From Priestia megaterium (GTDB taxonomy: Bacteria; Bacillota; Bacilli; Bacillales; Bacillaceae_H), in assembly GCF_023824195.1 (NCBI RefSeq), contig NZ_CP085442.1, forward strand, positions 3,510,001 through 3,574,000: 64,000 nucleotides of DNA. The letters run 5' to 3'. Below the pieces are notes generated by a model, which saw only the letters and a list, made by a program, of their open reading frames with translations, made no database searches and was not told the DNA's origin. How positions within the stretch are numbered: the first letter of the stretch is position 1; each line of letters begins with the position of its first letter. The position numbers and the translations under genes are program-made. Shown in pieces: positions 1 to 64,000 of this stretch.

Positions 1-529
1 AAATCACACCGGATACATCGGCTTCAACCATTCCTTGTACAAGGACACCCATCTGGGGATTAGAAAGCGAAATTTCTTTATCTTCGGCATACGCTTGAAC
101 CACGGATGAAAAATAAGAAGCCCAGCATTTTTTTATACTTGTCAAAAGTTCTTCTCTGTTTCTTACGTTTAATATCGTTTCATACTGTCCGGCAAAAGAC
201 GCATTCTCCAAATCTTCAAGTGCGGAAGAAGATCTTACGGCTACGGCTTTTACACCAGCACCTTGAATATTGGCATACGAAAAGACAATTTCTTTTTGCA
301 GAGCTAAAGGAAACGTGCCGCTTTGAATCTTCTTTTCTATGACCCTGCTATCTTCTGCTTTTATTTCTATTTGGTTAAACGTTAAAAAGGAAAGTAATGC
401 GTGAGATGTTAAAACAAATCCTTTAGGGATATGAGAAACGTGCTGAATCATTTTTGAGAGATTGTAAGCTTTTGAACCTACTGCTTGAAGTTCTGCATAA
501 CATGCTTTTTCTAAAGAGACGATGTGCAA
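1..529 (-). CDS. PEP/pyruvate-binding domain protein (PEP synthase or rifampin phosphotransferase type), 3' part missing
   Basis: N-terminal part of a PPDK_N-type ATP-grasp protein; the rest lies beyond the left window edge. The reading is open for about 176 codons. Near the N-terminus it has GSKAYNL, typical of the family start, then VAVRSSSALEDLENASFAGQ (about residues 100-120), the hallmark of PEP synthase, pyruvate phosphate dikinase and Rph enzymes, which transfer phosphate through a swivelling His domain. The start is a TTG preceded by AGGAGG at 8 nt; no ATG or GTG in this frame is near that site. Whether it is PpsA, Rph or a shorter stand-alone domain cannot be decided without the C-terminus. 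Confidence 0.85.
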   Translation of the reverse strand, partial: MHIVSLEKACYAELQAVGSKAYNLSKMIQHVSHIPKGFVLTSHALLSFLTFNQIEIKAEDSRVIEKKIQSGTFPLALQKEIVFSYANIQGAGVKAVAVRSSSALEDLENASFAGQYETILNVRNREELLTSIKKCWASYFSSVVQAYAEDKEISLSNPQMGVLVQGMVEADVSGVI

Positions 530-747
530 TCACTTCACCTCCTTTCATTTATGTCAAAGACAATCAAATTAAATAGAAAAACACCATTTAAAACCATAAT
601 ATAATTTTATAGAACTACGTCTATTTTACTAAAAATTAACATAATTTTAAATATCTTTACAAAAAAATCACAAACCATATTCAATAGAATATGATTTGTG
701 ATTTTTTTTATAACTAACACATTTGAAATTCATATTGTTTTGACAAA
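530..747. other. intergenic leader between the symporter operon and the PEP-binding gene
   Basis: AT-rich, no coding signal. It holds the strong ribosome-binding site of the leftmost gene (about 533-542) and the terminator of the upstream operon (661-709). The promoter of the leftmost gene must lie in between, but I cannot single out a convincing -35/-10 pair. Confidence 0.5.
661..709 (-). terminator. Rho-independent terminator of the symporter operon
   Basis: Near-perfect 17-bp inverted repeat (arms 666-682 and 687-703, one mismatch, 4-nt loop) flanked by A and T tracts on both sides. It can end transcription of the minus-strand symporter pair and may work in both directions. Confidence 0.8.
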
Positions 748-993
748 TTAAACTGTATCTCTCTCCTTCTTCTCCCTCACAAACTCCACCACAGGCCCCA
801 CAATAATACAAATCCCTGCGATAATCAGCCATCCAAACGCAAGATACGTCCAGCCTTTAAAAAATGAGAGCGTGTATTGATAGCCCGTTAAAAACATGAC
901 GCCTGGAAATAAGAGGACAAATAAGAATGTAAGTCCCAGCGCCCAGCGCGTACATAGCTTTGCGTCTTTATTTAACTGTTGTTGTGGATCCAT
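748..993 (-). CDS. small two-TM membrane protein paired with a sodium:solute symporter
   Basis: 81 residues with two hydrophobic segments (about 16-37 and 48-70) and charged ends, starting MDPQQQLNKDAKLC. It starts inside the 3' end of the upstream symporter gene (26-nt overlap), so the two are almost certainly co-translated. The ribosome-binding site AGAGGAAG lies upstream. Small membrane partners beside SSS-family transporters are common in Bacilli (e.g. DUF485 or DUF4212 proteins). I do not recognise this family exactly, and an accessory role for the symporter is inferred from context. A terminator follows. Confidence 0.75.
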   Translation of the reverse strand: MDPQQQLNKDAKLCTRWALGLTFLFVLLFPGVMFLTGYQYTLSFFKGWTYLAFGWLIIAGICIIVGPVVEFVREKKERDTV

Positions 994-2527
994 AAGCCAC
1001 TTCCTCTCTTAATGGTTCATCTCCATGTTCATCAAAGCTTTTGAATTTGTCTTTTAGTTCATCAAAGTCAAATTCTTTTTTAGCAAGTAAGCCGTGTCCG
1101 ATTGATATGATTCCGCTGATGATAAAGACGGTAGAATTTCCAATAAGCATTGGATACAGTCCGCCAAGGGTTTCTACATTAATGTGACCGTTAATCAAGT
1201 AAGCAGATGCATTCCATGCGACAACGCCGCCAATCATCCCTAATAAAGCGCCGTAAAATGCACCTGTATTCGTCGCTTTTTTCCACATCAGTCCAAGCGT
1301 AACGGGAATAACGGCTCCGCTGACGAAAATGCCCATGGCCATATACACAAACCCGAGACTAATTCCTAAGTAAAACAGCAAAATGGAAAACACGCCCATC
1401 GCCAGCCCGAATCCAAGCGTCACTTTTCGAGACGTACTTAAGATTTTTTTGCTGCTTGCTTTTGGGTTGATGGAACGCAGGTAAATGTCCGTTACGATAA
1501 TATTCGTGATCGCCGTTAATTCAGCCGCTCCTGTCGACATTACCGCCATAAACAGCATCGTTAAAAACAAAATAGAACCTAGATTTCCAAGCACATGTGA
1601 CGCCATAACGGGCGCGATAGAATCCGGTGAATCTACAGCAATTCCAAGCCCAGCCGCACTTACACCTAGGAAAGTGGCAACGGCAAAGGGAATCGAAAAC
1701 CAGGCAATTCCGCCGTAAATATACGCTTTTGAAGCAGCGCTGTTTTTACTTGCGATGGCACGCTGCCAGTAAGCTTGATCCACAAAGACCGTACCAAAGT
1801 TCCCGATAATATTGATCATCCCAAACAAAAGGCCCGGCACCGATGCCATTGTGAGCATATGCTGTGACGAAGGAAGGTTTTTCAGCCCTTCGTATACACT
1901 TGTCACGCCGAATTTATAATAGACGGCAGCAGCAAAAATAAATAAAATAATGAAAATAAAAACGGTGTTAAAATAATCAGCCACAAATGAAGCCTTTAAC
2001 CCCCCAATCATGGTGTAGATGGTAAACGTAAGAGGAATTAAAAAAGCGGCAACAAAAATATTCATTCCGGTGAGAGAGTTTAAAGCAATTGCTCCTCCTA
2101 AAATAACCATGGCGGTGACAATAATATTCGTCATAAGAGCAAATCCAAGCATTAAACGATGATTTTTCACGTCGAAGCGCTGTGCAATAAATTCTAAAAA
2201 TGTATGAGCGTTCGGTGCTTTTTTCTTCAGGTTAATCGCTACAATTGCAAACAGCAAAATTTGAATGCTTGCTCCCGCTGCGTACCAATACGGTCCACTA
2301 ATGCCGTACTGATAGCCTGTGGAAGAAGACATCATTAACGTAGCGGCCCATGTCCATGCGGCAATAATGGACGCACTCGCTAGCCCAACGCCTACATTTC
2401 TTCCGGCTGTACTAAACTGCTCAGCCGTCATTTCCTTTCCTTGACGACGCTGCATAATGATTGTAACGGCCGTAAATCCTCCTCCAAAAATCAGTAAAAT
2501 CAAATACCCTACGCTTGATGAAAGCAT
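968..2527 (-). CDS. sodium:solute symporter (SSS family), DUR3-like
   Basis: 519 residues with about 13-14 hydrophobic segments. A GRNVGVGLAS-type N-terminal region follows TM1, and a DQAYWQRAIAS motif sits near residue 270; this form is typical of the urea-transporter (DUR3-like) branch of SSS. It would use a sodium or proton gradient to import a small solute; the substrate is not visible. The start MLSSSVGY was chosen because GGGGAGGG lies 6 nt upstream; a reading 21 codons longer lacks such a site. It overlaps the small membrane protein gene downstream. A FadR-type regulator gene lies just upstream on the same strand and may control it. Confidence 0.85.
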   Translation of the reverse strand: MLSSSVGYLILLIFGGGFTAVTIIMQRRQGKEMTAEQFSTAGRNVGVGLASASIIAAWTWAATLMMSSSTGYQYGISGPYWYAAGASIQILLFAIVAINLKKKAPNAHTFLEFIAQRFDVKNHRLMLGFALMTNIIVTAMVILGGAIALNSLTGMNIFVAAFLIPLTFTIYTMIGGLKASFVADYFNTVFIFIILFIFAAAVYYKFGVTSVYEGLKNLPSSQHMLTMASVPGLLFGMINIIGNFGTVFVDQAYWQRAIASKNSAASKAYIYGGIAWFSIPFAVATFLGVSAAGLGIAVDSPDSIAPVMASHVLGNLGSILFLTMLFMAVMSTGAAELTAITNIIVTDIYLRSINPKASSKKILSTSRKVTLGFGLAMGVFSILLFYLGISLGFVYMAMGIFVSGAVIPVTLGLMWKKATNTGAFYGALLGMIGGVVAWNASAYLINGHINVETLGGLYPMLIGNSTVFIISGIISIGHGLLAKKEFDFDELKDKFKSFDEHGDEPLREEVAYGSTTTVK

Positions 2528-2769
2528 CTGATCCCTCCCCTTCTTCTTTATGTTACTCTTTATAACATAACATGTAAATAAAAGTAACATTTGTTAATAA
2601 AATACCATGCTGTAAAATTATTAACAATACTGTATTTTCTGATTATTTAAGAGTATAATTAGATATTTTCTCCTTTTACACACAAAAAAAGCGGCACATT
2701 CGCACCGGCTTGCGCGTAAATTTTCGTTTTCAACGTGTTGTATTTCCTCACATGAACGAACCACCTCAA

Positions 2770-2806
2770 TAAAAAAACGATAACCACAAGGGCTATCGTT
2801 TTTTTT
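2770..2806 (-). terminator. terminator of the FadR-type regulator gene
   Basis: Short stem AAACGATA / TATCGTTT between A and T runs, directly behind the stop codon of the regulator. Confidence 0.75.
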
Positions 2807-2808
2807 TA

Positions 2809-3504
2809 TTATTGAGACACCATTACTTTTTGGCGAACGTGCTCTAAGTGATCACGAACCGCTTCAGCTGCTTCTTCTGGCTCTCCATTTTTAATCGCTT
2901 CAAAAATGCGTTCATGGTCAGCATCCGTTTGCTTGCGATTTTCTTTTTGACTTTTATTTAACGAATAAGCAAGCGCTTTTCGATATAAATGACCTAAATC
3001 TTCTACAGCATGAAGAAGGAATGAATTATGAGCAGCTTTTACAATATCATGATGGAAACGATAGTCCGCTTCATGTCCAATTTCTTCACTGTTGTGAACC
3101 GTCTTTTTAAACGCTTCTAACGATTCTTTAATTTCAATCAGTTCTTCATCCGTACGGCGCAGCGCAGCTAAGCTTGCAGCCTGCGACTCAATGATAATAC
3201 GCATTTCAATTAGTTCAAGAACCTGATCTGCTTCCACCATTTCAAACGTCATTGGATCAAGCATACCAACTAAGTTTACACGCTTTACGTAGCTCCCTCC
3301 GCCTTGTCTTGATTCAATCAATCCGCTGGCGGAAAGAACGCTTAGCGCCTCACGAATTGGTGCGCGGCTCACTCCAAACATTTTTGATAATTCATGTTCC
3401 GACGGCAAACGAGACTCTGGCGGGAACGTTTTCTCTTTAATCATCTTTTTTAATTGATCAAGCACTTGACTAGACACTTTTTTACGCTCAATAGGTACAA
3501 ACAT
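2809..3504 (-). CDS. GntR-family transcriptional regulator, FadR/FCD subfamily
   Basis: 231 residues. An N-terminal winged helix-turn-helix (about 10-75) contains LPSEHELSKMFGVSRAPIREAL and the wing GLIESRQGGGSYV, diagnostic of GntR. The C-terminal all-helical FCD sensor domain has the expected metal or ligand residues (EMRIIIES, DYRFHHDI, DHERIFEAI). FCD regulators bind organic acids or other small metabolites. The start MFVPIERKK has GGAGGAGG just upstream; the 17-codon longer reading does not. It is next to, and in line with, the symporter pair, so it probably controls that operon and itself; a small palindrome at 3606-3616 is a candidate operator. Confidence 0.9.
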   Translation of the reverse strand: MFVPIERKKVSSQVLDQLKKMIKEKTFPPESRLPSEHELSKMFGVSRAPIREALSVLSASGLIESRQGGGSYVKRVNLVGMLDPMTFEMVEADQVLELIEMRIIIESQAASLAALRRTDEELIEIKESLEAFKKTVHNSEEIGHEADYRFHHDIVKAAHNSFLLHAVEDLGHLYRKALAYSLNKSQKENRKQTDADHERIFEAIKNGEPEEAAEAVRDHLEHVRQKVMVSQ

Positions 3505-3605
3505 ACTTCTATTCCTCCTCCAAGTAATTATCTCTCTCTTTTTTATAGTGTTCATCGGATTCAGTATAACTGAGTGTATTCCGATTTATGTAAACGCTTC
3601 AATCT

Positions 3606-3616
3606 TTGTATTACAA
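3606..3616. promoter_or_regulatory. candidate operator upstream of the FadR-type regulator
   Basis: Perfect 11-nt palindrome TTGTATTACAA, about 100 nt upstream of the regulator start. The spacing of GT and AC half-sites fits the T-N-G-T-(N3)-A-C-N-A pattern known for FadR-type regulators. Autoregulation is inferred. Confidence 0.45.
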
Positions 3617-3728
3617 GTATACATTATTTCAATTCAAATGTGTTGATAAAATTTTACTATTATTGTTATTATACCATGAAAACAAGTTATAAATGAATAA
3701 CGATTCATGTTTTTTTGACATAATACCA

Positions 3729-4358
3729 CTATCTTACATATAATCCATATACAATCATAATGGCCGCATCCGCTAACACATGGCTGATGATCGCCCCTTC
3801 AATGCCATATCGCTCTTTTATATACGCCCACATCATACCTGCTGAAAAGACGCCTGCAACTGAGATCCAATTAAACGGAAAAACAAAAACAGGGAGGATG
3901 ATGAATACGTGATAAAGCGTATAAAAGCTTGATGTAACAATGCTTGAAGCAAGTACAGAAACATGCTTTTTTACTTTATTTTGCACATACACCCGCCAAT
4001 ACATTTCTTCTAAAACAGGATTAATGAAAATCAAAATGACGGCCAAAATGGTAACTTTCCATCCGCTAAATCCCCATATTTGCAAAACCGCTTGCATATC
4101 TTCTGCATGAAAGATTTTACCAGAAAAAAGCATACTACTTCCAATTATAGCAGCGACACATAGAACTCCGCTGAGAGTTCCCACATACAGAGATTTTTTT
4201 GTAAGCGCTACCTTTAAGTTAATTTTATTATTCGCATATAAAATCATAAACATCCAGCCGTAAAAGCAAACAAATGTTACCAACACATTTTGGATAAGCC
4301 ACAAACCGAAAAAAACAAAGATTGTTGGCATGAACAGCAAAAACAAAAATTTTATCAT
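3729..4358 (-). CDS. CPBP-family intramembrane metalloprotease
   Basis: 209 residues, about six or seven TM segments. The CPBP (Abi, CAAX protease-like) motifs are visible in order: EEMYWR (EExxxR, near residue 138), a histidine in FYTLYHVF (near 168) and SHVLAD (HxxxD, near 197). Family members are membrane-embedded glutamic or metalloproteases, some tied to bacteriocin self-immunity; the substrate here is unknown. The gene stands alone, preceded by AAGGTG. Confidence 0.85.
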   Translation of the reverse strand: MIKFLFLLFMPTIFVFFGLWLIQNVLVTFVCFYGWMFMILYANNKINLKVALTKKSLYVGTLSGVLCVAAIIGSSMLFSGKIFHAEDMQAVLQIWGFSGWKVTILAVILIFINPVLEEMYWRVYVQNKVKKHVSVLASSIVTSSFYTLYHVFIILPVFVFPFNWISVAGVFSAGMMWAYIKERYGIEGAIISHVLADAAIMIVYGLYVR

Positions 4359-4398
4359 GTTTATGGCGCACCTTCTTTAAAAGCGGCTTTTCTTTTAC

Positions 4399-4440
4399 TT
4401 AGTAAACCTTTCGTATTCAAAAGGTTTACTATCTTTTATC
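4399..4440. terminator. hairpin between the DnaD-like gene and the CPBP protease gene
   Basis: Perfect 11-bp stem (AGTAAACCTTT with its complement, 4401-4430). It sits downstream of the minus-strand gene ending at 4463. The T-rich run is better on the plus side, so direction is uncertain. Confidence 0.5.
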
Positions 4441-4462
4441 TTATAAAAGTCCAGTGGGATTT

Positions 4463-5392
4463 TCAATTATTTTTTAATTCCCGCTCCAGCTCACGAAGAC
4501 TTTCAGCAAGCTTTTTCTTTTCTTCTTCAAAGTGAACATCGTCTTTAAAAGCAGGAGCTGAAGGCTCTGTCTCTTCATTTTCTCTTAGCCAATCCGGCGT
4601 CAATTCCTTGCGAATGACACGCTTTTTATTAGCGTAGGAAAGCGGCTTTTCAGTCTGCTGATTTGCAAGCGTACGCTGTGACGTTAAATAATGCTTATGA
4701 AAAAGATGCTGTTTAATATAGGCAAATGCTCGAATGGTATCGCCGCTGTACTTAGGTGCGTAGTGATCAAATGCTTCATGCAGTCCAGCTAGCGCCTCTT
4801 CTACAGGTATTTCGCTTTTTGCGACTTCGTACATATGCTTCAAGTCACTCGCTGAAGGATACACTCCTCGGTTTCTTCTAGCAATAAAAGCGGCTTCTAA
4901 CGTTTGTACATAAGCGTCATGCGCGGCTTCTTCTCTTTTTATTTGATTTGTATTTTCTGCTGTAGTCTCTGTTAATGAAGCCTTCACTGTGACCGGCTCC
5001 GCTGCTTCAATTTGACTATTCCCTTCTGTCAAATTGACATCTTCGAGCTCTTCAAACTCATCGCTTGGCATAAGCTTCTCTAATTTTGCGTAATCAATCC
5101 GGTACCAAACGGTGTTGTTAAATTTAGAGCGGTTGTACTTTCCTTTTATAATCAACCCTTCTTTTTCAAGCTTTGAAATGATGCGTTGAATCGTTGAAAG
5201 CGACCAAAACGGAAACTGCTGCAGCCACTGCTGATTTGTATTATAAACCCACGTATATCCGTCCTGCACATTTACGCTTTTTTCAAGCCAGTAGTGAAGC
5301 TGCTGAAGAAACAGTGCTCCGTTCACTCCTACTTTAACTGCAAGCGCCGGCAGTACAATTAACGGCTGATCTTTTAATAATAATTTACTCAT
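4463..5392 (-). CDS. replication-initiator-like (DnaD-related) winged-helix protein
   Basis: 309 residues. The first ~110 residues (KDQPLIVLPALAVKVGVNGALFLQQLHYWL ... WSLSTIQRIISKLEKEGLI) form a winged-helix domain of the sort seen in phage and mobile-element replication initiators. The middle has a helical DnaD-like stretch, and the C-terminus is acidic and coiled-coil rich (FEEEKKKLAESLRELERELKNN). The start MSKLLLKDQ follows AAAGGAG; a 55-codon N-terminal extension runs into the divergent gene's promoter and is rejected. No integrase, capsid or plasmid genes are nearby, so it is a stand-alone chromosomal gene here. A replication role is inferred. Confidence 0.6.
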   Translation of the reverse strand: MSKLLLKDQPLIVLPALAVKVGVNGALFLQQLHYWLEKSVNVQDGYTWVYNTNQQWLQQFPFWSLSTIQRIISKLEKEGLIIKGKYNRSKFNNTVWYRIDYAKLEKLMPSDEFEELEDVNLTEGNSQIEAAEPVTVKASLTETTAENTNQIKREEAAHDAYVQTLEAAFIARRNRGVYPSASDLKHMYEVAKSEIPVEEALAGLHEAFDHYAPKYSGDTIRAFAYIKQHLFHKHYLTSQRTLANQQTEKPLSYANKKRVIRKELTPDWLRENEETEPSAPAFKDDVHFEEEKKKLAESLRELERELKNN

Positions 5393-5506
5393 TATATCAT
5401 CTCCTTTGTTATGTAAAATAGCTACTATATATATACAAAGAAAACGGAAAAACAGGGATGCCCGCTTTAAAATTATGTTAAAATATAGAAAAAATGAGGT
5501 GAGCAT

Positions 5507-6007
5507 ATGATACGTCAAGGCAGAATTGGCGATGAAGCAGGCATTGCGAATGTACACGTAGAGAGCTGGAAATCGACTTATAAAGGACTTGTTCCGGATT
5601 CTTTTTTAGATTCTTTAAGCGCTGAAAAGCGAAAACCTCTTTGGAAAAAGCAGCTGGAGTCAAATTCTATTTTCGTTGCAGAAGAAAACGGCCAAATCGT
5701 AGGCTTCGCTTCTTATGGCAAAGAAAGAACCAGCAAGCATCCTTCCTATACCGGAGAACTGTATGCCATGTATTTACTCGCAGAGCATCAGCGAAAAGGA
5801 ATTGGAAAAGCGCTCATGCATAAAATAGCGCAAGAGTTGGCAAACCACCATATACATACGATGCTCACATGGGCTTTTGAACAAAACAGCGCCTGTCAAT
5901 TTTACGAGGCGCTTGGCGGAAAAAGAATCGATCGTGCTGACGTGATCATTGAGGGTACGTCTCTATCTGAAGTAGCTTTTGGATGGGACACGCTTAAAAA
6001 TTTGTAG
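5507..6007 (+). CDS. GNAT-family N-acetyltransferase
   Basis: 166 residues with a complete GNAT fold. Motif A, the acetyl-CoA binding loop, is LAEHQRKGIGKALMHKIA (about 93-110), and motif B contains the aromatic FYEALGGKR. It begins IRQGRIGDEAGIANVHVESW, typical of the RimI/YjcF-like branch. Acceptor unknown. The start ATG follows GAGGTGA at 5 nt. Divergent from the DnaD-like gene. Confidence 0.9.
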   Translation: MIRQGRIGDEAGIANVHVESWKSTYKGLVPDSFLDSLSAEKRKPLWKKQLESNSIFVAEENGQIVGFASYGKERTSKHPSYTGELYAMYLLAEHQRKGIGKALMHKIAQELANHHIHTMLTWAFEQNSACQFYEALGGKRIDRADVIIEGTSLSEVAFGWDTLKNL

Positions 6008-6080
6008 GACAACTCTCTGGACAGATTTTTTTCTTCACGGTAAACTGTTTAGTTGGTATAAAAAGAAAGGATGACTTACC

Positions 6081-6767
6081 GTGACGAATTCTACTTATCG
6101 AAACATTATTTTGCTGGTTCTTTGCGTAACGGCAGGTATTGTAGATGTGATCGGCTACTTAAGCCTTGGCCATATCTTTACCGCAAACATGACCGGAAAC
6201 ATCGTGCTGCTTGGATTAGCAATTGGAAACTCACTTGAAACAACTGTTTTTCATTCCCTGACAGCTTTAGGAGGTTTTATTGTAGGAGTTGTAGGCGCTG
6301 CAATCCTTGTTGGAAACAAAGAAAAAACATTTTGGCCTAAAGCCGTAACGATCGCACTTGGAATAGAAGGATTACTTTTACTTGTTTTTGCACTTTTATC
6401 TTCGTTTTCTCCTTCTTTACACTTAACTTACTTGTTTATTTTTTTATTAAGCTCAGCAATGGGACTTCAAACAACAGCTGCTCGAAAGCTTGGCGTAGCC
6501 GGAATTTCAACAACCGTATTAACGGGAACGCTTGCTAACTTCTTTGAAGACGTAACGGCACGTTTGCGCAGCCCTCGCTACCGCAAAACGTTTACAACCG
6601 ATGCAGTTCTCCGCGCGCTGTCTCTTGTACTTTACTGCTTTGGCGCTGTTATCGCCGCACTTGCAGAGCCTGCTTATAAATTTGAAATTATTTGGCTGCC
6701 AATTGTTATTTTGTTAGCCATTATCATTTTTGTCAGCACGAAGTTTCGTTCTGATTCAGAAAAATAA
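6081..6767 (+). CDS. YoaK-type DUF1275 membrane protein
   Basis: 228 residues and about six TM segments. It contains DVIGYLSLGHIFTANMTGN, the signature of DUF1275 (YoaK/YcaP-like), and GLQTTAARKLGVAGISTTVLTGTL in the middle. The function of the family is unknown; a transport role is often suggested. The start is a GTG; a nearby ATG (6071) is out of frame and serves as part of the ribosome-binding region AAAGGATGA. Repeat copy 1 follows immediately, and its hairpin is the likely terminator. Confidence 0.85.
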   Translation: MTNSTYRNIILLVLCVTAGIVDVIGYLSLGHIFTANMTGNIVLLGLAIGNSLETTVFHSLTALGGFIVGVVGAAILVGNKEKTFWPKAVTIALGIEGLLLLVFALLSSFSPSLHLTYLFIFLLSSAMGLQTTAARKLGVAGISTTVLTGTLANFFEDVTARLRSPRYRKTFTTDAVLRALSLVLYCFGAVIAALAEPAYKFEIIWLPIVILLAIIIFVSTKFRSDSEK

Positions 6768-6778
6768 TAATAAAAAAA

Positions 6779-7108
6779 GGCTGGGACAAAAGTATTTTAG
6801 TCAAAGGAAAATCCGAGCGAGTTTGATTCTTGATTGAGAATCAAACTCGCTCGGATTTTTATTAGTATAGTGAACGTTCATATATGTAGCGGCTTCTAGC
6901 TGTTGATTGGAGGGCAAGACGAAGACTCCTGCGGGAAAAGAGGACTAGGTGAGACCCGGCAGGAGCGAAAGCGACGAGGAGGCTCACCAGCCCTCGCGGA
7001 AAGCGAAGTCTTGCACCGAGATCAACAGCGGTGTAACAAGCGAACATACTAGATCATTTATCCAATTTGTTCGCCTTGAGATTATATTGATTTAGTTATG
7101 TCTCAACC
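6779..7108. repeat. dispersed structured repeat, copy 1
   Basis: About 330 bp, full-length copy. It starts with GGCTGGGACA and ends with TGTCTCAACC, so the ends can pair (one mismatch, one wobble). Part 1 is a perfect 23-bp hairpin with T run (6808-6860). Part 2 (about 6903-7026) is GC-rich: outer arms GTTGAT/ATCAAC and GCAAGAC/GTCTTGC enclose CCTGCGGG, GGTGAG, then CCCGGCAGG and CTCACC, whose pairings interleave (pseudoknot potential). Related copies lie at 14258-14466 and 38846-39136. It fills the gap between two convergent genes. Confidence 0.85.
6808..6860 (+). terminator. terminator hairpin inside repeat copy 1
   Basis: Perfect 23-bp stem (6808-6830 with 6837-6859), 6-nt loop, ending in a T run on the plus strand and an A/T tract on the other. 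It probably ends the DUF1275 transcript. Confidence 0.8.
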
Positions 7109-7112
7109 TTTT

Positions 7113-7322
7113 TCATTTTCCCGCTAGTGCCGCTAAAACGCCAAGAATGATTGCTGCTACAGGTCCTACAATGAATAGTCCAATTAAAATCGATCGTATA
7201 GCTTCCCATAATGACCGCAAAGGACCTTGCTTGGACTCTGCTTTTTCCACTCTTTTCTCTAGGTGTTCGACTCTTTGCTGAAGCTTCGCTAATTCATGCG
7301 TAACATCTACTTGTTCGCTCAT
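7113..7322 (-). CDS. small protein with coiled coil and one C-terminal TM segment
   Basis: 69 residues. The N-terminal half is a heptad-type coiled coil (VTHELAKLQQRVEHLEKRVEKAESK) and the C-terminal half is one or two hydrophobic stretches (SILIGLFIVGPVAAIILGVLAAL). AAAAAGGAG precedes the start at about 12 nt. Probably a tail-anchored or small membrane protein; I do not recognise a named family. The gene lies alone between repeat copy 1 and the DeoR gene. Confidence 0.7.
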   Translation of the reverse strand: MSEQVDVTHELAKLQQRVEHLEKRVEKAESKQGPLRSLWEAIRSILIGLFIVGPVAAIILGVLAALAGK

Positions 7323-7374
7323 CGCTCAAGCTCCTTTTTACTCTACATTACCATATACTTCCTCACTAAAACTA

Positions 7375-8133
7375 CTATTTATTTGTGATCACTTCAATGC
7401 CGATTTCGCGGTAAGCATTTAACAAGGTTTCGTTCACATGCTCTTCTGTAATGAGCCAATCTAACGAGTTGGCTGAGCTGAACGTGTACGTTGACGATGT
7501 ATTGAGTTTTTTAGCTGTTACAATAGCCGCTACTTCACTCGCACTTTTAATCATTTGGCTTTTAATGTGCATTTCTTCAAGCAAAGGAATGCTCATGCCG
7601 ATTTTAGGATCGATTGCGTATACGCCTAAAAAACAAAGATCCGCTCGAATTTGTTTAAGCGTATCTACCACGCTTTGTCCTACCGTAACCATCGATTCTT
7701 TTCGAAACGTCCCTCCAAGAGAAACAACTTCTACAAAGTCATGTTCTGCTAGTGCAACGGTAATTAACGGACTGTTTGTAATAACCGTAACGTTTAAATT
7801 CTTTGGAAAAGCTTTGACGAGCTGAATATTTGTTGTACTTCCGTCCATCAGCAGCACCTGCCCGTCTTTAATTAAAGGAAGCGCCGCTACGGCAAGTGAA
7901 TGCTTAACATCCATCAATTCGTGTTTTCGCTCTTTGTAATCAACCGCAGACGTGGAACGCGGAAGCGCTCCTCCGTGTACGCGCTGCAGCAGACCAAGCG
8001 CGTCCATTTCCCGCAGATCTCTGCGGATTGTATCTTCTGAAACATTCAGCGTTTGGCTAAGCGTAGTAGCCACAATTCGCCCTTCTTTTTCAAGCAAATT
8101 CATAATTTGTTTGCGTCTTTCTTGTTTTAACAT
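7375..8133 (-). CDS. DeoR-family transcriptional repressor
   Basis: 252 residues. The N-terminal DeoR helix-turn-helix reads RRKQIMNLLEKEGRIV...LSQTLNVSEDTIRRDLREMDALGLLQRVHGGA, and the C-terminal DeoRC sugar-phosphate sensor has DGSTTNIQL and TNSPLITVAL. Start MLKQERRKQ at 8133, weak site CAGGTG; a 45-codon longer reading covers the promoter region of the divergent gene and is rejected. DeoR proteins repress sugar or nucleoside catabolic genes and respond to phosphorylated sugars. It is divergent from a HAD phosphatase, which is its likely target. Confidence 0.9.
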   Translation of the reverse strand: MLKQERRKQIMNLLEKEGRIVATTLSQTLNVSEDTIRRDLREMDALGLLQRVHGGALPRSTSAVDYKERKHELMDVKHSLAVAALPLIKDGQVLLMDGSTTNIQLVKAFPKNLNVTVITNSPLITVALAEHDFVEVVSLGGTFRKESMVTVGQSVVDTLKQIRADLCFLGVYAIDPKIGMSIPLLEEMHIKSQMIKSASEVAAIVTAKKLNTSSTYTFSSANSLDWLITEEHVNETLLNAYREIGIEVITNK

Positions 8134-8297
8134 TGCTTGTTCACCTGTTTTCTTTCTGCTTTTTACTTCATTATACTTGTTTCTTTTGTAAAAACAATGT
8201 AAAAACGCTTGATTATCAGTGTTTTTTCGTTTATTGTAGGATAAACAAGATAAAACATGCAAAAACAAGTAATAATAGTCAAAGGGAGAGATATTTT

Positions 8298-9173
8298 ATG
8301 AAGATGATTTTTACAGACTTAGATGGAACTCTTTTAAATAGCAGCAGTGAAATTAGCACAATTAATGCAGAAGCAATTAAAAAAGCGCAAAAACACGGAG
8401 TTGAAATCGTGGTTGCTACAGGGCGCGCTTATTTCGACGTGCAGGAAATTTTAAAAAAAGCTGAGCTTTCAAATCTTTGGGTGATTGCCGCAAACGGAGC
8501 GACTATTCATGATCCAAACGGACAGCTAAGACATTCTGTTCCGATTGATGCACATCACGTAAAAGAGGCGCTTCAGTGGCTGGATGCAAACGAATTTTAC
8601 TATGAAGTGTTTGCCGAACATGCGATTTATACGCCAAACTCGGGCCGTGAGCTGCTGGCCATTGAAATTGACCGAGTAAAAAGCGCCAATAAAAACGTGG
8701 ATGAAGAAAGACTTCATCACGCAGCGGCTAAGCAATACAGCCAAACGGGATTTGCCTTTGTTGCATCTTATGAAGATATTTTAAATACAAACGCTGAGCT
8801 TTATAACGTATTGGCTTTTTCATTTGATGATGAAAAACGAAAAAAAGGCTGGGATCACTTTAGCAAGCAGCATGATATGACCCTTGTCTCTTCCGCTGAT
8901 CATAACTTTGAACTTGAACACAAAGACGCGTCAAAAGGAAACGCATTAACATACGTGGTAAAAGATCTTGGCGGCTCTCTTCATGATACCATCGCCATTG
9001 GAGACAGCTTTAACGACGTATCGATGCTGCAAACGGCTGGAAAAGGAATCGCTATGGCAAATGCGCACGCGGAAATTAAAGCGTTAGCTGATGATGTTAC
9101 ATTAACGAACGATGAAAACGGAGTAGCTTCCGTCATTGAAAAAGTGTTAGAAGCACAGCTGGAAGCACATTAA
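8298..9173 (+). CDS. HAD-superfamily phosphatase, Cof/YidA type
   Basis: 291 residues. Motif I is FTDLDGTLLN at the N-terminus (catalytic Asp pair) and motif IV is GDSFNDVSML near residue 235, with the large Cof-type C2B cap between. Such enzymes dephosphorylate sugar phosphates or other small phospho-metabolites in the cytoplasm. The start ATG follows AAAGGGAGAG; the frame stays open upstream, but that stretch is promoter DNA. Divergent from a DeoR regulator, which suggests sugar-phosphate responsive control. Confidence 0.9.
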   Translation: MKMIFTDLDGTLLNSSSEISTINAEAIKKAQKHGVEIVVATGRAYFDVQEILKKAELSNLWVIAANGATIHDPNGQLRHSVPIDAHHVKEALQWLDANEFYYEVFAEHAIYTPNSGRELLAIEIDRVKSANKNVDEERLHHAAAKQYSQTGFAFVASYEDILNTNAELYNVLAFSFDDEKRKKGWDHFSKQHDMTLVSSADHNFELEHKDASKGNALTYVVKDLGGSLHDTIAIGDSFNDVSMLQTAGKGIAMANAHAEIKALADDVTLTNDENGVASVIEKVLEAQLEAH

Positions 9174-9205
9174 AAAAAACGCTTGGCGTATGCCAAGCGT
9201 TTTTA
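9174..9205. terminator. bidirectional terminator between convergent genes
   Basis: Perfect 13-bp stem AAAAACGCTTGGC with its complement, 4-nt loop GTAT, A and T runs on both sides. It overlaps the last codon of the minus-strand membrane protein gene. Confidence 0.85.
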
Positions 9206-9433
9206 AATGGTCATGCGGTAAATACCGACAAACCAGCTAAACAGCGCAACTAAAAACAACAGCCACGCGCTGGTTTTCTTTCTTTTTTGCCACTCGATTG
9301 CTCCTAAAACTAGCATGGTAAACCCGAGCAGTATATTTAAAAACGAAAGAAACTGGTATCTGTGAGTGAGCATGATATAAAGAGCCAGTCCAACAGTAAT
9401 AATTGAAAAAATAAGCTGTAATGCTTTTAACAA
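9203..9433 (-). CDS. small DUF3953-like membrane protein
   Basis: 76 residues with three hydrophobic segments (about 5-22, 28-47, 55-72) and a basic loop EWQKRKKTSAW. Size and layout resemble the YczI/DUF3953 group of small Bacillus membrane proteins; function unknown. It sits 11 nt downstream of the hydroxyacid dehydrogenase gene and may be co-transcribed with it. Confidence 0.65.
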   Translation of the reverse strand: MLKALQLIFSIITVGLALYIMLTHRYQFLSFLNILLGFTMLVLGAIEWQKRKKTSAWLLFLVALFSWFVGIYRMTI

Positions 9434-9444
9434 AAAATCTCTCC

Positions 9445-10410
9445 TTACTTGTAATTCACTTCTTCATTTACACACGTCACTAAAGGTTTTTTTTCAAGAC
9501 CTAAAAGCAGGTTCTGGACGGCTAAATCTGCCATGCGATTGCGCGTTTCGTACGTAGCACTTCCAATATGCGGTGTTACCAGCACGTTTGAAAGCTGCAG
9601 CAGCTTATGATCTGCCGGAAGCGGCTCTGGGTCTGTTACGTCCAGTGCGGCATACGCAATTTCTTCATTTTTCAGCGCTTCGTACAACGCTTCAGTGTCC
9701 ACTAATCCTCCGCGCGCTGCGTTCACAAAATACGCGCTGCTTTTCATTGCTTTAAATTCAGCTTCTCCGAACATGCCTTTACTTTCATTTGAAAGCGGCA
9801 CTAAGCATACGATACAGTCCGCTGTGTGAAGCAGTTCTTCAAATGAAAGGTATACGGCATCAAGCTCTTTTTCGACTTCATGCTTGCGGCTTCGGTTGTG
9901 GTAAACGATGTTCATGCCCGATGCCTTTGCTCGTCTGGCAACGGCGCTTCCGATATCGCCCATTCCAACAATACCAAGCGTTTTTCCAAATAAATCGACG
10001 CCAAATACCGTTTCCCAGTTTCCTTGTTTCACTTTTTCATAGCCTTCATGAATGCGGCGAGCTGCTGACAGCAAGAGACCAAACGTTAAGTCAGCCGTTG
10101 CTTCTACTAACACGCCTGGCGTATTACTAAACGGCACGCCTTTTTTGGTGCATGCTTCGACATCTACACTGTCATACCCTACGCCTGATTGAGAAATAAC
10201 GCGCAGGTTCGGTGCTGCTTCTAACAGCTCTTCATCCACTGTGATGTGTCCGATATTAAAAAAGCCGTCGGCGTCACGAAGCCAGTCGCGCAGCGTTTCT
10301 TGTGGAATCTTTCCTTCTCCTTCCCACATTTGAATATCGCAGTGCTCCGCTAGCTTCTCGTAAGCGTTTGGCCACGTTTTTCCAGACATAACAACTTTGT
10401 ATTTCCCCAT
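9445..10410 (-). CDS. D-isomer-specific 2-hydroxyacid dehydrogenase (glyoxylate/2-ketogluconate reductase-like)
   Basis: 321 residues. The NAD(P)-binding Rossmann motif is GIVGMGDIGSAVARRA (about 150), followed by the catalytic Arg in NAARGGLVD, Glu in DVTDPEPLP and His in VTPHIGSAT, the classic triad of the family. It reduces a 2-oxoacid to a D-2-hydroxyacid; the exact substrate is not decided by sequence. The start MGKYKVV was preferred because AAAAGGAGAG lies 7 nt upstream; a 10-codon longer reading starts before this site. Confidence 0.9.
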   Translation of the reverse strand: MGKYKVVMSGKTWPNAYEKLAEHCDIQMWEGEGKIPQETLRDWLRDADGFFNIGHITVDEELLEAAPNLRVISQSGVGYDSVDVEACTKKGVPFSNTPGVLVEATADLTFGLLLSAARRIHEGYEKVKQGNWETVFGVDLFGKTLGIVGMGDIGSAVARRAKASGMNIVYHNRSRKHEVEKELDAVYLSFEELLHTADCIVCLVPLSNESKGMFGEAEFKAMKSSAYFVNAARGGLVDTEALYEALKNEEIAYAALDVTDPEPLPADHKLLQLSNVLVTPHIGSATYETRNRMADLAVQNLLLGLEKKPLVTCVNEEVNYK

Positions 10411-10536
10411 GTGTATCTCTCCTTTTCCTTGTTCACTCATATGTATGAATAGTAACTAGCTATCCTATCATAAGCCTACTACAAAGATGAAACTTTTTCC
10501 ATTCAGTAATCGTATTTATAGTAAGGGGGAATACGA

Positions 10537-11019
10537 ATGTTTGAAGATGAAATCATATTTGAAGACGATCCGTCCGGAGATGACATTGTTTTTGAAGGTG
10601 ATGCTGACCTAAGCGGAGGCGCTTTTTTTCCAGACGATGCGTTATTTAACGGAATGCCTACGTTTGTGATGCTGTTTTTTGTTATTGTTATTGGTATTTT
10701 TTTATTTTCTATTTTTAAAGGAATCAGCACGTGGAGTAAAAATGAGCAGTCTCCCCGTCTATCCGTAAAAGCAAAAATTACGGGCAAACGGACAAATGTC
10801 CACCGCCACAACAGTCACGCTCACGAACATCATCACTCTCACACGTCTACAACCTACTACGTAACCTTTCAGTTTGAAAGCACCGATCGCTCTGAATTTG
10901 TTGTTTCAGGCAGCGAATACGGCATGCTTGCAGAAGGCGATGAAGGAATGCTGACGTTTCAAGGAACTCGTTTTTTGGATTTTCAAAGGAATCCAAGTGA
11001 AGAACATACAGATGCCTAG
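10537..11019 (+). CDS. DUF2500-domain membrane protein with a His-rich loop
   Basis: 160 residues: a very acidic N-terminus (about 1-40: EDEIIFEDDPSGDD), one TM segment (about 45-65), then a DUF2500 domain (KAKITGKR ... YYVTFQFESTDRSEFVVSG ... GDEGMLTFQGTRFLDFQR). Between its first two strands is HRHNSHAHEHHHSHTST, with nine histidines, a possible metal-binding insert. Function of DUF2500 is unknown. AAGGGGGAATACGA precedes the start; a terminator follows. Confidence 0.8.
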   Translation: MFEDEIIFEDDPSGDDIVFEGDADLSGGAFFPDDALFNGMPTFVMLFFVIVIGIFLFSIFKGISTWSKNEQSPRLSVKAKITGKRTNVHRHNSHAHEHHHSHTSTTYYVTFQFESTDRSEFVVSGSEYGMLAEGDEGMLTFQGTRFLDFQRNPSEEHTDA

Positions 11020-11024
11020 CTTAT

Positions 11025-11051
11025 AACCTCTTGCTTTTAGAGGTCTTTTTG
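11025..11051 (+). terminator. terminator of the DUF2500 gene
   Basis: ACCTCT / AGAGGT stem with 7-nt loop, followed by CTTTTT just behind the stop codon. Confidence 0.65.
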
Positions 11052-11162
11052 AGCATTCATACAGCCAATGACCTATTTGTGCCCTTTTTACGCTGTAGAA
11101 GAACGTTAATCAGTATAAAAACATACCGTGTAACACATTCATTTAAATAAGCAGGTGATTTT

Positions 11163-11348
11163 ATGTATTCTCCTTATTCAGGCAGCGGCCTCTACTACGG
11201 ACATTACGGAGAAGCCCCTCATTCGCATCCTATTCAAACGCTGCTGACGCAATACTGGCACGAAACCCACTATCCAGGTCCACACAAAAAATATGTTCAC
11301 GTGTATTATCTTAACCCGGCTTCTCTTCATTATTATCCAACCTATTAA
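11163..11348 (+). CDS. small Tyr/His/Pro-rich protein of unknown function
   Basis: 61 residues with 12 tyrosines and 9 histidines (MYSPYSGSGLYYGHYGE ... KYVHVYYLNPASLHYYPTY). No hydrophobic segment. Tyr-rich small proteins of this kind are often found in Bacillus spore coats, but that is only a compositional analogy. AGCAGGTGATTTT precedes the ATG. Confidence 0.6.
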   Translation: MYSPYSGSGLYYGHYGEAPHSHPIQTLLTQYWHETHYPGPHKKYVHVYYLNPASLHYYPTY

Positions 11349-11439
11349 ACATTTTTTTGTAAAAAATTGGTGATTTCCAAACTTTTGTATTGTAAAATTA
11401 ATCCATATACTTATTTACTGGAAAGGAGGTTAAAAAACA

Positions 11440-11877
11440 GTGCGTAATTCTACAGCAAAAAATAGTGTGGCAATCACCACTTTGCTTTCTGCCCTATTTT
11501 TCTGCTTTATTTTAGTTCTTGGTTCGCTTTCTCCCCTAGCAGATTCAGGCCCCAACGTTAATACGTTCGGTTCAACAGGGCTGTGGTTATCTCTTGGCAT
11601 GATTCTGTTTTTATATTTGTTGCCTTTAGCTTTTTATCTGATAGGAATGCATTTCTTAAAATTTGTGATGGCTGCTTTTTGCAGCATCGGACTTTTAATT
11701 GCTGCTAGTACTCTATTACTAATGCCGGCTCTGTTTTTATTCGGATTAGAAGATTTCTCAGGAAACTTAGCTTCAATTATAGGAATAATGATTTCTTGTT
11801 TAGGTTTGCTGATCACGAATATTGTGTGGTTTGTTGTTGCTTTTAAAAGGCAGTCTACCGTACAGGAAAGCGTTTAA
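11440..11877 (+). CDS. small four-TM membrane protein
   Basis: 145 residues with four hydrophobic segments (about 11-30, 45-68, 72-98, 108-132). No motif I recognise. The start is GTG behind AAAGGAGGT at 9 nt, a strong site. A perfect terminator follows directly. Confidence 0.7.
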   Translation: MRNSTAKNSVAITTLLSALFFCFILVLGSLSPLADSGPNVNTFGSTGLWLSLGMILFLYLLPLAFYLIGMHFLKFVMAAFCSIGLLIAASTLLLMPALFLFGLEDFSGNLASIIGIMISCLGLLITNIVWFVVAFKRQSTVQESV

Positions 11878-11884
11878 AATGGTG

Positions 11885-11914
11885 AAGAGGAGCAGCAGCT
11901 GCTCCTCTTTTTAT
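11885..11914 (+). terminator. terminator of the four-TM protein gene
   Basis: GAGGAGCAGC and its complement form an unbroken palindrome followed by TTTTTAT. Confidence 0.85.
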
Positions 11915-12072
11915 AATTCCCTAAGCAAAAGGTACAAAGATATATCGAAGCAGCCTTTGTGCTTACTGTTTTTATACATAACATCAAATTTTATTACATA
12001 TTTTTATATAATGAAAGACCACTTAAACGGAAAACGATAGTAGATACGAGATTGAAAGAGGTTTTGTTTTTG

Positions 12073-12705
12073 GTGACGTTATTTTTAACAAATGTACTGC
12101 TCGGTCTTTCGATTGCCCTTCCCGTTGGCACGGTGACGATTGAAATGACAAAGCAAGGTTTAAAAAACGGGTTTCTTCACGGATGGGTTGTCGGACTTGG
12201 GGGCATGACGGTTGATTTATTATTAATTGTGCTGCTTTACTCTGGACTGGCTTCTTTTTTATCCGCTCCTTTTATCCAACTTATTATGTGGCTTGTAGGG
12301 GCACTTTTTTTATTTTATATTGGCTATGACAGCATTAGACATGCGGATCATGATATAACGGCTCCTGGAGAACACGTAAAAAAGTCGTTTGCATCTTCTT
12401 ATGTGAACGGGATCTTTGTTGCGATTTCTCCTAGCAATCTCATTTTTTGGCTGAGCGTGTTTGGAACGGTGCTTACCAATTCGCTTCAATCCTCTCACTC
12501 TTTTCACTTCCTGCTGATTGCCGCAGGAATATTAACCGGGATTTTAATTCATGACTTGGGCTTAATGACAATTGTCTCTGGAACTAGAAAAGTGCTGAAT
12601 CAGCTTTATATTAAATGGGTTTCTGTAGCAGCTGGATGTATATTGATTGGCTTTTCATGCTATTTTCTTTATCGTTTCATTGGGAATCTGCGCATGTATT
12701 TTTAA
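12073..12705 (+). CDS. LysE/RhtB-family amino-acid exporter
   Basis: About 210 residues and six TM segments, starting TLFLTNVLLGLSIALPVGTVTIEMTKQG, where the LPVGP-like motif and following GLKNGFLHGWVVGLGG are typical of LysE/RhtB exporters. It probably exports amino acids or their analogues. The start is either GTG 12073 or TTG 12070; AGAGG lies about 8-11 nt upstream. The frame is open further upstream but lacks the family's residues and a ribosome-binding site. Terminator behind. Confidence 0.8.
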   Translation: MTLFLTNVLLGLSIALPVGTVTIEMTKQGLKNGFLHGWVVGLGGMTVDLLLIVLLYSGLASFLSAPFIQLIMWLVGALFLFYIGYDSIRHADHDITAPGEHVKKSFASSYVNGIFVAISPSNLIFWLSVFGTVLTNSLQSSHSFHFLLIAAGILTGILIHDLGLMTIVSGTRKVLNQLYIKWVSVAAGCILIGFSCYFLYRFIGNLRMYF

Positions 12706-12734
12706 TTTTTCTACATATTTTATGACTTATAATG

Positions 12735-12768
12735 CCCCCTCTCTGTCTAGTACAAAGAGGGGGTTTTT
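12735..12768 (+). terminator. terminator of the LysE-family gene
   Basis: CCCCCTCT / AGAGGGGG stem, followed by TTTTTAT. Confidence 0.85.
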
Positions 12769-12871
12769 ATCATCTAGTCGTGACTATCAGACAAAAAGTT
12801 CACAATTCCGTCACATTTCTATTGATTTTTTTCTCTTTTTATACGAAAATATAAAAAAGGGAGGAAATATC

Positions 12872-13012
12872 ATGAAAATCAAAAAAGCACTTCGCATCTT
12901 TATTGGATCAAACGTTCTTGTATTATTAACATTCGGCCTTCTTCCAGCACTATTGGTTAACCCTGATATTGACCTAATACAATCATTTATTAATTATATA
13001 GGCAAGGATTAA
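12872..13012 (+). CDS. short membrane peptide
   Basis: 46 residues, MKIKKALRIFIGSNVLVLLT..., with one long hydrophobic segment and a basic start. GGGAGG lies 6 nt before the ATG and a terminator follows, which makes expression likely. No family recognised. The longer open frame upstream runs through a terminator and is not used. Confidence 0.65.
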   Translation: MKIKKALRIFIGSNVLVLLTFGLLPALLVNPDIDLIQSFINYIGKD

Positions 13013-13053
13013 TTCCGCTTTAAATAGTCATAATTTTCAATCTATTATTTCAA

Positions 13054-13086
13054 TAAAAAAAAGACAGCCTGCGCTGTCTTTTTTGG
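13054..13086. terminator. bidirectional terminator
   Basis: AAAAGACAGC / GCTGTCTTTT stem with a 4-nt loop between convergent genes. Confidence 0.85.
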
Positions 13087-13131
13087 TAGGTTTGAAAAAC
13101 CCTATGGCACTTTTCCCTATCAATACAAGGT

Positions 13132-13545
13132 TTATTTAGTTGAAAACAGCTTTTCAACATCTATTTTTTGGTCTTTAACGATCGTATACGTAGCCTGCTT
13201 TTTACTTTTAAAGTTAAATGCTTTTATGTAATCATCATCGTAAATCGTCAAACCATACGCATCTTTTCCGTTTTCAACGATTTTTACCCAGTAAGCCTGG
13301 TCAAACTTTGGATCGCGCTCCTTGCTTTTTTTCACTTCTACCTGTGACAAAGAGTGTACGATCTCTTTCATATTCTTTTTATCGTCTACTACACGCTTTC
13401 CTTCGTCCGTATCTATTTCAATACGCGTAACGCTTGCTTCGTCTACTTTTATGACATCTTTTAACTGATAGGTTTTCCCCGTATATGTAAAGTAAAATAC
13501 TACGATAAATAGAAGTACACATATAATAACCGTTCTTTTTTTCAA
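13132..13545 (-). CDS. membrane-anchored extracytoplasmic protein of unknown function
   Basis: 137 residues: a short basic N-terminus, a TM or signal anchor (TVIICVLLFIVVFYFTYTG, about 5-23), then a soluble beta-rich, charged domain (EIDTDEGKRVVDDKKNMKEIVHSLSQ ... WVKIVENGKDAYGLTIYDDDYIKAF). The start is TTG with AAAGGAGG 6 nt upstream; the ORF is open 8 codons further, but that part contains the ribosome-binding site. No family recognised. Confidence 0.7.
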   Translation of the reverse strand: MKKRTVIICVLLFIVVFYFTYTGKTYQLKDVIKVDEASVTRIEIDTDEGKRVVDDKKNMKEIVHSLSQVEVKKSKERDPKFDQAYWVKIVENGKDAYGLTIYDDDYIKAFNFKSKKQATYTIVKDQKIDVEKLFSTK

Positions 13546-13588
13546 AAGAATCCTCCTTTCTTTCACCACTTCACATCTATGAAAACTT

Positions 13589-13774
13589 TTATTGTGGAGC
13601 CTTCTGCGTTTTGTTTATTCTTCTTTTTATTACTCCTGTTCCACAGCCCTTTAGTAGAATACTGCTTCCCATAAGCAAGCTATACGTTAATCCTGGAACA
13701 GGAAGTACTAACGTCGCCATTAACAGTACCATCCCCGTGCTTGTAAGAGCTAATCCTGCAGCTCGATTTTCCAT
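13589..13774 (-). CDS. small two-TM membrane protein
   Basis: 61 residues with two hydrophobic segments (about 6-26 and 29-48) and a basic tail IKRRINKTQK. GGTGATGAG precedes the start. No recognised family. Confidence 0.6.
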   Translation of the reverse strand: MENRAAGLALTSTGMVLLMATLVLPVPGLTYSLLMGSSILLKGCGTGVIKRRINKTQKAPQ

Positions 13775-13942
13775 TCATCTCATCACCATCGCTCTGTAAA
13801 TCTTTTTTTATATAAAGTGATCGAACTATTTTCGATTTTCTGTTCACTTATTAGCTATGTACTTTTCGCTTATAATACAGAAGTGTCAAAACGCCTACTA
13901 GTAAGATCGTTGCTTCAGATTACCTTCTACTCTTTAACTAAA

Positions 13943-14143
13943 TCATGATTTTCTAAATAAAAACAGCTCATCTACTGTTGCTCCAAGCTCTGCAGCCAGT
14001 TGAAAAGCAAGGGTCAAGCTTGGATCATACTTATTGTTTTCAATGGCATTAATCGTTTGTCTCGATACGCCGCATACTTTTGCCAGTTCATCTTGAGACA
14101 TTCGCTTGCTTTTACGCAGTTCTTTAATTCGGTTTTCCACCAT
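13943..14143 (-). CDS. small XRE-family (Cro/CI-like) regulator
   Basis: 66 residues, nearly all helix-turn-helix: NRIKELRKSKRMSQDELAKVCGVSRQTINAIENNKYDPSLTLAFQLA, then ELGATVDELF. This is the YgzD-like group of short Cro-type repressors, usually next to a small membrane protein gene, as here (13589-13774). A perfect palindrome (14161-14182) lies 18 nt upstream of the start and is its likely operator, so autoregulation is expected. Confidence 0.9.
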   Translation of the reverse strand: MVENRIKELRKSKRMSQDELAKVCGVSRQTINAIENNKYDPSLTLAFQLAAELGATVDELFLFRKS

Positions 14144-14160
14144 TCATCACTCATCTCTAA

Positions 14161-14182
14161 AATGTAAAAAACTTTTTACATT
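14161..14182. promoter_or_regulatory. palindromic operator of the XRE regulator
   Basis: Arms AATGTAAAAA and TTTTTACATT (10 bp, no mismatch) around AC, just in front of the regulator gene. The TGTAAA/TTTACA core resembles sites of short XRE repressors. Confidence 0.65.
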
Positions 14183-14257
14183 CATATCTTATATTATCTT
14201 CCTCGTTACTGTCAAATATGTTTGACAAACTAGTATTTCTTATATACTTGAAATAGA

Positions 14258-14466
14258 GGCTGGGACAAAATTAGGTTAGTTGAAGGACAATCCGAACGAG
14301 TTTAATTAAGAATCAAACTCGTTCGGATTTTTTACTGCTATGGTAAATATTTCGTTGCTTCTAGCTGATGATTGGAGGACAAGGCTCACCTGCCGCCCGC
14401 GGAAAGCGAAGCCTGACACGGAAATCAACAGCGGTGTAACAAGCAATCCATACTAGATCATTTTTC
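14258..14466. repeat. dispersed structured repeat, copy 2 (internally deleted)
   Basis: Same left end GGCTGGGACA and hairpin as copy 1, but the GC-rich domain lacks the segment between the first outer arm and the GGCTCACC arm (about 70-80 nt compared with copy 1), and the right end stops at ACTAGATCATTT. The hairpin stem is AATCCGAACGAGTTT with its complement, where copy 1 has GAGCGAG/CTCGCTC and this copy GAACGAG/CTCGTTC, a compensated change. Confidence 0.8.
14289..14334. terminator. terminator hairpin inside repeat copy 2
   Basis: 15-bp perfect stem and a T run on the plus strand. It lies downstream of the minus-strand GNAT gene, separated by the GC-rich domain. Confidence 0.6.
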
Positions 14467-14476
14467 TTGGCTAACA

Positions 14477-14959
14477 TTAAAGATTTTTACTCATATTAAA
14501 CCACTGCACGCCTGCATGCTGAGACTCCGCAACCCCTTGATTCACATATCCGTTTTTTTCGTAAAAAGGAATCAATTCTTCTTTACATGTTAATGTAACC
14601 GTTAAGCGCTGTTTATCCTGCGCTTGTTTTTCAAACTCGCTTAACAGCATACTCGCAATTCCTTTGTGATGATGCTTGGGATTTACAACGATACCTAAAA
14701 TACTTTGATAACCGCCTGTCTCAGGGTTCGAAATCGTTTTTTCAAACAAATCATCCGTGATAAACGGAGCTGAAATGACGGGACCGTTCACATATCCGAT
14801 TAATTCTTCATTTTCTTCGGCAATGATAAACGTATCAGGAATGGTTTTGATCCGCGTCATAAACGCGTCTTTTGATGCAGCTTCTTCAGGTGTAAAGCCT
14901 TTGTTTTCTAACGTAATTAATTGGTTTAAATCCTTTTCATCTACTTGTCTTATAATCAT
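14477..14959 (-). CDS. GNAT-family N-acetyltransferase
   Basis: 160 residues. GNAT motif A is VNPKHHHKGIASMLLSEFEKQA (about 95-116), followed by the FYEKNGYVNQG end motif. It starts MIIRQVDEKDLNQLITLENKGF. Probably an amine or amino-acid N-acetyltransferase of the YjdJ/AANAT-like group; acceptor unknown. Start chosen after GAAAGGAAACG; a reading 6 codons longer begins before this site. Confidence 0.9.
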   Translation of the reverse strand: MIIRQVDEKDLNQLITLENKGFTPEEAASKDAFMTRIKTIPDTFIIAEENEELIGYVNGPVISAPFITDDLFEKTISNPETGGYQSILGIVVNPKHHHKGIASMLLSEFEKQAQDKQRLTVTLTCKEELIPFYEKNGYVNQGVAESQHAGVQWFNMSKNL

Positions 14960-15030
14960 TGGAACGTTTCCTTTCATTAAAAGCTACTATTATATATCTC
15001 TCTTTCTACTATATATAAAAACGCCCAAAC

Positions 15031-15070
15031 AAAAAAGGATTGACCTCTGCATCATACAGAATTCAACCCT
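15031..15070 (-). terminator. terminator of the acetate transporter gene
   Basis: Imperfect stem (GGATTGA..CTCTG with CAGA..TTCAACC) followed on the minus strand by TTTTTTG. Confidence 0.6.
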
Positions 15071-15096
15071 ACTTCGCTTTTTAATTAACGTCTTGA

Positions 15097-15714
15097 TTAT
15101 TTGATAAATGCACCAAATGGCTTGCCCACCGGAAGCACAACTCGACCGTAGTGAGTATTTAATACAGCCGCTGCAGATCCATAGAATGAAAACAGAGCAA
15201 TTAATAGCTCTGACACTGCTGCTAGTAAGTGCGTGTATTCATATGCTACACCAAATGTACTTAGCGATAATCCAATGAATAAGAAATCAATTAACACAAA
15301 AATAATAAATAATACTTTATGAGTGCCCATTGCTCCAACTGTCATAAAAACGCTGAAAATCAAGTAGCCGACAAAAGCAAATGCGAGCTGCTTTGGATCC
15401 GCTTCTTTTGCGAGCGCTTCCCCAAATGCTCCAAGCTGAATAAGCCATGTCATAGCTACACCTAGCCAAAATAACCCGAAGGCACCAAAAGCAGTTGCGC
15501 CGAAGGTATTATTATGTTTGAAATCTTGCATAGACGCGATTAACTGTCCTATTCCGCCTAAAAAAATCGCCCATGGCAATACCAATGAAACACCGTCGGT
15601 TACCCCAAGCTTTTGAAACGATGCAACAAGTGTCACCATGGCAAGTCCAAATAGACCTAGTGCTGATGGATCCGCTGTTACAATTTTAACGTGCTGCGTG
15701 CTGTTGTTACTCAT
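15097..15714 (-). CDS. acetate uptake transporter, GPR1/FUN34/YaaH (SatP) family
   Basis: 205 residues with six TM segments. It has the family's N-terminal signature ADPSALGLFGLAMVTLVAS (NPAPLGL-like) and GGIGQLIASMQDFKHNNTFGATAFGAFGLFWLG (close to GG.xQ..aGm.E.rxgNtFgatafssyG.FW). Members carry acetate or succinate into the cell. Start MSNNSTQ has GGGAGGT 6 nt upstream; a much longer open frame upstream is non-coding. It lies downstream of metE but between two terminators, so it has its own transcript. Confidence 0.9.
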   Translation of the reverse strand: MSNNSTQHVKIVTADPSALGLFGLAMVTLVASFQKLGVTDGVSLVLPWAIFLGGIGQLIASMQDFKHNNTFGATAFGAFGLFWLGVAMTWLIQLGAFGEALAKEADPKQLAFAFVGYLIFSVFMTVGAMGTHKVLFIIFVLIDFLFIGLSLSTFGVAYEYTHLLAAVSELLIALFSFYGSAAAVLNTHYGRVVLPVGKPFGAFIK

Positions 15715-15804
15715 GTTGTACCTCCCTGATTTTAAAAACACCTTTAAAAAGATACAAAAATGTACGGGAAGTGTCAATGGATATTTTTGGCCTTTTAAAA
15801 TCCC

Positions 15805-15845
15805 GTAAAAACAAGCAGTGTAAACGCTACACTGCTTGTCTTTTA
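15805..15845 (-). terminator. terminator of metE
   Basis: 12-bp perfect stem ACAAGCAGTGTA / TACACTGCTTGT, T run on the minus strand, right behind the metE stop. Confidence 0.85.
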
Positions 15846-15850
15846 ATTCC

Positions 15851-18151
15851 TTATGATTGAACGTTTTGTAATAAATTTTGTCTTGTTTGTTTTGCTGAAG
15901 CAACCATCACTTTTAAAGCTTCAACCGTCTCGCTGATTCCTCTTGTTTTAAGGCCGCAGTCAGGATTAATCCAAAATAATGCAGGATCAAGTACCTGCAG
16001 AGCGCGGTCAATGTTTCGCTGAAGCTCTTCAAGCTTCGGTACGCGCGGGCTGTGGATATCATACACGCCAAGCCCGATTCCTTGATTGTACGTATGTTTT
16101 TCAAACGCATAAATTAATTCACCGTGGCTTTTAGACGTTTCAATGGAAATCACGTCCGCATCAAGCGCTTTAATCGCATCAATAATCTCTTCGAATTCTG
16201 AATAGCACATATGCGTGTGAATTTGCGTCTCGTTTTGTACCGATACCGTCGCTAGTTTAAATGCATACACCGCAGCATTTAAGTAGCTGTCCCAGTTTTC
16301 TCGTTTTAACGGCAATCCTTCACGCAGCGCCGGTTCATCTACTTGAATCATCGAGATGCCCTGACTTTCAAGTGCTTCTACTTCTTTTCTAAGAGCAAGC
16401 GCGATTTGATTTGCGACGTCGTAGCGCGGGATATCATCACGCACAAACGACCAGTTTAAAATCGTAATCGGACCCGTCAGCATTCCTTTAACCGGCTTAT
16501 TTGTTAGAGACTGTGCGTAGACCGTTTCTTTTATCGTCATCGCCTGCTCGTACGATACATCTCCGTAAATAAGCGGCGGCTTCACGCAGCGAGAACCGTA
16601 AGATTGCACCCAGCCAAACTTCGTAAACTGAAAGCCTCCTAATTTTTCACCGAAGTATTCAACCATATCCGTACGCTCAAACTCTCCGTGCACAAGGACA
16701 TCTAAGTCGATTTCTTCTTGAATTTTAATCCATTTTTTTATTTCATCGTTAATGTACGCTTCATACGCTTCGTCTGTTAGTTCTCCTTTACGCCACTTTA
16801 GACGCTCTTTTCGCACTTCTTTTGTTTGCGGAAAGCTTCCAATTGTTGTGGTTGGAAGAAGCGGCAGTTGAAAAGCTTCTTGTTGAATGCGCTGACGTAC
16901 GTCAAACGGCGCTTGTCGCTCTGCTTTATAGCTGTGTAGCTGCTTCAGCGCTTCCTGCACGTCCTGATGATTTCGAAAAGATGATCCATTTAATGCTTGA
17001 ATCGCCTGTTTGCTTACGCTTATTTCTTCTTCTATTGTTTCTTTTCCTTTCTGCACTGCTTTTGTTAAAAGCGTAATTTCCTTCAGCTTTTCATCTGCAA
17101 AAGAGAGGGCATTTTTTAACACTGGCTCAATGGTTTCTTCATTTTTCACTGTGACAGGAACATGTAATAAACTTGATGAAGGCTGCAGGATCAAACGGTC
17201 TTTTGATACGGCTTCTTCAATTTCACTAAGCGTTAAAAGCTGTTCGTCCAAATTTTCACGCCAAATGTTCCGTCCGTCAATAATTCCTGCTGCCAGCACT
17301 TTATCACGTGGAAAACCATATTTATTAAGCGCAGTGAGATTTTCTCCGCGGTCATGCACAAAGTCTAAACCAATTCCTTCAACAGGAAGAGAAACAACTT
17401 CTTTGTAATGATCAACGCTGTCAAAATACGATTGTAAAATAATTTTTATATTCGGTACTGCTTCCTTCAAAGCTTGATAGACTTCTTTGTACAGCACCAG
17501 GTCTTCTTTTGATAGCGTTGTAGCTAAAACCGGCTCATCTACCTGTACCCACTCGACGCCTTCTGCCTGCAGCTCCGCTAAGATAATTGCATAAAGAGGA
17601 ACAAACTGTTCAACTACTCTTTTAAACTCACTTTCTTTATATCCTTTTGACAGCTTCACAAATGTTACTGGACCTAAAATCACGGGCTTGCCTTCAATAT
17701 TCAGCTTCTGTTTTGCTTCTTTGTAAAACTGAAGCGGGCGATTTTCTACAAGAGACGGCGTACCTTGGTCAAGCTCTGGTACGATGTAGTGATAATTTGT
17801 GTTAAACCATTTTGTCATCGTAGAGGCTACCGCACCTTTTGTTCCTCGGGCGATGTCAAAATACGTTTCAAGCGATACCGGTCCTCCGTCATAATCAAAG
17901 CGCTTTGGCACCAAACCAAACATAGCCGCTGTATCTAACACGTGGTCGTATAAACTGAAATCGCCGACTGGAATTAATTCAATTCCTGCGTCACGCTGTT
18001 TTTTCAGATGCCCAAGACGAAGAGCCTCAATTTCCTGCAGAAAGATATCTTTCTCTAGCTTTCCTGCCCAAAACTGCTCAAGCGCTTTTTTCCATTCTCG
18101 TTTTTCACCAATTCTTGGATAACCTAAGTTTGAACTTTTTACACTGCTCAT
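15851..18151 (-). CDS. metE: cobalamin-independent methionine synthase MetE
   Basis: 766 residues, full length. It transfers the methyl group of 5-methyltetrahydropteroyl-triglutamate to homocysteine, the last step of methionine synthesis. The N-terminal half starts [23 protein letters not shown]. The C-terminal catalytic half begins near 430 ([16 protein letters not shown]) and holds the zinc ligands His and Cys in THMCYSEF and Cys in [10 protein letters not shown]. The start ATG 18151 has GGGAGTGG at 7 nt; a GTG three codons upstream overlaps that site. Transcription begins about 560 nt upstream and passes a SAM and then a cobalamin riboswitch, so it should be on only when both are low. Confidence 0.97.
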
Positions 18152-18190
18152 TTTTTCCACTCCCTGTCGTTTCTTTTTTTTCGCTAAACT

Positions 18191-18223
18191 AAAAAATCTC
18201 TCTTTTCGAAATGAAAAGAGAGA
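18191..18223 (-). terminator. expression-platform terminator of the cobalamin riboswitch
   Basis: 11-bp stem TCTCTCTTTTC / GAAAAGAGAGA followed by TTTTTT, 40 nt before the metE start. An AGAGAG run in the transcript between aptamer and hairpin could pair with the CTCTCT arm as antiterminator. Confidence 0.8.
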
Positions 18224-18317
18224 TGATACGCATACTTAACTAGAGTTGAGATAGCCTGTTTTTCTCAACACGTATTCCTCACTCCTCTCTATATCCCGTA
18301 GAGCTTAAGTGCATACA

Positions 18318-18477
18318 ACAGGCAGGTCTCCTGACTTAGGTTCATCGCTTCCTATCCCTTCCCATTTCAGAATGAAACAGTGGTTAATAAGTTGCTCTCC
18401 ATTACAGTGGCGGGACCGCGCCGGCTTTTCACCGGTCTTCCCTTTTAAGCTGGTCACATTCGTTACACAGCACCTGA
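18318..18477 (-). promoter_or_regulatory. cobalamin (B12) riboswitch aptamer in the metE leader
   Basis: Read on the minus strand it carries the cobalamin-riboswitch landmarks in order: CAGGTGCTGTG, AAAAGGGAA, GGTGAAAAGCC, GGTCCCGCCACTGTAATGG, and AAGTCAGGAGACCTGCC at the 3' end. With ligand bound, the terminator at 18191-18223 should form and switch metE off, letting the cell use a B12-dependent methionine synthase instead. Confidence 0.93.
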
Positions 18478-18523
18478 TGCATTTTTATAAAATTGTTCAT
18501 TCAAAACATATTCACATAAAATA

Positions 18524-18553
18524 AAAAGCCTCTCTATCACGAATAGAGAGGCA
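18524..18553 (-). terminator. expression-platform terminator of the SAM riboswitch
   Basis: GCCTCTCTAT / ATAGAGAGGC stem followed by TTTTTAT on the minus strand. The 3' strand of aptamer helix P1 (AAGAGAGG) can pair with CCTCTCT of the terminator's left arm, a clear antiterminator. Confidence 0.88.
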
Positions 18554-18570
18554 TAGTATCTATGAAATCC

Positions 18571-18682
18571 TCTCTTATTTTTCAAAGCTGTACGCTTTGC
18601 AGGATGTAGCACCTTTTCAACAAGAATGTTAAATGGTTGCCGGGCTTCACAGGGCCAGTCCCTCCGCCTCTCTCAATAAGAG
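18571..18682 (-). promoter_or_regulatory. SAM riboswitch (S-box) aptamer in the metE leader
   Basis: The minus strand reads CTCTTAT, then GAGAGGCGGAGGGACTGGCC and GAAGCCCGGCAACC, the invariant S-box core, followed by AAGGTGCTACATCCTGC and the closing ATAAGAG. P1 arms are 18676-18682 and 18571-18577. It is the promoter-proximal of two riboswitches ahead of metE. Confidence 0.95.
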
Positions 18683-18716
18683 TTTTAATTGTTTATAATA
18701 TTTTGAATGTAGAGTC

Positions 18717-18745
18717 ATCTTAACACCTTACATTTACGTTGTCAA
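18717..18745 (-). promoter_or_regulatory. metE promoter
   Basis: TTGACA (18740-18745), 17-nt spacer, TAAGAT (18717-18722); transcription should begin near 18710, about 28 nt before the S-box. Confidence 0.75.
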
Positions 18746-18762
18746 AAAAAATTTCAAAAAAA

Positions 18763-19014
18763 TCAGTTTTCAGGAGGTGCTGACGCTAATTTTTGCCTTA
18801 ACAATTTGTAATCATCTTTTCGATGTGTTTCAATTAAATCTTTTGCTCCTTGGTGATATCCTGACGAATAAATATACTCTACCGCTGTTTCGATAAGCTT
18901 TCTTTTTTCTTCGGCACACTCCCGGTCCATTAAGGGGAACAGTCTACCTAAAAGGTCATTTAAATCTTCCTTGATAAAACGATCAAGTCCTTCTTGCATC
19001 TTTTCGTTTGCCAT
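18763..19014 (-). CDS. small soluble protein of unknown function
   Basis: 83 residues, charged and helical (MQEGLDRFIKEDLNDLLGRLFPLMDRECAEEKRKLIETAVEYIYSSGYHQGAKDLIE). No TM segment, no known motif. GGAGGAG lies 6 nt before the ATG. It ends just ahead of the metE promoter with no obvious terminator between, so read-through into the riboswitch leader is possible. Confidence 0.7.
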   Translation of the reverse strand: MANEKMQEGLDRFIKEDLNDLLGRLFPLMDRECAEEKRKLIETAVEYIYSSGYHQGAKDLIETHRKDDYKLLRQKLASAPPEN

Positions 19015-19248
19015 GATTGCTCCTCCATTTGCTGTGTATGTTCTAAGCCTCTATAAACAGGCATTTCACTGTAAATTTTAAGATAAAGTTAAGTCATTAA
19101 ACAGTATATCAAGTGAATGTTTTTCTTCAATTACATATGTAATACAAATATATGACAAATATAGAGAATATATCATCATTCATTATCTATTATAACGTTT
19201 GACTGAGCCTTCTGCTACAAGGTTTCTTTAAACATTATGCATAATCTT

Positions 19249-19284
19249 CCAAAAGTCTGCCTGTGAATTACGGGCAGGCTTTTG
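19249..19284 (-). terminator. terminator of the metallophosphoesterase gene
   Basis: CCAAAAG.CTGCC with its complement GGCAG.CTTTTGG around a 9-nt loop, about 30 nt behind the stop codon. Confidence 0.65.
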
Positions 19285-19313
19285 GCTAAACATAGCTTTC
19301 TATTCTCTTGTTT

Positions 19314-20189
19314 TTACAAACAATTTCTTCGAGGTCGTCCAAAATCCTTCCAAAGAAGAGGTCCTAATATGTTGTACCTGCTTACAAAAAACTCCGTAAA
19401 ATTATAATTATTTAAAATTAAAGGCAGCTCAAAATCAAGAGGAGCACCGGCGCCTCCTGACAATACAAAATTAGTGCCTCTTCCAAGCGTAAATGTCCCG
19501 TTTCTATTTTTTCTAATAAACTGTTCGTCATATGCATGCACGTGGCTAATGAGAACTTTTTTCACGCGGTGCTCTTGAATCAAATCAAAAAACCGCTGAC
19601 TTTGAGGAGTCGTTACAGGAAACCCTTCAAGATTTGACCACCGGCCAATATTTGGCTGCGCATGCATGGCTACAACGGTATTACGAGGAGCATCCTCTAG
19701 CTGCTGCTCTAAATAATTCAGCTCTCTATCTGTAAATCCATATATTTTATTCTTGGGACTGATGACATTATTTAATGCGATGCACCGAAAGTTGAAGATA
19801 GGAATATCAATGACCCAGTGTACTTTTCCGATAGTGGCTCTGAAGTTTTCGAGATTGCTTTCATCAAGGTACAGTTCATCATGATTCCCTACGCATACAA
19901 ACACAGGAATGTTTGGTGCGATTTTTTCAACAACCTTAACAAAGTGCTCCAAATACTCTTTTTTCCCTGTATAGACGGTGTCTCCCCCATGAATAATAAA
20001 CAGCGGGTCCAATTCCACCGCCTTTTTTAATACAAGCTCAAATTCACCGCTCATCGTGTAACAATTATCGTTTGGTCCGTCACCTCTACTGTCGCCCATA
20101 AAAACAAAGTTAAATGGATCTCTCGGATTTAATTGTTTAATTCTTTGCTTTAATAACTTTTCAGAACGTTCATGAAGCGTCAAATTCAT
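19314..20189 (-). CDS. calcineurin-like metallophosphoesterase
   Basis: 291 residues. The metallophosphoesterase blocks are in order: FMGDSRGDG (GDxxxD-like, about 30), HGGDTVYTG (GD, about 70), CVGNHDE (GNHD, about 105), AMHAQP (about 180) and ISHVHAYDE (GHxH-like, about 220), giving a two-metal site. No signal peptide, so probably cytoplasmic. Substrate unknown. The start ATG 20189 follows a TTG in the same frame; GGGGG lies 11-14 nt upstream. Confidence 0.85.
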   Translation of the reverse strand: MNLTLHERSEKLLKQRIKQLNPRDPFNFVFMGDSRGDGPNDNCYTMSGEFELVLKKAVELDPLFIIHGGDTVYTGKKEYLEHFVKVVEKIAPNIPVFVCVGNHDELYLDESNLENFRATIGKVHWVIDIPIFNFRCIALNNVISPKNKIYGFTDRELNYLEQQLEDAPRNTVVAMHAQPNIGRWSNLEGFPVTTPQSQRFFDLIQEHRVKKVLISHVHAYDEQFIRKNRNGTFTLGRGTNFVLSGGAGAPLDFELPLILNNYNFTEFFVSRYNILGPLLWKDFGRPRRNCL

Positions 20190-20389
20190 CAACTAGTTAA
20201 TCCCCCTATTAATAAATATATTTAGTTAAAAGTAAACAAGCTTACTTATTTATATGAGAATTTGTTGATGAAGGTCACTACCTTCTTGTAAGCAGAACTC
20301 ACATTTAAATTTAGTTTCCATAGCCTATCTATCCCTTCATTTTGTTAAGCACTGATAGGACAACATAAAAGCTAGAATCCTACTAATCT

Positions 20390-20428
20390 AAAAAAAGAAC
20401 CCCTTGCTGAGATAGCAAAGGGTTCTTA
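20390..20428 (-). terminator. terminator of the arabinose transporter gene
   Basis: AAGAACCC..TTGCT / TAGCAA..GGGTTCTT stem with a T tract on the minus strand. Confidence 0.8.
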
Positions 20429-20449
20429 CAATTAGAGCGTTCACAATAA

Positions 20450-21829
20450 TCAAACGTATTTATTACGCTCAACCGGACTTAAAGACTTCCTTGCAGAACG
20501 AGCTGCCATGTCCGTTTCAATTTGCTCTAGGCTACGTCCTTTTGTTTCAACAACTACAAAGCGTATGAAGAATAATCCGAGAATACAAATGATCCCGAAC
20601 GTTGAAAAGATAACGCCTAAACTAAATTGGTCAGCTAAAATTGGGAACACAAGCCCTACTGCCAGCGATCCTGTCCAGTTAAAGGCAGATGAAATCCCAG
20701 CACCGATTCCGCGTACAGAAAGCGGGAAAATTTCTCCTACGATGATCCACGTAAGCGGCGCCCAAGAAAACGCATAGCAAAGGATGAAACAGCAAAGAGC
20801 AATTAACGTAACCCAGTTAACAACGACTTCATTAACGCCTAATGCTCCTAGAATAGCCGGTGTGAAAAATGAAAGAGCCATACCCGCGCCGCCAATCGTA
20901 AGAATGGTACGGCGGTTGAATTTATCAACAAACTGCAGGAAGATAAGTGTTGTCACCACGAAGATTACCCCAACAATAACCGTAAAACCAGCAGCTACCT
21001 GCGGGGCTAAACCAACTTGACGAGCAATGCTTGTTGCATAATAAACAATTGAGTTTGAGCCTTGAATCTGCTGAAAAGTTGCCATTCCGACGCCAATTAT
21101 TAATGCTAAACGAAACTTTTTATGAAACAGCTGCTTGATGCCTGATTGTTCATGAACAGCTACGCTTTCAATTTCAGACACTTCAGCTTCCACTTCAGCT
21201 GTTGACCGGCGAAGCGTGCGAAGCACTTCACGCGCTTTATCTGCCATTCCATTTTTAATTAAGTAGCGAGGCGACTCTGGAAGCTTGATCATACCGATGC
21301 ATAAGACGATCGCAAAAATACCGGCACTACCAAGCATGAGTCGCCAGCTGTTTGGAACCGGCTCAAAAATAAAGGCTACGATATAGCTTAATAATAGTCC
21401 AATTACAATCATTAGCTGATTCAAACCTGAAAGCTTCCCGCGAATATTAGCAGGTGCGATTTCTGACATATAGGCAGGAACTAAAGAAGAAGCCGTTCCT
21501 ACTGCTGTACCTAAAAAGACGCGCGCAATCGTTAACGTAATTTCCTCTGGTGCAATCGCGGAACCGATGGAGCCTAAAAGAAAGATGATAGACGAAATTA
21601 AAATTAACTTTCTTCGTCCAAACTTATCCCCTAATAATCCGCTTAAAATGGAACCGATAATTGCTCCGCCCATTAAAGACGAAACCACAATTCCTAGCCA
21701 CAGCGGACTTAAATGAAACGCTTCACGGATATGACCTTCTGCACCAGCAATAATCCCAATATCATAACCGAATAAAATACCGGCAAATGAGCCGAAGAAG
21801 AAGATAAACTTACTTGATACTTTACTCAT
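20450..21829 (-). CDS. araE: sugar:proton symporter of the MFS SP family, probable arabinose permease AraE
   Basis: 459 residues, 12 TM segments. Sugar-porter signatures are present: GFRR-type loop GDKFGRRKL, PESPRYLI after TM6, QQIQGSNSIVYYAT in TM7 and ETKGRSLEQIE at the C-terminus. Such proteins import pentoses or hexoses with protons. The position directly behind araB-araD-araA makes arabinose the likely substrate. Start MSKVSSKF was chosen behind AAGGGGATATATAATC; a longer reading has no site. A cre-like sequence lies about 55 nt upstream, so it may have its own CcpA-sensitive promoter. Confidence 0.85.
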   Translation of the reverse strand: MSKVSSKFIFFFGSFAGILFGYDIGIIAGAEGHIREAFHLSPLWLGIVVSSLMGGAIIGSILSGLLGDKFGRRKLILISSIIFLLGSIGSAIAPEEITLTIARVFLGTAVGTASSLVPAYMSEIAPANIRGKLSGLNQLMIVIGLLLSYIVAFIFEPVPNSWRLMLGSAGIFAIVLCIGMIKLPESPRYLIKNGMADKAREVLRTLRRSTAEVEAEVSEIESVAVHEQSGIKQLFHKKFRLALIIGVGMATFQQIQGSNSIVYYATSIARQVGLAPQVAAGFTVIVGVIFVVTTLIFLQFVDKFNRRTILTIGGAGMALSFFTPAILGALGVNEVVVNWVTLIALCCFILCYAFSWAPLTWIIVGEIFPLSVRGIGAGISSAFNWTGSLAVGLVFPILADQFSLGVIFSTFGIICILGLFFIRFVVVETKGRSLEQIETDMAARSARKSLSPVERNKYV

Positions 21830-21880
21830 GATTATATATCCCCTTTTGGTTGTCTTAGTTTTGCTTCCTATCACACAAAT

Positions 21881-21894
21881 TTAAAACGCTTTCA
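21881..21894 (-). promoter_or_regulatory. cre-like CcpA site upstream of the arabinose transporter
   Basis: TGAAAGCGTTTTAA on the minus strand matches TGWAANCGNTNWCA except at position 13. Confidence 0.55.
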
Positions 21895-21980
21895 TTTATT
21901 TCTAAAAACGGCATTCTTTTACTAAGTTGCGTTATATTTTCACTTCCAAGGAAGCAGCGCTCCCTCGGAAGTAGTGATGC

Positions 21981-23405
21981 TTACTTAATAATGACGTACT
22001 CTAGATCAACAAGCTTTGCATAGCTCACGATTTGATCGGTCGTTAAATTCAATGAAAGAACCGTATGATGGCCTCCTCCGTTTTCAATCCACGCTTTAAC
22101 GCCGTCTTGAAAGTTCGGCTTAATGTTCCAAAGCACGCGCGCTACCGGAAGATTTGGAGCTGGAACTTCCGGCTCAAATGCCGATACTTCGTTAATTAAC
22201 AGCTTGTAATGCGTGCCGAAGTCAGCCATGGAAACCACTACGCCTTCTCCTTGTTTACCGTCAAACACTAAGCGGGCCGGATCTTCGCGGTTACCGATAC
22301 CTAGCGGAGAAACGATTAGTTTTGGCTTGTTTACCGCTAGCGTTGGGTCTACTTCAAGCATGTGTGATTGAAGCACAGACTCACGTCCGGGAGCCAATTC
22401 ATACGTGTAGTCTTCCATAAAGCCAGTTGACTGATTATGGCTCATTACTTTGAGCAGGCGGTCAAGCGCCGCTGTTTTCCAGTCTCCTTCACCAGCAAAG
22501 CCGTATCCCTGTGCCATCAAGCGCTGGACAGCAAGACCAGGAAGCTGTTTCATACCGTATAAATCTTCAAAGTTAGTGGTAAAAGCGCTGTAGCCGCCTT
22601 CGTCTAGAAAACGTTTAATCGCAATTTCATAGCTTGCCTGTACTTTTACGCTAGATTCCCAGTCTTCTACAGAATAATCGCCGTAGACAAACTCATACGC
22701 GTTGGCATATTCAGCAAATAAATCATTGATTTCTTCTTCCGTAACGGCATTTACATATTGAACAAGGTCGCCGATTCCAAAGTAGTCAACCGTCCAGCCA
22801 AATTGAATTTGCGCTTCAATTTTGTCTCCTTCCGTTACTCCGACGTTGCGCATATTGTCACCGAAACGGGCAACTTTGATGTTGAAGCTTTCATTATAAG
22901 CAGCGGCTACATCCATCCATTGTGCAATTTGCTGCTGTACGTCGGGGCGCTCCCAGTAGCCTACTACAATTTTATTTTGCTTGTTCAAACGCGCGTTGAT
23001 AAAGCCGTATTCACGATCACCGTGAGCGGACTGATTCAAGTTCATAAAATCCATATCAATCGTTTCCCAAGGAATGCTTTCATTAAATTGTGTTGCTAAG
23101 TGAAGCAACGGTTTTTGCAGTAATTTTGTGCCGCGGATCCACATTTTTGCAGGCGAGAACGTATGCATCCACGTAATTACACCGGCAACTTCATCTCGGT
23201 AATTCACTTCTTTCATCATGTTTGTAATTGTATCCGCATTAACAGCTAAATCTTGCAGCACAAGCGGATAAGATAAGACACCGCTTTCATTTAAAGCATC
23301 AGTCATCGTTTGCGCGTGTTCTTTTACTTCTGCTAGTGCTTCTTTTCCATAAAGATGCTGTGAACCAACAATAAACCAAAATTCTTTTTGAGCTGTTTTT
23401 AACAT
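21981..23405 (-). CDS. araA: L-arabinose isomerase AraA
   Basis: 474 residues, the usual length. It isomerises L-arabinose to L-ribulose in the cytoplasm using Mn(II). It starts [18 protein letters not shown], the family hallmark, and contains [15 protein letters not shown] (catalytic Glu), MEDYTYEL with the second catalytic Glu region, and GGGHHTVLS (metal-binding His) near the C-terminus. The gene follows araD by 29 nt and belongs to the araB-araD-araA operon, controlled by AraR. Confidence 0.96.
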
Positions 23406-23434
23406 GATAATCCCCTTTTCTGCATGTAAGTCTT

Positions 23435-24133
23435 TTACTGTCCTTGCCCGTAATACGCGTTTTGCCCGTGTTTTCGTAAATAATGTTTGTCTAATATACG
23501 CTGTGGCAGCTCTTCAGCCAGCCCGTTTAATTTTTGTGTAAAGAAATTCATTTTGGATACTTCGTCTAGTACGACGCTGTTCATTACCGCCGATTTGGCA
23601 TCTTTTCCCCACGTAAACGGCCCGTGCCCTTGAAGTAAAATACCAGGAACCGCTAACACATCTAAGCCGCGCTCTTCAAACGTTTCAATAATCACCTTGC
23701 CCGTTTCCACTTCATATCCGTCATTCACTTCTTTTTCTGTCAAAAAACGCGCGCACGGTACGGAACCATAGAATGTATCAGCATGAGTGGTCCCCATTGC
23801 CTGCACATCAAGTCCTGCTTGAGCCCAAATGGTCGCCCAGGTTGAATGTGTATGGGCAATACCGCCGATTTGCGGGTAGTGCTTATACAATACGGCGTGT
23901 GTCAGCGTATCAGATGACGGATTAAGCTCACCTTCTACCACGCGGCCATCTAAATCAACGACTACCATATCTTTGGCTGTCATTTTTTCATACGTAACGC
24001 CGCTTGGTTTAATTACAAACAAACCGCTGTCTCGATCAATTGCACTTACATTTCCCCACGTGTACTTAACCAGTCCGTGTTTTGGCAAATCGACGTTTGC
24101 TTGAAATACTTCTTCTTTTAATTTATCTAGCAC
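23435..24133 (-). CDS. araD: L-ribulose-5-phosphate 4-epimerase AraD
   Basis: 232 residues. Class II aldolase fold with zinc ligands His in [12 protein letters not shown] and the second motif [21 protein letters not shown] and IKPSGV bind the phosphate. It turns L-ribulose-5-P into D-xylulose-5-P, which enters the pentose phosphate pathway. Its start overlaps the 3' end of araB by 7 nt, which implies translational coupling. Confidence 0.96.
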
Positions 24134-25758
24134 ATTAACTCCTCCCGTTCTTCGCTGTGGTGCTCTGCAGCTGCTTTTTCAATCACTAACCCTTTTTTAT
24201 ATCTTTTGATAAATGCTTCAAACCCTTTTACATCTAGTTCGTCAGGATAAATTTCTTGTGCGGTCACTTCTTTAAAAACTTTATCATCCAAGAAATCTTC
24301 TAAACTTGCATTCTCACTTTTATTGAGCATATAAGAAGAAAGAATAGCCATTCCCCACGCGCCTCCTTCTCCTGCTGTATCCATGACGGAAACCGGGGTA
24401 TTAATTGCCGCTGCCATCATTTTTTGACCAACTACCGGCGTTTTAAATAATCCTCCGTGCGCTAAAACACTGTGAATCTTTACATTTTCTTCTTTGACTA
24501 AAAGATCCATCCCTATTTTTAAAGCGCCAAAAGCTGTAAAAAGATGCGTACGCATAAAGTTTGCTAGATTAAAATTGCTTTTTGCTGAACGGACAAATAA
24601 TGGACGGCCACTTTCTACTCCTGTAATATTTTCGCCTGAGAAATAGCCGTAGCTAAGCAAGCCCCCTCCATCAGGATCAGCTTCTAGCGCTTTATTTAAC
24701 ATCACTTCGAATAATTTATCCGCCTCTACTTTTTGTCCCATAGCCTCCGAAAATTCACGAAATAATCCGAGCCAAGCGTTCAAGTCGCTTGAGCAGTTAT
24801 TCGCGTGAACCATTCCAACTGGACTGCCGTTTGGCGTAGTAACCAAATCAATTTCGGGATAAACTTTTGAAAGCTTTTTATCTAGTACAATCATCGCAAA
24901 AACGGACGTTCCTACTGAAACATTTCCCGTGCGCTTTCTTACGCTGTTTGTCGCAACCATTCCCGTTCCTGCATCTCCTTCTGGAGGACAAAATGGAATG
25001 CCAGGCTGCAAGTTTTTAGACTGATCTAAAATGCTAGCTCCTATCGCTGTTAACGTACCTGCTTGTTTCCCTGAAGTATGGACTGCAGGCAGAATATCTG
25101 ATAGTTGCCACGGATACCCTTTATGACAAATGAGGTCATCAAACTGCTTCATCATAGCTTCACTGTAATTTTGCGTGCGTTCATCAATTGGAAACATCCC
25201 TGAAGCATCTCCAATACCAAGCGATTTACTGCCTGTTAGCAGCCAGTGAATATAGCCGGCTAGCGTTGTCATGTAATCAATGCGCGGCAGGTGTTTTTCT
25301 TGATTGATGATTGCCTGATACAGATGCGCAATGCTCCATCGTTCAGGAATATTAAATTGGAAATGTTCAGTTAATTCTTTTGCTGCTGTGCTTGTTGTTG
25401 CATTACGCCACGTTCGAAACGGAACTAGCAGCTCACCCGTTTTATCAAACGCCATATATCCGTGCATCATAGCTGAAACACCAATGGAGCCAACTGTTCG
25501 AATGGTGATCCCGTAGCTTCGTTCTACTTCTTGCTTCATTTCACGGTAAGCACTTTGCAAACCTGTAATAATATCGAGTAAGTTGTACGTCCAAAAACCG
25601 TCTTCTAAAAGATTTTCCCATTCATAGCTGCCCGATGCGATCGTTTCAAAATTTTCGTTAATCAGCACCGCTTTGATACGAGTAGATCCAAGTTCAATTC
25701 CAAGTGACGTTTTCCCTTTAGCAATTGCTTGTTTTATGCTTTCTTGAGTTGTTTTCAC
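24127..25758 (-). CDS. araB: L-ribulokinase AraB (FGGY family)
   Basis: 543 residues, FGGY carbohydrate kinase with the N-terminal phosphate-1 motif [15 protein letters not shown] and [13 protein letters not shown] plus [16 protein letters not shown] in the C-terminal domain. It phosphorylates L-ribulose with ATP. Assignment as ribulokinase rests mainly on its place as first gene of the arabinose operon. The start is a GTG with AGAAAGGAG 6 nt upstream; an in-frame ATG 8 codons earlier lies before this site. Upstream are a promoter covered by an AraR-type operator and a cre-like site. Confidence 0.9.
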
Positions 25759-25800
25759 GTTATTCTCCTTTCTGATAGCCATAAAGATACCTATAGCAGT

Positions 25801-25816
25801 AAGGAAGCGCTTTCCG
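25801..25816 (-). promoter_or_regulatory. cre-like CcpA site in the araBDA leader
   Basis: Palindromic core GGAAGCGCTTTCC downstream of the predicted start of transcription, where bound CcpA would act as a roadblock. Two or three mismatches to the consensus. Confidence 0.45.
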
Positions 25817-25852
25817 TTTTATGTAACGCTGTTTGAATTTGTTAACAACCTA

Positions 25853-25882
25853 AGTATATTTATTTGTACGTACATTTGTCAA
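25853..25882 (-). promoter_or_regulatory. araBDA promoter with embedded AraR-type operator
   Basis: TTGACA (25877-25882), 18-nt spacer, TATACT (25853-25858). The spacer is filled by the near-palindrome ATTTGTACGTACATTT (25862-25877), 14 of 16 positions as in the AraR operator ATTTGTACGTACAAAT of Bacillus subtilis. A weaker second site lies at 25893-25908, 31 bp away (three helical turns). Confidence 0.75.
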
Positions 25883-26029
25883 TAATAAAATTATATATGC
25901 AAACAAATATCTAAAACGACCTACCTTTCCTTCTTTAGAGTTTTAAACAACGTGTATCCAATCGTTAAATCATTCTGCTTTCAATTAAAAACCAGAGAAA
26001 TCTTTTCAATTATTCACGTTCATGATAAA

Positions 26030-26045
26030 ATATGTCCATACAAAT
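26030..26045. promoter_or_regulatory. AraR-type operator in front of araR
   Basis: ATATGTCCATACAAAT matches 13 of 16 positions of the AraR operator, 51 nt before the araR start; suggests autorepression. Confidence 0.6.
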
Positions 26046-26095
26046 TCTACACACAGAAAAAGTTGAATGTATACAACTACGAAAGAAGTGAAAAC

Positions 26096-27202
26096 ATGAA
26101 GCCAAAATATCAGGTGATTATTGAGGATATAAAAAGCAAAATTCTTTCAGGAGATTACAGCACCGGCGAACAAATCCCTACTGAATCGGTCATGCAAGAA
26201 ACGTATAACGTCAGCAGACATACGGTTCGAAAAGCCATTTTAGAGCTGTCGAATGAAGGATTTTTAAGAAGCGAAAAAGGATCTGGCACCTATGTAAGTA
26301 ATCAGTATCAATCAAAAGCAAGCGGGGCTTCTGCAAATAAAACAATCGGCGTTATTACTACGTACATTTCCGACTATATTTTCCCTTCTATTATTCGCGG
26401 AATTGAAAGCAGGTTAAATAAAGATAACTATTCGCTGCTGCTGGCGAGCACAAATAACGATGTGGAACAAGAAAAAAAAGCGCTGGAAATGATGCTTTCC
26501 TACGGAGTAGACGGCTTAATTGTTGAGCCTACAAAAAGCAATTTGTACAATCCAAATATCTCTTATTATTTGTCATTTAAGGAACAAGACGTTCCGTTTA
26601 CGATGATCAACGCCTACTACGAAGAATTAGACGTTCCGTTTTTTTGTCTAGACGACGTTCAGTCAAGCTACCTTGCCACAAACGAATTAATTTCAAAAGG
26701 GCACACACAAATTGGGCTGATTGCAAAAATGGATGACCTGCAGGGAAAGTACCGAATGAAAGGCTACATAAAAGCGCTCGGTGAAGCAAAGCTCCGCTTT
26801 CAGCCTGAGCATATTTTGTCTTTTAATACAGAAACAAAGCTTGATTTGTACGCTAATTTAAAAACGTTTCTCACTGAAAACAAAGACCAAATGACCGCTC
26901 TTGTCTGCTATAACGATGAAGTCGGATTAGAAGTCGTAAATGTATGCAGACAGCTTGGTATTTCCATTCCGGACAAGTTGTCAATTATTGGTCAAGATAA
27001 TTCATACATGGCTAAAAATGCGACGATTAATTTAACAACTTTAACACACCCGCAGGAACAAATGGGACACGACGCAGCGGATTGGATTATTAAAAAGCTG
27101 CAGGGCAAAAAAGACTTGCCAAATGAAACTTACTATCAGCCTGTGTTAGTCGAAGGAGAAACGATTAAAGAGTTGAATGCGAAGCGTGATGAAGTTCGTT
27201 AA
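26096..27202 (+). CDS. araR: arabinose repressor AraR (GntR/LacI chimera)
   Basis: 368 residues. N-terminal GntR winged helix (about 1-70: YQVIIEDIKSKILSGDYSTGEQIPTESVMQETYNVSRHTVRKAI ... GSGTYV) fused to a LacI/periplasmic-binding sensor domain (NKTIGVITTYISDYIFPSIIRGIE ... SIIGQDNSYMAKNATINLTTLTHP). This combination is characteristic of AraR, which leaves DNA when L-arabinose binds. The start ATG follows GAAAGAAGTG; the long upstream open stretch is promoter DNA. Divergent from araBDA with operators in between. Terminator behind. Confidence 0.94.
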   Translation: MKPKYQVIIEDIKSKILSGDYSTGEQIPTESVMQETYNVSRHTVRKAILELSNEGFLRSEKGSGTYVSNQYQSKASGASANKTIGVITTYISDYIFPSIIRGIESRLNKDNYSLLLASTNNDVEQEKKALEMMLSYGVDGLIVEPTKSNLYNPNISYYLSFKEQDVPFTMINAYYEELDVPFFCLDDVQSSYLATNELISKGHTQIGLIAKMDDLQGKYRMKGYIKALGEAKLRFQPEHILSFNTETKLDLYANLKTFLTENKDQMTALVCYNDEVGLEVVNVCRQLGISIPDKLSIIGQDNSYMAKNATINLTTLTHPQEQMGHDAADWIIKKLQGKKDLPNETYYQPVLVEGETIKELNAKRDEVR

Positions 27203-27243
27203 GAGAAGGCTTCCTTAGAGGTCTATAAAACTTCTTATGAGAT

Positions 27244-27276
27244 AAGGGGATGCACTTTATTATGCATCCCCTTCTT
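27244..27276 (+). terminator. terminator of araR
   Basis: AAGGGGATGCA / TGCATCCCCTT stem with an 8-nt loop, followed by CTTTATG. Confidence 0.8.
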
Positions 27277-27292
27277 TATGTAATGATTCCCT

Positions 27293-28276
27293 TTATAACG
27301 GAGCCGGAATGTTGAGATATACTCCTTTTTCTATCCTTTGTTTTGCTTCTTCTATTACTCTTTTAGCAGTAATAGATAGTTTGGATACAGGAACGACTTG
27401 TTCTGAAACGACAACAAGAGGATCAACCCAGCGCATTTTTGTCTTTTGGTGAACGTCATGACAAGACGCCGTTCCTTTTTGTACTTTGCTGTTAAAAAGA
27501 GCAGATAACATCCCTTCAATGCTGCTATCTCCAGCATTTTTCAGCAACCGAACCACATCTTCATCCTGCTTTAAAAAATCTTCTATAGATAAAATATCTT
27601 TTTGCAAAGCGAGCTTGATAATTTCCGTCAGCTGATAGTTTCCAAACATATTAAGCGGATTCATAAAAAAGCCAATCACTTCTTTGTAGTAAGCATCCAC
27701 AAACCACTCTGCCGCTGATAAATTACTGCACGCCATTTGTCCATTAAATACGACAAGCTGACCCAAAAACGCATGCACTTCTTGTAAAGTAATCTCCCCA
27801 CATACGTACAAATCCCGCAATGTATAATCAACGCGATCAGCGCATAAGTGCGGAGCTTTCAGTTCGAGCAGCGTCCATTGGCTTTCATCAAGTAAGATAT
27901 CTCGCCAGTTTAAACCGGCGCTCTTTAAAATATGAGGAATAGACGACTGGGTCACAATTTGTTCGTAAATCATTTCATGATAATTTTCTTCTTTTTGTTC
28001 CAAAACATAGTCAATCACATGAGAAAATGCCGTATGTGAAACATCATGTAATAAAGCCGCTATTTGCTCTTCCAAAGAGCCTCCTAATCTGTTGACAAGC
28101 ATCATCGCACCAACGGAATGATCATATCGAGTAGTATTCCAGTTTTCATTTACAAACCGGCTCGCTCCGCCTTGGTAAATTCCTTTTAAACGCTGTACGG
28201 GATCACTTTGAATGAGTTCTAAAAGAACGCCGTCTATTTCAAATTTTCCGTACAGCTCATCATAAAGTATGAGCAT
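27293..28276 (-). CDS. HD-domain phosphohydrolase
   Basis: 327 residues. HD signature: His in YDHSVGAMML, His-Asp in ALLHDVSHTAFSHVIDYV, and a later Asp in CADRVDYTLRDL, as in dNTP triphosphohydrolase-like (SAMHD1/YwfO) proteins. Likely hydrolyses a nucleotide or related phosphate; substrate unknown. The start MLILYDELYG follows AAAGGAGAG; the frame is open 50 codons further but without a site. Convergent with araR. Confidence 0.85.
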   Translation of the reverse strand: MLILYDELYGKFEIDGVLLELIQSDPVQRLKGIYQGGASRFVNENWNTTRYDHSVGAMMLVNRLGGSLEEQIAALLHDVSHTAFSHVIDYVLEQKEENYHEMIYEQIVTQSSIPHILKSAGLNWRDILLDESQWTLLELKAPHLCADRVDYTLRDLYVCGEITLQEVHAFLGQLVVFNGQMACSNLSAAEWFVDAYYKEVIGFFMNPLNMFGNYQLTEIIKLALQKDILSIEDFLKQDEDVVRLLKNAGDSSIEGMLSALFNSKVQKGTASCHDVHQKTKMRWVDPLVVVSEQVVPVSKLSITAKRVIEEAKQRIEKGVYLNIPAPL

Positions 28277-28515
28277 ATTTCTCTCTCCTTTTACTAGCTT
28301 ATTATTTTTAATCCTAAACGTATGGCACAATGCTGTAAAGCACCTCTCGTCGTGTTGTGATAGTAAACTATTTTTTGTAACAAAATGTTCAATTCTTTCA
28401 CATGAACAATCGTAAAAATCACTCATTGGGATGATTTTATTTTATGACTTCAGTGATAAAGTTTTATGGAAGAATTTATTTACTAATAGGATATAAGATA
28501 AAAAAGGAGATATTT

Positions 28516-28896
28516 ATGAAAAAACTTAGCATTCTGCTGCTCGTTTTAGTCATTGCCGTAGTCGGCTGTTCAAAAGGAAATGAGCAAAAGTCACAGGAAG
28601 TTAAAGGGGAAATTGAAGTACCCCAAACCATTAATGCCAATAAAACAGTTTCTATTGAAGTACTCGTTACACAAGGAGACAAAAAGATAAAAAATGCAGA
28701 CGCTGTACAGATTCAAGTTGAAAAAGAAGGCTATATTAATCAAGAGATGATTGATGCAAAACATCAGGGTAACGGCGCATACAGCACCGACTATACGTTC
28801 AAAGACGACGGCGAATATACGATTACCGCTCATGTTACGATAAAAGGCGACATGAAAATGTTTACGAAAAAAGTGACGGTTGGCAAGAAAGAATAA
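28516..28896 (+). CDS. YtkA/FixH-like lipoprotein, copy A
   Basis: 126 residues. Lipoprotein signal peptide MKKLSILLLVLVIAVVGC with lipobox VVGC (Cys about 18), then a single Ig-like YtkA domain (VSIEVLVTQGDKKIKNADAVQIQV ... GAYSTDYTFKDDGEYTITAHVT). YtkA-like domains resemble FixH and are often near copper or cytochrome oxidase functions; here no such genes adjoin. About three quarters identical by eye to the product at 34442-34825. AAAAGGAG precedes the start; a terminator follows. Confidence 0.85.
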   Translation: MKKLSILLLVLVIAVVGCSKGNEQKSQEVKGEIEVPQTINANKTVSIEVLVTQGDKKIKNADAVQIQVEKEGYINQEMIDAKHQGNGAYSTDYTFKDDGEYTITAHVTIKGDMKMFTKKVTVGKKE

Positions 28897-28903
28897 ACTA
28901 TAT

Positions 28904-28944
28904 ATCAAAAAAACGACCTCTTCTTGTCAGAGGTCGTTTTTTAT
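28904..28944. terminator. bidirectional terminator
   Basis: AAACGACCTCT / AGAGGTCGTTT stem, T and A runs on both sides, between convergent genes. Confidence 0.88.
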
Positions 28945-29321
28945 GATTCACTTGACGCTTTAATACGATCAAAATACTGCTTCGCATGAAGCAAACCAAG
29001 ATTTTTTTCTTTCCGTATGTATTTAATAACATCAACGTCTCTTCGGCCATTTCGAATCAAAAGATTGACTTTGTTTTCAAAAGCCTCGTCTTTGTCTATT
29101 TCTAGCTGCTTCCACTCTTCATTAGAATCGCGTTTAGGTGTTTTAAGCAGAAATACCACTAGTATAACAAGGATACTGCTTGTGGTCATATAAAGCCAAA
29201 ACCAATCGAGAAACCAGCTGTTGATCACATTCACTATGATGAGAATGGTGAAGCAAGAATATAGCCTTGTTTGATACTTATTAGCTTTTTGTGAATTTGT
29301 TTTGCTGAAAAATAATCCCAC
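28941..29321 (-). CDS. two-TM protein with an L7/L12-C-terminal-like helix pair
   Basis: 126 residues: two TM segments (about 22-38 and 42-60), an acidic linker, then NKVNLLIRNGRRDVDVIKYIRKEKNLGLLHAKQYFDRI. The last part resembles the helix-strand pattern of the ribosomal L7/L12 C-terminal domain (VIKxVR...GLGLxEAKxxVD), known in other membrane proteins of Firmicutes. Function unknown. The start is GTG behind AAAAGGAG. Confidence 0.65.
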   Translation of the reverse strand: MGLFFSKTNSQKANKYQTRLYSCFTILIIVNVINSWFLDWFWLYMTTSSILVILVVFLLKTPKRDSNEEWKQLEIDKDEAFENKVNLLIRNGRRDVDVIKYIRKEKNLGLLHAKQYFDRIKASSES

Positions 29322-29469
29322 AGTCAGTCTCCTTTTAGCAATCTATCTGCACGTTTTGTCTATTAATTTCTCTTATAAGTGAAATGAATCTACATCATAC
29401 AAATTACCATTTAACCTAATAAATAGCAATTAAGTTCACCCTATCATACTATTCATCTCATTGACTACT

Positions 29470-29512
29470 TATAAAAAAAGCAGGGCTCTTTTCAAAGCCC
29501 TGCACTTTTATT
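29470..29512 (-). terminator. terminator of the feo operon
   Basis: GCAGGGCT / AGCCCTGC stem with an 8-nt loop and T run on the minus strand. Confidence 0.8.
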
Positions 29513-29529
29513 TCATATACACTTTATAT

Positions 29530-30933
29530 TTAAATAAGGTTAAACGCTTTTACCACTTGAGCAACAGTAAACGTAACGCCAATCGCAATCACTGTTGGAA
29601 TCGCAAAAGCAAGAAACGTCCACTTTGCATTTTTGGTTTCTTTATAAATATTCACAAGCGTCGTTCCGCACGGAAAATGCAGGAGTGAAAACAACATCAT
29701 GTTAAGAGCCGTTAACCACGTCCAGTGGTGATCAAGAAAAATTTGCTTTAATCTTGTGGCATCTTCAATTTCAATTAATGAGCCTGTTGATAAATAAGCC
29801 ATTAATAGAACCGGTACAACAATTTCATTAGCCGGTAAACCAATAATAAAAGCCGCTAGTATATAACCGTCTAGTCCTAGCGATTGAGCAAACGGATCAA
29901 GAAACTGAACAAAATGCATTAAAATGCTCGTATCACCGATATAAATATTGGCCAATACCCACGTTAACACCGCTGCGGGTGCTGCGACAATAATGGCACG
30001 CTTTAACACGTATAGCGATTTATCAAGCGTCGCGCGCACGATTGTATCCACAAATTTCGGCTTGCGGTAAGGCGGAAGCTCTAGCGTATAGTGGGTTGGA
30101 ACTCCGCGCAATGCCGTTTTAGACAGTGCCCACGATACGAACAGTGTCACCACAATTCCAAATAACACTGTTCCGACCACAACAAGCGCCGTTACAAAGG
30201 TTTTAGCGCTCCCTGTAAAGCCGGTTGCCATAAATAAAGAAGCTAATAAAATCAGCGTAGGCCATCTGCCGTTACACGGAACAAAATTATTCGTTAAAAT
30301 CGCCATCATACGTTCACGCGGCGATTCAATAATACGCGTCGACATAATCGCTGCGGCGTTACATCCAAATCCCATCGCCATCGTCAGCGACTGCTTGCCG
30401 TGGGCGCCTGCTCGTTTGAACAAACGATCCATATTAAACGCTACCCGAGGCAAGTAGCCGTAGTTTTCTAAAAGCGCAAAAACAGGAAAAAAGATTGCCA
30501 TTGGAGGCAGCATCACGCTAATAACCCATCCCGTGCCTCGAAACAGTCCTAATACAAGAATTCCGTGCAGCCATTCTGGCGCGTGCATCGCTTGAAAGAA
30601 AGCTGTTAAATACCCTTCGGCCCAGCCAAAACCTTGTGCGATTAATCCGGAAGGAACGTTTGCGCCTGCTATGGTGATATAAAAAATCACCGATAAAATA
30701 CCAAGCATAATTGGAAATCCCCAGATTGGCGAAGTGAAGACTTTATCCAATTTCTCCGTGCGCTGAAGCTTTGATCGATCTTCGTACACAACCGATTTTT
30801 TACATATTTGCTGCGACGACTTGTAAATACTTGCGACCATATTTGAACGATGATCTTTTTCTTTTGCCTGCTGCGCATAGCGCGTTAGCTGTTCCATTGC
30901 TAATGAGTTTTCAGGAGTTAACGGATTTCCCAT
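29530..30933 (-). CDS. FeoB membrane (Gate) subunit, separate polypeptide
   Basis: 467 residues corresponding to the C-terminal membrane part of FeoB: two nucleoside-recognition (Gate) repeats, with the conserved FGCNAAAIMSTRIIESPRERMMAILTNNFVPCNGR loop (about 185-220), whose cysteines line the Fe(II) route, and INSxxxP-like GTTLVNIYKE at the end. About 9-10 TM segments. The start MGNPLTPEN has a perfect AGGAGG 10 nt upstream, inside the 3' end of the G-protein gene (23-nt overlap), so the split looks real rather than a frameshift. Works with the G protein at 30911-31651 and FeoA. Confidence 0.88.
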   Translation of the reverse strand: MGNPLTPENSLAMEQLTRYAQQAKEKDHRSNMVASIYKSSQQICKKSVVYEDRSKLQRTEKLDKVFTSPIWGFPIMLGILSVIFYITIAGANVPSGLIAQGFGWAEGYLTAFFQAMHAPEWLHGILVLGLFRGTGWVISVMLPPMAIFFPVFALLENYGYLPRVAFNMDRLFKRAGAHGKQSLTMAMGFGCNAAAIMSTRIIESPRERMMAILTNNFVPCNGRWPTLILLASLFMATGFTGSAKTFVTALVVVGTVLFGIVVTLFVSWALSKTALRGVPTHYTLELPPYRKPKFVDTIVRATLDKSLYVLKRAIIVAAPAAVLTWVLANIYIGDTSILMHFVQFLDPFAQSLGLDGYILAAFIIGLPANEIVVPVLLMAYLSTGSLIEIEDATRLKQIFLDHHWTWLTALNMMLFSLLHFPCGTTLVNIYKETKNAKWTFLAFAIPTVIAIGVTFTVAQVVKAFNLI

Positions 30934-31651
30934 ATGCGCTGTTCCTCCTTTCTGTGTGAATGATGTCTTTTTGCTGACGCTGCTGAATCGTTTCTAAAAA
31001 TGACGTGTCTCCATCAAGAACCCGTAAAGCAATCCAGCGCAAAGGAAATTGATTTCCAACAATAGAAGCGACTTGAGGTTCTAGCTCCTTTAGTGACGCT
31101 TCAATTTCTTTTGTGTACTGCACCTGGTAAGGATTAAGCTTTACTTGCCCTCGCACGACTTGTTCAATCGCATCTAGCAAATTCGTAATTCCTTTTTTAT
31201 TACGTGCTGATATAGGTACAACCGGTACGCCTAACGATTCAGCCAGCTTTTTTTCGTTAATCACAATTCCTTTTTTCTTTGCTTCATCCATTAAGTTCAC
31301 GCAAATCACGACGTTTTCAGTCATTTCCATCACTTGCAGCGCTAAATTAAGATTTCGTTCCATCGCCGTCGCATCCACCACAACAACCGTAACGTCAGGT
31401 CTTTCAAATAAAATATAATCACGCGCTACTTCTTCGTCCGCCGAGTTTGAATACAGTGAATACGTTCCAGGCAAATCGACAATTGTATAGAGCTGCTGGT
31501 GATGTTCAAACGTCCCTTCTGCTTTAGCTACTGTTTTTCCCGTCCAGTTTCCCGTATGCTGCTTAAGACCGGTTAATCCATTAAATAACGTGCTTTTTCC
31601 TGTGTTCGGATTTCCTGCTAATGCAATACGATACTTACTCACCGTCGTCAC
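30911..31651 (-). CDS. FeoB G-protein subunit, separate polypeptide
   Basis: 246 residues equal to the N-terminal GTPase and helical spacer domains of FeoB. Motifs: G1 GNPNTGKST, G2 region TGNWTGKTVAKAEG, G3 VDLPGTYSL, G4 NLMDE, G5 SARNKKG; the spacer reaches to about 225. The remaining residues end soluble (ERRNSAYGKSVNS), without the Gate domain, which is encoded by the next gene in another frame. GTP hydrolysis would gate Fe(II) uptake. Overlaps feoA upstream by 17 nt. Confidence 0.88.
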   Translation of the reverse strand: MTTVSKYRIALAGNPNTGKSTLFNGLTGLKQHTGNWTGKTVAKAEGTFEHHQQLYTIVDLPGTYSLYSNSADEEVARDYILFERPDVTVVVVDATAMERNLNLALQVMEMTENVVICVNLMDEAKKKGIVINEKKLAESLGVPVVPISARNKKGITNLLDAIEQVVRGQVKLNPYQVQYTKEIEASLKELEPQVASIVGNQFPLRWIALRVLDGDTSFLETIQQRQQKDIIHTERRNSAYGKSVNS

Positions 31652-31892
31652 CTACTTTTTTTACATAAATTTTTGAGCTTTCTTCTTTTCTAAGTCCAAT
31701 CGTTGTATGACTTACTTGATAAGCAACAGGATCTCCTAGCGGGCTTTTTTGAAGCACTTTAATGATGGCTCCTGGAATAAATCCTAAATCTAACAAGCGG
31801 CGCTTTAAGGCACCTTCTATCTCAATTCGCTCTAGCTGTACTGTTTCACCTGTCGTAAATGTAGACAATGGATAATTATTTACACTAGCCAT
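31635..31892 (-). CDS. feoA: ferrous iron transport protein FeoA
   Basis: 85 residues, SH3-like FeoA fold: LSTFTTGETVQLERIEIEGALKRRLLDLGFIPGAIIKVLQKSPLGDPVAYQV ... IGLRKEESSKIYV. Cytoplasmic partner of FeoB. First gene of the feoA-G protein-Gate operon; stop overlaps the next start. Confidence 0.93.
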   Translation of the reverse strand: MASVNNYPLSTFTTGETVQLERIEIEGALKRRLLDLGFIPGAIIKVLQKSPLGDPVAYQVSHTTIGLRKEESSKIYVKKVGDDGE

Positions 31893-32319
31893 CTATTTTT
31901 CATCCCTTCTCTTTTTTTATCTGAGGTTATATTTTTTTCATTAGACCAACTTTTAGAGTGAAAAAATATGCTCGTTGATTTTTAATAGGGTATTCTGCTG
32001 GTGCAGAAAAATGAACATGTCAGCATCATTTATTTAAAATTTTCAGTTTTTACTTGTCATGATACCGAAAGTTTACCACAGGAAACTTTTTTAGTCTAGG
32101 GTAAAATACGATGTTTTTTTCTGCTTTCTACCGGGGGCATAAAGTGTTAAACGGTGGTTTATTTTATTTAATAATGTAGTAAGGAAAATGAGGTCAAAAA
32201 ATAATTTAGTAAAAACGAATTCAGAAAAGTAAAAAAATGTAAAGGTGTGCTATACTAGTGAATGAGCTTTTTTGGAAAATAAAGTTTTAAAACCTACAAA
32301 ATCACTTTAGGGGGCTTTT
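31893..32319. other. divergent promoter region of feoA and a secreted-protein gene
   Basis: 427 nt with no coding signal. It contains an inverted repeat at 32068-32089 and, for the plus-strand gene, an extended -10 TGCTATACT ending at 32256. An exact -35 for feoA is not clear. Confidence 0.5.
32068..32089. promoter_or_regulatory. inverted repeat, possible metal-regulator site of feo
   Basis: Arms AAAGTTT / AAACTTT with 8-nt spacer, about 180 nt upstream of feoA. It does not resemble a Fur box. A role in feo control is only inferred. Confidence 0.35.
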
Positions 32320-33249
32320 ATGAAAATGTTCAAAAGGGTTAGCGCAGTTGTTTTAGGTTTTGCTTTGTTATTCTCACCGCTTGCACCGCAAACCGTTGCA
32401 GAAGCAAAAGTCGTGTGGGGGAATCAGGAACTGGTTAAAGGGCAAATAGGACGCGTTACAGTTTTAAAGAACACTAATCTTTACAACATTAAAAACAACA
32501 AGTTAGTAGCGGCTAGAAAAGTGACAAAAGGGCAAGTATTCCGCGTGTATTCTGAATCTAGTAAATTTGGTGGTCTTTACGGCGTATCAAAGGGTACCTA
32601 TGCTCAAAAGTCAGCAAGTATTAAGTATGAAAAAGCGCCTAGTGACAAAGTTCAGGCCTTAGGAGTAACGGTCACGAAGAAATCTTTAGCAAGCAACATT
32701 AGTTATCCGCAGGTATCTGGCCTTATCAATAAACCATTTGAGGCTAGCTATAATCGAAAGTTTTTAAACATTGCGAAAGAAGCACAAAAAGAACATAACG
32801 AGCTAAAAGAACAAGAGAAGGAAGACCGCAAAAACGGTTGGGCACCAGGTCCTTATTCTCGTAATATGACATACTCTGTACCTTACAACCAAGATAATAT
32901 TTTAAGTGTTGCTGTTACGAATGATGCGTACGCTGGCGGCGCTCACGGCAACGCTTGGATTGATACTTACAATTACGATTTGTTAAAAGCTCGACAAATT
33001 AGCTTAAAAGATATTATTAACAATAACACTAAGTTAAATAAGGTTAATAACTATATTCGCAATGAAATGATTGCCCGTAATAAAAAAGGTGCTCAGTTCT
33101 GGGTTAATGAATTTAAGTCTGTAAATTTAAAAGAAGATCAGTTTTATTACACAAGTGGCGGCATTGCCATTATATTTGGTGAGTATGAGTACGGCCCGTA
33201 TTCTAACGGCATTCATACGTTTAAAATTCCGTCCAGCGTTTATAAATAA
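32320..33249 (+). CDS. secreted protein with DUF4163/DUF3298 (RsiV/PdaC-like) domains
   Basis: 309 residues. Sec signal peptide (1-29, cleavage near AEA-KV). A short SH3-like or propeptide part reaches to about 105. Then VSYPQVSGL-type DUF4163 strand (SNISYPQVSGLINKPFEASYNRKFLNIAKEA) and DUF3298 (NDAYAGGAHGNAWIDTYNYDL ... FYYTSGGIAIIFGEYEYGPYSNGIHTFKIP), as in the extracellular parts of RsiV and PdaC. Function unknown; a cell-wall role is plausible. Good extended -10 promoter; terminator behind. Confidence 0.8.
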   Translation: MKMFKRVSAVVLGFALLFSPLAPQTVAEAKVVWGNQELVKGQIGRVTVLKNTNLYNIKNNKLVAARKVTKGQVFRVYSESSKFGGLYGVSKGTYAQKSASIKYEKAPSDKVQALGVTVTKKSLASNISYPQVSGLINKPFEASYNRKFLNIAKEAQKEHNELKEQEKEDRKNGWAPGPYSRNMTYSVPYNQDNILSVAVTNDAYAGGAHGNAWIDTYNYDLLKARQISLKDIINNNTKLNKVNNYIRNEMIARNKKGAQFWVNEFKSVNLKEDQFYYTSGGIAIIFGEYEYGPYSNGIHTFKIPSSVYK

Positions 33250-33267
33250 GATAATCGTATAAAACAA

Positions 33268-33310
33268 AAAAGAAGCTTACGAATCATCAGTTCATAAGCT
33301 TCTTTTTGTT
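33268..33310 (+). terminator. terminator of the secreted DUF3298 gene
   Basis: AAGAAGCTTA / TAAGCTTCTT stem with 15-nt loop and TTTTTG. Confidence 0.75.
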
Positions 33311-33479
33311 TTTTACAAAATAAGCGGAGCAAAAAAGAAAGGTGATTCCTAAGCCGCTTCCCTTTTACCATCATTTTTTGGGATGTTGCAGAAAACCGAA
33401 TTATACAACCATGGAAGAACTCAGAACTGCCCAAACTACGCTTCTTGTAGCTGCTGAAAAACCGCTTTTTGAGATATTT

Positions 33480-33647
33480 TTATAGTGTTTGAAAAAGTGA
33501 AATGGTCAGAACTAACGTCAGCAAGGAGCCTGCGGATGTTAACATCATTATTTTTCGGTTACTCTGATTCTTTTCAGGTTTTAAAAACTCTTGAATGGCT
33601 ACAAACCAGATAACAAAAGTGATTAAAGAAATAATCCCCATAGACAT
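33480..33647 (-). CDS. small two-TM membrane protein
   Basis: 55 residues, MSMGIISLITFVIWFVAIQEFLKPEKNQSNRKIMMLTSAGSLLTLVLTISLFQTL-type layout: two TM segments around a charged loop. GGAGATG lies 6 nt before this ATG; a longer reading with 18 extra codons lacks a site. No family recognised. Confidence 0.6.
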   Translation of the reverse strand: MSMGIISLITFVIWFVAIQEFLKPEKNQSNRKIMMLTSAGSLLTLVLTISLFQTL

Positions 33648-34361
<714 letters not shown>

Positions 34362-34372
34362 AGCAACCCTAT

Positions 34373-34404
34373 AAAAAAAGAGAATGCGCGAGGCATTCTC
34401 TTTT
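34373..34404 (+). terminator. terminator of the VOC gene
   Basis: AAAGAGAATGC / GCATTCTCTTT, 5-nt loop. Confidence 0.85.
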
Positions 34405-34441
34405 CACATGGCTATATAAGCACCTTATTTAACTATAAATT

Positions 34442-34825
34442 TTACTCTTTAGACTTACCTACCTCTACTTTTTTCGTGAACATTTTCATGTCACCGTCTA
34501 CCGTCACGTGAGCTGTGATTGTATATTCACCGTTTTCTTTAAACGTATAGTCCGTGCTGTAGACGCCTTTTCCTTCGTGCGGTGCTTTTGTCATTTCTTG
34601 ATTGATGTAGCCTTCTTTTTCAACTTGGAACTGCACGTCATCGGCGTTTTCCACTTTTTTGTCTCCTTGCGTCACAAGGACTTTAAGCTTCACTTTTTCA
34701 TTTGGCTGAATGGATTCCGGTGCTTCAATTGTTCCTTTTACTTCTTTTGAACTTGAATCATTTCCTTTTGAACAGCCTACTATAGCTATCATTAACACAA
34801 ATAATACAATGCTGAGTTTTTTCAT
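34442..34825 (-). CDS. YtkA/FixH-like lipoprotein, copy B
   Basis: 127 residues, close paralog of the lipoprotein at 28516-28896: same lipobox region (LMIAIVGCSKGN), same QGDKK.(I/V).(N)AD, QVEKEGYINQEM and GEYTITAHVT.DGDMKMFTKKV blocks. Differences cluster in the 20 residues after the Cys and near residue 80. On the opposite strand and 6 kb away from its twin. AAAGGAGAAC precedes the start. Confidence 0.85.
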   Translation of the reverse strand: MKKLSIVLFVLMIAIVGCSKGNDSSSKEVKGTIEAPESIQPNEKVKLKVLVTQGDKKVENADDVQFQVEKEGYINQEMTKAPHEGKGVYSTDYTFKENGEYTITAHVTVDGDMKMFTKKVEVGKSKE

Positions 34826-34984
34826 TATGTTCTCCTTTATTATGTAAATGTGAAGTCTTCCTGCAATTTCATATTATACCCATTTATCCGGTGAAAAGAG
34901 AAAAAATGCTTATTGTCCACATAAAGTTCTTATTTCTACAGTAGTTTTTACATTTTTTCATTTCTCTAATCGTCATTTCCTTCA

Positions 34985-35023
34985 CAAAAAAGCTGAAGAA
35001 GCTTATTGCCTTCTCCAGCTTTG
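34985..35023 (-). terminator. terminator of the DUF6054-like gene
   Basis: AAAGCTG.AGAAG / CTTCT.CAGCTTT stem with T run on the minus strand. Confidence 0.75.
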
Positions 35024-35026
35024 CCT

Positions 35027-35374
35027 TTATCTTTGCGGTTCTTCTAACGTGTACGACGACAGTGCGTTTTCTACCCATCGTACAAAATCCTTGCTTGCTC
35101 CCCAGTCAATATTCAATACCCCTTCTGCGCTTCCTGAAGGAATACACTTAACTTTGTTTGGACCGGACACATTTTCTAAAATAATCGTTAGTGATCCTCT
35201 GCCGCCGGTGCGGAAAAAATAGCGTTCAAACACAAGCGTGCACATCTGCTTGCCGTCTCCGAGGTCATAATATTCCTTGTATAATAAGTCACTTTCAGAA
35301 TTATTTGCGTTCACAAGTTTCTTTGCTCCATCAAAAGGAAGCAGCGTCGTTTTAAACTCAATTACCTTTTCCAT
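35027..35374 (-). CDS. DUF6054-like small soluble protein
   Basis: 115 residues, alpha/beta, no TM segment: MEKVIEFKTTLLPFDGAKKLVNANN ... CTLVFERYFFRTGGRGSLTIILEN ... DWGASKDFVRWVENAL. Resembles the DUF6054 group of Firmicutes (from memory, not certain); function unknown. The start has AGGGG upstream. Terminator follows. Confidence 0.6.
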   Translation of the reverse strand: MEKVIEFKTTLLPFDGAKKLVNANNSESDLLYKEYYDLGDGKQMCTLVFERYFFRTGGRGSLTIILENVSGPNKVKCIPSGSAEGVLNIDWGASKDFVRWVENALSSYTLEEPQR

Positions 35375-35451
35375 CACTCAAGCCCCTTTCTATCGCAACA
35401 GATATCTACTACTTCTCTTTTTCTCTCTAAAAAACCTGCCGCTTCTCTTTA

Positions 35452-35467
35452 TGTACAATATGGTACA
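35452..35467. promoter_or_regulatory. candidate operator in front of the MarR gene
   Basis: TGTACAATATGGTACA: inverted TGTAC/GTACA arms 51 nt before the MarR start and overlapping a -10-like TACAAT. Suggests autoregulation. Confidence 0.4.
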
Positions 35468-35517
35468 ATAGAAAAGAAAAAGAATTGTTTGAACGGAAAA
35501 AGGAGCATACAACCTCT

Positions 35518-35937
35518 ATGAATACACGAGATCAACTTATCCAAAATGTGGTTTCCACGATGCGAAACCAAACGAAAAAAATGCAGCTATCGGTTATTCC
35601 CATTTTAAAATCATATATTCCTTTAAATGAATTTTTAGCGCTTCGCCTGCTGTATAAAGAAGGCAATCATATCGTTTCTGAGATTGCAGAGCATATGCAC
35701 ATCTCAAACAGCAGCATGACGTGCGTCAGCGACCGTCTCATGGAAAGAGAATTTGTCACGCGCGTACGCAGTCAAAAAGACCGCCGCGTTGTCTACTTAT
35801 CCATTACGGATAAAGGAAAAGCGTTTGCAGAAGAAATGGAAAAAGTGCTCACCAAAGAATATGGTGAAAAGCTTAGCCATTTTACGAATGAGGAATTACA
35901 AACGTTTCTTCGCTTGTTAAATAAAATGGATATTTAG
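35518..35937 (+). CDS. MarR-family transcriptional regulator
   Basis: 139 residues. Winged helix-turn-helix with NEFLALRLLYKEGNHIVSEIAEHMHISNSSMTCVSDRLMEREFVTRVRSQKDRRVVYLSITDKGKAF, where DRR is the MarR wing signature. Controls an unknown target, often its own gene and a transporter. The start ATG 35518 follows AAAGGAG by 12 nt; an earlier in-frame TTG lies before that site. Confidence 0.9.
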   Translation: MNTRDQLIQNVVSTMRNQTKKMQLSVIPILKSYIPLNEFLALRLLYKEGNHIVSEIAEHMHISNSSMTCVSDRLMEREFVTRVRSQKDRRVVYLSITDKGKAFAEEMEKVLTKEYGEKLSHFTNEELQTFLRLLNKMDI

Positions 35938-35938
35938 T

Positions 35939-35980
35939 AAAAAACCAGATGCCCCTTACACAGCAGGCATCTGGTTTTTA
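35939..35980. terminator. bidirectional terminator between the MarR and anti-sigma genes
   Basis: AAAACCAGATGCC / GGCATCTGGTTTT, 12-nt loop, T and A runs. Confidence 0.85.
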
Positions 35981-35985
35981 TTTTG

Positions 35986-37149
35986 TTATTTGTTATTTAC
36001 CTTCAAATTAAATGCGTCTGAGGTTAAGTCTTTTGACGTTTCACTTTTTTCGTCGTAAACATAAGGAATAAACCGAAGCATAGTCACGTCTTTATCATTT
36101 CGGTACTCTCCGTCCATCTCTAGCACTGTGTCTGTTCCTCCTCCACTGCCGCTTTCAGAAAGATCTCTTCCATTTTGGTCTTTGATTTTGACATCGACGT
36201 CCGTTCCGCCTCGGATGCTTCCTTTTGACGATGTAAACGTATAGTGCATTTTAATCGAAACAGGCGATACGCGAACTTCTTTAATAGACAATACGCCTTC
36301 TATTCCTTTTTCGTTAATCGGAATTTCCTTGTTTAACGGATACACTTTAGTATCAGCGATAATTTTTGAGCCGTTTACGCTTGTGTGTACCGTCCAATTC
36401 CCTTTAATTTCTCCGTACGAATCCCGGTAGTTCCCACTTTTCGTCTTAGCAGGATTCTTTTCAAAATCAAGGCTCGTGAACTGAGCGCTGATTTGATAAT
36501 TTTTATTTGGATCAATATGGTCTAGCACGTTGTAGCCATGAACATCAATTTTCCCGTCTCCGTCCGTGTCCGCCTGCGTTAATTGTAATGCGTACAGATA
36601 GCTCCAGCTTCCGTCTTTGTTTTTGATTGTTTCATTCGTAATAGTTGTAGCTGAATCAAAAAACGACATATTGCCAATTTTCACGCGCAGCTCTCCCGGT
36701 CGAATTGGGGTGTCTTGGTTAAGACCTAGTGCCGTTTTTCTAAATTCATCTGCGCTAATTGTTAACCCAAGTAGCACCTGTCCGTCATCAAGCATCAGTT
36801 CATTTATTTTCACTTGAATGCCTTGGTCCGTTGCCGTTTCATTTACCGTTTTTTTATAGCTGCTCAAGCTGCCTTCAGGCTTGTTCATAAGCAGCTCGAT
36901 TTGCTGACCAAGTTGCTGACTGATTCGCACAGCCGATGCCCATACCGTTTCGTTTTGCATCATCACAGGCGTCACAGCAAGCAGCAGCACCGCAGCGGCA
37001 ATCAGCGGACGTACTTTTTTCCGCGCCGGCTTTATGTCACGTTTTAAACGTTTTTTCATTCGTTTTTTCTCACTTGCCGTTAGCTCGATCTCTTCATATT
37101 CCTCAAATTCTACAGAAGATCCGTTTAATAAGTCATATTGATTTTTCAT
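35986..37149 (-). CDS. DUF4179-type membrane protein, probable anti-sigma factor
   Basis: 387 residues: a cytoplasmic basic part (1-45: EIELTASEKKRMKKRLKRDIKPARKKV), one TM segment (about 47-65), and a large outside domain of DUF4179/DUF5643 type (WASAVRISQQLGQQIELLMN ... VKINELMLDDGQVLLGLTISADE ...). Such proteins are encoded behind ECF sigma factors and act as anti-sigma factors or signal sensors. It follows the sigma gene by 19 nt. The signal is unknown. Confidence 0.8.
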   Translation of the reverse strand: MKNQYDLLNGSSVEFEEYEEIELTASEKKRMKKRLKRDIKPARKKVRPLIAAAVLLLAVTPVMMQNETVWASAVRISQQLGQQIELLMNKPEGSLSSYKKTVNETATDQGIQVKINELMLDDGQVLLGLTISADEFRKTALGLNQDTPIRPGELRVKIGNMSFFDSATTITNETIKNKDGSWSYLYALQLTQADTDGDGKIDVHGYNVLDHIDPNKNYQISAQFTSLDFEKNPAKTKSGNYRDSYGEIKGNWTVHTSVNGSKIIADTKVYPLNKEIPINEKGIEGVLSIKEVRVSPVSIKMHYTFTSSKGSIRGGTDVDVKIKDQNGRDLSESGSGGGTDTVLEMDGEYRNDKDVTMLRFIPYVYDEKSETSKDLTSDAFNLKVNNK

Positions 37150-37168
37150 ACCTATCCCTCCTTGTTTC

Positions 37169-37678
37169 TCATTTAAAAATCGCTTTTAATTTTTTTCGTC
37201 CGCGCGACAGCCGGTTATATAAATTGCTGATAGTCGTCTGTTGCTTTTTCGCAATTTGTTTTAGCTCGACTTCCTGTAAGTAATACGCTTTAAACAGCTC
37301 GCGGTCTCCTTCATTTAAGTGACCTAAAAGTTCTTCCACGTCGTCTGCTTGGACGTTACCTCCTGCTTTTTCACCAAATTCCGCTTCGTCAAACGCTTCG
37401 TGCTGCGTTTTTATGTATTTGCGCTGATAGTCAATGGCTTTGTACTTGGCAACAGCCGCAACCCAATTTTTAAACGTATTTTTCTCCGAATCAAAGCGAT
37501 CAATATGATGCCACACCGCTAACAATACGTCGTTTATGCACTCTTCTTCATAGCTTTTTAACGTACCTAAGTGCTTGCGTACAATAGAGGTAATTAATCC
37601 TCCGTACTGATCGATTAACAGCTCCAATCCTTTTTCTTTTTTACGCGTTATACACGCAATAATCCAGTCATCTTCCAT
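37169..37678 (-). CDS. ECF-type RNA polymerase sigma factor
   Basis: 169 residues. Region 2 is LITSIVRKHLGTLKSYEEECINDVLLAVWHHIDRFDSEKNTFKNWVAAVAKYKAIDYQRK; region 4 is LNEGDRELFKAYYLQEVELKQIAKKQQTTISNLYNRLSRGRKKLK. It would direct RNA polymerase to a small regulon in response to an extracytoplasmic signal. Followed by its presumed anti-sigma gene. AAAGGAG lies 7 nt before the ATG. I could not settle an autoregulated promoter upstream. Confidence 0.93.
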   Translation of the reverse strand: MEDDWIIACITRKKEKGLELLIDQYGGLITSIVRKHLGTLKSYEEECINDVLLAVWHHIDRFDSEKNTFKNWVAAVAKYKAIDYQRKYIKTQHEAFDEAEFGEKAGGNVQADDVEELLGHLNEGDRELFKAYYLQEVELKQIAKKQQTTISNLYNRLSRGRKKLKAIFK

Positions 37679-37826
37679 GGTATTGCTCCTTTCCGCTTGC
37701 TTTTACATCTATTAATACGGATTCTTTTTACAAAACCTATCAATCTTCCTAAATTAAATTAAAAATAAGCTTGTTCAGTATTTATCTCGCTGGTAAAATA
37801 AGCTAAAACCTTTGAAGGAGGCCGCT

Positions 37827-38840
37827 ATGATTACTTATCCTTTTCTTACATCTAACCCTACCGTCTGCATAACCGCACCTTCTTCTGGTGTACCTCAAGC
37901 TCTTCATTCCATGTTTTCTTTATCGTGTGAACGAATGAAGGAAAAAGGCTTTTCTGTCATACCGGGAGAAACCGTTTGGACGCAGCATAAAGCAAAATCC
38001 GCTTCTCCTAAAAAACGTGCGAATGAACTTCAAGCCATGATAGAAGATGAAAACATTGATATCATTATTCCTCCTTGGGGAGGCGAGCTGCTGATTGAAA
38101 TTCTTGAACATCTCGACTTTACAAAATGGACAGCAAAATGGGTGCTTGGCTATTCTGACACCAGCGTTCTTTTGCTGGCTATTACACTTAATACCGGGAT
38201 TGCAACAGCTCATGGAACCAACTTTGTGGATTTGCGAGGAGAATACTGGGATCCAACGACTGCGATGTGGCAGCAGGTGCTGACGACCAAAAAAGGAGAA
38301 AGCGTGGTTCAAGTGTCTTCCCAGCGCTATCAAAAAAAATGGCAGCACGACAATCCGTCACCATGCGTGTTTCATTTAACGGAACAAACGGCTTGGAAGC
38401 ATACAGAGTCAAGCGACGTTCACATCGAAGGGCGACTGCTCGGAGGATGTATTGACGTGATTAGGCACTTAGCAGGCACTCCTTTTGGAGATGTAAAAGT
38501 CTTTCGAGAAAAACATATTCCTTCAGAACCGGTCATTTGGTACTTTGACAACTGTGAACTGACGACCGCTGACCTTCGCCGTTCACTTCTTCAGCTTAAG
38601 CTAGCGGGCTGGTTTGATAACTGCTCGGGTATTTTATTCGGAAGAAGCAGCGCTAATGAGCCCGTTGATTCCTATACCGCTGAAGATGTGTATCGCGACC
38701 TTGCCTCTGACTTACATATTCCAGTTATCTATGACATCGACTGCGGCCACCTCCCTCCTCAGCTCACGCTTATTAACGGCGCGTATGCGAGTGTTAACGT
38801 AGAGAAAAATAAAGGGACAGTTGTTCAATACTTTACGTAA
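37827..38840 (+). CDS. S66-family peptidase (LD-carboxypeptidase/MccF-like)
   Basis: 337 residues. The nucleophile Ser lies in LGYSDTSVLLLA (about 115), preceded by the oxyanion motif IIPPWGGELLIEIL; the catalytic Glu is in WYFDNCELTTADLRRSL and the His in DIDCGHLPPQLTL near the C-terminus. S66 enzymes cleave LD-peptide bonds of murein tetrapeptides, or, in MccF, microcin C-type aspartyl-nucleotides; the long insert and WYFDN pattern look MccF-like. Start behind AAGGAGG. Repeat copy 3 follows. Confidence 0.88.
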   Translation: MITYPFLTSNPTVCITAPSSGVPQALHSMFSLSCERMKEKGFSVIPGETVWTQHKAKSASPKKRANELQAMIEDENIDIIIPPWGGELLIEILEHLDFTKWTAKWVLGYSDTSVLLLAITLNTGIATAHGTNFVDLRGEYWDPTTAMWQQVLTTKKGESVVQVSSQRYQKKWQHDNPSPCVFHLTEQTAWKHTESSDVHIEGRLLGGCIDVIRHLAGTPFGDVKVFREKHIPSEPVIWYFDNCELTTADLRRSLLQLKLAGWFDNCSGILFGRSSANEPVDSYTAEDVYRDLASDLHIPVIYDIDCGHLPPQLTLINGAYASVNVEKNKGTVVQYFT

Positions 38841-38845
38841 AAAAA

Positions 38846-39136
38846 GAGGCTTGTATAAAAGTAGTTTAATTGAAGGAAGATCCGAACGAACTTGATTCTT
38901 GATGGAGAATCCAATTCTTTCGGATTTTTTCATGGGTATGGTGAACGTAGGCTTGTTCCATATATGTAGGTGTTTCTAGTGGTTGATTGGAGGGCAAGAC
39001 GAAGACTTCTGCGGGGAAAACGGAACAGGTGAGACCCCGCAGGAGCGCACGCGACGAGGAGGCTCACCGGCCGCCCGCGGAAAGCGAAGTCTTGCACGGA
39101 AATCAACCGCTGTTCATTTCGTTGTTTCTCAATCTT
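38846..39136. repeat. dispersed structured repeat, copy 3
   Basis: About 290 bp. It keeps both parts: a diverged hairpin (ATCCGAA... / ...TTCGGAT, 38879-38927) and the full GC-rich domain (about 38978-39110) with CTGCGGGG, GGTGAG, CCCCGCAG and CTCACC in interleaved order, and outer arms GCAAGAC/GTCTTGC and GATTG/AATCAAC. The left end (GGCTTGTATAAAA) has decayed compared with copies 1 and 2. Again between convergent genes. Confidence 0.85.
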
Positions 39137-39139
39137 GTT

Positions 39140-39493
39140 TTACATATCTCTCATCAACGCTAAAAACGAAGCAAACATGAAAAAAGTTGCACCAAGCCAC
39201 GAGTGATAGTGCTCTTTTTGATTTCTTTCAAACTTCCATTCTTCGAATCCTCGAAGCACGTACAGGAGAAACAAGAAAAGAAACATAAAAACAGAGGTGT
39301 AGGCTGGAGGTATAACGAAGATCAGCACTAAAAACGAAGCAAGCATCACCATTTCAATTGTGATAAACAGCGGCCGCCTTCCTTTAAAGCTTCTCCAATA
39401 GCTTTTTGTCATCTTTGTATGCAGCTTTTTTCGCAGGCAAAAATCCAGAAAGATATAGACGACTGCCAAAATCAGCAAATACACAAGCGTCAT
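39140..39493 (-). CDS. DUF4181-like membrane protein
   Basis: 117 residues, four TM segments (about 1-18, 42-60, 66-83, 98-114) and the conserved basic stretch LRKKLHTKMTKSYWRSFKGR plus LRGFEEWKFERNQKEHYHSW. Matches the DUF4181 group of Bacillus membrane proteins as I remember it; function unknown. AAGGAGG lies 7 nt before the ATG. Confidence 0.7.
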   Translation of the reverse strand: MTLVYLLILAVVYIFLDFCLRKKLHTKMTKSYWRSFKGRRPLFITIEMVMLASFLVLIFVIPPAYTSVFMFLFLFLLYVLRGFEEWKFERNQKEHYHSWLGATFFMFASFLALMRDM

Positions 39494-39686
39494 TTTTATT
39501 CCTCCTTCCGACTAAAAATATCCTTATACTTCCATCTCAAAGAACTTTCCACAAATTTCAAGCGTATAAAAAATCTTTATACAACTTATTGGTGCAAGCA
39601 TTCATATATTCAAAAATCGCTAATATATTGACTAATGTACAGGTTAAATTCTCTGTATAAACTCACCTATAGGGGGACATCAAGTT

Positions 39687-40337
39687 ATGAGAATAAAAGA
39701 AGTGAAGCAAGGTGCACTCGCAGCGCTGAAAAACCGCTGGGGATTCGCCGTACTGCTTACGTTCGTTACGTATCTAATTGCTGCCGGCATTCCAGCACTT
39801 ATTGACTTTTTAATCAACGGATTTCCAAGCGGGTCCGAAACTGAATACTCTCAGTCTACCTTAGCTAATATTGTATCCCTGCTGCTCGTACCGCTCTTTT
39901 TTTCTTACTACTGGGTACTTTTGCGTTTAGTGAGAGGAGAAAGCGTCCGTGTTGGAAATGTGTTTGATTCGTTTTCATCTGCGGGATTATATTTTAGAAC
40001 ACTCGGACTTTACTTGCTAACGATTATTTATACCGTGCTATGGAGTATTTTATTAATCATTCCTGGCATCATCAAAAGTCTTGCCTATTCACAGGCTTAC
40101 TACGTATTCCGCGATAACCCAGATTATTCGGTCAACCAGTCTATTACCGAAAGCAGAAGGTTAATGAACGGCTATAAGTGGAATTACTTTTTACTCCTTT
40201 TAAGCTTTATCGGCTGGGGAATTTTAAGTATCATTACGCTTGGCATCGGGTTATTATGGCTCGTTCCGTACGTAACGACTTCGCTTGGCGTATTTTATGA
40301 AAAGCTAAAAGCGAATGAAACTGAAGCTGCTGAATAA
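39687..40337 (+). CDS. DUF975-family membrane protein
   Basis: 216 residues, about five TM segments. Begins RIKEVKQGALAALKNRWGFAVLLTFVTYLI, the DUF975 start (xRxxAxxxLKGnW), with LILIIPGIIKSLAYSQAYYVFRDNP and ITESRRLMNGYKWNYFLLLLSFIGW, its core motifs. Function unknown. AGGGGG lies upstream; terminator behind. Confidence 0.85.
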   Translation: MRIKEVKQGALAALKNRWGFAVLLTFVTYLIAAGIPALIDFLINGFPSGSETEYSQSTLANIVSLLLVPLFFSYYWVLLRLVRGESVRVGNVFDSFSSAGLYFRTLGLYLLTIIYTVLWSILLIIPGIIKSLAYSQAYYVFRDNPDYSVNQSITESRRLMNGYKWNYFLLLLSFIGWGILSIITLGIGLLWLVPYVTTSLGVFYEKLKANETEAAE

Positions 40338-40339
40338 AC

Positions 40340-40376
40340 GAAAAACCGTATTCGAGTTGCGAATACGGTTTTTTTA
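40340..40376 (+). terminator. terminator of the DUF975 gene
   Basis: AAAAACCGTATTCG / CGAATACGGTTTTT, 5-nt loop, T run. Confidence 0.88.
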
Positions 40377-40774
40377 TTTAGTTTTGGTATTCTCTCTATA
40401 TACATTAGTTGAAATTTACAACCTGTTATTCACTAAATGAGCTGGTAAACTATATTACCATCGAACTATATCTCCTAGAAACAGTAGCTAAATAGCCGCT
40501 GTTTTTTTAATTCCCCCTCTTTTTTAACATAAAAATAGAAAAATTCCATACCCTTTACATATTTTCTAATAAATCTATGAATTCCCTAAACATTTCTACC
40601 TAGATAAATTGTCAGAATTATTACAGAGAAGGTGACAGTTCTACTTATATCGCCCTTTAATATTAAAACTATGTTACAAAATGTCGTAATTTGGAATTAG
40701 ATGTTTACTTTTCCTGTAAGGATTGATAGACTCACAGTTGTGAATAAAACAAGTTATGGAAAGGGAGAAAGAAC
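40377..40774. other. long leader region of the NlpC/P60 gene
   Basis: 398 nt without a gene. A weak hairpin AACAG..GCT/AGC..CTGTT followed by seven T (about 40478-40508) could end a short transcript. I looked for the conserved blocks of the c-di-AMP (ydaO) riboswitch, common ahead of such hydrolase genes, and did not find them. GGAAAGGGAG is the ribosome-binding site of the downstream gene. Confidence 0.4.
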
Positions 40775-41620
40775 ATGCTAAAGAAAGCAAATCGTACAGT
40801 TATGAATATGGGGTTAGCAGCATTACTTGTTCCCGCTGCCCTAACATTTAGCACAACTTCAGCAAGTGCAAATGACGGAGGCGCTGCACCAGCACCCGTA
40901 CAAGAAAAGGTAACGCCAAGCGTACCTCAACAACAAGCAACTACTACTAATCAAAAAGTCATCGTAAACGTGAGTGCGTTAAATATTCGTCAAGGAGCTA
41001 GCTTTTCATCTCCAGTCGTTGGAACTGCAACACAAGGTCAAGAGTTTGCTATTTTAAAAGAAGCAAACGGCTTAGTTGAAATTGCACCAAACAAATGGAT
41101 TTCAAAAAGCTCAAGCTACGTAACAATTGCATCAGGTAAACCAAGCACAACAAGCCAAGTAAAAGGTGTAAGCACATCAACTCCTTCTACTTCTACAGCG
41201 TCTGCATCTACATCTGCAGCACAAGAAACAAGCACACCAGCACCGGCTCCAACAACAAGCACGGCTTCTGGAAGCACAGTAAGTGTTGCACGTAGTTTAG
41301 TAGGATCACCTTACCAATGGGCAGGAAACACACCAAGCGGATTTGACTGCTCAGGCTTTATCGCATACGTGTTCAACCATAGCGGTCACAGCATTTCACG
41401 TACAAGCGTAGCAAATTATTGGAACATGGCGACAAAAATTTCGTCTCCACAACCAGGCGATCTAGTATTCTTCCAAAACACATACACAAGCGGCCCATCT
41501 CACATGGGAATCTACATCGGAAACGGCCAAATGATTCATGCTGGTTCACACGGTGTAGCTGTAGCTGACCTAGATGTTTCTTACTATCAAGATCATTTCT
41601 TAGGATACGGACGTTTCTAA
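40775..41620 (+). CDS. secreted NlpC/P60 cell-wall hydrolase with an SH3 domain
   Basis: 281 residues. Signal peptide (1-32, ending SASA-ND), SH3b domain (about 62-118: VNVSALNIRQGASFSSPVVGTATQGQEF), Ser/Thr/Pro/Ala linker (about 125-170), then a C-terminal NlpC/P60 domain. The catalytic Cys is in GFDCSGF (about 193), the His in SHMGIYIGNG (about 244) and the polar third residue in MIHAGS. It should cleave D-gamma-glutamyl-diamino-acid links in peptidoglycan. Strong ribosome-binding site; terminator follows. Confidence 0.93.
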   Translation: MLKKANRTVMNMGLAALLVPAALTFSTTSASANDGGAAPAPVQEKVTPSVPQQQATTTNQKVIVNVSALNIRQGASFSSPVVGTATQGQEFAILKEANGLVEIAPNKWISKSSSYVTIASGKPSTTSQVKGVSTSTPSTSTASASTSAAQETSTPAPAPTTSTASGSTVSVARSLVGSPYQWAGNTPSGFDCSGFIAYVFNHSGHSISRTSVANYWNMATKISSPQPGDLVFFQNTYTSGPSHMGIYIGNGQMIHAGSHGVAVADLDVSYYQDHFLGYGRF

Positions 41621-41621
41621 G

Positions 41622-41672
41622 AAAAAAATGCCCTCTAATCGTTAGATACGTTCTAACGATTAGAGGGCATTT
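41622..41672. terminator. bidirectional terminator, very long stem
   Basis: 21-bp perfect stem from AAATGCCCTCTAATCGTTAG with its complement, 5-nt loop, between convergent genes. Confidence 0.92.
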
Positions 41673-41677
41673 ACTTT

Positions 41678-42343
41678 TTATCGCTGCGCTACGGAAAGCG
41701 CCTTTTCAATACGCGTTTGAAATTTATGCTTCCAGTCTTCAGCAAGCTCAGCCACTTCTAAAGCCCGCTTCATCCCTTCTACATCTTTTGGACGATGGAA
41801 ATATAAATCAAGCGTAAACCAAACGGATACTTGGTTTGGATGAGCTTCAATCAATTTCACTTCTGAATCCTGTGTAATCGTACCTTCTTTCAGCACGCGG
41901 CAAAGATAGCCGGTATAGCTTGTCTCAATCATTCGTTTTAAAAGTCCTTTTACGCCCGTTCGTTTTGTAATCGTGTCGCATGGATTTCGCCCTTGCGTCA
42001 CTTGAATGACGGCGTCTCCGACTCCATAAATGTCTCCAATGCATACTTCTTTTTCAAGCATGCCTGCTACAACAAGATTTTCTCCGAACGCAGACATCGG
42101 CAGCTCCGTATCAAACTCTTCGTTCCATTTTTTATAGTGCTCATACGGATACACGCACACCGCACGATCCGGTCCGCCGTGATACTTTAAGTTCGCTACG
42201 CCGTCGCCTTGAAACCCTTCTTTTGCTAAAAAGGTCTCGTCTACTTGCTTCTTGCATATGCCTGTGCGCATTTCTTTGTCAGGACTGTATGCCATTTGTT
42301 CAGGCATGCCGGTTGCTAAATGAATTATTTTACGTTGATTCAT
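41678..42343 (-). CDS. MOSC-domain protein (YiiM/YflK type)
   Basis: 221 residues. MOSC core with KYHGGPDRAVCVYPYEHYKKWN, SAFGENLVVAGMLEKEVCIGDIYGVGDAVIQVTQGRNPCDTI; the Cys in RNPC is the conserved MOSC cysteine, and the 3-alpha C-terminal domain follows, as in YiiM. YiiM-type proteins reduce N-hydroxylated compounds with a molybdenum cofactor; that activity is inferred. GGGAGAGG lies 6 nt before the start. Confidence 0.87.
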   Translation of the reverse strand: MNQRKIIHLATGMPEQMAYSPDKEMRTGICKKQVDETFLAKEGFQGDGVANLKYHGGPDRAVCVYPYEHYKKWNEEFDTELPMSAFGENLVVAGMLEKEVCIGDIYGVGDAVIQVTQGRNPCDTITKRTGVKGLLKRMIETSYTGYLCRVLKEGTITQDSEVKLIEAHPNQVSVWFTLDLYFHRPKDVEGMKRALEVAELAEDWKHKFQTRIEKALSVAQR

Positions 42344-42778
42344 TCGTACCTCTCCCTTCCCCGTTTTCCCTTACTAATTACGTCATATTTTACCACATTT
42401 TAAAGATGATGCTCTTATTTTTCATGTATTCCACTAAAATCTTGGCAATATCATGAAAATTTTAAAAAATATTTCACAATTATATTAAAAATATCTTCAT
42501 TTCCTCTTTTTCTTTTGTTCGAAATGATTTAAGATAGTAAGGGCTGTCGAAATATAAGTTATTATGTCAGTTCTGCATGTTTTTTTACATATTAGCACAT
42601 AGTAAATATTATTTTACAATTACGTCATTTTTTACAATGGCCTAAAAAATTTTGCCCATTTTTACTAAAACTAGCGTGAAAGTCCTGATTTTTATATAAA
42701 ATAGAGGCCGATTTACATAGTCATTTCTATGCACGTCCCTCTTTTATAAATATAGAGTACATGTAAGGAGAAAAGTAA
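42344..42778. other. intergenic region ahead of nupC
   Basis: 435 nt with no gene. AT-rich; the only clear structure is the leader hairpin at 42695-42749. No purine-riboswitch core (no GUUUCUACC-, CCGUAAA-type blocks) could be found. Confidence 0.4.
42695..42749 (+). promoter_or_regulatory. nupC leader hairpin
   Basis: Outer stem TATAAAATAGAGG with CCTCTTTTATA (one bulge) around an inner CATAG/CTATG hairpin; ends 30 nt before the nupC start. No T run, so not a terminator. Function unknown. Confidence 0.4.
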
Positions 42779-43954
42779 ATGTCAATTTTAATGGGAATTA
42801 TCGGAATTTTAATTGTCTTAGCAGTTGCGTTCCTCATGTCAAACGACAAGAAACTTATCAACTACAAAGGCATCGCAGTTATGCTGGTTATTCAGCTCGC
42901 TATCTCTGCTTTTATGATGAATACATCGATTGGTCGCAAGGTGCTTGACTTTATTACGAGTGTATTTACAAAGATCTTATCATTTGGTAACGACGGAATT
43001 TCGTTCGTGTTTGGAGATCTTGCAGGAAAAGGCATTTTCTTTATCCAAACGTTAGTTATGATTGTATTCGTTTCAGCATTATTAAGTATTTTAAACTACT
43101 CTCGTATTTTACCCTTTGGGATCAAATATATCGGAGGACTTGTTTCAAAAATTACCGGACTTCCCCAAATTGAAAGCTTCACAGCGGTGAATGCCATGAT
43201 TTTTGGTGATACAACGGCGCTAATTGCGGTGAAAAACCACATCGGAGGTTTAACACCAAACCGTTTATTTATCGTCACAACAACATCTTTAGTATCCGTT
43301 TCTTGTTCAATTCTAGGCGCATACATGCAGATGATTCCGGCGGAATACGTATTAATTGCCCTACCGCTAAACGTATTCTCTGGTTTAATTGTTTCTTCTA
43401 TCGTTGCACCTGTAAAAGTGGAAGATGAAAACGAAGTCGATATCAAAGCGCCTGCTAAGCAAGGCACGCTGTTTGAAGCAATCGGTGACGGTGCCCTAGA
43501 CGGCGGACGCGTTGCGTTAATCGTAGCAGCGATGCTTGTGACGTATGTTGGTCTTTTAGCATTAGTGAACTATGTATTAAACGGCGTCATCGGATTAACT
43601 GTTCAAGACATTTTAGGATATATCTTCTACCCAATTGCCTTTATCATGGGTATTCCGGCAGATGAACTAATGAGAGCCGGCGGCGTAATGGGAACAAAAG
43701 TAGTAGCAAACGAATTCGTTGCCATGCTTGACTTCCAAAAAATGATGCCTCACCTTTCTGAAAAAACGGTCGGTATCGTATCAGCTTACTTAATCTCATT
43801 TGCAAACTTCAGCTCAATTGGAATTGTCCTTGGTACTATCCAAGCGATCAACGGCGAACAAGCTTCACGAGTTGCCAAGTTCGGCTTGAAGATGCTGTTA
43901 GTCGCTACAATGGGCTCTATTTTAACAGGTATTATGGTTGGATTGTTTATTTAA
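42779..43954 (+). CDS. nupC: NupC-type concentrative nucleoside transporter (CNT family)
   Basis: 391 residues, about 8-10 TM segments. CNT motifs: LPQIESFTAVNAMIFGDTTALIAVKNH (substrate-binding re-entrant loop), VSCSILGAYMQMIP, GVMGTKVVANEFVAMLDF and SAYLISFANFSSIGIVLG at the C-terminal end. Imports nucleosides, mainly pyrimidine types, with protons or sodium. TAAGGAG precedes the ATG. Terminator behind. Confidence 0.92.
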   Translation: MSILMGIIGILIVLAVAFLMSNDKKLINYKGIAVMLVIQLAISAFMMNTSIGRKVLDFITSVFTKILSFGNDGISFVFGDLAGKGIFFIQTLVMIVFVSALLSILNYSRILPFGIKYIGGLVSKITGLPQIESFTAVNAMIFGDTTALIAVKNHIGGLTPNRLFIVTTTSLVSVSCSILGAYMQMIPAEYVLIALPLNVFSGLIVSSIVAPVKVEDENEVDIKAPAKQGTLFEAIGDGALDGGRVALIVAAMLVTYVGLLALVNYVLNGVIGLTVQDILGYIFYPIAFIMGIPADELMRAGGVMGTKVVANEFVAMLDFQKMMPHLSEKTVGIVSAYLISFANFSSIGIVLGTIQAINGEQASRVAKFGLKMLLVATMGSILTGIMVGLFI

Positions 43955-43955
43955 T

Positions 43956-43990
43956 GAAAAAGCACTCACTTTTAGTGAGTGCTTTTTTTC
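43956..43990 (+). terminator. terminator of nupC
   Basis: AAAAAGCACTCACT / AGTGAGTGCTTTTT stem, 3-nt loop, T run. Confidence 0.92.
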
Positions 43991-44239
43991 TGTTTGGGTT
44001 GTTTCTTTTGGAATTATAGGTGTAGTGATTTGTTCGCTCTTCAAGACTCAATTACCTTATGTTGTTTAATGGTTCTTGAACAGGATATGAAGCTAAAGAC
44101 TTAAAAATCGTTTACATAACATAAAAGTTTCTTTTTAAGATGGTCCTTTTTTACTTAAAAGTAAAAATACAGATGAATAGGTTAAGGGATAAAACCAAGC
44201 GGGTATTCTTTTACTATTAAGATGAAAGGAGTTTTTACT

Positions 44240-44860
44240 GTGTTAGCTTTAATTCTTAAACTTACTGTCTCATTTTTTGCTGTGATGAATCCACTAGGAA
44301 ACATACCTATCTTCATCACTCTTACGAATGATTACTCCCTTCAGGAAAGGCGTCATAGCGCGAGGAAGGCTGTCATTATTTCTTTTATTATTCTTACTCT
44401 ATTCTTACTTTTAGGCGGTTTCATCTTTTCAATGTTTGGCATCACAATTCATGCTTTTCGCGTAGCGGGAGGAATTTTAATCTTTGGCATCGCATATAGT
44501 TTGCTGCATGCTAAACCGTCTAATGCACAAAGCCCTCATTCGCATGAGCAAGAAGCTGCAGCTTCTCAAAACGATATTTCGATTACTCCTCTTGCTCTTC
44601 CGATTATGGCTGGACCTGGAACAATTGCGACAGTCATGTCTCATAGCTCATATTCGATAGAAAATCTGGGGAGTGTACTCATTAGTTACACACTTATACT
44701 GGGAGTAACGTTTCTCCTTTTTTATTATTCTACATCCATTATTAACAAGCTTGGTCAGAATGGATTAAACGTTATTTCACGGTTAATGGGACTAATATTG
44801 GCTGTAATGGCTATACAGATGATTGCAGAAGGAGTTCACGGCTTATTTCCTCATCTGTAA
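44240..44860 (+). CDS. MarC-family membrane protein
   Basis: 206 residues, six TM segments. MarC signature FFAVMNPLGNIPIFITLT at the N-terminus, GGIFIFSMFGITIHAFRVAGGILIFGIAY, and TPLALPIMAGPGTIATVM in the middle. The function of MarC is unsettled; it was once linked to multiple antibiotic resistance. The start is GTG 44240 because AAAGGAG sits 8 nt upstream; the ATG at 44222 is part of that ribosome-binding region. Confidence 0.88.
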   Translation: MLALILKLTVSFFAVMNPLGNIPIFITLTNDYSLQERRHSARKAVIISFIILTLFLLLGGFIFSMFGITIHAFRVAGGILIFGIAYSLLHAKPSNAQSPHSHEQEAAASQNDISITPLALPIMAGPGTIATVMSHSSYSIENLGSVLISYTLILGVTFLLFYYSTSIINKLGQNGLNVISRLMGLILAVMAIQMIAEGVHGLFPHL

Positions 44861-44925
44861 TACTTAAGAAAACAATCATATGAATAAGCGTACGGCTTTT
44901 TGTACATATTGTATTTACTCATCCA

Positions 44926-44955
44926 TTGAATGTTATTAAATTAAAGGTGTATAAA
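44926..44955 (+). promoter_or_regulatory. promoter of a possible small RNA
   Basis: TTGAAT (44926-44931), 18-nt spacer, TATAAA (44950-44955), with no ORF downstream but a hairpin-terminator 10 nt later. Confidence 0.45.
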
Positions 44956-44961
44956 AAGCTG

Positions 44962-45031
44962 CATATTAAACAAAAGAATCCTTACCGGCACCCTGGGACT
45001 GCCTCTACTGCTGCAAGGGTTCTTTTTGTAT
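44962..45031 (+). ncRNA. candidate small RNA with a C-rich loop and terminator
   Basis: About 65-70 nt transcript inferred from the promoter at 44926-44955 and the closing stem AAGAA.CCTT / AAGG.TTCTTTTT (44968-45027). The 31-nt loop is C/G-rich (CACCCTGGGACTGCC), unlike the AT-rich surroundings. A related GCACCCAGGG sequence lies in a hairpin at 45096-45127, and the two can pair over 8 bases. Confidence 0.4.
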
Positions 45032-45095
45032 TGGATTCTTATAAGAGACATTATTTTAACTAAGAGTGTGTATTATATACAGCCCAAAATAGAAA

Positions 45096-45127
45096 GACCT
45101 ACTGCACCCAGGGTAGCTTTTTATTTT
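45096..45127 (+). terminator. weak terminator-like hairpin
   Basis: CTAC / GTAG stem around GCACCCAGGG, followed by CTTTTTATTTT. Short stem; shares its loop with the small-RNA candidate upstream. Confidence 0.35.
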
Positions 45128-45219
45128 GCCGTCTTTTAATCTAGAAGAAATATAAGATTATAGGGTATTTTATATTTGCACATGTTTCATCTTTTATCGA
45201 ATATTTGTAGAAACCACAC

Positions 45220-45270
45220 ACATCAGAAAAGCTCTCATTAATGAGAGCTTTTCTGATGTCTTTATTTTTT
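45220..45270. terminator. terminator downstream of sspH
   Basis: Perfect 20-bp palindrome (45220-45239 with 45240-45259) and T run; ends sspH from the minus strand or transcripts from the left. Confidence 0.85.
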
Positions 45271-45309
45271 CTTCCCATCCTCTATACATAAAAATGGGAG
45301 AAAAATAAA

Positions 45310-45489
45310 TTATTGTTCTGTTAGTTCAGATATAGAAACACTTTGCTTATTATTTGGTTCATCCAGGTTATGAATTGTAGCTACCTCATTTTGTTGGTCT
45401 ACATGCTCAATGTAAATACTTTTCCCATTATATATTACATTGGCCATGTCCACTGAATCGGCAATTTCTTGTGCTCTTTGTGCATCCAC
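45310..45489 (-). CDS. sspH: H-type small acid-soluble spore protein SspH
   Basis: 59 residues from a GTG start: MDAQRAQEIADSVDMANVIYNGKSIYIEHVDQQNEVATIHNLD-type sequence ending VSISELTEQ. This is the compact SspH pattern (QRAxEIxxSxxMxNVxYNGxxxYIxxVDExNxxAxIxxLDxP). SspH-type proteins are minor, spore-specific proteins made in the forespore. AAAGGAGG lies 10 nt upstream. The gene is easily missed because of its size and GTG start. Confidence 0.88.
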   Translation of the reverse strand: MDAQRAQEIADSVDMANVIYNGKSIYIEHVDQQNEVATIHNLDEPNNKQSVSISELTEQ

Positions 45490-45835
45490 CTTTATCTAGC
45501 CTCCTTTTTATTTATGACAGTGAAAGTATTTGTTTTTAATTAATTTTTATGCATCTAATTCCCCTATATAAAATCAATTTTAATTTTTCAAATGAGACAT
45601 TAAGTAGTAAAGAGAATCTCGATAAATGAATAAAATTTATTAAAGGATTTGCAAAACTTTTAGTGTAGTATATAGACCATAAAGCAGGCGGTATTCAATG
45701 TCATCAACTAGCTTATTTAATACAAAAGAAAATCAGCAGCATAGTAGCGGGGCTTGTTTTTTTGTGGTAAAATCTATAGCTTCATAAAATCATTATGTCA
45801 TTTGTTGATGAGTTGATCAAAGGAGGAGCTGTTAC
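45490..45835. other. intergenic region
   Basis: 346 nt, AT-rich. A possible 29-codon ORF (45699-45788, MSSTSLFNTKENQQHSSG...) lacks a convincing ribosome-binding site, so I do not annotate it. AAAGGAGGAG of the downstream gene lies at 45820-45829. Confidence 0.4.
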
Positions 45836-46042
45836 ATGAATAAAATCAGAGTTTACACCTTGGTAGATGGAAGTGAGCGAACCATCAAAATGAAAAAAAG
45901 AATGACATTAAGAGAAGAGATGAATATCTTAAGGATAAGAGAGTCAGATATATTACATATAAAATTAATTTCAGAGGATAAAAATAGAAGGTTAGATACA
46001 TGGACTGAAACACTTACTAGTAGTGGATTTTATCGTATATAG
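45836..46042 (+). CDS. small basic protein of unknown function
   Basis: 68 residues, MNKIRVYTLVDGSERTIKMKKRMTLREEMNILRIRESDILHI..., highly charged, one or two helices predicted by eye, no TM segment. AAAGGAGGAG lies 7 nt before the ATG, so expression is likely. No family recognised. Confidence 0.65.
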   Translation: MNKIRVYTLVDGSERTIKMKKRMTLREEMNILRIRESDILHIKLISEDKNRRLDTWTETLTSSGFYRI

Positions 46043-46199
46043 TTCAAATTGAAAATGAACAATGTAAGCCAGGAAAAAGACCCTTTTATCTTACATATGA
46101 AAATAACGTTAAACATATTTTATTTGTAAAAGATCCACTTATTATTTACCTTGTAGGCAAACAATTTATTTTGCTACTTAAAATAATGCCTCTTAAAGT

Positions 46200-46243
46200 A
46201 AAGAAGCTATCTCCTTCATTATTTGAGATAGCTTTTTATTTTA
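46200..46243. terminator. terminator between small convergent genes
   Basis: AAGCTATCTC / GAGATAGCTT with 11-nt loop and TTTTATTTT. Confidence 0.75.
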
Positions 46244-46252
46244 TTATTCAGT

Positions 46253-46342
46253 TTAATCTTCTTCTGGAATCTTAATTAAAATGGCTATAGCTATTGTTGT
46301 CAAAAATATAACCCCTAAAGTTATCAATAGACTCGTACTCAT
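46253..46342 (-). CDS. 29-residue single-TM peptide
   Basis: MSTSLLITLGVIFLTTIAIAILIKIPEED-like peptide: one TM helix and an acidic tail. GATGAGG lies 4-5 nt before the ATG and a terminator lies just downstream. Size and layout resemble small accessory subunits of transporters or oxidases (MetS- or CydS-like), but no partner gene is adjacent. Low certainty. Confidence 0.4.
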   Translation of the reverse strand: MSTSLLITLGVIFLTTIAIAILIKIPEED

Positions 46343-46500
46343 GTGCCTCATCTACCCTTCTATCTTCATCCCTATGATTCCATTTTAGCAGAGGAAATTA
46401 GTTAATAAAATTGGAAATGATAGCGTTTTACTAAAAATTTTATACATGTTAAAATAATTTAGTTGGTTTAATATTCCTTCCTACCCTCGGTTTACATTCG

Positions 46501-46776
46501 TTATTTACGAATCTGTTCAATCTCTTCTTCTGTAAGCTCAGTTAATTCAGATATTGTTTGGTTATCCATACCTTTTTGTACCATTCTTAACGTCACTCTC
46601 TTAATAGCTCTTTTTTCCCCTTGTTTTTCAGCTTTTTTTAATGTCAATTTTTCATCTACTTGGAATTCCTGGTTTACTTCATAAGTCATTAAAATTTGTG
46701 GATCCTCAGTTACACGTGCCCATTCATTCATCGCATTTTTCAAAGTTTGATCTTTCTCCATGACAACTTCCTCCAA
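46501..46776 (-). pseudogene. C-terminal fragment of an Rpn-family (PD-(D/E)XK) nuclease/transposase-like gene
   Basis: 91 residues that match only the C-terminal region of Rpn-type proteins: NAMNEWARVTEDPQILMTYEVNQEFQVDEKLTLKKAEKQGEKRAI ... LRMVQKGMDNQTISELTELTEEEIEQIRK. The nuclease domain that should precede it (about 200 residues) is absent; the upstream 340 nt contain no recognisable remains. Likely a decayed mobile-type gene. Confidence 0.7.
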
Positions 46777-47118
46777 AAATGAGTAAAATCTTCATCTCTT
46801 GACACATTAAACAACAGTAATTGTTTCACTAATTATGTGTCCTTTTTACGATACTATTCTCACTTATTCCAAAATCAAATTAATCCCATAAAGCTTGTCC
46901 GTTCACCCTAAAACTAAAAAAGAAAAATTACTGCATTAGGTGAGGAATAGGTAGTAATGTAAGATGTGCTCGGTTGTTTATATGCTGGAGTTAGCCTAGT
47001 GGTAAATAGGGCTTTGATTCAGAAGCAAATAACAATTTATTTATTTAATTTATATGTTTTTTTCTTATAGTTGCACATATTAAAAACAATACTAGATGAA
47101 AGCGAGATGAGATAAGTA
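46777..47118. other. gene-poor stretch with a tRNA-like fragment
   Basis: 342 nt. No ORF. Contains a tRNA(Gln)-like 5' half at 46985-47024, without a matching 3' half. Confidence 0.4.
46985..47024 (+). other. tRNA(Gln)-like 5'-half fragment
   Basis: Reads TGGAGTTAGCCTAGTGGTAA then GGGCTTTGATTC: acceptor-start, D-arm and anticodon-loop pattern (TTTGAxT, anticodon TTG) as in Bacillus tRNA(Gln), from memory. The T-arm and 3' acceptor are missing, so it is not functional. Could be a remnant of a past recombination or integration event. Confidence 0.35.
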
Positions 47119-47274
47119 ATGTCAAAACAAGGGATACAGAAAAAGAATCAGACAAGAGAGCAAATAGAGAAGCAAGATAAAAGAAATGATGTTGAATTAG
47201 GTAATGAATTTCAAATTGGCAACACAAGTTCCCAGAGCCAGAAAAAAAGTGGACGTCAAGTAAATAAAAAATAA
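47119..47274 (+). CDS. small Lys/Gln/Asn-rich protein, possibly a diverged spore protein
   Basis: 51 residues, MSKQGIQKKNQTREQIEKQDKRNDVELGNEFQIGNTSSQSQ..., ending KSGRQVNKK. Very hydrophilic, no TM. Composition and the GNEFQIGNTSS stretch recall gamma-type small acid-soluble spore proteins (TEFASET cleavage site), but the match is weak. Ribosome-binding site is poor (GAGATGAG). A good terminator follows, which supports a real transcript. Confidence 0.45.
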   Translation: MSKQGIQKKNQTREQIEKQDKRNDVELGNEFQIGNTSSQSQKKSGRQVNKK

Positions 47275-47599
47275 ACTCAATCTTTCGAGGATAATAAGAA
47301 ACCTCAGTTCAAATTTATGACTTGAACTGAGGTTTCTTTTATAGAGTGAAGAAGACTTATGTGCAAAAGAGGAACCAAGCTAAAGAGAATTTAAATTCTA
47401 TTATGAAAACAGAATTAAAATAAAAAAGAAAGTATATCACATTAGATAATCGTTAAGTAATGAGGAAATATTTTTTTGGAAACCACCTGTCCAAAATCAA
47501 GTCAAATTCATTCATCACCTATTTGGATTAGTTTCACAAAGTTGAATATTAATGGGATATTATATACTTGTTTCAAACAAATGTAATTTACGCACCAAA
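47275..47599. other. intergenic region before the catabolic cluster
   Basis: 325 nt. Holds the terminator at 47300-47341; otherwise AT-rich with no gene I can support. Confidence 0.45.
47300..47341 (+). terminator. terminator of the small Lys/Gln-rich protein gene
   Basis: AACCTCAGTTCAA / TTGAACTGAGGTT, 8-nt loop, then TCTTTT. Confidence 0.85.
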
Positions 47600-48214
47600 T
47601 TATAAATAGAGTCCTTTAATATAAATAGACGCGATATTCTTAGCAATTTGTTCTACAGGGTGCTCATATTCATTACGAACAATTTCCCAAAGGTACATTT
47701 CATTAGTGAAAAACCACCCTCTTGCTACTAACTCGTTATGTACATCTTTACGTGCTAATCCATTGCGCTGCGCATAGGCAATGTCTTGTGAAATTCGTTG
47801 AATAAACTTTTCCCGAATGTTCTTCCATTTCTCTGAAACGAGAGGAGAAATGCCAATAGCCTGCTCAAACACTTGCAGCATTTTTCGTTCATCCTCAGCC
47901 ATTTTTAAAAATTCATTTGTTTGTTTATGAATCATTCCTTCTGCTTCATTTACAGATGCGGGTAAAAATGCAGCCTCGGCAATTTCATAAAATTTCTCCA
48001 TAACATTCTCCATTAATACAACTAAAAAGTCTTCTTTTCCTTCGAAATGAACATATGCAGTACCATACCCAACCCTTGCCTTTTTTATTATTTGAGTGAT
48101 AGTTGCTTTGTGAAAACCTTCTTGTATAAATACTTCTCTTGCAGCTTCTAATAATTTTTGTCGAGTCTTTATTGAACGTAAATGCCGTTTATCTGCAATG
48201 TTATTTTCATTCAT
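47600..48214 (-). CDS. TetR-family regulator of the kynurenine operon (probable)
   Basis: 204 residues. N-terminal TetR helix-turn-helix: RQKLLEAAREVFIQEGFHKATITQIIKKARVGYGTAYVHFEGKEDFLVVLME. The C-terminal ligand domain (about 70-200) is all-helical and aromatic-rich. Divergent from kynU with a 189-nt gap that carries a perfect inverted repeat over the kynU -35 box, so it is probably a repressor that leaves DNA when a tryptophan metabolite (e.g. kynurenine) binds; the ligand is inferred. Not related to KynR (Lrp-type) of proteobacteria. Confidence 0.88.
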   Translation of the reverse strand: MNENNIADKRHLRSIKTRQKLLEAAREVFIQEGFHKATITQIIKKARVGYGTAYVHFEGKEDFLVVLMENVMEKFYEIAEAAFLPASVNEAEGMIHKQTNEFLKMAEDERKMLQVFEQAIGISPLVSEKWKNIREKFIQRISQDIAYAQRNGLARKDVHNELVARGWFFTNEMYLWEIVRNEYEHPVEQIAKNIASIYIKGLYL

Positions 48215-48332
48215 TAAGGTTCATTCCTCCCTATCCGTTTTACTCTCTAGGATATAGAAGTTTTCACAAAACTAAAAGAAATAAAGAGAATTTATTACAA
48301 AAATTATTTTTTTAATTTTCAAAATTATATTA

Positions 48333-48362
48333 TTGACACTATGTCATATTCTTTGTTACGAT
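48333..48362 (+). promoter_or_regulatory. kyn operon promoter with overlapping inverted repeat
   Basis: TTGACA (48333-48338), 18-nt spacer, TACGAT (48357-48362). The perfect inverted repeat TGACA-CTA-TGTCA (48334-48346) overlaps the -35 box, an ideal position for repression by the divergent TetR protein. Confidence 0.6.
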
Positions 48363-48403
48363 TCTTCTAGGATACATATTAAGTAATGCAGAGGAGGAAA
48401 ATT

Positions 48404-49690
48404 ATGCAATTAAATACCTTTAAACCCACACTAGAGTATGCAAAACAGTTAGATCAAGAAGACTCACTTTCAAGTTTTCGGGATGAATTTTATTTAAAGC
48501 CTCATTCAATATATATGGATGGAAACTCATTGGGGCTTCTTTCTAAAAGAGCTGAACGCAGACTTATAGAAGTTTTAAATGATTGGAAAGAACAAGGAAT
48601 TGATGGATGGACTCAGGGGAAACACCCATGGTTTTCCTTGTCCGAAAAATTAGGTGAAATGAGTGCGCCATTAGTTGGGGCTTCCAGCGAAGAAGTCATT
48701 GTAACTGGTTCGACGACGGTTAACCTTCATCAGCTTGTAGCTACTTTCTACAACCCAAAAGGAACACGCACAAAGATCTTAGCTGATGAATTGACCTTCC
48801 CATCTGATATTTATGCGCTTCAAAGTCAGCTGCGAACCCATGGATACAGTCCAGATACTCACCTTATACGTGTAAAAAGCCGCGATGGCCGTTTTTTAGA
48901 AGAAGATGACATTATTGAGGCTATGACGGATGAGATTGCTTTAATTATCTTACCGACTGTACTCTATCGCAGCGGCCAAATATTAGATATGGAACGGTTG
49001 ACGGCTGAAGCACACAAACGTGGAATTTTGATTGGATTTGATGGCTGCCACTCTATTGGTGCGATTCCTCACTCCTTTAGTAAATGGGATGTTGACTTTG
49101 CATATTGGTGTAATTATAAGCACTTAAACGGTGGACCTGGCTGTGTAGGCGGTTTATATGTAAATAAAAAACATTTTGGAACAGCACCTGGTTTAGCAGG
49201 CTGGTTTAGTTCAAAAAAAGAAAAGCAGTTTGATATGGAGCACACATTAACACCTGCTGATTCAGCCGGTGCTTATCAAATTGGAACACCCCATGTTTTA
49301 AGTCTTGCGCCTTTAATTGGATCGCTAGAAATTTTTACTGAGGCTGGTATAGATAATATTCGATTTAAATCTCTTAAAATCAATCATTATTTAATGTATT
49401 TATTAGAAAAAGAGCTCAGTGGCTTCAATTTTACCCTTGGAAGCCCTAAAGAAGATAAAAAGCGTGGAGGGCACGTAAGTCTTGAACATAAGGAAGCAGC
49501 ACGCATTTGTAAAGCATTAAAAGAGAATGGTATCATTCCAGATTTTCGCGCTCCAAATATTATTCGTCTTGCTCCTGTTGCTCTTTACACTTCTTATACA
49601 GAAGTCTGGGAAGTAGTACAAACTTTGAAGAAAATTATGAATGATAAAGAATATGAAAAATTTAAAAATGAACGTGAAGTAGTGGCATAA
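48404..49690 (+). CDS. kynU: kynureninase KynU
   Basis: 428 residues, the bacterial length. PLP-dependent aspartate-aminotransferase fold; the Schiff-base Lys is in [12 protein letters not shown] (about 235), the phosphate-binding region in [12 protein letters not shown], and [14 protein letters not shown] at the N-terminus is typical. It splits L-kynurenine into anthranilate and L-alanine. First gene of kynU-permease-kynA-kynB. Start ATG 48404 behind GAGGAGG; a reading 6 codons longer overlaps this site. Confidence 0.96.
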
Positions 49691-49819
49691 AACCTAAACT
49701 ACTTGTTTTTCTAACAAAAAAGTAAGCGCTTTCTAAACTTTAAGAAGACTATTTATAAAACGTAAAATATTTAGATATGCAGCCAAAACATTATTTTGAA
49801 ACTATGAGGGAGATGAAAT

Positions 49820-51262
49820 ATGAAAACCCACAATACTCAATTGCCAAACAAAAATGAAGCAGAAAAGGGATTAAAACGAAATTTAAAAACAAGTCAATTA
49901 ACAATGATTTCAATGGGCTGTGCAATTGGCACTGGACTATTCTTAGGCAGTGGACTTGCGATTCAAACAGCTGGACCTAGTGTATTGGTTAGTTATGCCT
50001 TAGGAGCTTTTGTTGTATTACTTTTAATGGGCTGTTTGGCAGAAATGACTGTCGCCCACCCTACTTCTGGATCGTTTGGAACAATTTCTGAAAAATATGT
50101 GCACCCCATGGCAGGTTTTTTGGTTCGCTATTCATATTGGATAGCCAACGTTCTCGCCGTTGGAGTAGAAGTAAGTGCAATAGCCGTGTATATGAAGTAC
50201 TGGTTTCCAAGCGTTCCGGGTATTGTCTGGATTTTAGTGTTTGCTATTATACTAATCTATGTAAACGCAACTAGTGTTAATACGTTTGCTACTTTTGAGT
50301 ATTGGTTTTCTATGATAAAAATTAGTGCAATTGTGGGCTTTATTCTTTTAGGGTCCTATATTCTATTTGGAACAGATGCACGTCCTAATATGGGTACAGG
50401 TAATTTTGTAAATGATGGTGGATTCCTTCCTTTCGGGTGGTGGGGAATGTGGGTAGCTGTCTTTATTTCCCTCTTTAGTTTCTTAGGAACAGAAATGATT
50501 GCAGTTACAGCTGGAGAAGCAAAAGAGCCTGATATAGCCGTTCCGAAGGCTTTAAAAGCAACTGTGTTTCGTTTAACTACTTTTTACGTTTTGACTATAG
50601 GCATCATGTTAATGATTGTTCCATGGAAGTTAGCTCAAGTTGATAAAAGTCCATTTGTGAAAGTAATGGAAATTCTGAATATCCCGGCTGCCTCTGGAAT
50701 CATGAATTTTATTATTTTAACGGCTGCTTTATCAGCTATGAATAGTCAGTTATATGCTTCAACACGTATGATGTTCTCACTCTCTCAAAGTAAACATGCG
50801 CCAACTTTTTTAGGGAGACTAAGCAAGAAAGGTGTACCGCTATGGGCCCTTGCTGTATCAACTCTGGGCATTTTTCTTGCTGCAGCAGTTAATGGACTGC
50901 TCCCAAGCTCTTCATATGCCTTCATGATGGGTATTTCAATGTTCGGAGCTATGTTCACATGGCTTATGATATTTGTTTCTCACCTATACTTTCGAAAAAA
51001 ATGGGAGAAATTAGGTGGAAGGAAATTACCCGTAAGAATGCTTGGTTTCCCTTATTTAACGATTTTAGGAGCTATCTTATTACTCGGTTTGATGATTACA
51101 ACTTGGTTTACAGATTTTAAAATTATGCTTCAGTTTGGAATTCCTTGGTTAGCATTCTTATCAATTGTTTATTTTATCTCTAAAAAAAGAAAAGTTAACC
51201 ATCATTTTGTAGAAGATATGGCTAATAGCAACTTGAAAGAGGAATTAGAGGAATTACGTTAA
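49820..51262 (+). CDS. amino-acid permease (APC family), probable tryptophan or kynurenine importer
   Basis: 480 residues, 12 TM segments. APC signature at TM1: TSQLTMISMGCAIGTGLFLGSGLAIQTAGPSVLVSYALGA, and GTEMIAVTAGEAKEPDIAVPKALK in TM6-7, as in AroP/GABA permease-type transporters (AAT subfamily). The location between kynU and kynA indicates uptake of tryptophan or a related aromatic amino acid. GAGGGAG lies 7 nt before the ATG. Confidence 0.88.
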   Translation: MKTHNTQLPNKNEAEKGLKRNLKTSQLTMISMGCAIGTGLFLGSGLAIQTAGPSVLVSYALGAFVVLLLMGCLAEMTVAHPTSGSFGTISEKYVHPMAGFLVRYSYWIANVLAVGVEVSAIAVYMKYWFPSVPGIVWILVFAIILIYVNATSVNTFATFEYWFSMIKISAIVGFILLGSYILFGTDARPNMGTGNFVNDGGFLPFGWWGMWVAVFISLFSFLGTEMIAVTAGEAKEPDIAVPKALKATVFRLTTFYVLTIGIMLMIVPWKLAQVDKSPFVKVMEILNIPAASGIMNFIILTAALSAMNSQLYASTRMMFSLSQSKHAPTFLGRLSKKGVPLWALAVSTLGIFLAAAVNGLLPSSSYAFMMGISMFGAMFTWLMIFVSHLYFRKKWEKLGGRKLPVRMLGFPYLTILGAILLLGLMITTWFTDFKIMLQFGIPWLAFLSIVYFISKKRKVNHHFVEDMANSNLKEELEELR

Positions 51263-51310
51263 AGTTCGTCATTTAAAAGTTATTTTACATAAAAATAAGG
51301 GGGATACAAA

Positions 51311-52165
51311 ATGAAAACGGCAAATAATAAGGAACCAAATGCAATTGAACTAGAGAAAGAACTTCAAACGGACTTTCAGAAAGCTATGTCGTACGGAGAT
51401 TACCTGCACCTTGATAAAATATTATCTAGTCAGCATAGACTTTCTAATCACCATGATGAAATGCTGTTTATTGTCATCCATCAAGCTAGTGAACTATGGA
51501 TGAAACTAATTATACATGAGGTAACAGCTGCTATTCAGTGCATCCGTGCTAATAACCTGGAACCTTCATTTAAAATGTTATCACGTGTTTCAAGAATTCA
51601 GCAGCAGCTAATTCAATCTTGGAGTGTTCTCTCTACATTAACACCAGCAGAGTACATGGAATTTAGAGATAAATTAGGTCAATCTTCTGGATTTCAATCT
51701 TATCAAAATCGCCTAATAGAATTTGCTTTAGGAAATAAAAATGTCCATACACTATCTGTTTACCAGCATGACACAGATTTGTATCAAAAAATGCAAACGG
51801 CTCTTCATGAGCCTAGTATCTATGATGCTGCTATTAATGCTCTTATGAAACGCGGACTGCCGATAGATCAAGAAATCTTACAAAGAGATTGTTCACAGCC
51901 TTATGAACCGAATGCCAGTGTAGAGGATGCGTGGCTAACTGTATACCGGAATGTAGATCAGTATTGGGACTTATACGAATTAGCAGAAAAATTAGTCGAT
52001 ATCGGAAATCAACAGCAAATGTGGCGATTTAGTCATATGAGTACAGTAGAAAGAATTATTGGAAACAAACAAGGTACAGGCGGATCTTCTGGAGTGAATT
52101 ACTTAAAGAGAGCTCTGGATCAGCACTTCTTTCCAGAACTATGGAGCCTGCGAACTAAGTTATAA
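51311..52165 (+). CDS. kynA: tryptophan 2,3-dioxygenase KynA
   Basis: 284 residues, all-helical haem enzyme. Substrate site [13 protein letters not shown] (about 52-64), [17 protein letters not shown], and haem-ligand His in [29 protein letters not shown] (about 241). It opens the indole ring with O2, giving N-formylkynurenine. Third gene of the operon. AAGGGGG lies upstream of the start. Confidence 0.96.
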
Positions 52166-52197
52166 ATATTCTATAAAAAGATAGAGAGGTAGTAAGA

Positions 52198-52824
52198 ATG
52201 AGCAGATGGATTGATATTTCACAACCTCTAGACGAAAAAATAGCAGGATGGCCTGGTGATACTCCCTTTTCTTATGAAGTGAATTGGAGTAAAGAAGAGA
52301 CCGGTTCTGTAAATGTTGGAAAAATAACAATGAGTATCCATACCGGCACTCATATCGATGCACCTTTTCATTTCGATAATCAGGGAAAAAAGGTTATAGA
52401 TTTAGACTTAGATTTATATATTGGACGTACAAAAGTTGTCCATATCCCAGCTAATAAGAGCATTGGAATAAATGAATTGTCAGATGTTGATTTAAAAGGT
52501 GTTACACGCTTATTGATTCGAACAGAAGCATGGCAAGACCGAAGTGTTTTCCCTGAAACCATTCCTTATATTGAACCAAGCTTAGCTCCTTACCTTGCTA
52601 AGCTTGGAATTCGCCTGCTAGGAATTGATTTACCTTCAGTAGATCCACTCGATAGTAAAGAACTAGCTGCTCACCATGAACTTGCATACCACGAAATTCA
52701 TATTTTAGAAGGTGTTGTACTAGATAAAATCCCTTCAGGGGACTATGAACTAATCGCAGCTCCTCTTCCTCTAGCTGAAGCTGATGGAAGTCCTGTGCGT
52801 GCGCTTCTGAAAAAAATCAACTAA
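52198..52824 (+). CDS. kynB: kynurenine formamidase KynB
   Basis: 208 residues, cyclase-like metal hydrolase. The zinc-site motif is HTGTHIDAPFHF (HxGTHxDxPxHF, about 46-57), with ISQPLDEKIAGWPGD at the N-terminus and AHHELAYHEIHILEG late. It hydrolyses N-formylkynurenine to kynurenine and formate. Starts 33 nt behind kynA; a terminator follows the operon. AGAGAGGT precedes the ATG. Confidence 0.95.
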   Translation: MSRWIDISQPLDEKIAGWPGDTPFSYEVNWSKEETGSVNVGKITMSIHTGTHIDAPFHFDNQGKKVIDLDLDLYIGRTKVVHIPANKSIGINELSDVDLKGVTRLLIRTEAWQDRSVFPETIPYIEPSLAPYLAKLGIRLLGIDLPSVDPLDSKELAAHHELAYHEIHILEGVVLDKIPSGDYELIAAPLPLAEADGSPVRALLKKIN

Positions 52825-52877
52825 CTTAAATCAACTATTGAAAGAACGAATCTTTTTCCTTAGATAGTTTCTGATGT

Positions 52878-52919
52878 ATATAAAAAAGAACGGTATATAA
52901 ACATACCGCTCTTTTTTTA
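52878..52919. terminator. bidirectional terminator between the kyn and meta-cleavage operons
   Basis: AAGAACGGTAT / ATACCGCTCTT (one mismatch), 6-nt loop, T run on the plus strand and A/T run on the other. Confidence 0.8.
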
Positions 52920-52941
52920 TAGCTAATCAAATTTTTTCAAC

Positions 52942-53151
52942 TCATTTTTTATTAACCTTATCTATATCTATTTCTTTTCTTGATACTCCTGCAATTCCCC
53001 AGTGTGAGGATGGAACCTCGTTGACAATGATCCTTACTCTCTCCTTTTCAACGTGAAGGCTGTTAGAAATTGCTTCGGTTACTTCTAATAACATGTTTTT
53101 AATATCTTTTTCTTCTCTTCCTTCCAAAAGGTGAACTTGTACAATCGGCAT
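52942..53151 (-). CDS. 4-oxalocrotonate tautomerase-like protein
   Basis: 69 residues. Pro2 (Pro1 after Met removal, catalytic base), Arg12 (R11) and Arg40 (R39) in ERVRIIVNEV match the catalytic set of 4-oxalocrotonate tautomerase. It interconverts enol and keto forms of 4-oxalocrotonate (2-hydroxymuconate). Last gene of the 12-gene operon. AAGGGAAGG precedes the start. Confidence 0.88.
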   Translation of the reverse strand: MPIVQVHLLEGREEKDIKNMLLEVTEAISNSLHVEKERVRIIVNEVPSSHWGIAGVSRKEIDIDKVNKK

Positions 53152-53235
53152 ACTATAGCCTTCCCTTAAAGTTTTCTATACAACAAAGGGTCTTTATTTC
53201 TATTTTAAAAACAAAATAATTATAATAAATTCTAG

Positions 53236-54024
53236 TTAGCTGCAACTGAATGATACGCTTCCTAAATCAGCGAACTGTGCATGGATACTATCACCTGATC
53301 TAAAAGAAATTGCTTCAGATACTGCCCCAGTTAATACGATATCCCCTTTTCTCAACCCTTCTTTATGTTCACCTAGTTTATTAACCGCCCAGGCGACAGC
53401 TTTAGCGGGGTTTCCTAGCACGGCAGCACCCGCGCCTACTGTAGCAACCTCCCCGTTTTTAGACATCACCATTCCGATATGAGCTAGATTCACTCGGTCA
53501 GGCTTTACCCAATTGCTCCCTACAATGAAACGTGAAGACGAACAGTTGTCAGCTACTACATCAGGAAGAGTAAATTTAAAATCCAAGTAACGGCTGTCAA
53601 TAATTTCAAGAGCTGGTGCAACATATTTTACTGCTTTTAAAACATCTTCTTCAGTTAGGTTAGTTCCACAAAGGTCTTCCCCCATTAGAAAAGCAATTTC
53701 AGGCTCAGCCTTTGGATGAATAAGCTGATTAAATACTATAGGTTCCCATTCAAGTCCTAGCATGTCGCTTGTTAAATATCCATAAATCGCTTCATGTACC
53801 CCCATCATTTCCTGCTTAGCTTTACTTGTTAAACCAAGCTTTACACCTACTCGTTTTACACCGTCTTGCACTTTTCGTTCAATCAATTGTTTTTGCAAGT
53901 TGTAAGCGTCATCAATTGTCAAATCAGGGTAGCGTTCCGTCACTTTTGTTACTTCATACCCTTCTCTTTCTGCAGATAGAAGATAGTCAACGATTTCTAA
54001 ATTTCCGCTTTTCGTTAAAGGCAT
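53236..54024 (-). CDS. 4-oxalocrotonate decarboxylase
   Basis: 262 residues of the hydratase/decarboxylase (FAH-like) family. Motifs: VKLGLTSKAKQEMMGV, HPKAEPEIAFLM (metal-binding Glu pair), EIIDSRYLDFKFTLPDVVADNCSSS. The RYLDFKFTLPDVVADN form and YGYLTSDM mark the decarboxylase (DmpH/NahK) branch, unlike its paralog at 55983-56762. It releases CO2 from 4-oxalocrotonate and gives 2-hydroxypenta-2,4-dienoate. The start ATG 54024 follows AAAGGTGG; GTG 54030 is a less likely start. It nearly abuts the aldolase gene. Confidence 0.9.
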   Translation of the reverse strand: MPLTKSGNLEIVDYLLSAEREGYEVTKVTERYPDLTIDDAYNLQKQLIERKVQDGVKRVGVKLGLTSKAKQEMMGVHEAIYGYLTSDMLGLEWEPIVFNQLIHPKAEPEIAFLMGEDLCGTNLTEEDVLKAVKYVAPALEIIDSRYLDFKFTLPDVVADNCSSSRFIVGSNWVKPDRVNLAHIGMVMSKNGEVATVGAGAAVLGNPAKAVAWAVNKLGEHKEGLRKGDIVLTGAVSEAISFRSGDSIHAQFADLGSVSFSCS

Positions 54025-54026
54025 TA

Positions 54027-55052
54027 TCACATTTCCACCTTTCTTTGAGCTAACTCAGCAGCCACGTCTAGAATCATATCTTCTTGACCGCCGACTGCTT
54101 TTCTTTTACCAAGTTCAAGTAGAATATCGCGTGAATCCAAATTAAAACGCTTTGCAGCACGCTCTGCATGAAGTAAGAAACTGGAATACACGCCTGCATA
54201 ACCCATTGCGAGGCTGCCTTTTCGAATCTCTTGGGAGCCCGGCAGAATAGGTGCTACTACCTCTTCAGCCAGATCCATTATTTTATACAGATCAATACCT
54301 ACATCTATTCCTAAACGGTTTAACACGGCTATTAGTGCTTCAGTTTGAGTGTTACCTGCTCCGGCTCCTAAACAACGAACACTTCCGTCTATTCTCGTGG
54401 CGCCTTCTTCAATAGCAGCAAGCGTATTTGCAACAGCTAACGAAAGGTTATTATGAGCGTGAAAACCTACTTCAACTTGAAGAGATTGACGAAGTGCTCT
54501 AACACGTTCACGAACTTCATGAGGCAAAAGAGCTCCTGCTGAATCAGTTATGTAAACCCCTTGTGCCCCATACCTTTCCATTAACTTTGCTTGCTCCACA
54601 AGCTTTTCTACGGGTGCTGAATGGGCCATCATCAGAAAACCAAAGGTTTCCATCCCAAGTTTCCGAGCATATTCGATGTGCTGAGCAGAAACATCTGCTT
54701 CCGTCACATGTGTAGCTACTCGAACTAAGCCTGCCCCAAGGCTATTTGCTTGCTTTAGCTCATGTACCGTTCCAATTCCCGGAATTAAAAGAACAGCAAC
54801 GGTGGCTTGTTTAGCTTCTTCTACCGCAGCCTCAATTAATTTCATTTCGTCAACAAGGGACTTTCCGTATTGCAGAGTCGAGCCTCCTAACCCGTCCCCA
54901 TGACTAACCTCTATATAGTGCATCCCTGCATCGTCCAGCGCTCTCGTTACACTTTTTACTTGTGCTTCTGTGAATTGATGTTTGACTACGTGACTTCCAT
55001 CTCTGAGGCTGACCTCTGTAATCTTAATAGGCTTATCACTGTTACGTTTCAT
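54027..55052 (-). CDS. 4-hydroxy-2-oxovalerate aldolase (DmpG type)
   Basis: 341 residues. TIM-barrel aldolase of the DRE family: [18 protein letters not shown] (metal-binding Asp), [14 protein letters not shown] (metal His pair), [16 protein letters not shown], and a C-terminal domain for contacting the dehydrogenase. Splits 4-hydroxy-2-oxovalerate into pyruvate and acetaldehyde and channels the aldehyde to its partner. Overlaps the partner dehydrogenase gene by 11 nt. Confidence 0.95.
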
Positions 55053-55962
55053 TCGTCATAGCCCTCTCTTTCTTTATTCCTCCATATAAGCTTTCTTCGA
55101 GTTTATAGCGGGCATAATCTTCCGCAACCTTCGCAGCAGCAGCCGTCATAATATCTAAGTTACCGGCATAAGAAGGAAAATAATCTCCAGCTCCAGTTAC
55201 CTCTAAAAAGACTGTTACTTGATTACTATCAAATAATGGTTCCTGCTTTAAATTATAGCCTGGTACATATTCTTGTACTTTTTTGACCATATCCTTAATA
55301 GCCTTTTGAATAGCTTCCTTATTCATATTTTTCACTTTACAATAAATTGTATCGCGCATTAAGATAGGTGGATCAGCCGGATTTAAGAGAATAATAGCTT
55401 TTCCGCAGTCTGCACCTCCTACTTTTTCAATAGCTTTTCTTGTGGTAACAGTAAACTCATCAATATTTGCTCGTGTTCCTGGTCCAGCGCTTAGGCTAGA
55501 AATAGTAGCTACAATTTCTCCATATGTTACATCTGCAACTTGGTTGATTGCATAAATGATAGGAATAGTCGCTTGGCCGCCGCACGTAATCATGTTTACA
55601 TTTTCTGATTCAAGATTTTCTCCAAGATTAACAGGAGGACACACGAAAGGTCCTTTAGCAGCAGGAGTTAAGTCGATAACCATTTTTCCTAAGTCTTTTA
55701 AAATCTTTGCATGTCTAACGTGAGCCTTAGCCGATGTAGCATCAAAAACAATTTCCGCCAGGTCTGGATTTTCAGCAAGGGCTTTTATTCCATTGCTGTA
55801 TGTTTTATATCCTGCTTCTCTCGCTCTCTTTAGACCATCTGAATCCGGATCAATTCCAAGGACAGCTGTTAACTCGATAAATTCGCTGCGCTGAAGCTTA
55901 TACATTAAATCTGTCCCAATATTTCCTGAGCCAATAATTGCGGCTTTTACTTTTTCCAACAC
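55042..55962 (-). CDS. acetaldehyde dehydrogenase, acylating (DmpF type)
   Basis: 306 residues. NAD-binding start [19 protein letters not shown], catalytic Cys in [12 protein letters not shown] (about 130), and the C-terminal interaction domain. Converts acetaldehyde, NAD and CoA into acetyl-CoA. Partner of the aldolase encoded next, with overlapping genes that favour equal production. Confidence 0.95.
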
Positions 55963-55982
55963 TCTTCACCTTCTTTCCTGTA

Positions 55983-56762
55983 TTATTCAAAACGTACGGA
56001 TACTGAACCAAGTGAGCCAAATTCTGCTTTTACTACATCCCCACTCGTGACTGGTACTGCTGCAGATAGAGCGCCTGGTAAGATTAATTCGCCGGCTTTT
56101 AAACAAATATCGAAATCAGATAGCTTATTTGCCAGCCATGCAACCGCATGTGCTGGATGTCCAAGGGCAGCTGCCCCAGCTCCTGTTGCGACAAGCTCTT
56201 TGTTTTTATAGAGAAGCATACTAGTGGTACGTAGATCGGCTTGCTCAATTGTGGAATATTTATTCCCTACCACTACTTTGGCAGAGGAGCCATTGTCTGC
56301 AACCGTATCGACTAATTTGATTTTCCAATCGGCAATACGGCTATCAATTACTTCGATGGTCGGCACCACGTATTTCGTTGCCATTAAGACATCTAAGTAG
56401 GTAACATTTGGCCCTTTTAAATCTTCCTCTAGAATAAATCCAATTTCCGCTTCAATTTTTGGAGCCACCATTGAATTAATGTTGATTATTTCATTATCAG
56501 TTACTTTCATATCATCAAATAAGTGTCCATAATCAGGCTCACTAACTCCTAACATATCTTGCATTGCTTTACTGGTTAGACCAACTTTTTTACCAATAAT
56601 TTTTTTTCCTTCTTCCAGCTTTCTTTTTACAATCTCTAATTGAATATGGTAAGAATCAGTTACTGATAAAGAAACATGTCGTTCTGTAATAGGAGAAATT
56701 GGCTGATTCGTCTTTTCTGCTTCTAAAAGTTCTTCTGCAAGCTCACTAACGAGTGTACGCAT
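55983..56762 (-). CDS. 2-oxopent-4-enoate hydratase (2-hydroxypenta-2,4-dienoate hydratase)
   Basis: 259 residues, same family as the decarboxylase but with the MhpD/DmpE pattern: GKKVGLTSKAMQDMLGVSEPDYGHLFDDM, PKIEAEIGFIL (metal Glu pair), EVIDSRIADWKIKLVDTVADNGSS, GHPAHAVAWLANKL. Adds water to the dienoate to give 4-hydroxy-2-oxovalerate. 20 nt behind the dehydrogenase start region, 142 nt from the ALDH gene. Confidence 0.9.
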   Translation of the reverse strand: MRTLVSELAEELLEAEKTNQPISPITERHVSLSVTDSYHIQLEIVKRKLEEGKKIIGKKVGLTSKAMQDMLGVSEPDYGHLFDDMKVTDNEIININSMVAPKIEAEIGFILEEDLKGPNVTYLDVLMATKYVVPTIEVIDSRIADWKIKLVDTVADNGSSAKVVVGNKYSTIEQADLRTTSMLLYKNKELVATGAGAAALGHPAHAVAWLANKLSDFDICLKAGELILPGALSAAVPVTSGDVVKAEFGSLGSVSVRFE

Positions 56763-56903
56763 CCGTTAACCACCTCTTTTTTTGATACAACATAACTCAC
56801 CAGGAGAAAGAAGTAAGCTATGTGTTTAAACTAAGTTCTATACACATAAAAGAATGAGGAAACTCTTTAAATGAAGTCTAGCTAGTTACTTCTAACTATA
56901 GAG

Positions 56904-58373
56904 TTAAAGTTTCATCGTAATTGTTTTGGCTTCGGTATAAAATTCAAAGCTGTGTCGGCCGCCTTCACGACCAATTCCACTTGCTTTTGCTCCACCAAAT
57001 GGCGTTCTTAAATCACGAATATACCAGCAGTTGATCCAAAGTAATCCAGCAGTAACTTGAGAAGCAACTCGTTGTGCTCTTCGTAAATCATTTGTCCAAA
57101 CGACCCCTGCTAATCCATAAATAGAATCATTAGCAATTTGAATCGCTTCCTCTTCTGTTTTAAATGGAATGACAACAAGTACAGGACCAAAAATTTCTTC
57201 TTGAGCTACACGCATTTTGTTATCTACGTCGTAAAGAACAGTCGGCTCATAAAAATTTCCTGTTTCTAAACCTTCTACTCTTTTTCCTCCGCATGCAAGT
57301 TTAGCTCCTTCCGCCAAACCAATTCGGACATATTCATCGACCGTTTCTAAGTGACTTTGTGATACAAGTGCTCCCATGTTTGTCTCTTCACTCAGGGGAT
57401 CGCCTACTTTAATATTTCTTACCGCTGCTGTGAACTTTTCAAGAAACTGCTTATAAATGCTTTCTTGTACAAGCAAACGAGAACCTGCTAAGCATATCTC
57501 TCCTTGATTTCGATAGATTGCTTCGATAGATCCTTTTACTGCTTCATCCAAATCCGCATCTTCAAATACAATATTGGCTGATTTGCCTCCAAGCTCTAGC
57601 GAAACAGGAATGAGGTTTTCTGCTGCATTTCGCATGACCGTTTTTCCTGTATTACTTTCCCCTACAAATGAAATACGACGAACGGACGGGTGAGTAGACA
57701 TAGTAGTCCCTACCGTATTCCCTGGACCCGTAATAATATTCAATACACCGGGAGGCAATCCAGCCTCCTTAGCGATTTCTCCAAGCATCACTGCACTTAA
57801 TGGTGTATAAGAAGCGGGCTTAATAACCACTGTATTACCAGATGCCAAAGCAGCTGAAGCTTTCCATGTCATCTGCATAAAAGGTAGATTCCAAGGGATA
57901 ATGAGGCTTGTAACTCCCGCTGGTGAATACTTGGCATAAGACATTACATTATGCTTTTCGTAATGCTCATGCACCATGTATTTAGCCATCTCAGCAAAGA
58001 AACGGAAGTTTTGAGCTGCTCGTGGAATATCAAACTCTCGACTTTCTTTAATAGGTTTTCCTACATCTAGAGTTTCTAAATAAGCAAGTTCATCTACTTT
58101 CTCCATAATTAAGTCAGCCATTTTACAAAGGATGGCAGAGCGCTCTTCAACGGGCATCTTGCTCCAAATACCGCTTTCAAATGCACGTTGAGCTGCGTCG
58201 ATAGCGCGCTTTGCATCTTCTGTGCCGCCATTAGCTACAGAAGCTAATTTCTCGTTCGTTGCTGGATTAAAGGTATCAAAGGTTTGACCGGATAGAGCAT
58301 CTACGTATTCTCCATTAATAAAAAGCTTTGCATCTTTTACTGTCATTTTTTCAATAACTGCCTCTTTACTCAT
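56904..58373 (-). CDS. 2-aminomuconate 6-semialdehyde dehydrogenase (ALDH family)
   Basis: 489 residues, complete aldehyde dehydrogenase. Motifs: IIPWNLPFMQMTWKASAALASGNTVVIKPASYTPL (NAD-binding), VSLELGGKSANIVF (general-base Glu), NQGEICLAGSRLLV (catalytic Cys) and EEIFGPVLVVIPF. Closest in form to hydroxymuconic/aminomuconic semialdehyde dehydrogenases. In this operon it should oxidise 2-aminomuconate semialdehyde to 2-aminomuconate. Its ATG overlaps the stop of the deaminase gene upstream by 4 nt. Confidence 0.9.
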   Translation of the reverse strand: MSKEAVIEKMTVKDAKLFINGEYVDALSGQTFDTFNPATNEKLASVANGGTEDAKRAIDAAQRAFESGIWSKMPVEERSAILCKMADLIMEKVDELAYLETLDVGKPIKESREFDIPRAAQNFRFFAEMAKYMVHEHYEKHNVMSYAKYSPAGVTSLIIPWNLPFMQMTWKASAALASGNTVVIKPASYTPLSAVMLGEIAKEAGLPPGVLNIITGPGNTVGTTMSTHPSVRRISFVGESNTGKTVMRNAAENLIPVSLELGGKSANIVFEDADLDEAVKGSIEAIYRNQGEICLAGSRLLVQESIYKQFLEKFTAAVRNIKVGDPLSEETNMGALVSQSHLETVDEYVRIGLAEGAKLACGGKRVEGLETGNFYEPTVLYDVDNKMRVAQEEIFGPVLVVIPFKTEEEAIQIANDSIYGLAGVVWTNDLRRAQRVASQVTAGLLWINCWYIRDLRTPFGGAKASGIGREGGRHSFEFYTEAKTITMKL

Positions 58374-58843
58374 CGGATATCCTCCTCATCCTCAATCTCT
58401 AAAACCATTTCAATCTCTACAGCTGTGTTATTGGGGAGCTGGGCCATTCCTACAGCTGAACGGCCGTGTTTCCCTTTATCCCCAAATACTTTTACGAGCA
58501 AGTCTGAAGCGCCATCCATTACTTTAGGCTGGTCTGTAAAGTCCTCTGTACTATTTACAAAACCAAGAATTTTAACGATACGTTTCACTTTGCTTAACCC
58601 GTTTAACTCATAACTTACCGCACTCAATAAATTCAGCATGGATTGCTGAGCGGCCTTATAACCTTCTTCAATTGTTAAATCCTTACCTAACTTGCCGTGA
58701 TATTGATCTACACCTTGGCCAGCAGTAAACAATAAATTACCTGTTCGTACACAGCTGACGTAGTTTCCTACTGAAGGACGAACCTTTGACAGCGTTAAGC
58801 CAAGTTCTTGTAATCTATTCTCTGGTGTTTGCACTGTTGGCAT
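58370..58843 (-). CDS. RidA-family 2-aminomuconate deaminase
   Basis: 157 residues, RidA/YjgF/Uk114 fold of the longer YjgH-like type: PENRLQELGLTLSKVRPSVGNYVSCVRTGNLLFTAGQGV ... GKLGKDLTIEEGYKAAQQSMLNLLSAVSYELNGL ... GKHGRSAVGMAQLPNNTAVEIEMVLEI, with the conserved Arg in GRSAVG and late Glu. By position between ACMS decarboxylase and semialdehyde dehydrogenase, it should deaminate 2-aminomuconate to 4-oxalocrotonate, as NbaF-type RidA proteins do. Start behind AAAAGGAG; it overlaps the decarboxylase gene by 29 nt. Confidence 0.85.
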   Translation of the reverse strand: MPTVQTPENRLQELGLTLSKVRPSVGNYVSCVRTGNLLFTAGQGVDQYHGKLGKDLTIEEGYKAAQQSMLNLLSAVSYELNGLSKVKRIVKILGFVNSTEDFTDQPKVMDGASDLLVKVFGDKGKHGRSAVGMAQLPNNTAVEIEMVLEIEDEEDIR

Positions 58844-59858
58844 AAATGTCACTCCTTTTCTCTTGCCCAATGTTTAAAAACTTCGCGGCATTTCCACCTA
58901 ACATATCTAACCTTTGTTGTTCAGTTAAATCTAGCGTTTCATCCAGAACTTTTCCAGGAATCACTTCACGTAGTAAAAATGGATAATCTGACCCCATAAA
59001 GATCTTTTCGTGTCCAAAACGTTCAATCATGTACTTTATGTTTAGTGGATCGTAGTTTAACGAATCAAAATAAAATTGCTTTGCATAATAACTAGGAGGA
59101 TGTGTTGTCAATCTGAGGTGTGGCCACACTTCCCACCCTTTATCTAATCTAGGAAGAATATAAGGGAAAGATCCTCCTCCATGTGCAAAACAGACTTTTA
59201 ATTTAGGGAATTTCTCCATAATGCCGCTCCATAGAAGAGTTGCAGCCGCTAGTGCTGTTTCACTTGGCATTCCTACGGTATACATAAAGTTATGGTTCGG
59301 CATTCGATCACGGCCTAACGTTTCCCATGGGTGAATGAAAATTGGCACTTCCCACCTTTCAGCCATTTGAAAAAACTCAATGAAAGATGGATGGTCTAAA
59401 TTTTGACCATTGACGTTTGTCCCAATTTCAATTCCATGCAGTTTTAATTCATTCATGCACCGTTCCATTTCTTTAATAGCCGTAGGTCCGTCTTGCATAG
59501 GAACCGTCCCTAACCCAACAAAGCGATCAGGGTACTTAGCAACTGTTTCTGCAATAAAATCATTTTGGATTTTAGCCATTTCTAATGCATGTTCGGGCTG
59601 AGCCCAATAAGAGAAAGTAACAGGGATAGGAGATAACACTTGAATATCTACTCCTTCTTTATCCATGTCAGCTATACGTTTTTCAGGGCTCCATACTTGG
59701 TCCGTTACGTCTCTGAAATTTTTTCCTCCAACCATAATCGATGCGCCGCATGTGCATGTACGTTCTAGCACTGGCCAGCGTTCACCGCCATATTTTTGAG
59801 CAAAATCAGGGAAACTTTCCGGAATGATATGTGTATGAAAATCTATTCGCATTTCCAT
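58815..59858 (-). CDS. 2-amino-3-carboxymuconate 6-semialdehyde decarboxylase (ACMSD)
   Basis: 347 residues, amidohydrolase fold. Metal site: DFHTHIIPE at the N-terminus (HxH), His in FIHPWETLGRDRM (about 175), His in VCFAHGGGSFPY (about 225), and Asp in FMGSDYPF (about 293). It decarboxylates the ring-cleavage product of 3-hydroxyanthranilate to 2-aminomuconate semialdehyde, diverting it from quinolinate. Its start overlaps the end of the dioxygenase gene by 16 nt. Confidence 0.94.
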   Translation of the reverse strand: MEMRIDFHTHIIPESFPDFAQKYGGERWPVLERTCTCGASIMVGGKNFRDVTDQVWSPEKRIADMDKEGVDIQVLSPIPVTFSYWAQPEHALEMAKIQNDFIAETVAKYPDRFVGLGTVPMQDGPTAIKEMERCMNELKLHGIEIGTNVNGQNLDHPSFIEFFQMAERWEVPIFIHPWETLGRDRMPNHNFMYTVGMPSETALAAATLLWSGIMEKFPKLKVCFAHGGGSFPYILPRLDKGWEVWPHLRLTTHPPSYYAKQFYFDSLNYDPLNIKYMIERFGHEKIFMGSDYPFLLREVIPGKVLDETLDLTEQQRLDMLGGNAAKFLNIGQEKRSDIYANSANTRE

Positions 59859-60391
59859 TCACTCGCTTCCGGTGCCATGACATGATTACACTTTTTACAT
59901 GTGCGTAATTCTAAACTGCTGTTGAACTCCTGAATGGCTTCTTTTACTTGAATTTCAATATTGGTTAGCTGAACTTTCACACGATGCATCTCCGTATCAC
60001 ATTCATCACAGAACCATACAAAGTCTTCTAACTCCCCTTCACTTCTGTTTCGCTCGATAACAATACCGATTGTATCTGCTACACGGTGTGGAGAATGCGG
60101 AACGTTTGGAGGAAGTAAATACACTTCTCCTTCTTTCACCGTTACAACTTCACGCTTGCCTTCTTCATTAATGATTTCAACATAGCAATCACCTTTTAAT
60201 TGATAAAAGATCTCTTCGGAAGGATCTACGTGGAAATCACGGCGTTTATTTGGTCCTCCCAAAACCATAAACATCAATTCTGAATCTTTCCATACCACTT
60301 TATTGTTGACAGGTGGTTTCAACTGATCTTTATGCTCTTCGATAAACTTCCAAAGATTTAATGGCTTAGATGATTGAATAGTATTTGTCAT
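59843..60391 (-). CDS. nbaC: 3-hydroxyanthranilate 3,4-dioxygenase
   Basis: 182 residues, cupin. Fe(II) ligands: His in RRDFHVDPSEEIFYQLKGD with Glu (about 50-60), and His in LLPPNVPHSPHR (about 95). The C-terminal part has a second metal site made of two CxxC pairs (FCDECDT and CKKCNHV), the rubredoxin-like iron centre typical of bacterial enzymes. It opens the ring of 3-hydroxyanthranilate. Gene symbol by analogy to proteobacterial nbaC. Confidence 0.95.
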   Translation of the reverse strand: MTNTIQSSKPLNLWKFIEEHKDQLKPPVNNKVVWKDSELMFMVLGGPNKRRDFHVDPSEEIFYQLKGDCYVEIINEEGKREVVTVKEGEVYLLPPNVPHSPHRVADTIGIVIERNRSEGELEDFVWFCDECDTEMHRVKVQLTNIEIQVKEAIQEFNSSLELRTCKKCNHVMAPEASEWKCE

Positions 60392-60480
60392 TGAGATAAT
60401 CTCCTTTTAATAAATTTTAATTTCCAAAAAATAAAAGTTATTTTTCCTGCACTTGAAAATACTAAAATCTTAAAATGTGA

Positions 60481-61038
60481 TTAATTAAGGATTTCCAGCT
60501 CGCTTACTTTTAGCTTTTTCTGCATGTAGACGACTTCATTTGCTAAATTCTTAATGCGATCTAACACTTCCGGATCTCCTACCTCATTCTTTTGATTAAA
60601 GTGAGTGGTATGAGCGTATACATAACTCGGTGCCACAAAAGCACGAAAGTAACCCGCAATAGGCTTTAACTGATTTTCAATTACTAAATAATGCTGATAA
60701 GTCCCGCCTGTGGCAATGAACCCCATTACTTTATTTCGGAAAACCTGGGGATGTATTAAATCAAATACATTCTTAAGAGCACCAGTGATTGAGCCTTGGA
60801 AAATAGGTGAACCAATTATATAAAAATCAGCACTAGAGATAATTTCAATGACTTTTTTAGTATCTTCTGAATAAGCAGAGGGATCGCGACCATCACAAAA
60901 TTGAATAGTGTAATCTCGTAAATCTAAAAATTCAATTTCGATGTCTGGATGCCGCAATTTAGCTTCTTCAAGTACTTGTTGAACAACAGCGCCTGTTTTA
61001 GAACCTATAATCGTGCCTGATATGCCTAATAATTTCAT
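60481..61038 (-). CDS. NAD(P)H:flavin reductase, partner of the monooxygenase
   Basis: 185 residues, flavodoxin-like NADPH-dependent FMN reductase (SsuE) family: KLLGISGTIIGSKTGAVVQQVL (phosphate loop), IIGSPIFQGSITGALKNVFDLI, GFIATGGTYQHYLVIENQLKPI. It should supply reduced flavin to the HpaB-type oxygenase encoded two genes upstream; in the NG80-2 cluster the equivalent protein reduces FAD. The ATG 61038 has AGGAGG 9 nt upstream; the GTG two codons earlier lies too close to that site. Confidence 0.9.
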   Translation of the reverse strand: MKLLGISGTIIGSKTGAVVQQVLEEAKLRHPDIEIEFLDLRDYTIQFCDGRDPSAYSEDTKKVIEIISSADFYIIGSPIFQGSITGALKNVFDLIHPQVFRNKVMGFIATGGTYQHYLVIENQLKPIAGYFRAFVAPSYVYAHTTHFNQKNEVGDPEVLDRIKNLANEVVYMQKKLKVSELEILN

Positions 61039-61093
61039 TTTCACTTTCCTCCTTCTAAAGAAGTATCATACTTAGCTTCAAACACTAATTTTT

Positions 61094-61639
61094 CTATACA
61101 TATTCCTTTTCTAAAGACCAGCCTAATAAATCATTTGATTGTTCAATTGCGCCTTGCTGGAGTAACTGACGAATTCTAGTAGAAGAGATTCTTGTTCCTT
61201 CTGCACAACAGACAGGCGGGATGATATCTACTAGAAAGTGCTTTGCTAGCAGTTTGATATCTCCTTCTCTATTTCGGCCGAAACGAAAATCGTTGCCTAC
61301 TATGATCTCCGATGGATTAAGCTTTTTTAAGTTACTGATAAAATCGATTGATGGGCGCTTAGCGTATAACTCATCAAAATGGATAATAACTGCGTAGTCT
61401 ACTCCTAATCTAGCTATCAGATGTACCTTTTGATCAATAGGCGTTAACACTTGATCTTTTTGAAAATGAAAACGAGGAGGAGGATCAAATGTATAAACAA
61501 CACTGGGTACCTTTAAAGCTTTACTTCGAGTTACAGCTCGCTTAATTACTGCTTGATGTCCTTGATGCACGCCATCGAATGCACCTATAGCTATTACTGA
61601 TGCTGGTAAAGTTAGTATTCCGTCCTCATACCTTTGCAT
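61094..61639 (-). CDS. stand-alone FAD synthetase (FMN adenylyltransferase) domain
   Basis: 181 residues equal to only the N-terminal half of RibF. Nucleotidyltransferase motifs: AIGAFDGVHQGHQAVI (GxFDGxHxGH), TFDPPPRFHF, IIVGNDFRFGRNREGD and ISSTRIRQLL. The C-terminal riboflavin kinase domain (another ~130 residues) is missing and the gene ends with a proper stop, so this is not a frameshift artefact by appearance. It would make FAD from FMN and ATP for the neighbouring two-component hydroxylase. The NG80-2 cluster also carries a RibF-type gene in this position, described as bifunctional. Confidence 0.88.
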   Translation of the reverse strand: MQRYEDGILTLPASVIAIGAFDGVHQGHQAVIKRAVTRSKALKVPSVVYTFDPPPRFHFQKDQVLTPIDQKVHLIARLGVDYAVIIHFDELYAKRPSIDFISNLKKLNPSEIIVGNDFRFGRNREGDIKLLAKHFLVDIIPPVCCAEGTRISSTRIRQLLQQGAIEQSNDLLGWSLEKEYV

Positions 61640-61726
61640 CTTTACACCTCCCTTATTAAGAACGTGATGAACCTAGGCTCTGTATCTATTAACAAAGTTC
61701 ATTTTTAGATAAAAGGAGTATGGGTA

Positions 61727-63205
61727 TCAGCTATTTGTTACTTCTTTCTTTTTAGCTTCTGTATTTAATACAGCATCTACCATGTCAAATGAGTGGCTGC
61801 GCTTGTAGCTATTGTAGAAAATAGCTCTTTTACGGATTGGATCTCCTGTATAGTATCGCTCGTATTGAAGTAACCTTTGGCCAAATGCTTCTCCACATAG
61901 GTCCCATGCTAATTTAAATAATTGAACACGATCTATAGCAGGTACTCCTTCTCGGCCTCCATAATAACGATTTAAATCCTCTCTTAATTCAAGATTTTCA
62001 AAATCTGCTCCTGTAGGAGACATAAGCAAACCGCCTGCACCAATTGTTTGCATGACTTCAATAGCACGAGGGTACATTATAGGAAGCAATCCACGAATTG
62101 TTTCTAAAGCCGTTTCATTTGGAAGAGCTTCTCCTTTTTCATTAATCGTATACTCATACTCTGATGTTCGAAGCAAAGCCCTAATAGATTCTACTGACTG
62201 TACCAATTCCCCTAAGCTCTCTTGAACGTTCAGATATCCATCTACACCGATTGCATCCGCTACTTTACAAGCTACTTCCGTTGCAAATTGGAGTTTGATT
62301 AATCCTCTTACACCAGATTGATGTGCAGGTTGTTGAGCGATTCCTGTTTTAGGATAAAGAAGATTTGCAGCTTCAATATTGTTATATAAAAACACTCGGT
62401 TCCAAGGAATCAGCACATCATTAAAAATCAATACTGCATCCATCTCTTCAAATCGAGAGGCTAGTGGATGATCAAACACTGATCTTGTTCCGTCTTGCAT
62501 AGCTTCCCGGCAAAGAATTCGAAGTCCCGGTGTATCAATTGGCAGCGCAAAAGCAAGTGCGTAACGTTCATCTCCAGGTTTAAATCCTGGGAATGAATAA
62601 ACAATAACTTCATCGGTAATAGGTGAAAGTGTAGCTAGCATTTTAGCTCCCTTTACAACAAGGCCATCTGGTGTTTCTTTGACAGCACCTAAATGAGTAA
62701 AGAGATCTTGCTGTTCATGTGAGGCTTTGCTTCGGTCATTCTGCGGGTTAATAATAGCATGAGTTAAAAACAAGTCATTATCACGAATATAACGATAATA
62801 ATCTCTTATATTTTTGCCCCACTGTTCATTGTAATTATCTAGGAAACTAGCATTATGAAATAAAGAAGTGACCACAACATTTAAGAAATCCGGTGTTCTT
62901 CCCATCAGTCCAAAGGTAGCTTTTGCAAATGCTTCAAACACTTCTCGGCGAGCTACTAAATCTTCGTAACTTTTAGGAATTAAGAAGGCATTTGATATTC
63001 TCTCTCCTGTTTCTTCGCAAATATGAGTAATGTTCTCTTGGTAAGCTGGGTCATGCTGCATATCGTACAGCTTAGCAATTTCTAAAATAGGCTGTTGAAA
63101 TACCTTTTCCTCAAATACATTCGTAATTTTTCTTCCCCCTAACCAAATTTCTGGCTGGCGTGATCTTAATGCACCGATATATTGAGCACCTGTACGAATC
63201 CCCAT
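61727..63205 (-). CDS. FADH2-dependent anthranilate 3-monooxygenase, oxygenase component (HpaB family)
   Basis: 492 residues, full-length acyl-CoA dehydrogenase-like HpaB fold: [26 protein letters not shown] at the N-terminus, [13 protein letters not shown] (flavin/substrate loop), [18 protein letters not shown] and [29 protein letters not shown]. Relatives hydroxylate aromatic rings with FADH2 from a separate reductase. Together with the reductase, FAD synthetase and 3-hydroxyanthranilate dioxygenase in one operon, anthranilate is the likely substrate, as shown for the NG80-2 enzyme; 4-hydroxyphenylacetate is the alternative. First gene of the operon; AGGGGGATG precedes the start. Confidence 0.88.
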
Positions 63206-63244
63206 ATTTGTTCATCCCCCTAAGGTTTAATAGTAATTAATTGA

Positions 63245-63250
63245 ATTATA
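63245..63250 (-). promoter_or_regulatory. -10 box of the meta-cleavage operon
   Basis: Perfect TATAAT on the minus strand, 40 nt before the monooxygenase gene. The region 17 nt upstream (CACCCC) is not a -35 box. Confidence 0.5.
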
Positions 63251-63455
63251 GTATTTGATTTTTTTTAGGGGTGTAGTCCCGTTAACATTTTTTTGGAGTT
63301 TTTTATTTTTGGAATAGACGGAGTAACTCGAATAAGAATAAGAAATTTATATTATTGCTTTTAAGCATCTTTCGCTTTAAGATATTGTAAAGAGCTTAAC
63401 GTTTTTATAAAAATATTGGCTTTTTAAAAAAGAGATCAAACAAAGCGCACATATT

Positions 63456-63469
63456 TGTAAGCGCTTACT
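63456..63469. promoter_or_regulatory. cre-like CcpA site
   Basis: TGTAAGCGCTTACT fits TGWAANCGNTNWCA at 13 of 14 positions; it suggests catabolite repression of the aromatic pathway or of its regulator. Confidence 0.6.
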
Positions 63470-63588
63470 TATTTTGTTTTTTATAGCAACGTAAATAAAA
63501 TGCCCCACTCTATAGTTTGTTACTTGATCTTACAATTGCCTTTTCAATTTTTAAGCGTATCTTATATTTTGGTTAAGGAGTGAGTATT

Positions 63589-64000
63589 ATGGCTATTCTC
63601 TTCAATCATGAAAATAATTTCAAAAACTACTTAATGTACGGAAAAAGGCAATATATGAAACAAAAAAATGTGGTATATGAACAAGGAGACATAGGAGAAG
63701 GATTTTATTACCTGGACAGTGGATTAATTAAAGTCCATACCTCTACCCCATTAGGGAAAGAGCGTGTATTAAACATTGTATTGCCAGGTCAATTGTTGGG
63801 AGTTCAAGCAATGGACCAACAAGCTCATTTCACTACTGCTACTACGGTAAAAGATTCTGTACTATATTATTTTAGTTATGACGATTTCAAAACGCTTATA
63901 ACTCTCCATCCGCCCATACTAAACCTTATTACAAAGAGTATTATTCAAAAAATGCATATCTTAGCCGAACAAATTAATTTAAATACATTAACTACCGAAC
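63589..64000 (+). CDS. Crp/Fnr-family regulator, 3' part missing
   Basis: First 137 residues of a cyclic-nucleotide-binding-domain protein; it continues past the window edge. KQKNVVYEQGDIGEGFYYLDSGLIKVHTSTPLGKERVLNIVLPGQLLGVQAMD is a typical cNMP-binding beta-barrel, followed by the start of the long dimer helix (NLITKSIIQKMHILAEQINLNT). The DNA-binding domain is not seen. Divergent from the anthranilate operon, so it is the natural candidate activator. No Fnr-type N-terminal Cys cluster. Start behind AAGGAG, 8 nt. Confidence 0.85.
   Translation, partial: MAILFNHENNFKNYLMYGKRQYMKQKNVVYEQGDIGEGFYYLDSGLIKVHTSTPLGKERVLNIVLPGQLLGVQAMDQQAHFTTATTVKDSVLYYFSYDDFKTLITLHPPILNLITKSIIQKMHILAEQINLNTLTTE

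Follow-up and report, generated by a model that had tools for sequence, protein, structure and literature searches.

A metE leader of Priestia carries a SAM-I aptamer followed by a cobalamin aptamer

Two complete riboswitch aptamers of different classes precede a single methionine synthase gene in the window analyzed here, a 64-kb stretch of Priestia DNA. The question raised by this locus is whether they act as two independent switches, whether only one of them matters in the cell, or whether they fold into a joint structure, and also how far a leader of this kind is already known from published work.

Layout of the leader and its two expression platforms

In the whole window only two Rfam matches reached the gathering score, one SAM and one Cobalamin, both on the minus strand. 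The SAM-I (S-box) aptamer lies at 18572-18682 and is full length (RF00162, 93.4 bits with a cut-off of 44.4, E 4.1e-21, model positions 1-108 of 108), as is the cobalamin aptamer at 18304-18492 (RF00174, 113.4 bits with a cut-off of 31.5, E 1.2e-27, model positions 1-189 of 189), and 79 bases separate them. The original prediction had placed a full aptamer of each class at these positions and proposed a covariance-model search, in which both models scored far above threshold. The next gene 3′ of the leader is metE, encoding the cobalamin-independent methionine synthase, on the minus strand as predicted (15851-18151; TIGR01371, 1097 bits with a cut-off of 929.95). We would place its start at the ATG at 18151, compared with the GTG at 18160 in the mechanical list of open reading frames. 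The same 5.98-Mb genome encodes a full-length metH at C1:1276668-1280081 (TIGR02082, 1278.5 bits with a cut-off of 1010.85).

Upstream of the S-box, a consensus scan found a sigma-A-type promoter, TTGACA-17-TAAGAT with an extended TG before the -10 (18745-18717, minus strand, 10 of 12 matches), and the open reading frame upstream of it ends at 18763. The consensus promoter claimed at the outset is thus present, although by count promoter-like sites in 18100-19100 are not above chance (3, compared with 2.2 ± 1.3 in shuffles). Terminator-like sites in the same region show a modest excess (3, compared with 0.9 ± 1.0), the third being on the other strand. On the minus strand between the two aptamers the scan found no consensus promoter, and both switches would be carried on one transcript. 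The layout is that of a SAM-I/AdoCbl tandem: two switches, each followed by a terminator of its own as had been predicted, and then metE. The boundaries originally given for the leader (18191-18745) and for its terminators (18524-18553 and 18191-18223) were correct within a base or two.

The S-box terminator with its U-run occupies 18523-18552 (minus strand), with a stem of 11 pairs (18552-18528) followed by TTTTT. An antiterminator pairing with CCTCTCT had been described as readable, and it can be located precisely on the minus strand: its 5′ arm, AGAGAGG (18575-18569), overlaps the 3′ strand of P1 (the aptamer ends at 18572), and its 3′ arm, CCTCTCT (18551-18545), is part of the 5′ arm of the terminator. 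The terminator and the antiterminator are therefore mutually exclusive, and the antiterminator takes the 3′ strand of P1, as expected of a SAM-I switch.

The platform of the cobalamin switch is as legible, including an antiterminator and a kissing loop that the original prediction had missed. On the minus strand, L5 of the aptamer reads UCCCG (18415-18411; U68-G72 in the numbering of PMC10653944) and is followed by the P13 hairpin (18280-18311), a split stem of CACU/AGUG and CUCUA/UAGAG with an AAG internal loop (177-179 in that numbering), whose loop L13 reads CGGGA (18298-18294; C185-A189). As judged by complementarity, L5 and L13 could kiss over five bases. The 3′ side of P13 contains the antiterminator 5′ arm, GAGAGGAG (18289-18282), and the 3′ arm, CTCTTTTC (18220-18213), is part of the 5′ arm of the terminator, which with its U-run spans 18191-18224 (stem 18224-18196, 12 pairs, then TTTTT). 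The pairing of these two arms came from a fold of the platform lacking the terminator 3′ arm, and it was found prior to any comparison with the study of the P. megaterium switch, in which the same kind of antiterminator pairing was proposed and tested (PMC10653944). A CCGGTG...CCGG loop had also been considered as L5 and was ruled out; the kissing bases of the published switch are UCCCG (PMC10653944), and the window fits UCCCG.

All 13 of the bases numbered in that study (68-72, 177-179, and 185-189, spread over 122 positions) match the window when position k is read at 18483-k (PMC10653944), and none of the other offsets (300 tried) gave nine or more of the 13 matches. With a single offset matching, the cobalamin half of the window leader is either the switch published from P. 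megaterium or one very closely related to it.

Proposed action of the two switches, and the alternatives

We are confident, with little reservation, that this metE leader, from a Priestia species near P. megaterium and P. aryabhattai, is made of two transcriptional OFF switches that act independently, one after the other. Binding of SAM to the first aptamer would keep P1 closed and free the first terminator, so that transcription would stop at about 18523; when SAM is short, the 3′ strand of P1 would instead form the antiterminator, and the polymerase would pass on to the cobalamin aptamer. There, bound cobalamin would have L5 (UCCCG) kiss L13 (CGGGA), P13 would be held, and the second terminator would form at about 18191, whereas without cobalamin the 3′ side of P13 would pair with the terminator 5′ arm and transcription would run into metE. 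MetE would accordingly be made only under a shortage of SAM combined with too little B12 for MetH. That cobalamin represses the leader, and how the B12 switch works, were established by others in P. megaterium (PMC10653944); how the leader responds to SAM, and that its two inputs combine as a NOR gate in Priestia, we infer from the anatomy of the leader, for which an OFF/OFF (NOR) two-input device is a well-supported reading. The original prediction, expression of metE only under scarcity of both SAM and B12, is likewise the natural reading of two complete switches in a genome that also encodes metH, and as a piece of RNA logic it is textbook: the B12-independent methionine synthase would be made only when both SAM and B12 are short.

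The antiterminators are the weakest part of this case when each is taken singly. For the window alone, 38 of 500 dinucleotide shuffles produced an equally good S-box antiterminator helix, and 249 of 500 an equally good cobalamin one; over five leaders, all of them Priestia, the corresponding counts for shuffles of the 5′ region were 28-47 for the S-box and 213-249 for cobalamin, again of 500. Both helices are matched by shuffles because both consist of purine-on-pyrimidine tracts. Since single-sequence statistics are weak here, support has to come from conservation and from the mutants in print. The latter belong to a dissection, by compensatory mutation, of the cobalamin half of the metE leader in P. 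megaterium: an eight-change mutant restoring all three stems regained regulation, the functional L5-L13 pairs were mapped by mutation to 70-72 with 185-187, and corrinoid-dependent repression of the leader reached 26-fold (PMC10653944).

Conservation of the cobalamin platform was followed in 13 tandem leaders. L5 is TCCCG in all 13, and the P13 hairpin is kept likewise; its inner stem is paired in 60 of the 60 cells with letters, and one of its pairs changes from U-A to C-G in five leaders, with a covariation score reached by 5 of 500 shuffles. L13 varies more: CGGGA is found in six of the 13, CGGAT in three, CGTGG in two, and CGCGG and CGAGG in one each, so that full five-base complementarity to L5 is present in only six, and in the seven others the L5-L13 contact probably involves fewer bases or a bulge. 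The automatic alignment of the cobalamin platform shifts the terminator arms of two leaders (L071 and L076), and the antiterminator was for this reason compared by best ungapped registers rather than by pair counts; in each of the nine leader types an uninterrupted helix of 7-9 pairs, G-U included, was found, with registers that differ between them. The automatic terminator finder had also mistaken the antiterminator of L071 for a terminator and drawn over-long stems in five Priestia leaders; in alignment A2 the terminator ends of the leaders with such faults were set by eye.

A competing reading is that the cobalamin switch alone matters in the cell and the S-box is weakly used, which would in effect leave a one-input B12 switch. 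The Priestia literature has measured corrinoid responses (PMC9600662; PMC10653944), and related MetE genes are preceded by a cobalamin element alone at 17 of the 52 Bacillota loci scanned from the best 80, both of which fit that reading. Even so, we think it very improbable, given that the S-box matches its model over the whole length with a high score (93.4 bits), that its antiterminator is paired in 95.2% of 84 cells and its terminator in 97.6% of 83 cells over 12 distinct leaders from several genera, and that the order of S-box first and cobalamin second is kept in all 13 tandem leaders. The S-box pairing figures should be read alongside three others: 80.8% of antiterminator cells still pair when the partner is slid by two columns, covariation in the antiterminator was not above its own shuffles, with no both-sided change in the 12 leaders, and the terminator has one both-sided change, in one sequence, with a score reached by 37 of 500 shuffles.

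Still less probable, in our view, is that the two aptamers interact through a shared expression platform or cooperative folding. The minimum-energy fold of the whole leader does pair parts of both halves, although at 566 bases such predictions are unreliable. Against this reading, a separate terminator follows each aptamer, and the distance between the aptamers ranges from 58 to 307 bases among the 13 leaders, a spread difficult to reconcile with a joint structure, which was set aside because of this spacing. The reading of chance matches or decayed, functionless riboswitches, which has the weakness of the single antiterminator helices in its favor and nothing else, is hardly credible and already refuted as far as sequence goes, with E-values of 1.2e-27 and 4.1e-21, a whole leader 95-97% identical in four relatives, and the conserved P13 and L5 all opposing it. 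Two independent OFF switches in series thus remain our preferred reading.

Published tandems and the distribution of the leader

Sudarsan et al. are said to have described the metE tandem of B. clausii as a NOR gate in 2006. In this tandem the two switches control termination independently (PMC2258182), and it is included in a survey that counts 11 tandems, eight SAM-I/AdoCbl and three AdoCbl/SAM-I, read as NOR gates on metE (PMC9481103). The metE locus of P. megaterium, with its SAM-Cbl tandem, has been placed in B. subtilis, the growth of which was then suppressed by benzimidazolyl cobamides to differing extents (PMC9600662). metE is also among the genes of P. megaterium DSM319 with cobalamin riboswitches (PMC8390425), an AdoCbl switch is listed for metE of Bacillus methanolicus (PMC4342826), and the term metE is absent from the main text of PMC12452182. 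The proposal that the leader is a second natural case, from a lineage other than that of B. clausii, is therefore not supported, given the 11 surveyed tandems (PMC9481103) and the published P. megaterium leader (PMC9600662; PMC10653944). The tandem arrangement is already known, and its cobalamin half is already dissected experimentally in the same genus; the observation is correct and precise, and as a finding it is an ordinary one, a known regulatory leader.

The P. megaterium tandem is the closest known system, with the same genus, gene, and order as the window (PMC9600662; PMC10653944). The bases of L5, L13, and the P13 internal loop stand at the same numbering and spacing, the logic of P13, antiterminator, and terminator is found in the window as well, and no difference was seen at the 13 comparable bases, to which the comparison is limited (PMC10653944). 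The B. (Shouchella) clausii tandem resembles the window in having SAM-I first and AdoCbl second, independent control of termination, and metE downstream (PMC9481103; PMC2258182); in the Shouchella relative L059, MetE is 64% identical to that of the window and the aptamers are 307 bases apart, compared with 79. The AdoCbl/SAM-I tandems combine the same two classes with the same NOR logic in reversed order (PMC9481103, Table 2), an order seen in none of the 13 tandem leaders collected here.

With the same leader already dissected in P. megaterium, the main contribution of the window is to confirm it and to extend its distribution, to 13 leaders from several genera, with SAM always first and metH in every genome. 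Of nine other genomes of the genus that were searched, four have the leader itself at 95-97% identity, and two more of the 61 genomes have it at 77-80%; one further genome, G021, gave a weak match (query 61-426, 68%) that covers part of each aptamer. metE is also found on NZ_JYOO01000004.1 of Priestia aryabhattai B8W22, with a MetE 94% identical to that of the window. A scan of contigs for MetE gave at least 595 stretches, of which the best 80 loci were kept, and the Rfam riboswitch scan covered 52 of these 80, all Bacillota, with L103-L113, L115-L121, and L123-L132 left out for titles outside Bacillota. Among the 52 were seven tandem leaders, 17 with cobalamin only, two with SAM only, one T-box, and 25 with none, the last including L088, where a cobalamin element lies on the other strand only; upstream sequence was short at L082 (112 bases), L075 (546), and L067 (593). 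The seven tandems, still from the best 80, belong to Ectobacillus panaciterrae, Gottfriedia luciferensis, Bacillus sp. J37, Shouchella shacheensis, Halobacillus massiliensis, Thalassobacillus devorans, and P. aryabhattai. In E. panaciterrae (L053) metE is followed, on its own strand, by a further cobalamin element (126.4 bits) at 4330-4519 (+).

A search of 18 genomes, that of the window among them, found metE over the cut-off in 13, seven with the tandem (the window genome, four other Priestia, G011, and G046) and six with a cobalamin element only. With P. aryabhattai counted once and the window included, there are at least 13 distinct tandem leaders. A full metH was present in all 18 genomes, including the seven with the tandem, and in 33 of 50 named Bacillota genomes from the best 80 loci. 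By leader, these 50 divide into 6/6 for tandem, 14/16 for cobalamin only, 0/2 for SAM only, 0/1 for T-box, and 13/25 for none, with one more metH split over contig ends. Thus 20 of the 22 named genomes with a cobalamin element before metE had a full metH, compared with 13 of the 28 without (Fisher p 0.001, or 0.002 with the split metH counted); outside Paenibacillaceae the figures were 12 of 14 and 1 of 14 (p 7e-5), relatedness being uncorrected in all three tests. This association is the expectation for a B12 switch on a B12-independent enzyme.

Two further observations can be set beside these counts. Thirteen of the 25 metE loci with no SAM, cobalamin, or T-box match upstream have a full metH, and 12 of the 13 are Paenibacillaceae (1.5 kb scanned upstream, or 112 bases at L082). 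In Bacillus pumilus GM3FR (G076:C14:9070-9374, genome of L087), a cobalamin element precedes metE and no full metH was found; two short metH-matching pieces, situated close to an N-terminal metH homologue, give the impression of a decayed metH.

The window genome contains nine cobalamin elements over the cut-off, and eight cobalamin riboswitches are reported for DSM319 (PMC8390425). The ninth is at C1:2095518-2095650, and an element before an open reading frame that by eye resembles an ABC-type substrate-binding protein (L007) may be the extra one relative to DSM319. Two tandem cobalamin aptamers (123.4 and 104 bits) lie at G000:C1:2712911-2713387 (-; L003/L008), upstream of a 235-aa open reading frame resembling, by eye, the precorrin methyltransferase of a cob operon. 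On a 172-kb contig (G000:C2:89533-89633 and C2:89745-89987, both +; L016/L183), an S-box stands just before a 389-aa frame that weakly matches the C-terminal half only of MetE.

Possible exchange of metE together with its leader

Within Priestia, the two leader classes are found on different metE genes. Other Priestia leaders with cobalamin only (L171, L172, L173) resemble the window in having a cobalamin aptamer before metE in genomes with metH, and differ in having no S-box match and a MetE 52-56% identical to that of the window. In the Priestia genomes G002, G004, and G009, which have the cobalamin-only leader, MetH is 92-94% identical to that of the window and MetE only 52-56%, while in the more distant G011, which has the tandem leader, the values are 80% for MetH and 79% for MetE; G005 and G006 gave no metE match. 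From such divergence of MetE alongside similar MetH, it seems that metE was replaced within the genus and brought its class of leader along; by the same identities the tandem-leader and B12-only-leader metE genes of Priestia are not orthologues. G011 points to the tandem type as the older in this family. The same picture of MetE and MetH would follow if an old paralogue had been lost.

A quick tree of 65 MetE rows (63 different) requires two changes of the tandem label, compared with a shuffled mean of 12.8, and places Halobacillus and Thalassobacillus apart from the other tandem carriers. Whether metE and its leader form one exchangeable unit among Bacillales, the gate moving with the enzyme instead of being assembled or eroded in place, is to our mind evenly poised. 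Among the neighbors of metE in the window, an 83-aa open reading frame, an acetate transporter, and an acetyltransferase also adjoin metE in all four near Priestia genomes, and a phosphodiesterase does so in three of the four; none of these four neighbors was found at other loci (25 tested in all, with flanks of only about 1.5 kb). A limited literature search found no published account of metE/leader exchange, which is not proof of absence.

On an Anoxybacillus amylolyticus plasmid (NZ_CP015440.1, 10451-14456, L193; 61% of the query), a metE-like stretch seems to be interrupted by an annotated IS4 family transposase, for which reason it was left out of the comparisons; the match starts in the cobalamin part of the leader. 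In the S. shacheensis leader, the 307 bases between the aptamers (L059, 889-1195) contain two similar units, each longer than 100 bases, with the same beginning, GTTGTCTAGCTC, and the same ending, CCCGCCTGCGCTTTTC, and it seems that a small repeat element was inserted twice between the two riboswitches of one leader.
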